Positions 1-64,000 of a DNA stretch of 64,000 bases are shown here, in pieces (position 1 is the stretch's first letter; each line of letters begins with the position of its first letter). The notes below the pieces were generated by a model, which was given only the letters and a program-made list of their open reading frames with translations, ran no database searches and was not told where the DNA came from. Origin of the DNA: Melampsora larici-populina 98AG31 (taxonomy: Eukaryota > Basidiomycota > Pucciniomycetes > Pucciniales > Melampsoraceae); contig NW_006768822.1 in the NCBI RefSeq assembly GCF_000204055.1, forward strand, positions 213,122 through 277,121, in the 5' to 3' direction. The translations under genes were made by a program, and so were the position numbers.

Positions 1-3208
<3,208 letters not shown>

Positions 3209-3395
3209 CGTTGTTGGTGATAAGTTGGATTCGAACGCGTCGAGAGAGAAAGGAGGAGAAAGGTTTTTGAAGAAAACTGTATAACAACCATCATTACATT
3301 TTGTAACTTGCAAGCTTTCTGTATTCATCACTTCAACTTGGACTTCACCATCACTCATCATCCCAAGATGACTCCCATCTCCTTCCACTCATGTA

Positions 3396-3404
3396 CCTCA
3401 GACG
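3396..3404. repeat. 9-bp target-site duplication, left copy (CCTCAGACG)
   Basis: CCTCAGACG lies directly outside the left terminal inverted repeat and is repeated exactly at 9952-9960 directly outside the right one. Perfect flanking duplication of this length marks a transposition event. Nine bases is typical of Mutator-like elements and differs from the 8 bp of hAT elements. Confidence 0.9.
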
Positions 3405-3501
3405 CTAACTTAACAAAGTCCATCGCAACAGCCGGGACGGGTCCGAGGCTTGAGCGAGGGACTTATGCCAAAGCCGTCGCTGGTGGTGGTAGAAGTTTGG
3501 G
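3405..3501 (+). repeat. Left terminal inverted repeat of the helicase/DUF6589 element
   Basis: Reading inward it matches the reverse complement of 9847-9951 with a few substitutions and small gaps. Shared blocks include CTAACTTAACA, GTCCGAGGCTTGAGCGAGGG and GTGGTAGAAGTTTGGG. Confidence 0.88.
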
Positions 3502-3844
3502 TAAATTTGGGATTTTTGGCCGTCTTTGGCGCTACAATAACATGGTGCTTGTACCTTTCAAGGTGAAGCTTTGGTTTGAATTCGAGGCCCTCAAAGAACA
3601 TCATGTCATCAGGGTAGTTTGAGGAAACAAGCATGCGAAGAGTTGATCGTTGTTGAGGGCAATTCAAAAGTCGGTTCACCACATTTTTGGGATTGAAGTC
3701 GACTGCGGATGCATTCGACCATGCCCCATGGAATCTAACTGTCACTCCTTGAAACCTGAGAATGATCGAAATGCAAAAATTTTGCTCACCACATATTGAG
3801 TTACCTCAGTTACTTGTATAGTCATAATCATAATCTACACGGAA

Positions 3845-6536
3845 ATGGGAAACAATCGCAATCACAAGAAAAGAACTCCAGTTAAAGGAAAAGCCTCGAA
3901 TTCACTTTGGTCCGCAAAAAGCTCGAAGTCACCTAATGGCAAGGCTCCATCTACCGCCAGTCCGCCCTCGTCCAAAAAGAAGCCTAAGATTGGCCAAAGT
4001 GCCAGACTCCCTCGGAAAGGCCCGGTCAAGATAGATCCTTCAGTTCAAGACCTCACCATCACAGGCTTAGTGGCACACGTGCGCAAGGACTTCATCGCCA
4101 CATTCGAGCAGAACCCAAGGTCTCTGCAAGTCGACATCGTGCAGCTGTTAGCTAGGGGCCTGGATGCGTTCTTGATCGCTGGGACCGGTTATGGAAAGAC
4201 GCGTATTCCAGAGAGCTTTGTGCGCCTGTTCAACAAGGAAGACCATCCTATTGTCCTTATCCTCAATCCCTTGGATGCATTGGGTGATAATCAAGTGAGT
4301 AAGAGATGAAATAAACACTCTAAGTATCAAGGGAATACAAACTGACACGTGCTTTTTCTGTTAGGTAAAAGAAAAAAGTGATGCGGGATTCACAGCTGTG
4401 AATCTCACTATGTGGACATATACAGATGAGGTTGGAAAGGGTATTAAGGCTGGGGAATATACATTTATATACTTGGTCAGTATGATAAGCTCATATCAGT
4501 GAGTTGAATGGCTGTGACACATGACTAAAAGGCAATCAATGTACATTTTTAGAGTCCTGAGATCTTCCTCAATGATAAAAGATTCCAAATCATGTACACT
4601 AGTCAATGGTTCCAAGACCGTTTGGTATTGAAAGTTGTTGACGAGGCTCACATGATATACTCATGGGGTCTGGTGGAAAGCAAGCAGTCCAAATCGCTGC
4701 AATCTTTTGCACGACAGAGTGATGGTGGAAAGTTTCGTCCGTCATACGGAAGGTTAGGGTCAAGGTTGATGGGGACCAGCAATGTTCCTATGCTGCTCAT
4801 GTCCGCAACCTGCCCACCTCGACAGTTTAACGCAATCCTTGAAAATCTCAGTATCAAAAAAGAAAAGATCGAAACACGGCACGGCGAACTTACTCGACCT
4901 GAGATCACCATCATTCGCATCAAGATGAAGCACGCAGCGTACAGCTTAGAGGACATCGGTGATAGCTTCTGTTCACAATCTCAAGTTAGCGATTCCGATT
5001 TGGTCCCGACCTTGATTTACACAGGCTCTCGCAAGGCAACAATGGTCGCAGTGAAGGCTGTAGCTAAAAAGCGTCGGACGATGAATGAAGAGAAGATATC
5101 CAATAGCATGTCAGTTCGACGTTATCATTCAAATACGGGACAGAAAGACAAATTGGATCGTATCAATGATTACGCTAGTGGTTTATTTGCCATAATTTGT
5201 TGTACAATTGCGCTGGGGCTTGGCCAGAACTGGCCCCGCGTTCGCCGTGTCATTCAGATGGGTCGAACTGAGCCATGTTCACTTTCCCAAATACTTGGCC
5301 GATGTGGTCGTAATAATCGGCTTGGTTTGGGTGTTGTGTATGTAGAAGAAACAAGGCGAGGCGGTAAAAATTCTGTCACAGACTTTCAAGACTAAGTTAG
5401 CCGATTGGACTGACGATGACATGATGGATGCCTATGCTGTCACTCCGGTGTGCTTACGTGTGGCTTTGACATTGGCAAATAAGTAAGTTGTTTGATCTGG
5501 TTAACTCGATCAACAGATATGTCAGCTCAAACATTTCACGGTGCTTTTTCAGGAAGGGGATCATACCCTTAGATGTTACAGACAAGTCCTATCTAGAAGA
5601 GAGGGCGCGAGAGGATAAGGAGGGATTCAAAATATGTAAATGCTCCAACTGTGATCCGGAGAACAGCGATTTGATTATAAAAAACATGCACCGGTTCACA
5701 AACGATAATTTTGAGCAATGTCTGTCCCAACCGGACAAGTTTCTAGATCTAGAGGACGCTGCTCTCAACGATGCTGAGATGATAGACGAAATAGTTGCTG
5801 ATCCCCTGAGGTTAATCGATCGAACCAAGGATCCAATTCAGACATCAGACGAAGACCTCAAAGGGCTCGGAGAAGTATTGAAGGACGTCTTTTACACTCA
5901 TTACAGTGAGATCTTCGGTAAAGATGGTGATCTTTGTGTCGAAGATTATTTCCGGGATGTTGACATGTGGCGGATTTTGAATAATGTCAATTTAATTCAC
6001 AACGAAGACGACCTTCAGTGGCTCCTAGGCGGTGATATCCTCGTAGGTGGAGTTCATAAGCTGTTTCTTTCGCTTCAGTGTTGGAAACAGAGCCCCACAG
6101 CCATCGAAAGGGAGGAGCGAATGGCGGTACGGAAAGCTATCGCAGCTCAAGTCTATCGTGAGACTATTGAACGTCTGGAAAAGCAAAACACACAGAGATT
6201 ACAAGCGGACCAACTAGCCAAAATTCGACTTGAACAAAAGGCCATCAAGTTGGCCAAAAGAGTCGAAGAGGCCCGATTGGCCAAGATCCGACTTGACAAG
6301 GCAAAATATGCTCGAGAATCAAATTCTCGAGCAATGCATTGGTTGAAAAATGAAAAGGTACCAATGTAAGTTTTGATTGCATGTGTAGTTTCTCATAGTG
6401 GCGTATCAGGGGGAGGTTTTTTAAATGAAACACTGATCTATATACATTTGTGGCCTGGATTCAAACCTAAAGCGAGCTTATTTCTGAGAAAGAAGAGCTA
6501 TACCTAGCAGAACAAGCCAATCGCATTGCTGAGTAG
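3845..6536 (+). CDS. RecQ-like superfamily 2 DNA helicase of the TIR element (one frameshift)
   Basis: Predicted exons are 3845-4294, 4365-4475, 4553-5482, 5553-6365 and 6473-6536. Helicase motifs appear in order: a basic N-terminus (KKRTPVKGK); motif I GTGYGKT (residues 113-119); motif Ia VLILNPLDAL; DEAH box VVDEAHMIYSWG; motif III LLMSATCPP; motif IV PTLIYTGSRK; motif V TIALGLGQNWP; and motif VI QILGRCGR with the arginine finger. A Cys cluster (CKCSNC) and a charged coiled-coil tail with repeated LAKIRL follow. This resembles the fungal RecQ-like and telomere-linked helicases; expected activity is ATP-driven 3'-5' unwinding. The frame used up to YVEETRRGGKN (about 5370) differs by one base from the frame of TDDDMMDAYAVTPVCLRVAL downstream. 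A one-base indel near the A-run at 5366-5372 would explain it, by mutation or sequencing error. It converges with the DUF6589 gene. Confidence 0.85.
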
Positions 6537-6569
6537 GCCACCAGACACTGTAAGGCTATCACTTGATCT

Positions 6570-9500
6570 TCAGTCACCAGAAACCCACTCCAAAACCTCC
6601 GAGAAATCAAGCTCATCCTTGTCCTTTGGGTTCTCAATATCTATCCAATCTGACCACCGAAAACGCCCCAAATCGTTAGTGGTGGCATACAGCTGTAGCT
6701 TCTGGATACCAAGGCGATTGCAATCTTTCACTGCCCCAGCAGTGATGCAAGATCCGGGTCTATTCTTGGTGAGTTGGTTGAGGCGGGCAAATCGAAGGAA
6801 GCTTTTGAGTGACGCTGGAGTTATGAGATTTTTGTGAGATTGATATATGTGATTGGAACCGGAACGACCCTTAAGCTTATGTAAAAGCTCCCGTAGCTGA
6901 AATTGGTTGTCATTAATACATTTCCAACATTTTACATCAGAGTGTCATTGGTGATGAACGTACCAAGGGGATGTTGATAGAATATAAAAGGATCAATTGA
7001 TCCGAATCCGTTCCAATACCCTGTTGAGATGAATTTTGGAATTAAACTAATCAATTGCCTATCACAAGAATCTACCAGACTAGTAATTAATGCAATGACC
7101 GACCGAACTGTTATAAAAGTATTTGAGCCAGTAGTTCTGGACTTCCAAATACACATCTTTAGCAACAAAATGCCCTGGTCGCCCTGAAGGAGATACTAGC
7201 ATTGAGTGCTTGATTACATGAGCTAGTTCTGGTGGAAGAGTTTCGTTTAGAAGGTAAACCATCCGTGGAAGGTAAATAGAATAATGAGTAAGACCCTTCA
7301 TGCCCTGGACCATCACAGACCATCGTTTGTAGATCATCATCAGTCGGCCAATATCCCCAGCTGAAGTGGCTTCCGAAGCCTCCACAATCGTTGCAAAATC
7401 TCGCAGACGGAGAATTAAGCGTGATAATTGATCATCTTGGTTATTTTCAGCCGCGCGTAATGATTCACCTGAAAAAAAACGTTCATGGGTTTCATTAACC
7501 ACTTCAATGAACTTTTCGGGAGAGAGGTTCAGATCCTGTTGTAACGCTTCCTCGCTGAGGCCCATAACTTCCCTGCAAAATTATAAAGGGGTCAGTAGAC
7601 AAATAAGAATGATAAAGGTCATTTTAATTGGCAACTCACAGGAGCGTATGACACACAGTGCCATAGTGTACTCGTTCAACCCATCGGATTAGGCCAGTGA
7701 AGTCTTTTTTTGAAAGCGGCTTCTCTTTCTTTCCGCCAAGTGCGACTACAGATTGCCACGCCCCCAAATCTTCTTTATCGGATAGATCACCCCAGTGTGC
7801 CAGTACAATTGCCTGTGAAACATTCCACAGGGTATGACCGGCGCCCAACAACATCACAATGTGATTCATGGCTTCGTCTGCATATGAAGAAGGACCCCTC
7901 TCGTCTTCAATGCTTTGGAAGTTCCGAGCTGTGCCAAGATCACCTTCAAAAACTTGTGGTCGATTAGCAAAAGTCTCTTCATCGAGTCCAAGTTGCTGTC
8001 ATATTTCCTGATACATTGAGCCAGCCCCGTCGGCTGAATTGTCGGCGGATCTCATCAATTGAAGCATGTAGATGTCTGGTTTTGCCGAGTCGATTTGGTC
8101 AACCGCCGGAGGATTTAAAAGTGGGTGTTTTGACATTGCTGAGCCAGGTGAGAGATATTGTAACAGGGTTTTGGCGATTTGATACTTCAAAGTCTGACGC
8201 CACCGATCATGGTCTTCCTTCTTAGAAATGAGTAGACCCGGATTAATATCAACTTTTCCGGCTTCAAGAAGGATTTTTCGAAATCCATTGAGGGTGAACG
8301 AGTTAGGATCCACGTTAGCAAGTAGTGCCGGTCTCAGGAAGTGTATGTATGCCCAGGACCCGTGGAACATCTTGGTGCTCTCCTCGAGACGCTCGGTGTG
8401 TATACGTTCCTCAAAGTCCAGATTGTCGCAACATATGAAGGGCGCGACTGGTGTAGGTTGAGCTGAACGAGATTTGATTAAAGCAGCTGTATCGGAACCT
8501 AGTTTACGTAGAGCTCGGGTTGCAGTGCGACGTGAAGTGCTCAAGCCAATGTATCCGAGATACTTGTTCATACGTTCAGAGACACCACCAGCGAGGAAAG
8601 TGAGACCATTCTCCATCTGAAGTGCGTTATGTGAGCGGTTGCAGGCAAAAGCCAGCATACAACACAAGGTAAAAGCAATCTTTTTTCAAAGAGAGGTCAG
8701 CATATGATATAGTGTTTTGAAGTGGTGATATATTGACGTACCTGATCCAGACGATGCTCCTGGTTTGCTTGCTTGTCATTTGATTTACGGTAAACATAAT
8801 CCTCAAACCTTGATGCCTGTACTTCGTGCGTCTCGGTATCTTGAGGTTGTTTTGAAACCTCTTCATCATCTCCAGACTCCGCTTCGGCTTCCTCTTCGTC
8901 TTCATCGGCATTACCTTGGCATCCTGTTTTTGATCTCTTACTTTCTGCACGTCTCTGTCGAAGCAAGTCACTGTGTCTGAGCTTTTGACGAATAAGTTGA
9001 TACATAAATGGCATTGAGCCTTCTACAAGCTTCTGGCGATCTACATCTCTAGAGTGTGACAAATCATCGTGGACAATATTTCTTGAACTGAAAAACATGA
9101 CATTCTTTTTTTTATCCCTCCCCTTCCGTATAGGTATATTTTGGCTTTCAGCAATAGATTGAGCCTAGATATCGTTCAACAATTGGATCAGTACAATTCT
9201 CTATTGTCTAGATTGTGGCGCGTCCAGCTGACCTTGCTCAGCATGTACTCATTCCATACTTTCTCTTCTCCTTTCTCGTCCACCGTGATTCTCCGGATAT
9301 CCTCGATGATCTGCTCGGTTGATTCCCAAGTGGCTGAAGTCCCCCAATATTTACGACGCTCGACAATTTCGGGTTCCGATGAGGTAAGCAACATGTGAAT
9401 GAACTTTTTAGGTGTCAATTGAAGACTTTTGATATAGTTGGCTATCTTTAGTACTGGGGGTATTTCTTCAGATTCGACAGGAGTTACTTCAAATTCATTT

Positions 9501-9598
9501 GATATTTCATGGGATTTTTCTGCTGAGTCCATCATCTGGAGTAGTGGTGGAGTGGTGCGACCAACGAGATCGCATTTCACCAAGCGAGAGTGACACAA
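6570..9598 (-). pseudogene. DUF6589-type protein, candidate transposase, one in-frame TGA
   Basis: Exons 9598-9233, 9104-8742, 8679-7640, 7572-7104, 7020-6964 and 6896-6570 join with consistent phases into 874 codons. An in-frame TGA at 7999-8001 (codon 470) breaks it. I recognise the basidiomycete DUF6589 pattern: N-terminal FIHMLLTSSEPEIVERRKYWG; an acidic linker; then CCDNLDFEERIHTER, VFEGDLGTARNFQS, LLGAGHTLWNVSQAI and KDVYLEVQNYWLKYFYN. Family function is undescribed as far as I know. Asp328 (DN), Asp490 (GD) and Glu733 (LEVQN) could be a DDE triad, which is inference. It is the only other gene in the element besides the helicase and ends 33 bp from it. TGA may derive from CGA by C-to-T change. 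The first ATG at 9598 was used; an inner MM lies about 20 codons downstream. Confidence 0.78.
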
Positions 9599-9846
9599 TA
9601 TCTATGTATGTAAATTACAAGTGTTTCCAGGTCGCAGCAATCACAATCAAAAATTGAGCATGGAAGAATTTCTCTTTTCTCGTTTTCGGATTGGAATGAT
9701 GATGCCTTTCAGGATGAAATTGAGAAATCTGAATAGACAGTTTTGAGCCAAAGATGTAGCGCAAGGGCTCCATGTAAAGAAAAGGGTTTGTTTGCTGAAG
9801 ATGATCAGGTGTTAATGCGTTCAGACTGTGTGTTGGTCAAATGTGG

Positions 9847-9951
9847 CCCAAACTTCTACCACCAACAGAGTCGGCCATGGCTCAAGTCCCTCGCTCAAGC
9901 CTCGGACCTGTCCGGTAAAAATGGCTTAGCGAGGGACTTGTGTTAAGTTAG
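9847..9951 (-). repeat. Right terminal inverted repeat of the helicase/DUF6589 element
   Basis: Reverse complement matches 3405-3501 and ends at the tip GTTAAGTTAG just before the right target duplication. Confidence 0.88.
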
Positions 9952-9960
9952 CCTCAGACG
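9952..9960. repeat. 9-bp target-site duplication, right copy
   Basis: CCTCAGACG, identical to 3396-3404 and directly adjacent to the right TIR. Confidence 0.9.
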
Positions 9961-10611
9961 CAGCTAGAACTGTCAAGACAAGAACGGTGAAACTGCACCT
10001 CACGAAAAGATGTAGCCCCAGGATACATGGGAGTCAGCTGTCAGCATCTCAAAAAGGGTTCCTGGAAATTCACCTCTAAGATCAACATGCCCAAGGGAGT
10101 GGTTTCCTTTCTTGGAAGATAATGGCTTGACTCATACAACTGTAAAGAAGCAAACCTCCTTGACCTCTCATTTAGAGGTGATATCCTCAAGTAACTAATT
10201 TTGGAGTTTAATTATATAAGCTGATAGTGGGACTCGGAGTCATTGACTAACATTTGAATCAACTAATGAGTGACTGATATTTTAGCATAGTGGTATGGTG
10301 CAAAAAACTCTACTTGTCTGTATGTTTCCACATAAAAGCACTTTTAAAATGAGAATCATGATAGACGGTGCCCAAAGGCACGAGGATGACCCACTTGGCT
10401 CCTAACCCTGCGGCAACAGATGAGCTTGATCATAACAAAACCAAGGGGTCAGAGGTTGTTTAGGTATATCTGAAGGAAATTAGGAATTGGTCATCTAACT
10501 GGTTATTCCTTTGGATAGAAAGTATATACTTGGGAGTATGATGAAGAAGTCTTTGAACATACAAGCTTGTTGTTGAAGAAACTGGAAATGAAAGGATCAA
10601 AATGGGTGTTG
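9961..10611. other. Gene-free stretch: displaced MSH2 upstream region
   Basis: This DNA was next to position 3395 before the TIR element inserted, so it probably held part of the MSH2 promoter. I see no coding sequence or RNA gene in it. Confidence 0.5.
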
Positions 10612-11097
10612 ATCTCCTCTTCCAAAGCAGCATGCCTGCTCCCAAAGAGGGGCCTATGACTAAAACCCCGGGTTTGGCCTGAGCACAGTGAGATTTTGAA
10701 GCACAGGCTGAAAAGACCATTTCATGGGCTCTAAACATCATGAAACCTCACAAAAAGTTGTGAGGAGCTTTTTAGAATCCTTTGACACATACTCACGCCA
10801 CTTTGAACACCAATACATTTGAGCAGAGTGACACAGTTGGGCTGTTGAGTTCTTGTAAATCTGGGACTGATTCAATCTACATGTGCACCTAAACCATCCA
10901 AAATCACTTGATCTTGGAGTCCAATTTCCTTGCAATCCACAGCTTTTGACATGGGGAAAGTACCACAAGAGAATGTGGTTTCAAGCCAAAGTGCTTCAAA
11001 GTATTGCTGTGCTCAGGCCAAACTTGTGGTTTTAGTCATAAGCCCCTCTTCAAGAGCAGAAATGGCTGCTTGGGAAGAGGGGCTTAGTTGAGCTTAG
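10612..11097. mobile_element. MITE-like inverted-repeat element
   Basis: About 100 bp at 10612-10714 matches the reverse complement of about 10975-11097. Shared blocks include TATGACTAAAACC, TTTGGCCTGAGCACAG and TTTGAAGCAC. The right tip, read inward, is CTAAGCTCAACTAAGCCCC, which resembles the tip of the helicase/DUF6589 element. The left tip is degraded and no clean target duplication was found. There is no coding capacity. Confidence 0.6.
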
Positions 11098-11266
11098 TGT
11101 CATTTGCGATCAGTCACAAGTCAAATGAGTTTATTCAGGCCTGCTCTGGATCTGTGATCCAGCCATGTGAGGGATGGGTATGGAGGCTACAAAGCTTGAC
11201 TCTGTTCACTGTGTATGGGAATCTCAGGCTCAGGACATTTCCCTGAGTCAAGGGGAGGTCCCACTA

Positions 11267-11804
11267 CAGCTGTTTGCATAAAAAATGCCGTCGCCCTTTT
11301 TATTTTTTTTATTTTTTTTAAGTTGCACTAGAAATTAACAACCTGGATTCTACATAAGAGCAGCTGTAAGTTGATCATGATGTGCTGATGTGCTGATCCC
11401 CTTTTTAATCCCCCACCTCTCCAATTATACACCTTCTACATACCCTCTCCGATTATTCGAGTGACCCTTATTCACCTTATTTCGGCCATTGACCTGCGGT
11501 AGTTCAAGTGTCCTTTATACACATCTCACCGTTGAGGCTTGAAAAAGCGCTGATTTAGTTGTCCATTGCGATGCTGAGCTTTGCTTGCAACCATACCAAA
11601 GCTTGAGAAAGCTTGTGCATCTCGAATACAAGGGCAGCAATACTGGTGATCTTTCAGGATCTTTCACAAACTTTGCACCCTTGAAAAAGTCGAGTACAGC
11701 CTACTACAGCTCTTATGTAGAATCTACATTGGTAATTTTTAGTGCAACTTAAAAAAAATAAAAAAATAAAAGAGGGCAACAGCATTTTTTTATGCAAACA
11801 GCTG
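11267..11804. mobile_element. MITE with CAGCTGTTTGCATAA tips flanked by TA
   Basis: The left end (CAGCTGTTTGCATAAAA from 11267, then an A/T-homopolymer tract and AAGTTGCACTA) is repeated inverted at the right, ending at 11804. Inverted similarity extends about 100 bp, through ATTCTACATAAGAGC. Both ends are flanked by TA, as for Tc1/mariner-type insertions. No transposase is encoded, so it is probably non-autonomous. Confidence 0.75.
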
Positions 11805-11806
11805 TA

Positions 11807-14800
11807 CAAGAATTCAAATAGTGATGTTGAGCATTTCCAGGAGTATACAGTTTCAATACACACAAGAACTTAGAAGGAGACTGTTGCCTGAGGTTCTAAA
11901 CATTGTATGTGCTCTCAATCATGTGATTCAAGAAGATACTGGGGAGCCATGTATCATCCGGCATGGAGTCTTCCAAATATATGAGGCTATTGATGTACTA
12001 CACTATGCAGAAGCAGAAGTCCAAGTGATTTTTATTGACATGGTTTGACTGTTGAAGGCCTGTTTTTGACCACAAGACATGTTTGATATGGCCTCTGACC
12101 AGGGGTGTTTATAAATTTAACTGAAGTGATCACATATGACTACATAGTTCCACAAAATAAAAATCCATGTGACAACAAAAGCTATGTACTGAAAATTCAT
12201 GGAGATTGATTTTAGAATCCCAGGCCTTACAATGACCATAAGCGCCAAGTCAGCTACATTTATATGCAAATGCAAGAGGGGAATTTTGAAGAACTGTTGT
12301 GATCTTCATCCTGAGTATGGCATGTGTTGGAAGTATCATATGTTGGCCTTGTACACCTTGAACACGACCTTTACATCTAAATATAACAAAGGTACAAGCT
12401 ACCTGCATCAACATCTCTCAGTCCTCAAGATTTAGATTCTACTTATTCTCCCAGTTCCTGTGTGGGGTGTGCTTTTGCTCAACTAGGTGTCAATCTCAGT
12501 TGCAAAGTCTTAGATCAAATTCTATTGTTTGGTCTGTATCCAAACCAAGATTATTTGTTAACCTTTGGACTTTTTGCCTTTGTTTTTCTTACTTGAGTAA
12601 TTTCTCTACTGCAGACATAAAATTATTTGTGAAATTTCACAACATCGGTCATATAAAATTGGTTTTGTAGCCCTTGAAATCAATCAAAAATTTGATCCAA
12701 ATTACTTCCATAAAACATCCAACCATTTTTTGTGACCTTTTGCCTGGCAAACACACTCTAACCTCATATGTTGAAACCTTATATTGACTGCCAAGTTTCT
12801 AACAAAAATCATTTGCCTGTACTTGTCTCTGAGTCCATGTGGTCAGCCAGAGCAATTTGGCTCCATAAATCAAGGGCTCAATCCTTTCAATGTGGCCGCT
12901 TTTGCACCTACAATCATTAGAACCACTACTTCAGGGTATAGAAGAACAGCTTCTTGTAGCAACATTATTACAAGGCTTATACACTCACTCTATTGATTAT
13001 CCCCAATTGAACCCCCTATATTCTACACTTCCAATCTCTCATGACCTTCTTCAAAAAAGCTCTTTGCACTGTGTCCTTGAATGTTCCAAGTTGATTTTGA
13101 ATGGCCATCTTCTAACACCAATATCAAGGCTAGCACATTGCATGTCCCCTGTTCATCAAACATTTCCTTTTCTTGAAGTTGACTACAGATTTGGTCACTG
13201 CTTAATTTCTTGGGGATGTATATAGTCAAGTTTTGTGCATTATTCCAGATGGATATCATATCAAGCTTTCATTTCTGGAGGCTGATGGTGTCTGCACACT
13301 TGAGTTCCAAATGGTACTGACTAACATAAAAAACTTGATACCACCATTCTTTTATGAGGCAGACCATGCAAATTAAACAATGTTGGTAACAACTTCTGAG
13401 GACAACAAATGTTCTTTTGCCAATAAATACTCCAGGTTTAGGGCTCATTGTGGACTGCATAACTGTCCAAGAAGAGAGACATAAAATCCCACAGTTGCCA
13501 CAAATCCTAAAGACATCAAAGTTACTTTAGTCAGCAGTACCACAATATTGGGTTTAGGGTTCATTGTTGACTGCTTCTCTGTCCCAGAAGACAGCTATGA
13601 CATGCTCAAAGTAGTTTCTATTTTGAAGCATTTGGACTGAAACCACACAGTGTGCCCTCTCATATGTGGTTGTGTTTACATTTCTGACTGTTTCAGGCAA
13701 GAGAGATGGAAGTGTTAAAAGTAGCTTATTACATACACCCAGTCATAAATCTCCTGGCAATTACACCCTTCTCCATGTCAATCATGCAACAGTCAATTTG
13801 GTTTTGAACATCCTTCCTGAAAAAAGAAGTAAGGTACATTGGGAGGGTACAGGATGATAAAGTGGAGGGTAAGGTTTTAATTACCTTGGAGTAAAGTAAA
13901 GAAATACTGAATCATAGTATTTGAGGTAAAAGGAAACAGTGTCTCAAAATGAAGTGATAAACTGATTCTGCAACAGGTAAGAATACAAGTATTCAAGCAC
14001 TTATATATGTGACAATGCAAACCAAGCAGAGGCAGCTGATGGAAACTTTTATATCAGCTTGGGGCTCTCAACCAAATAATGTAAACAATGTGGGTGATTC
14101 TTTTGGAACATACTATTATTATCTGCATGGACCTCAAGCAATTAGTAGAACAGATAAGGTATGAATCAAGTTTTCTCAGATAGAGATGTTTAACTGCATA
14201 GCTAATTGGTTTCCTGCCACAGCTACCAAATTTCCGAATTAGTAATCAAAGGAGTCAATAAGCACACCAGTAAGGGGAGTCAACCACCAGCAATCACACT
14301 TTAAGCAAAGTTTTAGAGCTAATAAAGAAATTCATTTGAAGGCAACAAGCCATGGTATATTGAAATGATCAGATATCCAAGAAATTATATGCCATTTGAC
14401 CTAAATAATGTGCACACAAGATGTGATGTTCTGGTGAAATCCAGGAATCAAAGGCCAAGATGGTAAGGAATTGTCTTTAGCATTGATGATCTATCAGAAG
14501 AACTACACCTGATCTGAAATTGTTTACTACCTTACACCATGGAAGGGGTGGGCTGTTTGTTGTTAAAAGAGATGTCAGCTGAAGAGGTAGAGGGCATAGG
14601 TAATTAGTTTATCAACTTAGATGTAGGATTCCAGTGCTTTCCATAAGTTATGCATGTGATTAGCATATATATATATGAATTCAGCCACAATAAGAGGTAA
14701 AAATGTGAGTAAATTTACAATGGTTTTCTGCATGTTGACTGATAGGAGAGCTTTGTACTTGAATGGTAAACATTGAACCGTTCTAATTGTCTAATTGAGT

Positions 14801-17788
14801 CTTAACAAAGCCTTAGTGAGAATAAGTATTTTAGAGTTGCTCAGGACTCTCTGAAGAAGGCAAGGTTGAACATAGGAAGGTTTGATAGTGCCCATGATTG
14901 ACACAAAAAGGAGTGTTTGCTGTTCAATAATGACAATTGCAGTCTAGGAATACATATGTCAGGTTGTCCATGGTGTAAAGGGAGATTAATTTGACGGTAG
15001 GAACATTGGCATGTGCTTCTTTACCTCGCTCCATCAACACAAAAAAACTAACAAATCCTATGTTTATAAGTTGAGGCCGGCAGTTGTCCAATTGCCCTGG
15101 TGCGGGCATGCCCGCCTGTTCTCTAGGGTGTAACGATTGACAAGTTGGCCAAAAGAAACCTCACTTGCCGAACGGGGTGACTTCCCTCTGCTTACTATAC
15201 ATTGCCAATTGCTTACAATTCCTGAATACCTCGTTTTTGCCTAGTTCTACGCAAGCGCAAATGGGATCTTCTCAATCTCCAGGTTGTATATCATCGTACC
15301 TCCCCTTGCAAAGCAATGACGTTCGTCTGCGCTGATGACGACGTCACTCTCGAAGATTTCACGCTCACGGGCTTTGGACCACCGGCTCTTTGCGAATGCG
15401 ATAATCGTTAATCTCATCCCCGGGAGTCACATCTCAAACACAACCGACATCAAAGCAGTCCGAAATACGATCAAGATCTAAATATATATGCCCCTGTCCA
15501 GCAAGTTACATATTTGAGACTGGCATTGGGCAGGTCGTATCCACCACTCCCGTGATGGGAAACTTTGGGTTATCACTGTACGACTTGCTACTCGCAGTGT
15601 AGCCTTCGGCATGATAGATATTTGCGTGGACAGAAAGAAAGCACGATGAGGGTGACTGTCTGTGACTGTATACCCGAAAGTTCCTATTGGACTATTAGAG
15701 TTGTTTAGAGTTCTTTCCATCGTCATCATGTACTGACCCGCATTCCGTGGCCGAATCTACATGGTAGTGCCGTGTGTATGTCTTCGATTCTTGTAAATTT
15801 TTCCCCAAGAAGATATAAACCTTCTCAGTGGTTCCGATCGTGTAGCATGACTTGGAATTCAAGAGTTCTGTTCTGTTCTGTTAAGTACAGTACAGAATTA
15901 ACACACGGCTCTCCGCGTCACGTCAGATGTGCGCTTGAAGTCATTTCCACGTTGAAATGACATGATGAGTGCGGATACATCCGACTCCTGCAAAAATGAT
16001 CTCAATTGTGGTTCATGTCCATCATTCTAACAATTCACTTTAGTTGAAAACAAAGTCTTTCAAGAGTTTCATACATAGCTCTTTTCCAAATTCTGCTGAT
16101 GCAGACTGTTCAGCTGACCTGACGGAGTTCCGGTCTGGTCAGTAATCTTGGATATTTGACTCATCAAGCATCGAATAACTTGATATCTAGAAATATAGTT
16201 GTCCAAGGTTTTTTATTTGCCCCTACTCAACCGTTCATGGAATGAATTTATAAGCTTATAATTGATTTTTGCTCCTTCTACCTTCACATGTTCTCTCCAA
16301 TCTTCTGCATTGAGCATAAAAGATGAAAACCTTAATCAAAGATATGTTTCCTATATAGGGTGAATTGTATACTTGGGCAAAATATTCTCTCCATCTAAGA
16401 TGTCTCTAGAGATGTCCGCATACTGCACATAGATCGGGGCCCTTTGTCTGTGGAGGGGGGAACCAAATCGAAGTTTTCAATCTCCAAGACACAGTACAAT
16501 TTAGATCATGTTCTGTAAACAATGATTAAGTGGGCATTCTTGTTTCATCACAGCTAAATCCTTTGAGGACAGGAGGACAAATACTCGCTGAAAGTAGTCA
16601 CGTCATTGGTTCCTAAGGCTTGATGTTTAGCAGTGTTTAGTACTTGGCAAACGTACCATTTTGAGACACATGAGTTTATAGTGCTGTCGGTACAACACCA
16701 AAATACCTTTGAACGAGCTTATGAGGGCTAAAATCCAATAATTCAATGAAATAGACCCCTCTTTTGGTACTCAGTCCCGTTCAAGAGTTAGGTCACGAAA
16801 ATTTCAATGATAAAATTGAGTCAAACACTGTATGGCTCTACAAATTTGTACACTTCTGAAGAGACTTCATCTACTTCATCACACCCCATCGAATTATCGT
16901 TCATCAATGTACAACAATCTAATTTAGTTATGAATGGCCAGGAATATTCGGTGCTCAATGGATCCCATGGAGACCCTTGTACTATACAGTGTTGTGAATG
17001 AGAAGACCCTTTTCAGATAAGTCTTTTTTCGACCATCGACCACGGGGTGTGTTTCGTGCAGTCTTCCTTGTACTGTATGGATCTCGATTAGAGTACAGCA
17101 GTGCACCTAATTGAACTTCTTTTGTAGATTTGATGAGTGGTAGTAAAGATCATTTGGAAGAATGAGAAGAACATACAAGCACGGACGGGTGTTGCAAGGT
17201 GTACCCTTCTCCGCCGCTCGGGCCTGTTCACGTACAGCTGGTGTTATCTCCACGAACATTTACGCAAACGGCTCATTACGAGAAAAAAAACGTGAACAAG
17301 TCAACGGGATGTATACCTCCAAATACCTGACGATTCCGCTTCAGTTATTTTGGCGGGATTATATATACAACACAAACAAAACAGACAAGGCAAAATTTAC
17401 ATGATAGTAATCTCAATCCCAGTTGTTATATATCACAGCCTTTCCTGCGTGTTTATGAGATCAAGCCCTCATCCAGAGCTCGCAAAAGATCACGGATTTC
17501 TCTAGTTGACACTTGTCTTTCAATATTGCGCTCATTTCCCCTCACAGTCTGACTCTACCGAATAGCTCTCCCTAGGCTTCCACAATATTTGATTTCCACC
17601 ACATATATATATCCTCTTTCAGCCTCTGGGGGTATTGTTCGGATTGTTCCCCTTTACTACCGCTCCTTGTACTATCTTTTCAGACGCTTTTTTCTTTCCT
17701 TAAATATCCAATCTCAATCAGATTCTGATAGATCAGCCTGTGCATCGGGTCTTATCCTCACTTCTCACGAATATTTCACTTGGAAAGC
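11807..17788. other. Gene-poor region, no supported gene
   Basis: Only short open frames without recognisable domains or splice continuity occur here. Examples are 11821-12048 and 12890-13225. The 12.7-13.9 kb part has scattered open frames that look like old repeat debris, but I cannot name a family. The last few hundred bases before 17789 are pyrimidine-rich and include a TATATATAT tract near 17602, which fits the promoter and 5' leader of the zinc-finger gene. Confidence 0.4.
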
Positions 17789-19805
17789 ATGGCCGCATCA
17801 GCACAAACTGCTACTCTTCCGGATGCCGGGATGATTCGGCACGATGGATACGCAATCAACTTGCCTCGTAAGCCTACTTTCTCCATCACGATGATGGCTT
17901 CTGTCATTCCTTCCCATTCAAATGTCTCGTGTTCCTTCTATTTTAACTATCATGAGTTACATCGTGGAAGCAGGCTGATTTTTCCCTCACTATCTTTCAG
18001 AGCCACGCTCTCCAGGTACACATTCCGGACACCATCCCCGTGACGTTTTCTATCGGCACTATCCTTCCGCCCATTTTCCTGGGAAGTTCGAGCCTCCCGA
18101 ATATCCATTCATTTTTCCTACTTTAAACCCTACCGAGTCGCATTTTGGCTCATCGCCGGACGAGAAAACGCTACATAACAGTCGAACCCCCTACCTCAGT
18201 CCATCTATCGATAGTTCGTATGCCCCATTCCCCTCGCCGCCTTCTTATCCGCCATTGGTTCAAGAGCCTCGCCTTTGTCATGGTGAAAGCTATTCCGAAT
18301 ATCCAACATTTCGAATGTCCCACGCATCCCTGAGTGAAGATCCTGTACCAAACCGTGCCGAATACAATTCACAGCCGCTACCTCATCATTCCCATCAACC
18401 CCCATCACTGCCTGCTCAACCTGATAGCTTCGCTCCTTACCCCACGGAATTGAATTCGCCTGATTATTACCGTCCTCATATGCATGCTTTGCAGTATCCG
18501 TACTATCAGCACCCACCCCGGACTCTCAGCTCATCTGAAATTCACCAGGCTCCCATGAATAGTGAATATCACCACCGTGGTTCTTCTGCTCAGACTCAAA
18601 ATTCCGAAAGGCCATTCAAGTGTGCTACTTGTCCTGCTGGGTTCAACCGCAATCACGATCTGAAGCGTCACACCAGAATCCACCTAGCTGTCAAACGTGA
18701 GTAATAAGATCATGATAAACCATTGTATCTTGTTTCTTACGCCGCTCCTTCTTCAGCATTTCCATGTGGCTGGTGCGAAAAGTCTTTCTCCCGCAAGGAC
18801 GCCTTGAAGCGACATCTATTGGTGAAAGGTTGCGCAGGTAATGACAAAACATCTGTAGATGAAAGCATTCGAAGAGCTGAGGCGTCGAAACTCAAAAAAC
18901 CTCGCGCAGGGGACCCTTCGAGGCTCACTCTCCCTTTCTCGGCTAACTCGATCTCACCCCAGATGAACCAACATCTTGAAGAAAGCACCCGAAGCCCCAT
19001 CGAGGAATCTAGCTTCCTCTCCGGTTCTTCAACCAGCGAGGATCGTCCATCTTTATTGAGCAATGGTGAATCCGATGTTTCAAGATACGATCAGTCAGAT
19101 CGGCTCCCTAAGCTTTCGCATCTTAGTGAAGGTGGACCAGTCAATGATCGATTTGCTCCGTATGTTCGGCCAGCACCCTATCACCATCGCTCACAGCCTA
19201 ACATAATGGCGTATGGGCGTGATTCATGGCAATCTTCAGATTTTAAACCTAGCGGATACAATTCTTTGAATGAAGCTACTGCTGTTTTACCGCCGCCGAG
19301 ATCGTCAGAGCTTCCGCCCACCAGCTCCATTTCTAACTTACTGGATGGGCCTGACTATGGAGTAGAATTTAGAGCTGCCTACTCATGTCCGAATCGCTCT
19401 GGTACAACTCCGCTCTATTCACACCCCTCAACTCCTGTCTCGTACCCTCAATCGAACACTTTCTCTGGTGAAGAATATACCCGACCACTATACCACTCCA
19501 CCCCTAGATCTCATACAAGCGATTCCATTTGCTCCTCCAGCACCATGACAACGTCCAACCCCGCCATCAAATCTGAATCGCCAACTGCCACTTCACAGCT
19601 GCAAAATTCTCCTAGCCCTCCCATCACACCCAATCGGGTCAACATCCTGAACGACACAAAACCGATCATCGCAACGGAAGCACCTTGTAATGAGACGACA
19701 TCACCAGACGAATACGCAATTGATATCAAAAGGGAGCGAATCTCACGATCACCCACTCCACAAGAATTCCCATGTATTTCAAGCATCCGTTGCCGACCTA
19801 ATTGA
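17789..19805 (+). CDS. C2H2 zinc-finger transcription factor with two fingers
   Basis: Exons 17789-17867, 18001-18696 and 18757-19805 give 607 residues with consistent phases and a TGA stop. A Pro/Ser/Tyr/His-rich N-terminal half precedes two adjacent fingers. The first has C234, C237, H250 and H254 (CATCPAGFNRNHDLKRHTRIH). The second has C262, C265, H278 and a final C284 (SFSRKDALKRHLLVKGC), so it is C2HC. The intron falls in the linker between the fingers. A long low-complexity Ser/Pro/Thr-rich tail follows and contains IKSESP and IKRERI, possible sumoylation sites. The finger pair resembles fungal CRZ1/PRZ1-like regulators, but two fingers are too little to assign orthology. It should be a nuclear DNA-binding regulator; targets are unknown. 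The ATG at 17789 is the first in the open exon. Confidence 0.88.
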
Positions 19806-21207
19806 CGATAAAATTCCAAAAAGAAGTCATTGAAAAAAGCATCATGTGGTACACACTACCTCATTATCTCTCCCTCTTTCTCATTCTGATTTTGTTTTTT
19901 TGGTTTGTATAGTTTTTTTTCTTTATCATTACATTGTTTCATTTTGGTGAAACCTAAAGCACTTTTCACGAGATTTAGCCTCATCAATTCAATAGAGTCA
20001 CTATTTATACCTCCCCATCAAACTTGAGCCGAAAATGTGACCTTCGATAAGCCTCTTTGGTTAAACGTAGATGATTGGGAAATCCAGCCGGAAAATGTCC
20101 TACTGTTTTTTATTCTTGACTTCGAACTTCTTGTTAATTTCTATTATGTCCTTTGATGATTGTTACATCGCGTCAAAAGAGATCATGTTGTGTCAATGAA
20201 ACTTTAAATTGTCATTCAAACCCTTTGATTTCCTCGAACCCACCTCATATCAATGAAGCCACTCTCCAAAGAGCCGTTCAAAGAACACTGTTAGCAGTTC
20301 ATCGAGGTAGATGTATCAATAGGTATCCACCCAAAACTTCTTCAATCGGTCCCTCTCAGCCCTCCCACCCTGTGCATGTGATACAGAGGGAACCCATGCT
20401 GTTTTATGTCCTTTCGAGGAGAGATGAGGTCCGCCCTGGTTTTTGTCATCTCTACCGTATCAGAATGTCGGTCACTAGAAAAAAGTGACATCGTCACACA
20501 AGCTCCAATATGAACATCATCGGTCAGACTCCATAAAATAGTCTCTGAAGGTCTAGATTAGGCTCTGTGATCAGGATTGCCCTTCAGTACTCTTGGACAC
20601 CCGTCCAGAGAATGATGTAGCATCAACCATCCAGGATTCCAGGTATTCCAAAAAGATAGAACATTGTACTTGGAAGCACGAAGAATCTTTGATCAGATAT
20701 GACTCATTCTGGCGATGAACATCATAAGATCTCAGATACTGTGGACATAAATTCAATAATAATCCTCACTTCATCTTGGTGATCAGAAGGATAAATACTA
20801 CGTGGACGCAGTACGGCTACAGCAAGAATCAACACATCTTGAGCAGTGACTCGTGAGGTTATGAATACAACCCGTGATCAACCATTAACAAAGTCCCTCG
20901 TACAGGGCCAGGGGTTTAATTGTTAAGTTAAGATCATCCATGCCTTTATAGGGTTTCAAGTATGAACTCATGTGTATACATTTTTTCATGGCCATGGATG
21001 ATGGCAGAGATGTGACCTCTCTATAACCATAAGACGCCGTTTGTATATGACATATGTGACTAGACAGGTTTCACTGTATCAGATCGAATTGAAATCAACT
21101 TCGTTTCGAAACCATTCAACCCGAACCATGAAAGATTTCACTTTAAAAGAAAACTGAAGATTCATACAAACGTTCAATTCAAACTTATTCAAATCTATTC
21201 ACTTATC
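19806..21207. other. Intergenic DNA between zinc-finger and SNRNP27 genes
   Basis: It holds the 3' region of the zinc-finger gene and the upstream region of the SNRNP27 gene. Open frames such as 20153-20488 lack support. A miniature copy of TIR-like tips is noted separately at 20885-20932. Confidence 0.4.
20885..20932. repeat. Miniature pair of inverted tips like the helicase-element TIR
   Basis: TTAACAAAGTCCCTCG at 20885-20900 matches the start of the helicase-element TIR. It faces TTGTTAAGTTAAG at 20920-20932, which matches the inverted tip. Only about 20 bp separates them, so it looks like an extreme internal-deletion derivative or a chance palindrome. Confidence 0.35.
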
Positions 21208-22120
21208 ATGAATTGGGAAAGAGAAAAGCAACGAGAACGAGAACGAGATAGGGAAAGAGAGCGGGATAAAGATAGAGGCAGGGATAGGGATAGGGATAGG
21301 GATAGGGATAGAGATAGAGGACTAGATAAGGATAAAGGATTAGATAGGGATAGAGGATCAGGTAGGAGTAGAGGACTGGACAGAGATAGAGGATTGGATA
21401 GGGATAAAGATAAGGATTTAAATCAAGACAGAGATAGGAATCGAGATAGAAATAGAGAAAGAGAAAGAGATAGGATCAGGGACAGAGATCAAGATCGAGA
21501 TAGGGAAAGGGATAGGGATAGAGGTGATAGAAATCGAGATAGGGATATAAGAGATGATAGAGATCGAGATGATAGAAAAGATAGATATAGGCAAAGGTAT
21601 AGGGATGAAAGAAGTAAGTCTAGAAGTAGAAGTAGAAGTCCTTTGAAAGGAAGTAGTAATCGAAACCGAGGTATGTAGAACTTTCAAACTTATCTTCAAA
21701 ATTGAAGCTTATAAGTATGAAGACTTATATTTTTTTCTTTGTTTGGATTTAGATTATGAATCAAGTTCTCCAAGACGTACAAGAGAAACATCACGTCGAA
21801 GATCCAGATCGAGATCACCAATTCCACCACCAAGAGACACCGAGATGACAAAAGTAGATGAAGATGAAGATGAAGAAGATGAAGAAGCTAAAATGGCAAG
21901 ATTGATGGGATTTTCATCTTTATCAACTACCAAAGGTAAACATGTGAATGGTAACAGTGAAGCTGGTACTGTTGATGTTGTCAAAGTGAGAACTTGGAGA
22001 CAATATATGAACAGGTAATTCTTTTCTCTCTTCACTTCGCTTTTTTTTCGTAGCTTACCCTTCTTTCTTTCGTTTAATTTCAGACGAGGTGGATTTAATA
22101 GACCATTAGATAAAGTTTGA
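21208..22120 (+). CDS. SNRNP27: U4/U6.U5 tri-snRNP 27 kDa protein homologue (SNRNP27 family)
   Basis: Exons 21208-21670, 21753-22014 and 22084-22120 give 253 residues with consistent phases. The first exon is almost pure charged repeat: about 130 residues of alternating Arg with Asp/Glu/Lys, then an RS segment (SKSRSRSRSP). The C-terminus has the family signature: an acidic stretch, ARLMGFSSLSTTKGKHV, then YMNRRGGFNRPLDKV, split by the last intron. Known SNRNP27 proteins share an RS-rich N-terminus and this C-terminal block and belong to the U4/U6.U5 tri-snRNP, acting in pre-mRNA splicing in the nucleus. The repeat is built from GATAGGGATAGG-like hexamers and probably varies in length between strains. 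Confidence 0.93.
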
Positions 22121-22682
22121 TTTTCAAGCTCATCATAAGAAGTTATCGTACTTTGAAGGAGCGATCTTGTATTTTTGTTTTCCCAACATACCTATCATTT
22201 GTTCGAATGAGACGTGTTTTTTGATACACATCTTTTTTGCTTTCAATTATACACAGTGGATTTACGGTGAAGATGATGAGATCAGATGTATATTTTATCT
22301 TGGTTGAAAGATTGAAAAGATTGGAAAGATTGACGTCTCAGACTGATTGAGCAATAAAGGGATAATGGACGATGTATGTCATCGATTTCAAAGGTGACAA
22401 ATTGATGAAATGTACTTTATGACTAAAGTCGCGATTTTTTTGTAGAGATCTCCCAACTCGAGTGAGAAATGTTGAGAAAAGTGTCATAGTGTTTCTCAGA
22501 CCAGATTAACTAAAAAGATCAAAAACTGTGGAACAAGTCCAAAAGAAATTCTCAAATATTTACTTCATGTTCATTATCATCCTAACGAGGTACGTAATAG
22601 AATAAAGTACTGATTAGAAAGTCAACGCCATTGAAATTCTTCATCAAAAAAATGTGGTCAAAAATTTAGATATGTGTGATAG
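22121..22682. other. 3' flank of SNRNP27, no gene seen
   Basis: A/T-rich sequence without supported coding or RNA features. Confidence 0.4.
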
Positions 22683-23057
22683 CAACGCCCGAACCAATCC
22701 GACACGATACGACTTTTCGGAGGGTTTCCATGTCGTATCGGCCAACCCATATATTCAGACCAATACCCGATACGATATGAGGACAAAAAAAAAATCCAAA
22801 AATTCGGTCGGCCATATCGTGTCGCTGAAGCGATACGAGCCGATACCGTACTTAAAAATTGGTTGCAAGGCTTTTCAAGTAGGAAAAAGCCAAATCGCCT
22901 CCATCCTGTATCGCGTCGCCGATACCCGATATGAGAAAAGGGGACTTCTCATGTTGGGTTGGGTGAAGCAATATGGAGAAATCCGACTTTTGATGTCGGA
23001 TTGGCGACACGATACCAATACGATACCGACTTTTGTGTCGGATTGGTTCGGGCGTTG
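22683..23057. mobile_element. 375-bp MITE with CAACGCCCGAACC tips and 7-bp TSD
   Basis: The left tip CAACGCCCGAACCAATCCG is perfectly inverted at the right end. GTGATAG flanks both sides (22676-22682 and 23058-23064). The interior has many CGATAC/GTATCG motifs in both orientations, a subterminal repeat pattern typical of hAT-type elements. Tip and TSD length match the two hAT-like elements nested in the copia element below. A long open frame across it is a shadow. Confidence 0.85.
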
Positions 23058-23155
23058 GTGATAGCATCAAATCTAGAAGCCCAATGTGTCATTGCAAGCT
23101 CCTCTCATTGAAATCTTTCACCTTGAATCTTTCTAGTTTTACTTCCTCTCCTAAT

Positions 23156-23163
23156 TATAAATA
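23156..23163 (+). promoter_or_regulatory. TATA-like box upstream of the copia insertion site
   Basis: TATAAATA lies 16 bp before the copia insertion. In the pre-insertion sequence it would be about 50-60 bp upstream of the ATG at 38412. Confidence 0.3.
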
Positions 23164-23173
23164 TGTGGTATTT

Positions 23174-23178
23174 GTGTT
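23174..23178. repeat. 5-bp TSD of the copia element, left (GTGTT)
   Basis: GTGTT precedes the left LTR and recurs at 38380-38384 after the right LTR. Confidence 0.9.
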
Positions 23179-23587
23179 TGTTGGGATAGTCATGTTTTTC
23201 TTTCTCGAGTCCTGTCTACAGTCCTGTGAGACTATCCTATGACAACTGTCCTGCGTTGACATATAACTTACATTTCATTATTTCTCATTTCATATTAATC
23301 TACATACGTGTCCTTTACATAATATTTCATTTCAAACATTTCATTTCAGTTTCGTGTGCTTTGCAACCTGTCAGTCATGTGATACTACAACTTGTAATTT
23401 CACTATATAACCTCCCTGGAACAGCTCAGGAAAGGTGCTTCTCTCTTCACCTTTCCTTTATCCTTTGCTCTCGCTGTTCCAGGTAGGCTCTAGCTTTTTC
23501 TCTCTTCTCTTGCATAGTTGAAATAACAAGTTATTTACCTTTCCTTTATCCTTTGCTCTCGCTGTTCCAGAGTTCACAAACTCAACA
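23179..23587 (+). repeat. Left LTR of copia element
   Basis: 409 bp, TG...CA ends, identical by eye to 37971-38379. It contains a ~33-bp motif (CTTTCCTTTATCCTTTGCTC... to GCTGTTCCAG) twice, at about 23448-23481 and 23538-23570. Confidence 0.97.
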
Positions 23588-23600
23588 GGTTATGAGCCCA
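23588..23600 (+). promoter_or_regulatory. Primer binding site for half-molecule initiator tRNA-Met
   Basis: GGTTATGAGCCC starts directly after the LTR and complements the anticodon arm (GGGCUCAUAACC) of eukaryotic initiator tRNA-Met, not its 3' acceptor end. Copia and Ty5 prime from such a tRNA half. Confidence 0.8.
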
Positions 23601-23767
23601 GCGGCTACCGCCTGAAAGCCAATCTTATCTTTTTATACTTCTGTATAACTCGAAGTTAAAAACCACTACTCCACAAAACTCTATAGTTCAAACTTTCTTC
23701 TCAATCATCTTCTGTCTTCTTCTTACTCCTTCGACTCGGAAAGGTCCAAAGGATAAGTTAAGCTATC

Positions 23768-24062
23768 ATGTCAACTACCGTTGATCCCGCTACAAACGAG
23801 ATTCGTTTCTCTGGAATAACCTTCCTAAAACCACCTGGGGAATCTTCGAACTACCTCGACTGGGAATTCAAGGTTGAATTAGCTCTCGAGGCCATAAAAC
23901 TCTCTTATGTTCTCTTACCTATCCCCGTGAAGGATCGCTCGAACAACTGGAGTGATGACAACACTAAAGCTTGTGCTCTCATCTCCCGAGCTATCGAAGA
24001 TGGCAATCTCAAGTTCATTAAACCTCACCGTCGTGATGCGGCAGGCATGTGGGTAGCTCTAC
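23768..24062 (+). pseudogene. copia gag, 5' part (cut by hAT-like element 1)
   Basis: The ATG at 23768 opens the gag-pol frame 180 bp after the LTR. It encodes the start of the copia-type nucleocapsid polyprotein (FLKPPGESSNYLDWEFKVEL; a tryptophan-bearing capsid start typical of UBN2-like gag). The frame is cut after the codons for GMWVAL by an element whose 7-bp TSD is GCTCTAC. It resumes at 28234. Confidence 0.9.
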
Positions 24063-27000
24063 CAACCCCAAGCCCACGCGCAGTTCAGCGCAGACTGGGC
24101 TGAAACTACGCTGCGCCAAATGTATCAACCCTTGCGGGTTCACGGGGATGCAAGGTGGGCGCAGTGGCCTAAAAAGGTATGACCCACCGCGCTAGTCTCT
24201 AGCGCAGGGAATCGCAGCGCATTGGTTCAAAAACTGCGCTCAAAAGTGGAATTTTTATCAAGACATTCGTATCATCAGAAAAAACAAGTAACGGCATTAA
24301 AGAAGGTTTGGGGTTGTAGAAATTAATGCAGTGTTTGGTGAGATATACTAATTATCAAAAAAGAAATAGAATTGATATGAAAGAAAAAAATAAAATGAAA
24401 CAAATGAGGACAGTTCATTCACAGGTCACTTGTTTGTAGCTCACATTTTTTTATTCATACTCTTAACCAGTTTATCCACCGCAGACACAGCATTCCCAAT
24501 CTCACCACCAGGATAAAATCCCTGTTTGAGCCACTGACATACCCCTACTGCACGTTTGATTGTCCTTGATAATAGGCCACCTCGGTTGTTGGTACATGTA
24601 TGAGCAGCGGTTGAGAATGTCCTCTCAACCAAACAGGAGGTTCCCACACAGCAGAGATAGTCTCGGGCAAGCCTAGCAAGCTTGGGGAAAGTACCTTGAT
24701 TATGCTACCAAGAGATGAAAAATAAATGAAAAGTCTTCAAAAGATTGATGTATTACAAGTGAGGAAAAGACTTACTCGCCACCAGTCCAGTATATCCCCT
24801 TTACAAGGGTTTCTTCCTGACAAGTACTGGTCAATCTCGTCATCGCCAGAAAACTTTTCAACTGAAGAAGCCTGGAAAGCTCCCTCCTCGTCAAAAGGAT
24901 CGAGTACTTCAGGAGAACCAGGCCCAGTGTCTTGATCGGCTCTACTGATATCTTCGATATCTGGGTCTTTGAGTGCTGTGAGGACTTGTCGGAATAGCTC
25001 TTCGGCTCGTGTTGCATATTCAGGATACCTATTAGTGAAGAAGGCACGTCGGTGATAGGGATTGAGGATTGTAGCTAAAATAATCGGGTCACAGTGTAGG
25101 GCCTCAGTTTGGTATTGTCAAAGTTGGCCAATCATGGTAGTGATCATTGTTGATATACTGGGATGAGGTGTATCGTTCTTCATTGTGGTTAACAATCCAA
25201 TCAAGGCCGAGTATTGGAAGAGGACGGATCCAGCAGTTGGTCCATCAACTTCCATCTTCTTGGTTGAAAGTAGGAATGGCTAACGATCACAAAGATGTGT
25301 TAGTTATATTCAACACTGCTTTATTAAGTAATCTACATACCTCAAGCACCTTGTTTACTGCCTCGACACCTTTCCACTCGTCAGGTGAGATAGTTATTCC
25401 TTCATAATAGCCTTCTTGATCTGCATTGAGCATGAAGTTGATGACCTAAAACGAGATAATAGAGGGAACAATATATATTAAGTCTTGTATCACAGATGGC
25501 AAATCAAAAACGATTTGGGCTTTTCAAACCTGTTTTGCGTCACAGCAGCGCGACTGAGCGTCATACCAGATGTTCCATCGTTGACCATGAGCACCAATCA
25601 GTCCGCGCCCCTTGTGACCGAGTTGTTTTGCTGTAGTTTGAAAGTGATGCGTGCGAGGAGCACTCGAAGTAATCAATTTGTTGATTCTTCGTATCTAGAT
25701 CAATGTGATCAGGTCAGTTATGAATACACATGTGAGAAACATAAATGTGAAATTCAAACCTTGGTGAGCGCGCGTGGAACAAGGCTTGCTTCTGGCGGTT
25801 GTGATTTGTAATCAGGACCCTCGTCATCGGAATCCTCGTCGGGTTGAATAATGCTGTAATTAATCGCCTCGGGAAGGCTGTCGTCATTGATCAAATCATC
25901 GTTGTCCTCAAGAATAGTGCCGTCCTTCATCACTATCTTTGGTGTTGGCAAAGAATCGTCGGGTAGAAGTAATCGGAGTTTCTTTCCAGATGGGGCAGTT
26001 GGTTTAGTTGGACCTTTTCCAAAACCAATCGTGTCCAGCCCAGCTTTTACAGTAAGAGCCAACTTGTGGCAGTAGCAACGGATCTGATTTCGACTAGAAT
26101 CCCAGTAACATGGGTCATCAGGATCATCGAAGAACATCCTCTGGAGCACTTCGGCCAGTACTGGGTTGCTTGAGCCCGAATCGGTAGTCTGCGCAACCAT
26201 GTGTTAGATAGGAAGGACAAATCAGCTTAAATATGAAAAAGTGTCAACAAAGATAAGAGACCACTTATCTTTTTGTGCAGGCCGTGTTTTATGAGGAAGC
26301 GGCCAACTGGTCGGGCCAGTAGCACACCATAGTGGTTCCAAGCCACTAACTTGATGGTCAAATGAACCATATGGAATTTGAAGTCGGAATCGATATACGA
26401 CACAGCCACCCCAATGAACGCGCGTTTGCCACCCTTGGTGGTCCAAACATCGTGAACTACACATATCTTCGAAGAGAGATCCTTAAACCAAAACCCAACA
26501 TGAGTACAACTTCATTTAAAGGCCTACATACTACTTCCAAAGAGAGCTTACCTGAAGTGTACGAATGAGTTTATTATGAAACTCTTCGAAGTAATCCATT
26601 GCTTTTCGAGCTGACCATGAAGCTGACCACAGCTTGGCCAACGGATTACACAGAAGGAACGCAGCTTGAAGGTATTTGTCATCCATACGTTGCCACGGGA
26701 TACAATTCCGGAGCAGCCATAGAACTAATATCATGTTGAGTAAGGCAACCAAGAACTTTGGCATGCTGAGAAAGCCATCAAGTGTTCCGTTCTTGCCACC
26801 CTGAGCTTTTTCAGCCTCAGCACGAGCGATTTCGGCTTGCTTCTCTAGGAAAGTTGGTGGGAGGTTGGCGCCGGCATCAATCGCATTTTGACGTTTTTCG
26901 CAGTGCCTTCGACCAAGATCTCCATCTCGATGTCCGATAAGATTGTGACGGCTCTTGATACCGTCGGTGTAGAGGTCACCACACCATAAGCATTTACGAC

Positions 27001-28226
27001 ACCTAGGTACGTCATCTGGTTTCTTATCAATTCAACAATAAAACAAAACACTCATCAGCATTACAATGATTACACAAAGTTTTCATGAAGACTTCACATA
27101 CCTGTCTGGGTCCGAGATGGAAATCTTTGGAGAAGTAAGCTTTGATGTGATCATGAATGACCTTCGGCTTTGCATCTCCTGAGGCTGGAATTGACGTGTT
27201 GTTTTGAACTTGATTCTGCACCTCAATATCAGAGCATTGATCGGGATCAATTCCATCAGGGACTTCATAATTCTACAATCACATGGCACATGAAACGATT
27301 AGTGAACAAATTCAAAAGTAAGCACAAGTTTCATACAAACGTACCTGTTTCTTCTTGATCTTTTGACGGGCTTTGACGTAGCACCTTGAGACTTAAAAGC
27401 TTGGCTTGTTTTCCGACCTCGTTTTCCATCAGTGCGTGAGGGAACACTACCAAATGATTCATCTGCTAACACCTCATTGTCTTCCTCGCATTCTTCATTG
27501 TCTTCAACTTCTACATCTTCTTCGTTTTCATAGTCCGCATCATCAGTGTCTTCATCCGCAACGGTTTTCGTAATAGTTGACTTTTGACGTCTATTAGCGG
27601 TATTGGATCTGGCTGAGGCTTGACTAGATGACTTTGTGAAGGGATTAGATTGAGATTTAGAACTAGAACTAGATGCTTTAGCTTTCTTCGATTTATTTCC
27701 TCGAGTCATTTTTGTAGATAATTGAACTGATAGACCAGGATAATTGAGCTGATAGACTAGGATGAAAAAGCACAGATAATCGTAGCTGAGATGGAGAAGG
27801 AAAGATAGGAAAGATGGGAATGCGTAGCACAGAAGAAGTCAGACAAGACATAGAATAGCAAGATAAGAACAGCTGAACCAAGACGTACGGATTGTTCACC
27901 CCAATCGATGAGGATTCTTTGTCGGATATCCATTGGATGATCCATCTACCAGCCATCTGGAGGAAAAATACTAGTAGATGGTGATGGGTTGACGGAGGAT
28001 ATAGATGACCCCAACCTGACAATACGTTACTTTATTTATCCGCGCAGTGTGCGCAGTTTGGCGCACTCTCACTGCAAGTGCGCTGCGGAAATCAGGCTAT
28101 AGCTACGGTCACCCAAGCCCCTGCGCTGCATTTTGGCGCAGTGATGATTCCCCCAAAATCTACGGTGCTGGCGCGCAGCGTAGGCGCAGGCTGCGGCGCG
28201 CAGTCTGCGCGGCGCGTCAGGGGTTG
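24063..28226 (-). mobile_element. hAT-like DNA transposon 1, nested in copia gag
   Basis: 4164 bp with tips CAACCCC...GGGGTTG and the 7-bp TSD GCTCTAC (24056-24062, 28227-28233). Both ends are rich in GCGCAG/CTGCGC motifs, a subterminal repeat pattern. One multi-exon hAT transposase gene lies on the minus strand. Joining the flanks restores the copia gag frame, which fixes the borders. Confidence 0.93.
24441..27709 (-). pseudogene. hAT-family transposase (element 1), one in-frame TGA
   Basis: A multi-exon gene starts at 27709. In order: a Ser/Lys-rich and acidic N-terminus; a BED-type zinc finger (CRKCLWC ... RHNLIGHRDG, about 27000-26920); an alpha-helical region (LLNMILVLWLLRNCIPW); the RNase H-fold segment (WNHYGVLLARPVGRFLIKH, then TTDSGSSNPVLAEVLQRMF with the Asp, then the CHKLAL motif); an RW motif (GQRWNIWYDAQS, about 25580); and the C-terminal hAT dimerisation block (SCLVERTFSTAAHTC) ending at 24441. 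An in-frame TGA at 25118-25120 interrupts the region before the dimerisation domain, so this copy is probably inactive. Exon borders other than 27344 (5' splice) were not all fixed. It is related to the transposase of hAT-like element 2 below. Confidence 0.85.
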
Positions 28227-28245
28227 GCTCTACGTTTGGCCCATA

Positions 28246-29402
28246 CACTACGGATCAAAAGATTTGTAATCGTGACATGTTTTCCATCACCTGTTTCCAG
28301 CATGTTGTCCTCATATGTTGAAAACATCCCCAGTAAAAATGTAACGTAAACATACGTGATTAAGTTTCAAATATGTACGTTGTACATCAGGGAATCGTCG
28401 TGGAAATGTTTTTCTTACATTATAAAACCTTGACTGAACATACACTCAGTTCAAAAAGGAGTCGATCCGATGGGGTTATTTTTTTGAAAAATTGGTTACT
28501 GCACCCGCCTGCACGTTGGGGAACTGGGCTCGTCACGAGTTTGGGCTCAAGAACTCATCAAGGTGAGATGGTGATGAGGATGCATTACATCTTTGCATGC
28601 AAGGGAAGTGAGTGTACATACAACTTGTGGAGATCACAAACGAGACAAGAAATGAACCACAGCTTTTTATGGATCGGTGTATATAAAGGAGGCAGACTGA
28701 AAGGGTATCAATGAATGGAAGCTTGATTCGCTAGCAATTGCGACGCGATTGATCGATTGATCCGATTCTAGGTGACTAAAAAATCAAAAATTGAAGTGAT
28801 ACTTAGAACTTCTATGTATGAGGTCGAGCTGAAGCAGGAGACAAGGTTTATTGACCAAAAGCGAACCAAACGCTGCAAACGAGAGCGATGGAAATGATTG
28901 AGCGAGATGGGAAATGCAAAATGGGGGACATGTCAGCATCCAATATTTCATGACTTCATCGACTTAACACAGGTCTGAATATGTGGAGAATGGTGATGAA
29001 GAGAAAGAGAGGTCTTACCTGAAGTCGTATAGAAAGAAAAAGGAGTCAAAGAGTGAACAGATGTGAAAAGCAAGCTATGACTTTGCTGAAAGGTTAGTGA
29101 TGCGAATTCAGCAAAGGTTTTCATCACTTGGTTTTTCAAAGTCAAGCCTCAGGTCTTGGTGCAGGCTTTTCAATCCGTTGGGGCAGTTTATGTTCTGGTG
29201 AGGTATTGAGATACCTCAAGAATATATGTTTTCAAATTATGATAAGAAATACATCAGCCTTACATATTTTCTACAAAAACACAAAATCCACATCACGATT
29301 ACAAAACAGATTTGTCACTGCTAAGTAAGTCCCATGTTTCTCAAATGTCATTACTGGAGGTGTTTTGAAGACATATTTGCCCTTAAAGTTTGGACCGTAG
29401 TG
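28246..29402. mobile_element. TA-flanked TIR element nested in copia gag
   Basis: 1157 bp with tips CACTACGG...CCGTAGTG and TA on both sides (28244-28245, 29403-29404). Excision with one TA restores the gag frame (GCC CAT AAG GAC). The inverted similarity is short, about 25 bp and imperfect. I recognise no transposase, so it is probably non-autonomous, Tc1/mariner-like by its TA target. Confidence 0.85.
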
Positions 29403-29404
29403 TA

Positions 29405-29868
29405 AGGACTCAACCTCTGGTGGTCGTCTTAATCTTCTTCATCGATTGATCACCACTCGGATGGAAGGAGAAGATGTTGAATTACACATCGACTTTCTTC
29501 ATAAAATCTACGAACAACTCGACTCCCTCATCACCGAGGAATCACCACTCACAGCCGATGAGATCTTCTCTATGTCCATCATGACCTCTCTACCTTCCGA
29601 TTGGACTCCGGTGATCACTGCTCTTATGCAACGCTCAAGTGTAAACTCCGCTACTGTCATTAGGGCTATCAGGAATGAAGCCACCCGTCGTAAAACCTCT
29701 TCCAATCTGATGTTCAGTTCCGAAATAGCTGCTGCTAAAGCTAACGCTGCATCCAATCATCGACCACCTGTCTCGAATACCTCTAACTCCAACCAGAAAC
29801 AACGTAACACCAAATTCTGTACGCACTGTGAACGAACTAACCACGAAGTGCAGAACTGCTGGATTTGA
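29405..29868 (+). pseudogene. copia gag, 3' part with zinc knuckle, ending in TGA
   Basis: Continues gag in frame (HRLITTRMEGEDVELHIDF; MSIMTSLPSDWTPVI) to the nucleic-acid-binding knuckle CTHCERTNHEVQNC (CX2CX4HX4C). An in-frame TGA at 29866-29868 follows two codons later. The next codons continue in the same frame into pol, so the stop looks like a point mutation in a single gag-pol frame. Programmed readthrough is a less likely alternative. Confidence 0.88.
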
Positions 29869-30730
29869 CAAGCAGAAAGGGACAATCGTTCTTCAGGCAT
29901 GTCTCGAGGTGGTTCCACCTCAACCAGAGGTGGAAAGAATCCTTCGTCCAGTCGATCCTCTCGACCGCCAACCAAGGCAGGAAAGACTTCCATCGTCACT
30001 CTCGATTTCAGTGATGATGAATCATATGTCATCGATGATGAGGTAGCTCGTTCTGCTAAAATAATCTCAGCCAACTCTACGTCTTCTACCTCGGCTTGGA
30101 ACATCGATTCTGGGTGTTCTTTATTGATGACTCCTCATGACGATGATCTCTTCGACTTAGGTCGCACCAACAAAACGATCCAGTTGGCAGACTCCTCTTC
30201 TATCAAAGCCACTCACTCCGGTATCACGAGTCTTCAACTGGGTGATCTGAATCACTCTCATCGAGCGTTACTCGTACCGAGTCTTCAAGAACCTCTTCTC
30301 TCAGTCTCGTCAATGTGCGATGATGGATTTGTTCTTGTCTTCGACAAGGAAAAATGCTCCTTCTTTAAATCCAATACTTTCAAGTTGGATGGTCTAGCTA
30401 TTGGTGAAGGTCATCGTAAAGGAAATCTTTACTATCTCCCATCCAAGGTAGATCTGTCCTACTCCAGCTCAACACTAGTCAAGAACACTGACTTATCTCT
30501 TCTCGAATGGCACAATAATTTGGGACACATAGGTTTAAAACCACTCAAGGCTCTTCTCAAATCTCACGAGATCGCTCCCTCTATCATGAATGAAATTGAT
30601 GTTCAGCGTTGTGTAGTGTGTGTAGAGTCAAAGATGGCTCGACACTCCTTTAAATCAAGAGCTGGCTATCGTGCTTCAGAAGTGGGGGAACTTATTCATT
30701 CAGATGTCTGTAGTTTTGAAGTAGCTTCCC
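29869..30730 (+). pseudogene. copia pol, 5' part: protease and integrase N-terminus
   Basis: Same frame as gag. A Gly/Ser/Arg-rich linker is followed by the aspartic protease motif IDSGCS. The integrase zinc-binding domain comes next (WHNNLGHI ... CVVCVESK) and the first integrase Asp (ELIHSDVCS). It is cut by hAT-like element 2 at a GTGAAGG target and resumes at 35044. Confidence 0.92.
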
Positions 30731-30737
30731 GTGAAGG

Positions 30738-33700
30738 CAATACCCGAATCGCTCCGCTCTAGATAGCTGTTTCGGAGCAATTTCGGAGCGGATTTGGAAC
30801 CCGCTATGACCTCCGCAGTCCATAGCGGAAACTGCGCACCGAACTCGAGCCCCAGACTTTTCCATAGCAAAAGGACCGCTACGCAATGCCCCGGGACATC
30901 GGGTTCTCCGATATATAGCGGACATCATGATCCAAGGGGTGGGTAGAGGGTTGTCACCCCACCCCTTCACTAGATCGACGCCTCACGCCACCCACCTTCA
31001 CCTCTTTTGATCTTAGATGACCACTTCACCTGTCTTAATTGGTCCTAGTCCATCACCACCTCCACGGCCAATGGAACACAACCCCTGGAATACATTTCGA
31101 GGGCCAAAATGTGGTCCAATCGACTACCAAGTTGTATTAGTAGTGATCTTTTGGTCAGTGAGATTCTATCCCTCATCTTTGATTGATTCAATCAAAGATA
31201 CTTACTTGTTCTTTTCTCGTTACCCACTCAAACAGTTATTACTTCCATCATAATTGTAACCTTTTGCTCATATCGTATATATCGATGGCTATCTCAAAAA
31301 CCCCTTCTACCCAATCCATCTCCAATACTCCTAGTCTTCAGGTTCCTAGTTTACCAAGTTCTAGATCGAGAACTCTTAGGCCACCAAGCCCTGCACGATC
31401 ACAGCCAGGATTTGTGGCGACCCCATCAGATTCACGGACCACTCTGATAGTTCCTTCTTCGGATGGTGACCAATCTCATCCTCTTGCTGATCGGCCAGCA
31501 TCACCTCGACCGCCAACCAAGAAGAAGGTCAGCAAAGCTCCGGTTCCAGCTGCACCCAAACCGAATGCGAAAGGCAAAGTAAGATGAGTCAAGATGACTC
31601 TATCAACCACTCGAAACTGATATCAATTTTTCTAGGCTCGTTCTTCAACCAGTAAGCGAGCAAGATCACCATCAGGCAATTCCAAGGGTGGCTCACCTTC
31701 AGTCCGACCAAGCAAGAAGGCCAATACGGATGTAAGTTTAATCTTAATATCTACTACTTACAGTCGATTTGACCTAACTTGTTCTATGATCTGTAGGCCT
31801 ATGAGGTGCCCGAAGAGGTTAACTTAGATCAAGATTCGGATATCGAGTTTGTTGGAACGAAAGAACCTGGCTACATGGAAGTTCGAAGCGATCACGTTCA
31901 AGAACTCCTCAAGTTTTTCGAGCCTCCAGTGGTAAGAGTTTCACACTTACTCGCTCAATTGTTGACTTCCATCTACCCCGTTATCTCTTTTCTTTACATC
32001 TTTCTTGATTTTTGTTTAGCACAGCTGATGTTGTCTTGCATTTGATTCATTCAATATAAAGGGTCGCAGTTTCAAGTGTAGGTTCTGCAAGGTCACGTTC
32101 TTGAAACATCCCACATCGTACTGGAACCTCTGGGGCCACCGCAACGGGAACGAGTCCCGGCCTGTGTGTAAGATGCGCCATAAGGCGATCAAATCCGGTC
32201 TCATACTTCCTCCGACATATGACGAACAGATGGCGGCAGAAAAGAAGAAGAACTCCACTTTGGACTCCTTTGTCAATGGACCGGTTTTTTCAGTCGACCT
32301 GCTGAACATGATCCTCGTGATCTGGATCGTTCGACATGCGCTCCCATGGATTCGCTTTCAAGACCCGGCCCTGTGTGCTGCGTTCTACTGTGTCAATCGC
32401 GGAGCTGTAGTTCGATCGACTGCTTGGGCGACTAAACAGTCAGTCCATCTGTTTGCAGGTTTACACCACAAGGCGCTCAACGACTTGAAGGTAAGTAAAT
32501 ACATATTATCTCTACATGTAGTACTTAAACTGATCTAATATTGGAATCTCAACAGGAAAACAAAGGTAAATTCTGTCTCGTCCACGATGTTTGGACCACC
32601 AAAGGCAATCGCTATGCCTTTGTTGGAGCAACCGCAAACTACATCGACAACGATTGGCAATATCGTTCGACCCATCTTACACTCAAGATGGTGGGATGGC
32701 GACATTTCGGGGCTCTGCTAGCCAGGCCCGTTGGGCGTTTCTTGATACGTCATGATCTTCATAAAAAGATGAGTCCTCTTACTCATATCTCTTTCACTTA
32801 TCGGTTTCTCTTTTCTTTCAAACCATTGTTACCTCATGCTGACCTATGTTTGTATTGTATTTACATCTTAGCGCAGACTACAGATAGCGGTGGAAACAAC
32901 TCCACCATGGCAGCTGAGCTCCAAAGAATGTTTAACAAAGCTGAAGATCCGGTTCACTGGTGTAGCCAAACTCATCATGTGCGATGTTATGCACATAAAC
33001 TCAACCTGGTTGTTGGGCACGGTCTCAAGGCCCTCGGCCAGAAGGTAAGCAATGGGAAACCTTCTATACCCCATGGTGTGGCTCTTCCGATCCCTGGTCT
33101 AGAAGTCAACGATGGCGAAGACGACATCGAGTTCCATGCTTCTGACACCGAATCCGAGGGCGATGAAGGATTGCCTGAGTACACTGACGGTGTTGATGAC
33201 GAAGACGATATAATTGATGACTCATCTTTATCACCTTGTGATAAAGATGATCTCGTCGCAGCCGCACTTCACAAGGTCAGTATCCCTCTCTGGAATCAAT
33301 CTCATAGTTGATCGATGCTTATCATGTTTATTATGTAGGTTGACGCTGTCTCTGGACAGATTGCCAGTAGTGCCGCCCGAAGAAACGACTTTAAAACACG
33401 TGCCACTCGAATGGGATACAATGGCCGAATGTTGAAAAGGCCATGCAAAACGCGATGGAACAGTCACTATGAGAGTCGAAAGATAGCATGTGAGGCACAG
33501 GAGGTCAGTCTCTTTTTATTTCAAAGTTGAATTTAATTTTTCATTTCGAATCACTCAAAATCCATCTTTTTCCTTGCAGGTAATCAATTTGATGATTGCT
33601 GCCGATAGAAAGGCGTGTTTTTTTAAAGGTGTCACAATCTCAGCTTCAGAGTGGCATGCTGTCGAAATGGTAAACAAGGTTTTGAAGGTAAGTTTTCCTT

Positions 33701-35036
33701 CAAAAGTTTGGTTATAATGTTTTGTTCATTGACTGACTGATCTGACCGCTTTGGATGGGCAGACTTTTGTTGATGCTACAGCTCGAGTAGAAGGGGATGG
33801 GCCTACTGGCTGCATCCTCTTGGCTGAATATAAGCGCGTAATCAAAGAACTCCTCGATATTCAAAACGAAGCTTTCATTTTCCCTTCTCTTGACAAGGCC
33901 ATCGATGTCATGGTCAAGTGGCTGACCGAATATCAAGACGAGGCGGCCAACTGTGACGCGATAGCCCTGGCAACCATCGTCAACCCTCGCTTTTGAGTCA
34001 AGTTCTTCAACCTTCATTATCCAGATCACGAAGAGTCATCGCAGCTGCTTATTGAGGATGCCTTCAAATCTGCCATTGATGAGATCAACATTCACCGTCA
34101 CGAGCCAACCCCACCACCAGAAGATACTAACGAGCCTACAGTCTCAGAGTCCGATGACTTTGATGTGTTTAGAACATCTGACACCGGTCCCAGTAAGAAT
34201 CCGACTTCAGAGCTGGAAGATTACTTATCTGGTAAATTCCCTATCGGTAAAGGTGAAACTCCTCTGCAATGGTGGAAGGTATGTCCCATCCTTATCTTAT
34301 TTCTCACCCTTTCTGAGGATACTAACCTACTTTATGACCAATAGGAACACGAAACCCACTTCCCTATCCTCTCGTCAATTGCTTGCAATTACTTAGCGAT
34401 TTCCGCCACATCATGTGCATGCGAGCGGACTTTTTCAGCCGCTGCCGATGTGTGTACACCTTCAAGAGGCAGTATGCTCCCAAAAACTATGGAGCGACTT
34501 GTTGGATCTCAAGCGTGGTTGAAGGAGGGAATCGTCCCTGATGGGGTGTTTGAAGAAGCTGCCAAAGCGCTTCAATCTTATATGCAAGCATTGGTAAAGA
34601 AGCAATCATCGGGAAAGATGACCCGATAGGTCCATCAATTTACTTTCATCGAAAGAATTTCTTTTTATACAATTTCATTTCTTACACGTGTTCCTTCCTT
34701 AAAGTGACTCAAGTCTCACCTTGACTCTGAGTTTTCTTATTATACATGTTTCTCTTGCTTCTGATGTCTCTATGAAAACACGTCCTACTCTCCTACGTAT
34801 CTAGCCCTATGGTCACGTACAAATATATTTGAAATACAAAATTTTTGTTTGGTCTTCCTACATCACCGCTAAGTGCGCTATGTAGCGGGAATTGATCAAT
34901 TCCTCCGCTCCGATACCTGGCAAGGATTTTTTCCATTTTCATAGCGATCTCGGAGCGGAGCGATTCATAGCGCCCACTCCGAAACGATATGAAAATGGAC
35001 CAAATTTCATATCGTTTCGGAGCGATTCGGGTATTG
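30738..35036 (+). mobile_element. hAT-like DNA transposon 2, nested in copia integrase
   Basis: 4299 bp with inverted tips CAATACCCGAATCGCTCCG and the 7-bp TSD GTGAAGG (30731-30737, 35037-35043). Subterminal GGAGCG/CGCTCC motifs are abundant at both ends. One spliced transposase gene lies on the plus strand. The copia integrase frame is restored when the element is removed. Confidence 0.95.
31285..34629 (+). pseudogene. hAT-family transposase (element 2), one in-frame TGA
   Basis: The ATG at 31285 opens a Ser/Pro-rich N-terminus split by short introns (first at 31579). A BED-like zinc finger follows (KCRFCKVTF ... YWNLWGHRNG, about 32065-32145). Next come the helical region (DLLNMILVIWIVRHALPW), the catalytic core (VHDVWTTKGNRYAF; ARPVGRFLIRHDLHKK; QTTDSGGNNSTMAAEL with Asp; CYAHKLNLVV), the RW motif (CKTRWNSHYES), and the hAT C-terminal dimerisation block (SSIACNYLAISATSCACERTFSAAADVC). 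It ends with TAG at 34627-34629. An in-frame TGA at 33994-33996, right after NPRF, breaks it; hAT proteins commonly have Arg here, which fits CGA to TGA. Confidence 0.88.
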
Positions 35037-37894
35037 GTGAAGGCTTCAAATACTTCGCTACATTTATCGATGATTTTTCTAAATTTACAATTATCTATCC
35101 TATGAAATTAAAAAGTGATACGTTTTCTTGCTTTAAAGCGTTTCGTGCAAAATTTGAGCTTAGACTATCGCGTCCCATCAAGAAGTTCCGAACTGACAAC
35201 GGTGGTGAATATATATCAAAAGAATTTCAGAGTTACCTATCAGAAGCTGGTATAGATCATGATCCAGGTCCACCTCACTCTCCCGAACTCAACGGTGTCT
35301 CTGAACGAACTAATCGAACCATATGTAATCACATTCGTTGCTCTCTGTCCAGTTCCGGTTTACCAAAATCATACTGGGTTGATGCTTTACGGTACCTTGC
35401 TCATTCTCTGAACTCTATTCCCTGCAACACACCAGCAGGCTTTCATTCTCCCTCTTCTCTCGTTTCTATTTCTCCAATAAACCTATCTAAAACTCATCCT
35501 TTTGGTTGTGAAGTATATTACAAAATTCCTGAGGCAAATCGTCGAAAACTAGATCCAAAAGGTAGTAGAGCAATCTTCCTATCCTACTTACCAGATGGAA
35601 ATGGCTATAACGTCTGGGATATCGCTCGTGCTAAACTTGTTAAAACATGTGATGTTATCTTTAATCACGAAATTTTTCCATCCATTAAATCCAATTCTCT
35701 CAGTCCCTCTTCTAATGCTTCTAATCTGAATGCAGACATACCCTGGCCAGTACGTGGTAGAACTCTTCCTTCTCTAAAACATTGTCGTCTGTCTGAGTCA
35801 ATTCATAACCCGGCTAGACGTCCTATCTCCCCTTCTAGCTTTAGTCATCTACCAGATATTTCTCCTCTTCCTGCTACTCCCTCTACGAAGAACGTTCCAA
35901 ATCAGTTTCCTATTCCAAAACCGTCTCCATTTCTTTCTCCTAAAAATGTTCTTCCTAATAATTCAAATTTGTCTACAAATGATTTCCCTCCTCTTTCTCA
36001 TACTAGCAACTCTCCGTCTGCATCTAATGCTCCGCCTAGACCTTCGCCTCCACAATCCATAGTGCCACAACGACGTGTTTCTACTCCCCCGTCTCGTTCT
36101 CCTCCCAAATCAAAAATCCAATGTACTACGAATCTTTTACAATCCACCTCTGAATCCTCTACATCTCTTAATACAAACACAAATCCCTCTCTTATTTCTC
36201 CCTCTCCTGTTCCGTCTGTTCCTGCCATTTCTTCTGTTCCGTCTAAAAATCCAACTCCGTCTTTACCACCTCGTCGTTCCACTCGAACTCGGAATGCTCC
36301 CGATCGACTTGGAAATTTTGTCAACTCCGCATCATCTCCTACCGAACAAGTATCTGATACTCCGAAAACATGGAAACAACTTCAACGATCTCCTAATAAG
36401 GAGAAGTGGTTAGCTGCGGCTGATGCCGAATTCTCTTCTCTCATGGGCATGAACACTTGGAGGTTGGTACCTCGCCCGGCAAAACGAAAAATCATTCGCT
36501 CGAAATGGGTCTTCAAAATCAAGAGACGGGTAGATAACACAATTCTCAAACTCAAAGCGCGGTTGGTAGCTATGGGTTATTCTCAAGTGGAGGGCATTGA
36601 TTATGATGAAGTCTTTGCCCCTACCACTCGTCTCGAGACGCTACGTCTGGTTCTGTCTATGATGGCTACCAGGAATTGGAAGGGTCGACAAGTCGATATA
36701 AAGACGGCCTTTCTCAACGGGCATCTCGACGAACCTGTGTACATGAATCAGCCACCTGGTTATGAAGATCCTCTCCACCCTGACTGGGTGTGTGAGGTTA
36801 CTCGTTCAATCTACGGTCTCAAGCAGTCTCCTCGTCAATGGAATAAGGAGCTTCATTCTGTTCTCATTGCTTTAGGTCTCACACAATCAACTCATGACCC
36901 AACTCTCTACTTCCAACTATCGAATGGAAAACTCGTAGGCCTTGTCACATGTCACGTTGATGATCTCTCGGTGGTTGGTCCGGATTCATTCGTAACATCA
37001 TTTATCGCTCAATTATCTTCTCATTTTGAAATTTCTTCAAACGATGAACTCCACCATTTTCTCTCTCTGGATATTCGCCGTGATCAGGCAAAACGACTAG
37101 TCTTCATCAATCAAGCTCACTATATCAAGGATTTGCAAGATAAATTCCTACCTGACTCTCACATCACAGTTCACACTCCCACCGATGGATCATTCAAAGA
37201 TCTCGTACCTCGTCAACCTTCCGAACAGCCCTCCTCAGGTCATTTCCAGAGTCTGGTCGGCGCTCTGCTATGGGTTGCGCAATGCACGAGAGCTGATATC
37301 TCGTTTGCTGTCAGCCGCCTATCTCAATTTCTCAGAGATCCATCCGAGTCTCACTGGCGTGCAGGTCTTCGAGTTCTAAACTATCTTATCTCGACCTCTC
37401 ATCTCTCCCTTACTCTTGGAGGTGATCCTTCCATCTCTGGCTACTCCGATTCCGACTGGGCAGAAGACCGCCATGATCGACGATCCACCACGGGTTATTC
37501 TTACCGCTGGGGCAGTGGTCCCATCTCGTGGAGAACTAGGAAACAGGCTACTGTATCGCTATCCAGTACTGAAGCGGAGTACAAAGCTTTGTCGGACTCG
37601 TGTCGTGAGGGTCTCTGGCTGGGTAATCTCCTAGCAGAGCTTCATCTTCGTCCTCCCTCGGCTATCCCTCTACACGTCGACAATGAGGGTGCGGAAGCTC
37701 TCGCTAAGAATCCTCAACATCACTCCCGTACTAAACACATACACACTCGCTATCATTTCGTACGGGAGTGTGTGGCAGATAATTCAATTTCAATTCATCA
37801 TGTGGCATCTAAAGACATGCTTGCAGATATGCTCACAAAGCCTCTCAATCGTGTTCTCTTGCAATCACACAGAGAGAGGTTTGGCATCGTGTGA
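35037..37894 (+). CDS. copia pol, 3' part: integrase core, reverse transcriptase, RNase H
   Basis: The frame resumes at the right TSD and runs unbroken to TGA at 37892-37894. In order: integrase core with the remaining D and E (TDNGGEY; PHSPELNGVSERTNR); a long Ser/Pro-rich linker; the copia RT (WVFKIKRRVDNTILKLKARLV; QVDIKTAFLNGHL; SIYGLKQSPRQW; catalytic HVDDLSVV in place of YVDD); and RNase H (SDSDWAEDRHDRRSTTGY; SSTEAEYKAL; HVDNEGAEALAKN). It ends at MLTKPLNRV. All motifs look intact, but the product cannot be made with gag because of the nested insertions and the upstream TGA. Confidence 0.96.
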
Positions 37895-37960
37895 TATTTT
37901 TTTTCTCTCTCTCTTTATTTTTTTTTGTTATTGTTAAAATTTTTTTTTACTTGTTGCACG

Positions 37961-37970
37961 CAAGGGGGGG
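37961..37970 (+). promoter_or_regulatory. Polypurine tract of copia element
   Basis: CAAGGGGGGG directly precedes the right LTR, the expected primer site for plus-strand DNA synthesis. Confidence 0.85.
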
Positions 37971-38379
37971 TGTTGGGATAGTCATGTTTTTCTTTCTCGA
38001 GTCCTGTCTACAGTCCTGTGAGACTATCCTATGACAACTGTCCTGCGTTGACATATAACTTACATTTCATTATTTCTCATTTCATATTAATCTACATACG
38101 TGTCCTTTACATAATATTTCATTTCAAACATTTCATTTCAGTTTCGTGTGCTTTGCAACCTGTCAGTCATGTGATACTACAACTTGTAATTTCACTATAT
38201 AACCTCCCTGGAACAGCTCAGGAAAGGTGCTTCTCTCTTCACCTTTCCTTTATCCTTTGCTCTCGCTGTTCCAGGTAGGCTCTAGCTTTTTCTCTCTTCT
38301 CTTGCATAGTTGAAATAACAAGTTATTTACCTTTCCTTTATCCTTTGCTCTCGCTGTTCCAGAGTTCACAAACTCAACA
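37971..38379 (+). repeat. Right LTR of copia element
   Basis: 409 bp, no difference from 23179-23587 seen by eye. Confidence 0.97.
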
Positions 38380-38384
38380 GTGTT
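38380..38384. repeat. 5-bp TSD of the copia element, right (GTGTT)
   Basis: Matches 23174-23178. Confidence 0.9.
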
Positions 38385-38411
38385 TACCAGCAGTTTCTTC
38401 TTAACACAATC

Positions 38412-38474
38412 ATGAAGGCAAAATACGTCTTAGTAGTACTAATGGCGGTCTTAGTAGTGGTGGTGAATAATTAG
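38412..38474 (+). other. Short hydrophobic open frame (20 codons), possible truncated secretory gene
   Basis: ATG at 38412 gives a basic start and a run of Val/Leu/Met/Ala residues, then TAG. It looks like a bare signal peptide. The copia element separated it from a TATA-like box at 23156. It may be the start of a gene whose remainder is lost or spliced, or chance. Confidence 0.25.
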
Positions 38475-40111
38475 ACATGGCTGATGACACACTGTATAAA
38501 AATGGGTAAAAAAACATGTTTGCTTGGTTTGTTTGTTTCTCCAAAAGGAAGTTTGATGTCTTTGATGGACCTCAAAGTCTTCCAAATCCTTGTACTACAT
38601 GAGATTAATGGCCTTGGTACAAAGAGTTACAAGTCAACAAGTTTGGAGAAATGAGAAACATATGAATCATTGTATATTGATTGAACGGATAAGATTGGCA
38701 AATGGGGATTGAGTTTAGTGAATCCAAATCTGCAGAGACCACGAATAAAGACGCTGGAGCAGGCAGTCTGAATCGGGATAGAGCACTACTCGGCCACTCT
38801 TCAAGATTGTTCTGTGCTGTGAAAGTAAATGAGAGATCAAGAATGGTAAAAAGGTATTTAGCAGTGTAGGGGATGGGGACTGGTCAGGTAAGATTTCTTC
38901 TTTCACCAACAGTTACATACGAAGACCTGGAACGGTCAAGAGGTTGAGAAAGCCATTGTACGAAGTTAGGCAATTCCTCATGATACCACCAGCTCCCCAG
39001 GCCCATTCCACAACTAGCTCAGCTAGGGGTTTGAGGACTTTTATGTCCCTTTATGCTAGCTTGGAGTTCACAAACCAAGAGCTGACAGTATGTGCTACAC
39101 GCCATGGGGGGTAGGTGTTCTCTCGTCTGTGACCTCTTATGTTGGGTGGGTGGGTCGGTGCAATTTTTTTTCTTATCACTTAAACAAACAGCGAGCTGAG
39201 AATTGAGGTTGAATGCTGTTGCGGCTGATGAGTCTGAATCTCGGAGAGCATCGTGTGATCTCTCCGGCGGATGAGTTTCTTCGCTCGTCCCTTGGATTCA
39301 CACCCCGGGCCCCGGTTGGGCTCCTCAGCCCCGATAACCCCCATGGGCTTATGAACCAAGATGTCGATTCTGACAAACAAGTTGTTGAGATATTTGTGGA
39401 GCGCAGAGGAATAAAGATCATCCCAGTAAAACAGGTCATAACAAGGGCGCCGGTGAACATGAAGTAGCAGCTGTTGTTTTCACTCAGGTTGGAAATCAGC
39501 CTAGAAGCTGACGGGGGATTTGTTGTCGCTGCTGCCTTTGATGGAATCTCAGTGTTGAGAGGAAAGACATAATGGATCATTCAAGATGGGTTGACTCTTT
39601 TCAGAAAATTCTCTGATTCGAGAGCAGCAGAAGCGGAGAAAGAGATCTGTCACGTGGCTTGGTGGGCCCTCGGTCTCCATTTACCTGGGTGTCCACAGAT
39701 CCCTGCCTCCTTGATCATAGGAATAGTTAAGCAGGGAGATGCCTACACAGGATCATTTCGACTCTCTTCATGATTCATCAGATACGGCGGGAGTAACGAT
39801 CGAATGTTGAGAAGGTAAACGTCGACCGAGAATGATTGAATTGAGCTCTTCGATAGTGATAGGTAACCTGAGCGTGAAGAAGAAAGCGAGTTTCTCGTGA
39901 TCTCCTCATAAGTTGATTAACCTATACAATTTACAAACAACGGCTTTTTCTTCACGCACAACAACTGACTTATGACTGCACCATCAAAGTGATAAAAGAG
40001 ATATAAAAGGCGTGCTAGTTTGCGTACTTTGGCTCACCATCCAACTCATCATACATTTCTAACCAAATCCATCAGATCTTTGCTACTACATTTTCCACAG
40101 AAATACTCATC
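38475..40111. other. Unresolved stretch before the secreted-protein gene
   Basis: Overlapping open frames on both strands (39213-39467 plus, 39176-39580 minus) cover about 400 bp, but neither shows a domain I know or a clear exon chain. The final ~150 bp is promoter and leader of the secreted-protein gene. Confidence 0.3.
40003..40010 (+). promoter_or_regulatory. TATA box of the 40112 gene
   Basis: TATAAAAG lies about 100 bp upstream of the ATG at 40112, in a pyrimidine-rich leader. Confidence 0.6.
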
Positions 40112-40587
40112 ATGAACTGCTCTATCTTCTTCTTAGCTATCTTGGTTTCTTTCCAAGCTATCATGGCTGTACCTACTTCTCTAATTCCTCGGGTTGAACA
40201 AGAGATTGGAGGAGATACACCTAATAAAATTCAAGAAAGATGCTACGGTAGTTTTTATGGAAACTGGCTTCCAGGATTTGGCTTAACAGCCAGTGGCCTT
40301 TATACTTGTCCGTTTACTAGAGTATTTTACAATAGTATCGTGTCAAGTCTTGGCTATGGTGTTTGTAACACTTATGTGAACAACTTTTCATGGGGAAATT
40401 GTGATGTTATGGGTAACTGCCTTACTGCGTATACTAGCTTTCAAAACCTCTGGACCCCTGTAGGCCTTCGTCTACTGGCGGATCAATATCTCAAGCAGGT
40501 AAGCTGCCCGTCCATGTTCACTACACTACAAAATATCATCTTACCTTGCTTGTTCCATTTCACTTTCAGAACAAAGAGCAATCTTGA
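40112..40587 (+). CDS. Small secreted cysteine-containing protein, effector candidate
   Basis: Exons 40112-40498 and 40570-40587 (71-bp intron, phase 0) give 134 residues. A clear signal peptide is present (NCSIFFLAILVSFQAIMA). The mature part is Gly/Tyr/Phe/Asn-rich with five cysteines (RCYG, YTCP, GVCN, GNCD, GNCL) that could form disulfides. I see no known domain. The last exon encodes only five residues, so the alternative of an unspliced end is possible. Small secreted Cys-containing proteins are typical candidate effectors of rust fungi; the role here is inference. A TATA box at 40003 supports a real gene. Confidence 0.7.
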
Positions 40588-41235
40588 AATATGAAAATCC
40601 CACTTCAATTTGAGAAGAATTCTTTATGGTGTGTTCTTGTTATCACAGTTGACTATGTCTTTGGCCACAATCTAACAACTTTCATTTTCCAGTGCTCTCT
40701 ATCTGCACCCTGTTTGCTCTTAGTTTGGCCGCTTCCTTCAGCCTTGTTTCCTACTTTGTTATCTGGTTAACACAATCCAACGAGTGTTTGCTAGTATTGT
40801 TTATTTCACTGTAACTCAGGCTGGTCCTTTGTTCACGTGTGACCGTAATGTGACCGCATACATGTTGTCAACACTACTTTCTTATTTTCCTTTCCAAAAT
40901 GCATCACTCTATGGTAGCACACTTTTTGGTGCTACATTGATGAAATGAGTACAGATGGGCCCACATCCCAAGCCAAGTGCAAGCGCACACCCTTTCATAA
41001 AGTGTTCCCTCCCTTGCATAGTCCACTACTATATCTGTAGGGGAAATTTGTGAGGGGGAGATGGTGTCTTATGACCTAACACCTAGTTTTACTTGATTAA
41101 TTATATTGTCACAAGAATAGGAACCCTACTCTGGGAATCTTTCTGATTTCCTCTGTGTAGGAACAGTGGGGTCCTTCACACTGTGAACATTATGCATTAT
41201 CCCCAAGTAGGAATTGGAAAATGATTAAGATGATA
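40588..41235. other. No gene seen
   Basis: 3' flank of the secreted-protein gene and repeat-like DNA without supported features. Confidence 0.35.
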
Positions 41236-42588
41236 GTTTGACATGAAAAGATATATCACTGCACACCTGAGCAATAACACCCACACTACGTATGTGCATC
41301 CAGCTGAGTAAATAGGTGACTATCATGTACATACAGTTCTGCTCAGCTATCTGCTCATCAGGATACATGCATCATATGTAGTACATGCTGTAACTTTTTT
41401 TGCTTTGACAAAATTTTCACAAACATTGACTACATATATCTCCATAGCTACTCAGGCAATACTCTTGAAGCAATCTGTCAGTAACGTGAAGGATGCTACA
41501 TGAAGTTTGTTGGAACCAAACTATTACATTACATTTCTTATTGATTTCTCTTACTCTGTTTTCTTTCTATCTATTTTGTTTGTGCACACAATGTAGTTTG
41601 TCCAATGTTTTACTCAAAACCTTTTGTCTAGCTTAACCTAACCACAATTTGTACCGCTTGATCCAGCCTATCAAATTCCTGATCTGAGGAAGTTTCTTTT
41701 TCTTCATCATTATTAACTTCTTCAACCACAACACCTCATCATCAACATATCTCCGGATCAACACTTCTCCGATTAGACTGTTTGACTGGCTTTTTGTTGT
41801 TCTTGATCTGAACAGGGATCAGAGATCCCTTTAAAGTTTGGTCAATGAAATTGCACCAAAACTTTGGCTTGGTCTATGTAGTCGATTTTCAGTATGATTT
41901 TGCAAACCAAAATCAGTTACAGTACATATTACATACACTTCCATCAGTTCTTAGTGTGCACTGTCTCAGATGCTTTATTTATGTGTGTTTTATTGCCTAG
42001 TTTTTATTATACATACTTACATAATTAAGTATCTATTATATACCATCACCATACGCACATAAGCTCCAATCTAATCTTGAAGTCTCTGTGTGTTACCTTC
42101 CTCTCAAGAGTCAGGTATCACGTGTTTGGGGGGGGCCTAAGGCCGTGGACTCCCTGGATAGGGTGGTTCTCTGCGCGGCGGGTGAAGGGATGGGTGGGAG
42201 GACAAAACAAATTTTTGTTGTGATGAGACAAGAAAACAGTGGTGATTTTTTCTTATTGAAAGTGAGATTGGGAGATAGTGGTAATTTCAAGGACAGAGAT
42301 TTTCTACTGTCTGTGTGTGCTCTTTGATACTTCAACTGGAGAACTCAGGGCTGGGTTCTCTCGGGGCTTTCATCTTTGGGGCCGCTATCTCCAATCTCTT
42401 ATGGAAATCTCTGGGTACCACCGTGCCTTTGGGCACCCATAACATTCACGCATCCAGAATCCAGATCACAGATAACTGAGCAGAACTGTATGTAAATGAT
42501 AGTCACCTACTTACCCAGCTGGATGCACATATGTAGTGTGGGTGTTATGGCTCAGGTGTGCAGTGATAGATCTTTTGATGACAAATTA
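41236..42588. mobile_element. Inverted-repeat element (about 1.35 kb), non-coding
   Basis: About 117 bp at 41236-41352 matches the reverse complement of 42469-42588. Shared blocks include TATCACTGCACACCTGAGC, GTGCATCCAGCTG and ACATACAGTTCTGCTCAG. The arrangement fits a TIR element. Borders and TSD could not be fixed, and the interior has no recognisable transposase. Confidence 0.6.
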
Positions 42589-42687
42589 CAATTTTATTAG
42601 CAAGCGCTTGCAGAAACAAAGGGTCAGTATCTTACCCTGAAAACCAACATTACAGGTTCTTGCCTAAGCTTGTGTTTTGTTTTGTTA

Positions 42688-43247
42688 GTATTGCAAGCCT
42701 CTCAGTGCCACCTACTTCAAACTTCTCAAACATGTCAAGATCAAAGCATTGAAGGTATTTTATTCACATTGTACTTTGGTATTAGCTCTACTTAAACAGC
42801 ATGGTTAAACTGACTCTTTTGTGTTATTCATCAAGGCATGGCCTTTTGTAGAAGACGTACCTACATACATCTTTCCCTTCCTCAAATCTTCTACCAATGT
42901 CCCACGGAATGGGCTATGTGCCTTTGCTGCTGTTGAAGTATCCCTTGGACAACAGGCTAAGGACACATCCATTCTTTGAACGCAGATCTCAGTACATCTG
43001 AAATCCAGGTATGACTGGTACAAGAAAAACTTACCCAAATTTGGCAATGACAGCTTTGATATCAACTGTATTGAATCAATCCTTGAATCAACGGCTGAAA
43101 CCGTAGGTCCAGATCTATGGTTTCCCATGCCACCTGGGGATTCATCATAGGAAACACTTTTAACCACCCCGTGGTATACTACAACTCCAATGATGCTGTC
43201 AGCCCTAGGTACATATGTATGTACCCAAAGACTAATTTGTAACATAT
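42688..43247 (+). pseudogene. Decayed coding relic, possibly an OTU-type domain
   Basis: Consecutive plus-strand open segments look exon-like: YFKLLKHVKIKALK, AWPFVEDVPTYIFPFLKSS, YDWYKKNLPKFGNDSFDIN, ETVGPDLWFPMP. A frame change then leads to WGFIIGNTFNHPVVYYNS. The last segment resembles the end of OTU-like peptidase domains seen in fungal transposon-derived proteins. The frame breaks and stops indicate decay. The family assignment is weak. Confidence 0.3.
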
Positions 43248-43917
43248 AACCAACCCTTAAGAGACTTAATTACAGGTACATAAAGCTTAGAGAATATTCT
43301 TAACATGTAATAAAAGGACCCTTGAAAGCGCCTACTGAGGCGTCTGATGTAAAACCCGACATCCTGTTGGCGAGGTTTTCGGGCACTAAACATCACATTC
43401 AAGAGACCTACAGTAGTGCAAAATGTGCGCGAGATAAAAGAATTTCATTTGAGCTAGCTTTTAGCCTTGTAGCACCTATACTTCCTGAGATAATTGGATG
43501 TAGCGGTCAAAAACAGCCTCAAAATCGAATGTTGGGATCAGGTCTCCAAGGCACAAAATTTTTTTGCACCAATCGATTTTGCGCCCGATTGAGCAAAGTT
43601 GAGAGCCGCGGAGTAGGCGTGTTTGATAGCCCTACTCTATGCGCATCTTTTGAAGTGCTCTGGACCTTGAGAGAAGGAGTGGTGTGTTGTGTAGAGCCCA
43701 AAAACTGCAAAACAGGTTTCATCAGACGCCTTGGTAGGAGCTTTCCAGGGTCCTGTAATAAATCATCTACAAACACTAATTACATATACATGTACACTCA
43801 AACCCACATGTAATATGTAATAAGACACCAATTTCACCTCATAACTCAGTGTCAAGAGTTAAAATGCTTATACTACATAATATACTTAACACATACATGT
43901 AATGAAGCATAAGTAGC

Positions 43918-43980
<63 letters not shown>
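43918..43980. repeat. (AAT)21 microsatellite
   Basis: Uninterrupted AAT for 63 bp, followed by one extra A and two more units. It produces a false poly-Leu open frame on the minus strand. Confidence 0.97.
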
Positions 43981-43986
<6 letters not shown>

Positions 43987-43989
43987 TAA

Positions 43990-46452
43990 CCCTGAACCAT
44001 TGTAGTGATATGAACAAATATCACTACAGCTAGATTTAGAGAGTAGATTATATAATCCTTCCCTCTCTCAGCCTTCAAGCAGATTCCCCAAAGCTTTTAT
44101 TACACATCACTTTTAAAGAACAACTTTAAAGGTTAATTGAAGTTCATAAATAAGACTAGTGATTTACTTCATTACTTTGAATAGCTTCCTGACTAAACTA
44201 AGTAATACACCCTTCACTTTTCTGGATCCTCTACTTTCCCCAAGTAGAATCAAAACTAGGTTTGTGAGCTCAAACAACTCAAAGGGTAGTGGCTTATATA
44301 CAAGTACTTAGGTTGGTGACCATAAGAACAACCAGTTTGAGATTGAATGAAAGCCTTGGATCCAGCTCTCATTAATTTTAACTCTTATAATTATAATTCA
44401 TAACCTCTTTTTAAAGAGTCAACTAACTGTAGTCTGTCTGGATTTGTCCAAACAGACTGGTACTGTAGTTCTCTTTGCCTTTCTTTTCTTTTCTTTATTT
44501 CATGTTGTACTTACCACATATTGAAATAAAGAAATTGTTTTATAATACCCAATTACCCAATTCCCAACTTTAGTGAGCCTGGAGTACTCCAAAAGAGTAC
44601 CCTACCCCCACATGCACTCACTCTGAGTTTTCTACAACTGCACCAATCTATTTTTGAACTGAAGAAGGTTTGTTTAATTATTCTCAAATGCACGTTTCTC
44701 TTTTTGAGGTACTAATTTGTGCAAATGATCAAGAAATTCAGAGGAAACAGTTTGGCTTATTAGGGCTTGTGGTCACCTGTGCTACACATTGTGGCCCGGG
44801 GGCCTGGAATTGCATGATTTTTTGGCCCGGGGAAAGAGAGGTGGGAGAGCACTGTGGGTGGCCACACTAGGCGCTGAACTATCCCACTGTGATGCTCCCC
44901 GCTCCCCTGCAAGATAAAAAGATAACTGTGTTGTAGAGAAATTAAAGTGCACCACATGGAACTTAACCCCCTGTTTGACAGAAGGGTGGTGGGCAAGAAA
45001 TTGGAATCTTAATTTGGATATAACTAATCAAAAGAGAAAATTTTATCTGTACTAATAATGATACTGGAAATTTGAAAATAAGTTGATAAGTCTTTTTAGG
45101 ATTTTTTCAAACACAATTTTGAAATGATAGGTAAGTGAAAACAACTGCAGAAAGAGGATGAGAGGAAAACATTGGACTGTGTTAGATTTTTTTGGCACAA
45201 CAAGACTCATTGGGGGAGTCTGTCAGTAGCCTTTGGTGCTCCTCTTTTGAGAGTAGCTCGCGCTGGTGACCCTTCCGCCTGTGTGACATTTGCCGTTACA
45301 CAGTTTCCACTTTGTTAACATCCCTGCCAACCTCGGGGAATAAGATCCTATTAAAGAAGAAAAATTTAAAAGCAATGGTGAATGAATCATCAAAAGCTGA
45401 GGGGAAGCAGATCAAGAGAAAGATTGAGGAAGATGGTGCATAATTCATTACAGGTTTCAATGAAATTTTTGGCATTGTATCAAGCTCAATTACTAAATCT
45501 ATTTTTGAAAATGGCAGAGTCAGAATGGATCAGCTGTTGTCTTGACTTTTATTGACTTCAAACTCAAACTTTAATGCAATGAAATACAATTTGAATACAG
45601 AAATGACAACTGAATTTGCATGAGTTAGTCTTAATTTCTTTTATCACTCAAAATGTTCTTTAGTTCAGATGAATCTTTCAACTTTTGTTCTTTGGGTCAG
45701 AGGTTTTCTTTGATTTGATCAGCAGATTGACCTGTGTTTCTCACTCTCATCTAAGATCCTGATTGTCTGATTCAACCTTTACAGTTTCCGATCAGCTTCT
45801 TTTGTTGTCTTTTCTAAACACAATTAGTTGTATGCAAGGTATATCAACACCTATGATATAATTGAGAGTTCTCAAAGACCATCTGATAGATAAAGTAGTT
45901 GTAGTAGAACAGAATTATAAGAGTTGACGGATTTTTTGCCTTTTGTCTTGTAAGTTGACCTCTGTTTTTAACAGAGGACTATACCTCATCTCATTGTTTG
46001 GAAAGACAAAAAATGGCAATTGATGAGGATGAGATATTTCTAAGAGTGAACTCCAATGCATTTGAAATTTCAATTGCCCACAGTTTTAAATTCCCTAATG
46101 AAGTTGGGAGATATTATGAGAAATTGATTTTCATTTTTGCATATCCAAGGAGTTGGTTGCCTTTGTAATCCTCCTTCTGTGAGATCTCTATCTAATTTCC
46201 AGAATTAGCCTCAATTTACATTATCTTCATCTCATCTCACCTTTCATATTTTGCAATTATTGCTAAAAAAGTCAGTCCAATATCAAATTAAACTCACACA
46301 ACCCTGGGATTAACTGGATGAGCTACATTTGTGCCAAGTCATTCATCAAATCAAAAGATAACATCCCATTTATTGATGATAAGACCCACAATTATGAGGT
46401 CAGGGTTTCTCAAGGATCTTAAATCATTTGGTAACTCATCAAAATTTTCTAC
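43990..46452. other. Gene-poor DNA, no supported gene
   Basis: A/T-rich sequence with no coding pattern, RNA gene or clear repeat border that I can support. Confidence 0.4.
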
Positions 46453-46899
46453 ATAGGCCTTTACACGAGGCACGAAATGTGAAGTTAGTCCATGAAGGCG
46501 TGCACCAGAATAGATGACGGATAGGAGTGAGAGTTATGAGTAACATGTCATCCTAACCCAGGAAGAGGAATGTCATATTCTTTTCTCGAGAGAAGCGGGA
46601 TTACGAGAGTAATACATAATCAGATTAAATACGTCACGATATTGGAAATGAAGGAATAAACGGAGGTTATGATGACATATAAAGCATCAAAAAGGGAGAA
46701 GCACCTTCCTCCCTTTCCCTCCCATTTCCTCAGTTGTCTCTTTTTTAATCTCAGTCATCTTTCCATTTTACTGCACTGCATTAACTATCATATTATCCAG
46801 ATTCCATATTACTATAAGAATTTGAGTTAAATATCAATTCCTCCCTAAATTGATTTAAGTTCACTACAATCCTTTAGGTTGTTGAGGAAACTTTTTTGT
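46453..46899 (+). repeat. Split direct repeat A1
   Basis: 447 bp, matches A2 at 53209-53655 with about three substitutions by eye. Starts ATAGGCCTTTACACGAGG. Confidence 0.93.
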
Positions 46900-47122
46900 T
46901 CTGAATTTTTAGTCGTTTTACAAAGAATATACTATAGTTTCATTGGTTCGATTTGGATAATCCCTTTCTAAGTAGCTCCAATTCTAGTCTCTACCTGCAC
47001 TCCATTCATAGGATAATTGTTGCCGTAACTAGCATAGTGACCTCTCTACGTTTACACATTCTTCATTACTATATTCGCATCGTCTTCAATTCACAACCAT
47101 CGGTCGAATAATCATCCTTCAA

Positions 47123-49005
47123 ATGGCCAACAACCAGTCCACTAGTCGAGTAACCCGTAGTGCTAGAGGAGAGGCTGTAGAAGAGGGAACGGTTATCCTC
47201 GCACCCCCCTCTTCAAACACCACCGTGCCACCCGCGGCTCCAGCGGATGAATTGGAAGGCACAGATGATCCAATCGACGATCAGTTGGACGGTGAAACGA
47301 TTGAGGAACATGGACAGCTACGTAGGTGAAGAAGGAGTGAAAGGTGAAGAGGAGGAGGAGGATCAAGAATCTCAAGAGGAGGATTCAGAGGACGACACGT
47401 ACAACGCAGAGGACAACTATGGAAGTCCCGATTCTTCATCTTCAGATGACTCTTCAGGTTCATCAAACTCGGACTCAAGCGAGAAGGGAGACGAGTCCTC
47501 GGATGAGGATTTATCATTGTCTGGTTCTTCCGATAGTTTGAGCGATTCAGACGATTCGAAAGAAACAGTTAAAGGAAAGAAGAAACGTAAGGCATACCTT
47601 TTTGTGTTATTTTCCTCCAGCTCCCATAGTTCGAGCGCCCCACTTTAAGGGAAGAGACTTCCTAGTCTATAGGCTACACAAAACAGCCCATTTCAAACAT
47701 CTCCCATTGGTCGAGATTGGCTTCTAACAGCCTTGCGTGTTTTCTCAAAACATAGGTGCACAAATGTCCATCGAAGCAATCGATAAGATGATTGCGAAGG
47801 CTCTTAGAGCGAAGGAAAAGGCAAAGGCCCTCTTAGCAAAAGAGAAAGCCCCTCCTAGAGGTACGCAGAAAACACTATCTGAATCACCCCGTGGTCTCAT
47901 CCCAAGAAACTAACGTCCGATCCAACTGGATGGGGGAAAACCTTCTTTGTCGTCACTAGACAGGAAGACAGTGACTAAACATGGGAAACAAGCATGGTCC
48001 TCAAAGATCAAGTCTTCCACCAACAAGAAGAGGATCAAGAAAGAAAACGGCATTCGTTTTCAAGAGGGAGCCCCTTGCAAATCGTCCCTTCCTACTCTCC
48101 AACCTTATTGGGGAGAAGCGATGAAGAACCTGTCTGATAATGTCCCTCTTACCGTTCTGAACCCAACGTTTGTGCAAAAGGACAAGGTTGAAAGTAGGAA
48201 AAACCAACCCGCCACTTCTTCATCTAAGAATAATCGTAACCGAGGTCTCACTCCCCCATCCGAATATGCAATGACTTTCGGAGAATGGGTAGATGGTATC
48301 ACCTTGTTGAGAAAGTACCTGAAGAAGATGTATAACTTCTTGATCTTGTCCGATCAACTGAAGGGTCATGTTAAACATGTCAAAGACATCAAGTAAGACA
48401 GTCTAAATAAGAATTAAAATTCCACTTAACTGATGAATAAATTCACAGGGACGCTACGGAATGTTGGATGGTTGCGCTCCGGTATGATATCTTGTTTAGA
48501 GAGCAACTGTTTGGTCATAGGGGTAAAGGAGTCCCAGTCCCGGATGCTAGTATCTACGTGGAAAGTATTGAGAGAGCGGCGAAGGAGAAAGCGACTCGGC
48601 ATGGTGAACTCACTTCGGGGAATGAGAATCCATACGCTAAAGGAGCTCGATTCGAGCATCGTGATCCTATCACGGGCATTTGGGAAGAGTGAGTACCTGT
48701 CATCCGGGTATCACGACGAGAAAAGACGGTTTTTTAGTTCTGACAAGAACCAATGTGCTTCGTGAAGATCATCTACCACTCTGGCCAAGAAGCGGAAACG
48801 CTCCTCAACCCGACTGAACTCGTCATCTGGCCACAGGCGAGCCCCCCGCTTACCTAGAGCTCCTCGTCTCCCAGACATCATCGAGATGCTCCCACCCTTA
48901 CGGAGAGATCAAGCTTCCGATGTTCGTCAAACCAATAACAGAGGAACAGTCCGAAGGGGTAGAGGTGGAACATCAAGTGGTAGAGGAAGAACTCGCCAAC
49001 AGTAA
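47123..49005 (+). CDS. Ngaro-like ORF1 (gag-like), spliced, exon borders uncertain
   Basis: The ATG at 47123 starts a Thr/Ala/Pro-rich segment, then a strongly acidic Ser/Asp/Glu-rich one. The frame changes near 47322, where a 55-bp GTAGGT...AAG intron could restore it. Further likely introns are near 47586-47754, at about 48391-48447 and from 48689. Recognisable stretches are a Lys/Ala-rich coil (47761-47850), SEYAMTFGEWVDGITLLRKYLKKMYNF, and AALRYDIL-like WMVALRYDILFREQLFG. An Arg/Gly tail (RRGRGGTSSGRGRTRQQ) ends at TAA 49003-49005. Position, the acidic and RG-rich make-up and the element context indicate a nucleic-acid-binding gag-like protein. I cannot exclude that the last exon splices on into the RT gene through a GTAAGT at 49002. 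Confidence 0.5.
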
Positions 49006-49402
49006 GTGTTCATTCGGTAGCTAGTACTCATGACACAGTTTCCTTTCCCTCTCCTTTACGAAAGGGCTGTAGTGAGGTCATTTTTTCTTGAAGTCGTGTC
49101 GTTCTTTAGTTGTTGTCCAGACGCACCCAACCCCTGTAGCACGTGTATTTATCTGCTACATTACTGTCTTTACCGCCTAATCAATCGCATGTCAGAGTAC
49201 TGTAAACATATTGTTCCAGTGTTCAATATGGAATTTTGATGTTTTACTTTGGCAACCAATCCCTTTTAGACCCACATAATTCGCTAGTTGAAATGCGATC
49301 TCCCCCTGCACAATGTCCCTTCGGAAATGTATGACTGTGTGTTTGTTGGAAAGTAATAACATCTTGCGTTCTCCCCCCATTCACCTTTTTGGACTTGACC
49401 AG

Positions 49403-51194
49403 TCGAGAAAAAAGAACAGCATCAGAACCTCACCCAAAAGAAGAGGCCGCCTCTATAGGACAGAGGCTTGAAGGTTCCACGGAGGTCTGCATTCCAACGA
49501 GAAAATCTTCACCGACAGAAGAGTTAGATTCTCTATCATCTCGATGGCCAAAAGGACCCTACTGCGCTATGAATATTGGATTGTGGGAGGAAGAGTTACA
49601 AAAGTACGACTTACTACCGCAGTTCGATTTTGTTCTGGAGGGTTTCAGGAACGGGTTCGATCAAGGTATACCGGACCATCGTATTGGGAATCTTCCATTC
49701 TACTGCCCACCTAATCACCAATCATTAGAGGAAGTCAGAGAAAAAATCATGACAAACATTCGCCAAGAAGTGCTGGCGGGGAGGATGTATGGCCCTTTCA
49801 CAACAGCCGAACTACAATCTCGTTTTCCATTCTTCCGGTCGAGCCCGATGGGGGCAGTGATAAACGGCGACGGTTCCTTTAGAACCATCAATGACCTGTC
49901 GTTCCCGAAGAACAAACCAGACATTCCCAGTGTCAACTCCTTCGTGGATAAGGACGACTTCAAAACGACATGGGACAATTTCTCTACTGTCTCAGAATTC
50001 GTAGCAGAAGCGGAAGTCCCCATACAAGCCGGTCTGTTTGACTGGGAGAAGGCGTACCGACAAATCGGAACTCTCCCAAGTCAATGGCCATTTTTACTGT
50101 TAACATGCTTTTTCGGTTTTCAGTATATAGACACATGTATTTCTTTCGGTGGTGTAGGAGGATGTGGAAGCTTTGGTGGTCCAGCCGACGGATGGAAGGA
50201 GCTAGTCAAGAGACATTTTCGCCTAAAAGAAGCCTTTAGATGGGTGGACAATAATCTTTTGATCAAAGAAGAGACGAACCCGCTCAACATGGAAGAAGTT
50301 GTAGCTTATAGTGCAAGACTGGGGGTGAAGACAAACGAAACCAAGTTTTCACATTTTGCCGACGAGCAAAAGTACATTGGCTTTCTCTGGAATTTCAAAA
50401 AGAAAACAGTATGCCTTCCGATACCAAAGCTACAACTACGAATCGACCAGCTCAATGAATTTTTACGACAAACACACTACTCTTACAAGGAGGTGGAAAA
50501 GATGAATGGTCGTCTCAGTCATGTCTCATACATCTTACCTCAACTGAGGTGTTATTTATCAAGTAGTTTCCGTTGGCTTGCAGAGTGGCATGATAAATAC
50601 GCCAAGAGAAAGATGGCGTCCGCGACGAGAGGCGACCTCAATGTATGGATGGACGCGCTTCAAAGCTTTCCAAATAGACACCTCATAAAGAAGAGAGAAG
50701 TGACAAATGTCGGGTGGGTCGGGGACGCCTCAACGTCTTTTGGCATCGGAGTGATAGTAGGAAAAGATTGGTCACAGTTTCGATTACTACCTGGTTGGGA
50801 TAAACCCCTGAACCAACCTAAAAGAGGGATCGCATGGCTGGAGACAGTTGTGGTCCGTCTTGGACTCCTGACTTTGGCGAGACTACGGAAGATAGAAGGT
50901 GGCCGTTTCTTGGTCTTGACCGACAACACCACGACTGAGGGCGTGTTACAAAACGAAAGGTCCAGAGATTTCTGGGTGAATCAAGAATGGAAGCAAATTA
51001 GCTCTATCTTGTACTCTTACGACTGCCAGGTCGAACAGCGACGAGTGACTTCCCTAGATAACGCGGCGGATGAGCTTTCTCGAGGCATGTCTTCTTCCAA
51101 AGATTGGTTTAGGCAGGTCCATTTAGAAATTCCAGATGACTTAACTCTCTGGTTGAGAAATGCGACAGAGGAAGATCAGTTGGTGAAAGAGTAG
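49403..51194 (+). pseudogene. Ngaro-like reverse transcriptase-RNase H, altered active site
   Basis: An open frame runs to TAG at 51192-51194; the first ATG is at 49569. TTGACCAG before 49403 looks like a 3' splice site, so the true start may be in an upstream exon. RT motifs of the DIRS order are seen: GAVINGDGSFRTINDLSFPK; the first catalytic Asp in GLFDWEKAYRQIG; ISFGGVGGCGSF; and the catalytic loop, which reads WVDNNL (50241-50258) where a second Asp is expected. RNase H follows with WVGDAS, LET, LTDNTT and NAADELSRG, so its acidic residues are present. The D-to-N change at codon 50250-50252 would abolish polymerase activity. It is a single G-to-A change in a CpG context. Confidence 0.88.
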
Positions 51195-51671
51195 CGATGA
51201 CAGGAAGATTCCGATTTAGAACTCGGTAGAATCGCTCCGTCTCTATGAACCCCGTGTTGAATTATTGGCTAGCAGACTCGAGGTACCTTAGTGATAAGTT
51301 TGTAGTTAACACGTTTGGGTTTGTGATGCTCAAAATGAAACAATGTAATTGAGTTCACCCCACAAACAAGCCCATCGAGGCGATCCGTGAGAACTGAGGT
51401 TGATTACTTAGGGCAGGAGAGAGTCTTGACAGCCCGAGGTCGATTGATCGAGAGTAGCAGACGATGGGTCTGAGAGAGTTCCCAAGTGACCAAAAGCTCC
51501 TTCGAAGTTGCTAGCATTAACAACTAACAAGTTTAGGGGTTGTTGGAGAGGTATGTTTCAGTTGAAACATTTCGATCCACCCACCATTTGTTATCTCCAA
51601 AGGTTGCCAATTCTACATCAGAATCAATAAATTGGCGCAGACAGCTACCTTTTCAATCAACGGCAAGGAAC
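51195..51671 (+). other. Spacer between RT and recombinase, probable recombinase 5' exon at its end
   Basis: No long frame. The final part (about 51600-51671) is open in the recombinase frame (RINKLAQTATFSINGKE) and ends at a strong 5' splice site GTAAGC. This suggests it holds the first recombinase exon; the start codon was not fixed. Confidence 0.4.
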
Positions 51672-51736
51672 GTAAGCACATCAGCAAACATAGTTCCGTT
51701 TGCTATAGATAAGTTCTAACTCCATTCGAATTTTAG

Positions 51737-52815
51737 CCAGAACGAGGTTTCTAGGAATGAAAGACTTGACAACCTTTCTACGAATAAAAGATGATACTCC
51801 TCAACGACTAACGAGCACTCAGCGACATATGATAAAAGGCGGATGGAAGAGGAATACCCTTGAATCTTATGCATCCGGGGTCAAAAAATTCAAAGTCTTT
51901 ACAGAGGAGTTTGGCCTAAGGCCGTTCCCGGCAGCTCAATCTACGGTTGAATCTTTCATTGTATGGGCAGGACACAACCATAATGTGAAAGCTACGAACA
52001 AGCCAATAAGGGTGACGACGATACACAAGTATTTATCCGCAATCAGAACTTGGCATGATTTTCATGGACAGCGATGCCCGACCATTAATGAAACATGACT
52101 GAAGAGTATTCTACGCTCATCAACGAGGTTGGAAATGGAGGCGAAATTACTGGGCGGCGACAGAAGACCTGTTTCACCGAAGGCCTTGGTGCAACTAATC
52201 GACTACATCCAGGAAAATGAGGTAGATCCTGTGGGTCTTACAGCTTTAGTCCTCACAGCGTATTGGGGTCTGGCTCGGATAGGAGAACTCGTTTACAAGG
52301 CATCTTCGTACGATAAGAAGGACATACAAGCCGTTTTGAAGTCCGACCTACAGTTCATCTCGGTAAGGGGACAACGGATGGCGAAGATTACTCTTCGTGA
52401 CGCAAAGACATCTAAAAACGGAGAGCTACAGTATCTATTGCTTCGAGAAACAGGTGGCAGACTTTGTCCATTCAAAGCCTTGGGAAGGCTGGTACGAAGA
52501 ATGGAGAGGGTAAAAGACCCAAGACTGTTTATGACTTGGAGAGATGGTTGGACAACAGCAATAACAAGACCAATTCTGAGTAAGGTGTTAGAATTAGCTT
52601 GGGGAAAATCGAGCAACATGACAGGCCACTCCTTTAGGATTGGCGGCGCGACTCTCTTGACAAAAGCGGGAGTTCAAAAAGAAGAGATTAAACGCCTAGG
52701 CCGCTGGAAGTCAGAGTGCTGCTCGCTGTACCAACGAGAATGGTCAGAGATTGAATGGCGATGCGCGAGATACGTGCTTGATAAGGAGAAATGTAAAATC
52801 CCTACTTACGTGTAG
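51737..52815 (+). pseudogene. Tyrosine recombinase of the Ngaro-like element, one in-frame TGA
   Basis: A likely intron at 51672-51736 (GTAAGC ... TTCTAAC ... TTTTAG) precedes this exon. The N-terminal SAM-like DNA-binding part (WKRNTLESYASGVKKF; HKYLSAIRTWHDF) is followed by an in-frame TGA at 52096-52098. The same frame then continues through the catalytic domain. That domain has Arg in GLARIGELV, the HxxR motif in TGHSFRIGGATL, and the nucleophilic Tyr in CCSLYQREW. It would cut and join the circular DNA copy in place of an integrase. All catalytic residues R-H-R-Y are visible; only the stop appears disabling. Confidence 0.9.
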
Positions 52816-52960
52816 TAGAATGAATCTAGGCCTTCTCTTCTTTCTGAATACAATGAAAATATAATTTTAAGAAGCGTCAAGCTGGTTAGGAAACTGTGTG
52901 GCTAGCGACGGTGTGGGGAAGAGCCGGAGAGGCTCAGGACCGACACTAACCTGAGTGATA

Positions 52961-53210
52961 GGAGACCCCGGCTCCCCACGCTCTTAGTCTTTCTAAGAGG
53001 TAACTCCTTTAGGCTCTAGATAGGTTAAGAAAAACCTCTCGTAGAAGCACAAAAAGGAAGTGACCTCTTAAAAACTGGCCACCCCAAAAAATCACAAAAA
53101 TTTTCGGGGGGGCCTCTAGCCCACATAGTTTCTTGTTTTGTTCAGTGCCTAAACTGAAGAAAACAAGACTCAATTCTTAAGAAAGATAATTGAGTAGCGG
53201 AATAATGGAT
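52961..53210 (+). repeat. Split direct repeat B1
   Basis: 250 bp, nearly identical to B2 at 53707-53956. Begins GGAGACCCCGGCTCCCC and ends AATAATGGAT. Confidence 0.92.
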
Positions 53211-53655
53211 AGGCCTTTACACGAGGCACAAAATGTGAAGTTAGTCCATGAAGGCGTGCACCAGAATAGATGACGGATAGGAGTGAGAGTTATGAGTAAC
53301 ATGTCATCCTAACCCAGGAAGAGGAATGTCATATTCCTTTCTCGAGAGAAGCCGGATTACGAGAGTAATACATAATCAGATTAAATACGTCACGATATTG
53401 GAAATGAAGGAATAAACGGAGGTTATGATGACATATAAAGCATCAAAAAGGGAGAAGCACCTTCCTCCCTTTCCCTCCCATTTCCTCAGTTGTCTCTTTT
53501 TTAATCTCAGTCATCTTTCCATTTTACTGCACTGCATTAACTATCATATTATCCAGATTCCATATTACTATAAGAATTTGAGTTAAATATCAATTCCTCC
53601 CTAAATTGATTTAAGTTCACTACAATCCTTTAGGTTGTTGAGGAAACTTTTTTGT
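53209..53655 (+). repeat. Split direct repeat A2
   Basis: 447-bp copy of A1, sharing the AT dinucleotide with the end of B1. Confidence 0.93.
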
Positions 53656-53706
53656 CCAACCCACCCTCCCTACTAATTGGGGAAAAACAAATGGTTTTTC
53701 CCTAGG

Positions 53707-53956
53707 GGAGACCCCGGCTCCCCACGCTCTTAGTCTTTCTAAGAGGTAACTCCTTTAGGCTCTAGATAGGTTAAGAAAAACCTCTCGTAGAAGCACAAAA
53801 AGGAAGTGACCTCTTAAAAACTGGCCACCCCAAAAATTCACAAAAATTTTCGGGGGGGCCTCTAGCCCACATAGTTTCTTGTTTTGTTCAGTGCCTAAAC
53901 TGAAGAAAACAAGACTCAATTCTTAAGAAAGATAATTGAGTAGCGGAATAATGGAT
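53707..53956 (+). repeat. Split direct repeat B2
   Basis: 250-bp copy of B1 and the right end of the element. About 50 bp of unique sequence (53656-53706) lies between A2 and B2. Confidence 0.92.
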
Positions 53957-54611
53957 ATGTTTATTAATTGCATGCCGATGTACCCTTTTGTGAAGTCAGT
54001 GTCATGAATTGTGCCATAAACTCACCTAACAGTTCAAATATCAATAACAGCTTGATTGACATACAATGACAAAGTTAAGATTGAACGGCATCCATCATTC
54101 ACCCTTAATCATGATTGTAATTGTCCGTTTTGTTCAGCCTCTTAATCACACCTCTCTCTTGACTCACTATGACGTATGGTATTCCTTTCAATATCAGCTC
54201 ATTGGGAAATGTAATGAACATGGCTTCAGCTTTTAACCTTTGTTATCAGTGCGGCGCCCGCCGCCCAATTCCCTAGTGTAGGGTAAAGATGGAATACAAT
54301 TGATTCCAGGATCCAGCGCAATTCAACACGGGAAGCAACGATATGTATCGGCCTTATTAAAGCAGAATCTTATGTACTAGAAGTACGGGAAACAATTTGT
54401 AGATAGGATAAAAGAAAGATATGAAGGTTACAAGTAAAGTGCAAAATTTCAATCCTTACCTATTCTTCCTGATTTAGTAATTGAACACAAGCTGATTGTT
54501 TTGTGATTCTCGCGCTATTTGTGAGAGTTCTGGATGAAGTGTACCTTATGCTGACTAATCGAGTATTTCGCAACAAGAACACATACAAGGTTATTACCGT
54601 CTCAGGCGTGA
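53957..54611. other. Intergenic, no gene seen
   Basis: Right flank of the retroelement and 3' side of the minus-strand secreted-protein gene. Confidence 0.4.
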
Positions 54612-56714
54612 TCAATGAGTTACAAAACTACGTACGAGAAGTGCTTGTCTTCCACTGCTCTGATGTTCCACAAGATACATCTCATCTCTATGTATCTCAT
54701 TTTCAAGGATCTGAAGAACTCTTTTGAACGAACCCAGTCCGCCTTTGCGATTCCACCAAGACCCTTTCTCGACAAAAATAGATACTTGACTGCTGAGTCC
54801 CCGGTAACCCGTTATTTGATGGGAGGAGGATTTCTCTGGCTCGTGCTCAGGGGCTAGAAACAAACGGTATAGCATCCTATCATCGTTCTTGAAAGCGAGG
54901 AGGTAAATGAAGTATTTTATAAGTTTGTCACGTGTGTCCGGGTCGTGCTGAGGTGTTCTGGCTTCCGCCAAACTCTTGAAAATCCTATATAGCATTCCAT
55001 CAACGATGTCCTTTTTGGTATCATTAGGTAAATTTCGTCCATGTCTAGCGATCTCATTCTCCGAAAGCACGCCACCGGATAACAACTCATTCGCGAGCTC
55101 ATTTCGATATTTCTCCATTACTTGGTCTTCATCTTTAACCAATGAAAAAGAAGGTTATAAATGATTTGTTTGAAATTTTCATGTGACCATTCAAATCGAC
55201 TTACTTTTAAGAAAGACTAGATACTCGAGAGCTCCCCACTCAAACTTGAGCGGGTTGATTTGACCATGGCGATATTTTAGCAATCCCTGGAAGAGTTTTG
55301 GAATCATCTTAGAGGTTTCACCCAGTCGGAGCTGGAGAGATTTATACATCTGGTGATTTCCTACGAATACCAAGCTGAGTACTCTAAAGAATCGTCCTAG
55401 TTGAGGGATCGACATTTGTTCCTGTTTCAAGATCTCCAAGATTTCGGGAAGATGTTGTTCATTGACAGTCTTTGTCTCTTTAAATTCTTGCAAAAGTCGA
55501 ATAACGTTTTCAGGGTGTTTCTCGTCTGAAAGTTGAAAATTTATGTCATTCACAAGGATCTTTTTCCGAATTTCTGGTTTATTGATTAGTTCTGTGAATT
55601 GTGCATAACTCTGATAATGATATTCCTCGAGATGCAAGAGCAATCTAATTATGTTTGCCTCCTCATCAAAGCCATTCTCCTTTAGACTTTTTGGGCGAGT
55701 CAGACTATTTCCAATCGATTTCATCAACAATGAGGCTTTCTCGGAATCTATTGGGGTTTTCAAGTTGGTGAACGCGAGATAAATGTTTTGAAAATCTCTT
55801 GATGGGTTACGGTGGGCCATCTGGGTTTGAATGAGATGCACGATCTCATCCCTTCGAACTGCCTCCTGGACGACTATGTAGTTGATAGAAGATGATCAAT
55901 CCCCATTCATACACATGTGATGAGCTGTTAATTTACTCACCTTGTTCGGATGTCTCTAGTTCCGAAGGGGATTCTGACGAGCTATCCCGAATTACTCGCC
56001 CCAAATCTTTGTCTGATAGATGGCGTACGCAATCCAATCAACCATAGCTTCACTATCCAAAGTTTGAATACATAACTCACCTTTGAAAAGAAAAATCAGA
56101 AAATCTCCACGAGGCCTATATATGTCTTTGGCTGTCCAGAAACTGGGAATTGGAAAATTTCGATACCCCAGACTTTGAGGTCTCAGATATGAGAGTACCC
56201 CAACAGACCAGAGCCTTTCCGCTGTGTTCATGAAATCCTCCTCAAGAAAAAGATAGAAAAGATCAATTGTGCGTCTTAAATGCTCTATTTGATCCGTGTC
56301 ATCTTGATGAACAACTAATCGAGGTCCCAATTTCAGGACAGCCGCGGCCAATCTGTTTACGTTAGGAGACCGGGATGATTGAGAAACCTTTTTAGAGATA
56401 TCATAACAGACTTCCCAGCTTGTCAAAACTGGACTCTCAGAGGTTTGGGTGGTGAAAAAGTGTGTGACTCTTCCTGTGGTGGTCTTGATCATAGATTTGA
56501 TGCTACTGCGAGTTGGATTTGGTCTTCGCACTTGGAGATCCGTTAAAGACTCGGGCGGAACATAAATGTGTGACTCCTCATCATCCAAGTGAGCAAGTTT
56601 TTGGTAAGGGGTTTTAAGAAGTGACTCGGTTAGAGATCCATCAATGAAGTGGGAGTCAAGTGAAGAAAGAACGACTAGAATTATGTAAAGTAAAAGGAAA
56701 TGATTGTGTGCCAT
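54612..56714 (-). CDS. Large secreted protein of unknown function
   Basis: Exons 56714-56081, 56012-55941, 55873-55205 and 55132-54612 (introns 67-72 bp, phases consistent) give 631 residues. An N-terminal signal peptide is visible (HNHFLLLYIILVVLSSLDSHF). The rest is mostly helical, charged and cysteine-poor with no motif I recognise. Segments include SWEVCYDISKKVSQSSR, FYLFLEEDFMNTAERLW, an acidic Ser/Glu linker (SSSESPSELETSEQ), and long Leu/Glu/Lys helices (IIRLLLHLEEYHYQSY; EILEILKQEQMSIPQ). Rust genomes contain many long secreted proteins without domains, sometimes in families; membership here is inference. No disruption is visible, and the intact frame across four exons supports a real gene. 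Confidence 0.8.
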
Positions 56715-57798
56715 TGGCCCGTTTGTGGAGCGCTGGATTAGGTGGTGGGTTTGATTTAAAATACGGGCTGAACGGAAGCTTGGAACAAGAAGTGTCTGGC
56801 ACCTTAAGAACCTCGTATCTGGTGGTCTGATGAAAATTGGATCGCCTGATCTAAAAAGGTCTGTTACGTGGGCCGGACAGCAAAGCTAACCCTTTCTCAA
56901 ACTTCAACATAGTCTTGCAACACGAACTAATGTCAATGATGATCTCCGACAAATCCCGTCAATCAAAACATTTACCTATATGCATGTTGTTTTTGGACAA
57001 AGCTGACGAAATATATCTGACAAAGTCTCTGGAGTGACCGAGTAGAGTTGATTTACATAAACATTCGGCTGGGCAGCTATCACAATTGCCAATGGTCTCC
57101 ACAACTTCTCTCATCTTTTTTTATTTTTCTCATGTTGGCAACTTTGGGTGTAAGACAATTCACAAAGCCGCGCGGGGGGTTGCGGCTAATCGTGAAATCT
57201 TGGCACGGGGGCTTTGTTAAGCTAAAAGCTCTAAAAGCTAGCTGCTAGCTCATTTAACACAAGCCCTCAGCAAGCCTCACCAGTTTTATGTGCACACTAG
57301 TCTCAAACCGCGCACGTCCTTCGGAGCTTGCGCGCGGCCGCGACAGGTGGTGCAGCTTAGATCAGCAGCGCTCTCCCTGCCAGCATCCGGAGATGGCAGA
57401 GAAATTAGTTAGAAGTTTCCCAACACACGAGCCCTTGTCTCACAGATCAGACAGCTTGGATGCATCAATGACTTCCCAGAAATTTTTTTGACACCGGCAT
57501 CCATCGTGGAGCGAACATTGAGTCTACCCCGCCAGTCATTCTACGGCTAAACAGCCGTAAAATATGCAAAACGTTGAAAGAACGGGAGAAGCAAGATTCA
57601 AGCTGAAGTGAGCTCGATTGTAGTTCAGATTCTTCAGATGGTCAAGACTTAACAGGAGCAAACAGGAGGCGCCCAAACGAGCCTTTGAGCCGGCTTAACA
57701 ACAAGCCAATCACGGAGGGGTGCCCCAGCCCCAATGCAGAGGACGCCTGCGGTTCGAGGCACTTGGTGCATACAAAACGCTATTTGTCGCCTTCTTCA
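56715..57798. other. Intergenic and repeat-like DNA
   Basis: Upstream region of the secreted-protein gene. GGGGGCTTTGTTAAGCTAA at about 57208-57226 and TTTAACACAAGCCCTC at about 57252-57267 face each other and recall the tips of the helicase-type TIR elements. No gene supported. Confidence 0.35.
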
Positions 57799-57800
57799 TA

Positions 57801-58740
57801 CTACCTTTGCTAAAAAGCTTGCCCGGTTCGACCACGAACAAGAGACAAGAGAGCTCGAATTTGGCCGCAGCCTGCTGCGAGGCCGCTGCGCAGCTCGACA
57901 AGAACCCAAGTTTGGCCGATCACCGATTCTGAAAGAGATCGACTTCACCTGTGGGCCTTTGACTTTAAACCATTTTGAAACACATCATGCCTATATTCAC
58001 AACATATCTGGAGCTTGGTACGTCAAGATCAACCATACAGTCAAGCGCGGCTTTCATTCAATAATAACAAAAATGGATCCCACCTTATAGTCTTCCTAGT
58101 GTAATGGTTTGCAACACATATTTGTCTGCTTGGCTCGATCGATGGTAGCGTGTTCAAGCCGTCATAGACTTTTTTTTTTTTTCGTTTTGCCTTTGTGAGA
58201 CAAAAAAGTACAAGTCAGAAAAGGCCACCTTTTTTTGAAAATCTTTTGTTCTTCTTGCTCAGTCAAGAGCTCATACGAGGTCACCATAGGATGATGATTG
58301 TACTGACAAATGTCCAAGATGTAAGCCTTGATTTCATTTCGGAATTTTAGCAAAAAAACTTGGGCTGCTCGGCTTTGAACCCAAGATGGCAGAAGCACCC
58401 ACGCTGGCTAGTCACGCATTTTTAAGCCGTTCGACGAGAATCGCTTTCTTAAAATGGAATTAAAACAAGTCTTGATAACATTCGCAGCGCAATAGAAATC
58501 GCATAGACCTGTGAGCATGATTCCATCATGATGAGGGAGATATTTGCGCTTTAAGATTGATTTCAACATATCTCAATGTCAGAGATCCACAGTTGAAGTC
58601 GATCTCTTTCAGAATTGGTGATCGGCCAAACTTGGGTTCTTGTCGAGCTGCGCAGCGGCCTCGCAGCAGGCTGCGGCCAAATTCGAGCTCTCTTGTCTCT
58701 TGTTCGCGGTCGAACCGGGCAAGCTTTTTAGCAAAGGTAG
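57801..58740. mobile_element. TA-flanked TIR element E1, inserted at the edge of E2
   Basis: 940 bp with 154-bp inverted repeats (57801-57954 and 58587-58740), tip CTACCTTTGCTAAAAAGC, and TA on both sides (57799-57800, 58741-58742). The right TA is also the left flank of the neighbouring element E2, so E1 went into E2's own target TA. The interior holds a tRNA-like sequence at 58089-58170 and no transposase. Confidence 0.8.
58089..58170 (+). other. tRNA-like relic with pol III-type boxes
   Basis: TAGTGTAATGGTTTGCA resembles the A-box/D-arm of Gln/Glu-type tRNAs. About 45 bp later TGTTCAAGCC resembles a B-box, and a run of T follows at 58170-58180. Outer ends AGTCT and AGACT can pair. The anticodon and T stems do not fold convincingly, so it is not a functional tRNA; a tRNA-derived SINE head or pseudo-tRNA is more likely. 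Confidence 0.35.
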
Positions 58741-58742
58741 TA

Positions 58743-59976
58743 TTACATTTGCTAGAAATGTTGTCACCCCTGGCACATTTTCATCACACGAATTTCGCCG
58801 CAGCTGCTGCGCGCAGCAGCGGCTGGTGACGCGGCCTGCTCAATCTGCTGGCTGTCATCCAGCTATTCCAAACCCAGCTTCATCCACCAACCCCTCACGA
58901 TTCAACACCATCACGATCATCATCAACCATTCATTCCTTCTCGATAACAAACCTCAACACCATCTTAATCAGGAAATAGTATCCAGCAACATCCACAAAT
59001 CACACGCTTACTTGGCCCTTTTTTGCAACGTTCACGACGTAATTTTCCTCAAATCCTGATTTGTCACTTTCATCTTTTAATCGTTCGATTTGAAAACCTC
59101 AATTAGGCACAATGTCTTATCACACTCAATTGACCCTTTGATTGACACCTGAGTGATTCCTTTAAACAAGACATGTCCAAATCAATACCCCCCTTCTGAG
59201 AGTTTAACACTTCCAAATGTGATAGATAGAGGATGAGTTATTTTGTAGTACGTAGAACAGAATAGAATCTCAATTTAGTAAGAGATGAACGAGAAAAAAT
59301 AAGTATGAGACAAGAATGGATGTGGTCCTCTATGATAAAATCACTGAAAATGGTCAACAGGAATGATGACTGGGGTCAAACTTGTTGCCTTCCTTTTCCT
59401 CACAAGATCATTTTGATCGTCATTCTCCTTGAAAGAACAATCGACCAAGGCTCATAAGCAGTAATCGATTAGTGTTCAATTATCCTCACATGAGCTCTGA
59501 AGGACACTCCATTGGACACATGTATCATGAGATCTTGTCTTGATTTTCATCAAATACACACTTTTTCTCCAACAACGGAAATGCTCATATTGATTGATAA
59601 ATGAATAGTAGTCTAGAAAGCGTCAAACCGAAATGAATCTTTTTGAAGTGAAAAGGTCATGAAGAATGAAAAAAAATGAATTTGGAAGCATTAGTGCTGA
59701 TGCACACAAAATTCAAGCTGCTGGAATATCGATTCTGAATGTGTTTTGAGAGCAGGTAAGATTGGTGTTGGTTATTGAGAAGGAATGAATGATTGATGAT
59801 GTTTGTGATGGTGTTGAATCGCGAGGGGTTGGTGGATGAAGCTGGGTTTGGAATAGCTGGATGACAGCCAGCAGATTGAGCAGGCCGCGTCATCAGCCGC
59901 TGCTGCGCGTAGCAGCTGCGGCGAAATTCGTGTGATGAAAATGTGCCAGGGGTGACAACATTTCTAGCAAATGTAA
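58743..59976. mobile_element. TA-flanked TIR element E2
   Basis: 1234 bp with inverted repeats over 200 bp long (about 58743-58967 and 59757-59976), tip TTACATTTGCTAGAAATG, flanked by TA (58741-58742, 59977-59978). The tip shares the pattern TAC-TTTGCTA-AAA with E1, so the two are related families. Long open frames crossing the repeats are shadows. No transposase is seen. Confidence 0.8.
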
Positions 59977-60267
59977 TAGTACCAAGACTATCAAGATAGC
60001 CTAGTTCAACGACACGTATGATTTAGGGCAACAAAGACCCCAATCGAGCATACATATCCTACATGAATTATTTTTTGAAAAAGTATTCCATAACACAAGC
60101 TGTATTGTAAGGTAGGCATGAGCGAGTTTGACAAAATGCATTGCTATGATACCAGAAGATTGATGACCACCCCGAGAGTTGAAGACTGTTGAAGAGTTAT
60201 GGCTTCGAAAGGTGTTCAAATTTGAGGATAACTACGCGTGTTGAAATGAACGCCATCGTATCACTCT

Positions 60268-60302
60268 GGTTGTCGTAGGTTGTCGTAAGTTGTCGTAGGT
60301 TG
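60268..60302. repeat. Short tandem repeat GGTTGTCGTA x3.5
   Basis: Three 10-bp units (the third starts AG rather than GG) and a half unit, about 270 bp upstream of the GH131-like start codon. Confidence 0.85.
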
Positions 60303-60379
60303 GATTATTCAATTGAAAGACGCGATGAGAAGTGGCACACATATCACCTATGTAACTATGGATGAAGAGTTCATCAAGG

Positions 60380-60388
60380 TATAAAAAG
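60380..60388 (+). promoter_or_regulatory. TATA box of the GH131-like gene
   Basis: TATAAAAAG about 180 bp upstream of the ATG at 60570, followed by a pyrimidine-rich leader. Confidence 0.55.
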
Positions 60389-60569
60389 CTCACCACTCGA
60401 GCGGTCTACGGCCCACCATCCCTCATCAACTACCATTTACAAGACCCCATCGCGCATTATCTTCATTTCTTACCTCACTTTTCACACGCTTTGATAGCGT
60501 TTACATATATTTCTTAATTTTTTTAGTTTACTCTGATCGCTTTGTTAGATATCTTCTTCCGTTCAAAAC

Positions 60570-62072
60570 ATGCACAACTTCAATTCTCTCTTCCTTCACT
60601 TAGCACTCGTCCTGTCCTGCTACGGAACAATAACCGCAGCCAGAAAATCCACAGATGATCTGTTCGATTTCGCGCTGACAGCTGATATGAAAGGATCAGA
60701 TGCTGATGATCCTTCATCAGCTTTATCAAAGTTGATCAAATATGTTGTTAAAGGAGAGAAGAGGAAAAGGGGAGATTATTTAACGATCCATTCGCACGGT
60801 AAAGATGTTGAACTCGGAATTCAGATTAAAGACTCTTCCATCTTTTGTCCTGGTGATAAAGCTGAGAATTGTCAACATGGTTTCAGGTGTGAAGATTTGG
60901 TTTTTTTCTGTTAATGTATTGTTCTAATGGTGCTTTGATCAATCTGATAGACGAACTGACGTCTTACCAGCTATCGATAGCAATAAGACACTTGTTGGAA
61001 CGACTGTCTTTCACCAGGTAAGATATGAAAGAAAGAGGGTCATCACAAGTGGTCAATAAGAGACTGACTAAGAACGTGTTGTCATATTTTTAGAGCTTCC
61101 GTATGAACCCACATCTTCCCTTGAATCTCACACATGGATACTTGTTTTCTAGCATTGAGATTCCGGTGAGTTTGCTTATTTTTCTCCGGGTTTAACATAT
61201 CTGTGTTCTGTTCTCATTGAAATTCTTTGGCTCCGTCAACTTGAAAACTGTAGAGTGGTAAGTCATTTGATATATGAAGTTTAGTCGAGAAAGCTTTTGA
61301 ATTTATGGTTCTTGATTGTATGCTAGGTGATCACGTATTTGATGTCTTTGCTGGGTCTGACTTCAGCTCTAACTTAACTCAACCGAGTATGAACAATCCA
61401 CAAACGATCAGAATTTGAGATTTGACTACAAAAGTACTTCATTCTATCCCCATCAAAGAAGGTACACGTTATAACACCGCAATTGCCGTAGATTGGGATG
61501 CAAAGTAAGCAAAGAAGTCCTTGAATCTATTTCGTTGAATTTCGCATCTCATATTGAGAACCCTCCTGACATCATTGTGGCTTTGCTTTGATTTTAGTAC
61601 GCTCACGGTTTATGCGTCTGAAGGTGATGAGGAATTAAAGAAAGTTGCGGGACCGGTGACGAACTCTCCCAAGGTCGTTGAAGCTGACAACAAGCTGACT
61701 GGAGAATGGCATGTTCAACTGATCAAATTGTAAGCCAGGGTAGTTTTTGTTTGATGGCCATTTCAAGATAACTAATGTAGCGATTTCTATTCTTTCCAGT
61801 CCCCGTCCTAACCCTGCTGATCCTTATGACCAAAGAAGTGATGTAGTACACAAAGGTCTTCAGGTTAGATTTTCAATTCTTCTCAAAACTCCTTGCAGTG
61901 ACTGAAACTTAGTCATACCTTTTGTTTCCATTAGGAATCTGTGCATGAGGGAATTTTCTTCTCGAGGATGTTTGTAGAGGATGGCGCAAAGGGTAAAATC
62001 ACTACTTCTGTTACTGGAGAGGCTACTGTGGCTCAGAGTCCAAAAACAAAGATATCAAGAGCTAGAGATTGA
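60570..62072 (+). pseudogene. Secreted GH131-like glucanase with one in-frame TGA
   Basis: Exons 60570-60886, 60951-61017, 61094-61165, 61254-61257, 61327-61504, 61598-61729, 61800-61863 and 61935-62072 join into 324 codons with consistent phases, including a 4-nt micro-exon (AGTG). A signal peptide is present (NFNSLFLHLALVLSCYGTITA). The GH131 fold is recognised from RRTDVLP, FRMNPHLPLNLTHGYLFSS, IAVDWDANTLTVYAS, the tail GEWHVQLIKFPRP and KGLQESVHEGIFFSRMFVEDG. Fungal GH131 enzymes act on beta-1,3/1,4-glucans outside the cell. An in-frame TGA at 61416-61418 (after PQTIRI), where the family usually has an aromatic or other residue, breaks this copy. A sequencing error or an unrecognised splice form is possible. 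Confidence 0.78.
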
Positions 62073-63317
62073 TTTATTCCGTAGAGTTTCAAATTCACAG
62101 TAGAACGCTTTGTTTAGATAGTTAATTTTTTATATAATCTACCAGTTTTTGTCTTTAAGTTTTCTTTGTCTTTCTTTTGCAATTTTGACTGAGAACACCA
62201 ATAAGTACTTCGAAGATCGTGCTGGGGCATTTTTGGGCGGCATTTCGATTTATACAAATGTGGAGCATGACTTTAGACAAAGAGAAACTTGGCAGAAAAT
62301 ATGTGGTCAAGTAGACACGCGGTGATGGTATTTGTGGAGTCTTGAGTTATTAGTGCTATCGCCAGCATATTCCTCGTCAAACTTGAACAGATGACTATTT
62401 CTTTCTGGGCACGCGCCAGATATAGCGTAGAGGTACGCTATGTTACTCATAATTGTTGCTCTTATCATTTTAAATTCCTACCACCAATCTTGTGATTTTC
62501 TTTTCAATCCATTGTTTGATCTTCCAAAGCCAGATTTCCACGGGTCACCGCGCCATCGCGCTAGAAGGGCTTAGTTAAGCTTACAATATACAAAAGCCAC
62601 GGCGAGCTTTGGTAGACCCTCCATGAGCAGGTATGTAGGAGTCAACTGTTTTCGTACAAAGGGTGCTTACTCGTCAGCTGTGGATCATGTTATCGTAAGA
62701 TTGCCCCAGTGGTTATGATTCCTTCACCTGTAGTTTAAACTTATGAGAGGGAAAGTGAGAAGATGCCATGGTGATGATCATCAGACCCGTCGAAGACGCA
62801 AGTGCGATGAAGACAAGGGTGCCCAAAGGGGCGGAATTCGGTTTGGTTCACGCCGGAATTCGGCATCTTTTCTAGTTTTGGGCATGTCAGGGTCCTACTG
62901 ATCACCGATGCTGTTGACACTGCCAAGCCAAGTCGAGCATTCGAATGCTGTGTTGGTCCCTTCAGCGGTATGACCTGCCTCAAGCCGGTGAGCAATGCTC
63001 AAGCCAAGCTCTGATGTCTGAATCACCTTTCGGTCTGTTGTATGTATCTTCCACCTTGCGTTTGACAGATATCCGTTTAAGCAACATCACAAAGTTCAAA
63101 CGAATAACCATCATTAAGGACCTTTCCATCATTTTCGTCACATTCCTGTAACACACGCCTTTTTTCAATCACAATCAAATCTTTGCGTTTCATCATCACT
63201 TGTGTCACGAGTACCTTGAAGTCAAAACGTCCTTCTAAAGTCAGACATCTCACAAGACACACTCTCGGATTACCTTTTCCCCTTCACGTGACCAGTCAAG
63301 GGTGTGATTAAATTCAA
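62073..63317. other. Intergenic, no supported gene
   Basis: It includes GGGCTTAGTTAAGCTTA at about 62567-62583, similar to tips of the helicase-type TIR elements. Otherwise it is the 3' flank of the GH131-like gene and the promoter of the next gene. Confidence 0.4.
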
Positions 63318-64000
63318 ATGACACGAGTATCAACATACATTTCACTCATTGCCCTCCTACTCGGCTTGTCATCGAGCACCTCTGCAATCAGCCTCAGAAA
63401 CGACCAAAACATTCCACCTGACAAGATCAACAGAAAATGGAGCGCAGATACCTCTCTTTCATCCGGTCTCGAGGTCTGGAAGGTCTTGGGGTCATCTTCA
63501 CTCTCTAGTGAGGTAAGGTTTTGGATGAATTCAGGATCAAATTATCAGGAACGGCCCATCCTAACATCTTTGCTGATAGGTTTCGAATTCGGAAACTCGT
63601 ATCTCATTTTCACAAAGCGGAGCTCCAATGCCATTCTCTTATTCTGGCGAACGCCATTTGCATGAGGCCAAAAGCAACGCTCATATCTTCCATGAATCCT
63701 TACAAGGTGCCTTTCAAATATCTGATCTGTATATTCCCAACTTACCAAGAAACAAACTTACATTTTTCTTCGCCGTTTCACTCCCTGCAACCCTATAGAG
63801 GTACTGCATCATCCTAAACGTTTGACAAAACAACGAGTCAAAAGAGCATTGGAGGGTATGTTTACTGGCGGGAGAAATATTGAAGAGGCAGCACAGGCGG
63901 CCAAAGCAGCAAAAGCAGCAGAAACTATATCCAATCTTAATAAAGGTCAGAAAATACTCTACACTAGTGTTTGTTGAAATGAGATCCTGATTTCTTTCCT
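63318..64000 (+). CDS. Secreted protein of unknown function, 5' part only
   Basis: Exons 63318-63512, 63580-63706 and 63799-63945 join in frame, and the next intron probably starts GTCAG at 63946; the rest lies beyond the window. A signal peptide is clear (TYISLIALLLGLSSSTSA). The mature part is Ser/Asn/His-rich (SETRISFSQSGAPMPFSYS), then basic (VLHHPKRLTKQRVKRALEG), then an Ala-rich helix (EEAAQAAKAAKAAET). It has no recognised domain. It lies in the same orientation as the GH131-like gene, 1.2 kb downstream of it. Confidence 0.65.

Follow-up and report, generated by a model that had tools for sequence, protein, structure and literature searches.

The 6,547-bp unit at positions 3405-9951 of the analysed window (a stretch of 64,000 nucleotides from Melampsora larici-populina 98AG31) is highly likely to be a degenerate cut-and-paste transposon of the AcademH type, with the DUF6589 protein as its DDE transposase and a RecQ-like helicase as a long-term accessory. 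That the helicase and DUF6589 genes moved as one unit, as the original prediction held, is borne out by their linkage (84 of the 94 DUF6589 loci found), by matching tips flanked by target site duplications (TSDs; 9 of 17 copies), and by the co-divergence of the two genes.

Structure of the element in the window

The element is enclosed by an exact 9-bp repeat, and its two genes converge. The features are as follows.

3396..3404: left TSD CCTCAGACG, 9 bp, repeats 9952-9960 exactly
3405..3501, + strand: left terminal inverted repeat (TIR), 97 bp, tip CTAACTTAACAAAGTCCATCGC; holds an inverted inner copy GAGGGACTT of its own start, with one mismatch
3845..4294, + strand, limits approximate: helicase exon 1, open frame; start of the DEAD domain with AGTGYGKT (Pfam DEAD 8e-4, below the curated cut-off)
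4553..5395, + strand, limits approximate: main helicase exon; end of DEAD and Helicase_C (5.6e-10, above the cut-off)
5554..6369, + strand, limits approximate: C-terminal part of the helicase gene, open frame; a single weak Pfam match below the cut-off, domain not confident
6573..7577, - strand: 3' part of the DUF6589 gene, with introns; profile positions 221-371 (Pfam 2.9e-36 for 7083-7577)
7639..8655, - strand: central DUF6589 exon; profile positions 11-211 (Pfam 2.9e-16 and 1.2e-5, the latter below the cut-off)
8700..9601, - strand, limits approximate: 5' exons of the DUF6589 gene, intron included; open frames, no Pfam match above the cut-off
9847..9951, - strand: right TIR, 105 bp, tip CTAACTTAACACAAGTCCCTCGC; inverted inner copy GAGGGACTT
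9952..9960: right TSD CCTCAGACG, 9 bp, repeats 3396-3404 exactly

Read inward, both ends have the form CTAACTTAACA(C)AAGTCC(A/C)TCGC. The ungapped TIR arm (3435-3501/9847-9913) spans 67 nt and is 88% complementary; gapped alignment extends the likeness to the tips, giving the 97 and 105 bp listed above. The perfect 9-bp TSD and the matching TIRs of about 100 bp had been predicted with exact coordinates, and the two converging genes between them are both recognised by domain matches. For the helicase exons, recQ_fam (TIGR00614, 1.3e-14) is the best among the NCBI family models, below its curated cut-off, and the best solved relatives are human WRN (E about 1e-5; 1.1e-5). The minus-strand exons together cover positions 11-371 of the DUF6589 profile (PF20231); a Pfam search with 6573-6902 (-) gave no family.

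Both genes are damaged in this copy, which the original prediction had not noted. The central DUF6589 exon has an in-frame stop at 7999-8001, a point at which the related protein P0001 continues; the main helicase exon has a frame break near its end, where the related copy L041 is open. Due to this premature stop and frame break, the window copy probably produces neither full protein, and it looks non-autonomous. Some other copies have open frames across the searched DUF6589 or helicase stretch. The protein P0010 shares just 30% identity with the window exon, and hence was not taken as the window's own protein.

From position 1 to about 3210, the minus strand of the window carries the exons of a gene homologous to MutS, with matches to MutS domains II, III, and V. 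The probable start of this gene, judged by eye, is about 200 bp from the insertion; hence, the element seems to be inserted just upstream of a mismatch-repair gene.

Recurrence and co-divergence of the gene pair

The search of the genome with DUF6589 yielded at least 104 matches (102 of 248 candidates scored), merged into at least 94 loci, and the search with the helicase exon yielded 138 matches, merged into 136 loci. A helicase lies within 8 kb at 85 of the 94 DUF6589 loci found, and is convergent at 84, while about 2.5% of loci would be expected if placement were random. The pair thus recurs elsewhere in the genome. Conversely, 86 of the 136 helicase loci have a DUF6589 match within 8 kb among the matches listed; at the other 50, DUF6589 may be absent or may be present among the candidates left unscored.

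Pairwise identities of transposases and helicases in 13 gene pairs are strongly correlated (r 0.94), and remain so (r 0.92) in the 11 pairs left when the near-identical L026 and L027 are removed; none of 5,000 permutations reached either value. With correlations this strong, and with transposase identities among the compared pairs as low as about 31%, the data indicate a helicase–transposase pair that is kept together across long divergence within one genome. At the other extreme, L025 is 99.98% identical to L026 and 99.93% identical to L027 over 4,143 bp, the three copies lying on different contigs, and the two copies of this set that have duplications sit at different target sites. The existence of almost identical relatives at separate sites implies that there has been recent activity elsewhere in this genome.

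Divergence is uneven along some near-identical copies: for L046 vs. L047/L048 and L025 vs. L026/L027, the helicase side is 98.9% identical and the transposase side 99.9%. Three helicase matches (G000:C16:1321023, C29:485177, and C82:289520) have the same score and identity and are perhaps a second recently moved set, with no neighbouring DUF6589 match among the matches listed. One more helicase match, G000:C19:652001-652600 (-), falls inside a 3,355-aa open frame, perhaps an N-filled assembly gap, perhaps a very long gene.

Target site duplications and tips

Duplications were sought in 17 gene-pair copies: the window copy, L069, L070, and 14 copies with the far end guessed from gene position; these are a non-random subset of the 84 loci, with tips recognised by eye from the rows. 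Exact 9-bp TSDs at matching tips are seen in nine (window, L041, L042, L044, L046, L047, L053, L069, and L070), and copies that carry the pair are flanked by them in several lineages. For L044 and L047, a duplication of 11 bp is an alternative reading if the outermost C and G are assigned to the target and not to the element. L048 has both tips and no duplication; for the remaining 7 of 17, the stretches examined lacked a recognised tip on one side or on both.

The tip pattern CTAACTTAACNAAGTCCCTC occurs 157 times in the genome (76 + 81), and the reversed pattern does not occur. Among the first 100 of these 157 places, 29 inverted tip pairs are less than 20 kb apart; 20 of them have an exact 9-bp TSD, three an exact 8-bp TSD, two a nine with one mismatch, and four none. 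A chance pairing of TIR and TSD in the window is excluded, since tips of this kind repeatedly bear 9-bp duplications, which are absent from the controls with ends mispaired across copies (0/210 for gene-pair copies, 0/812 for tip pairs).

Related tips of the TAAGCTTAAC..AAGCCCC type, within two edits, are found in the window at 11096 (-), 57225 (-), and 62583 (-), and suggest further members of the group or derivatives. An inverted pair of about 90 bp (10616-11080, 83% alike) adjoins the tip at 11096, and positions 11265-11806 hold a separate MITE-like repeat whose inverted arms, each about 98 bp long and separated by about 350 bp, are 89% alike.

Gene-less elements and structure of the ends

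Five of the 29 CTAACTTAACNAAGTCCCTC tip pairs enclose matches to both genes, and 24 enclose matches to neither. Most are short: 19 of 29 span 69-738 bp, among them seven of 586-587 bp. Of the three smallest (69, 72, and 75 bp), two have an exact 9-bp TSD and one a nine with a single mismatch. The window's own family has a 101-bp element at locus L004, flanked by its own 9-bp TSD, GCGCTGGGA; its first 53 bases correspond to the right end of the window element (98%), and the last 48 to the left end (100%). Hence, about 50 bp of each end seems sufficient for mobility, the proteins presumably being supplied in trans.

The original prediction had treated tips without genes in most copies as evidence against it. 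For one exact tip pattern this is formally the case (24/29), but we do not count it as such, as non-autonomous derivatives are expected of a class II family; the gene-less pairs, mostly short and with the same TSD length, are read as such derivatives. Many gene-less pairs sharing a tip, as well as the window copy taken alone, would also be compatible with a fortuitous composite, i.e., a host helicase gene and a DUF6589 gene brought between foreign ends in a single capture event, with the transposase encoded elsewhere. This reading, to which we give hardly any credence, is already contradicted by the same convergent pair at 84 loci, by the co-divergence (r 0.92), by the TSDs that flank copies with the pair in several lineages, and by the transposase fold predicted inside the element (see below).

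The ends are also palindromic internally. An inverted copy of the tip-adjacent 9-mer starting with AAG is present within the first 120 bp at 22 of 31 ends (one mismatch allowed), with 0.41 expected from shuffled ends; the 31 ends include several near-identical ones, which are hence not independent, and some helicase-side tips were chosen by a loose pattern. No inverted copy is seen under this rule at 9 of 31 ends, although two L069 ends show one by eye, one base out of register. Folding of such a palindromic end into a hairpin is conceivable, as is the binding of two transposase units to it.

DUF6589 as a likely transposase

The sequence search of PDB with a DUF6589 protein yielded a single match, streptavidin, at chance level (E 1.6), so that a fold search was needed. 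For the predicted structure of the DUF6589 relative P0002, fold-match ranks 1-16 are filled by Hermes, P element, ISCth4 (IS256-type), Tn5, and RAG1. Conserved D/D/E residues in DUF6589 relatives are D301/D304, D468, and E628; further acidic residues are conserved too. DUF6589 is thus likely a DDE transposase of the RNase H fold, as far as structure prediction goes, and the earlier view that no known transposase lies inside the unit fails on this predicted fold and the conserved residues.

The hAT (Hermes) and P-element transposases match in fold, but at a sequence identity of about 8%, and a C/DxxH motif is not conserved in the DUF6589 proteins. The hAT and P-element TSDs are 8 bp, and neither group is known to have a helicase partner. 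No MULE family is found among the Pfam matches to the window exons, P0002, P0010, P0022, and P0030; the fold matches include ISCth4, of the IS256 type.

Protein searches for relatives depended on the query: the 228-aa exon found one; the 544-aa open frame of L013 found at least 60 and the alignment A1 at least 49, each among about 8,000 candidates scored. Among the matches listed, relatives bearing species names come from Melampsora or Puccinia only. No mention of DUF6589 was found in the literature searched.

Comparison with known transposons

The AcademH lineage is said to go back to Kojima (2020, Mob DNA 11:15). As a helicase-encoding lineage of Academ it is already in print, with TSDs of 9 or 10 bp, as opposed to 3 or 4 bp in AcademX, a difference tied to the helicase vs. 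the nuclease (PMC10045372). The element described here shares with AcademH, known to us by description only and from partial texts, the DDD/E transposase (here predicted), the helicase, and the 9-bp TSD; AcademX belongs to the same superfamily, but differs in both the TSD and the nuclease. AcademH is described as having a low copy number in Basidiomycota, Ascomycota, and Mucoromycota (PMC10799480); M. larici-populina belongs to Basidiomycota and thus to this host range, while convergent pairs at 84 loci contrast with that description. Recognisable protein domains, e.g., DEAD helicase and recQ_fam, are reported for 81% (1,568/1,938) of fungal Academ copies (PMC6416283, available in part); the window element matches both, below the curated cut-offs (DEAD 8e-4, TIGR00614 1.3e-14).

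Since AcademH has been published with the same traits (a helicase, a TSD of 9 or 10 bp, Basidiomycota among the hosts), and fungal Academ with DEAD and recQ_fam, the original proposal of an undescribed transposon type is not supported in view of these descriptions. The case for AcademH membership, set by descriptions of that lineage, is strong but not closed: the element works like AcademH, and very probably is AcademH. The transposase here is DUF6589, likened to Academ by description. This, together with GxxH at residues 500-503, would suit a separate unnamed superfamily, comprising a DUF6589 DDE transposase and a RecQ-like helicase with a 9-bp TSD and resembling AcademH in layout only. We consider such a superfamily unlikely, as the descriptions of AcademH and fungal Academ agree with our element in the type of helicase, the length of the TSD, the class, and the fungal host.

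KolobokH, the fungal RecQ-helicase lineage of Kolobok, was considered as well and is very improbable. Kolobok duplicates TTAA, whereas the TSDs here are varied 9-mers. The available text on KolobokH describes, as here, a fungal transposon with a RecQ helicase, found in fungi only, but with the helicase downstream of the transposase domain (PMC9587614) and not in a separate converging gene. The motifs differ, too. The Kolobok signature is C/DxxH between the second D and the last E (PMC9587614, PMC10045372), whereas here GxxH at residues 500-503 is conserved (H503 in 33/34 rows) and C/DxxH strings occur in 5/34 rows, some rows being partial proteins. These differences in TSD, gene layout, and motif led us to reject KolobokH. 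Telomere-linked RecQ helicases of fungi likewise are RecQ-family helicases repeated in a fungal genome; the helicase analysed here is, in contrast, within a transposon with TIRs.

The literature found on Academ with Melampsora or Puccinia contains, as far as its available portions go, no description of an Academ element from a rust. In the part available, a 2025 rust survey has Academ in its background and references, and a “TIR-Unknown” family common to Melampsoraceae (PMC12210899). In a further, unlikely scenario, the elements would form a DDE superfamily of their own, with the helicase kept during a long radiation within rust fungi, hairpin-capable ends extruded or unwound by it, and the group being a main unrecognised source of “TIR-Unknown” repeats and of dispersed RecQ-like genes in Melampsora.

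Proposed mechanism and implications

Under the preferred AcademH-type reading, the DUF6589 transposase would bind the AAGTCCCTC-like TIR motif, an inverted pair at most ends examined, and would excise the element; joining to the target by staggered cuts would then produce the 9-bp duplications. The RecQ-family helicase would most likely open or remodel either the palindromic ends or the intermediate formed on cutting; the opening of palindromic ends is a reasonable guess.

New in this analysis are DUF6589 as the likely transposase, the amplification in M. larici-populina 98AG31, the co-divergence of both genes, the internally palindromic ends, and the elements of 69-101 bp. An AcademH-type group appears to have been amplified and diversified into many lineages within one fungus, and its near-identical copies and its elements of 69-101 bp, which consist of hardly more than the ends, are suited to testing the role of a helicase in cut-and-paste transposition. 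For DUF6589, a Pfam family with no function assigned, the likely role is that of transposase in Academ-type elements that also carry a helicase; therefore, many “uncharacterized” and RecQ-like annotations in rust genomes could become recognisable as transposon genes.
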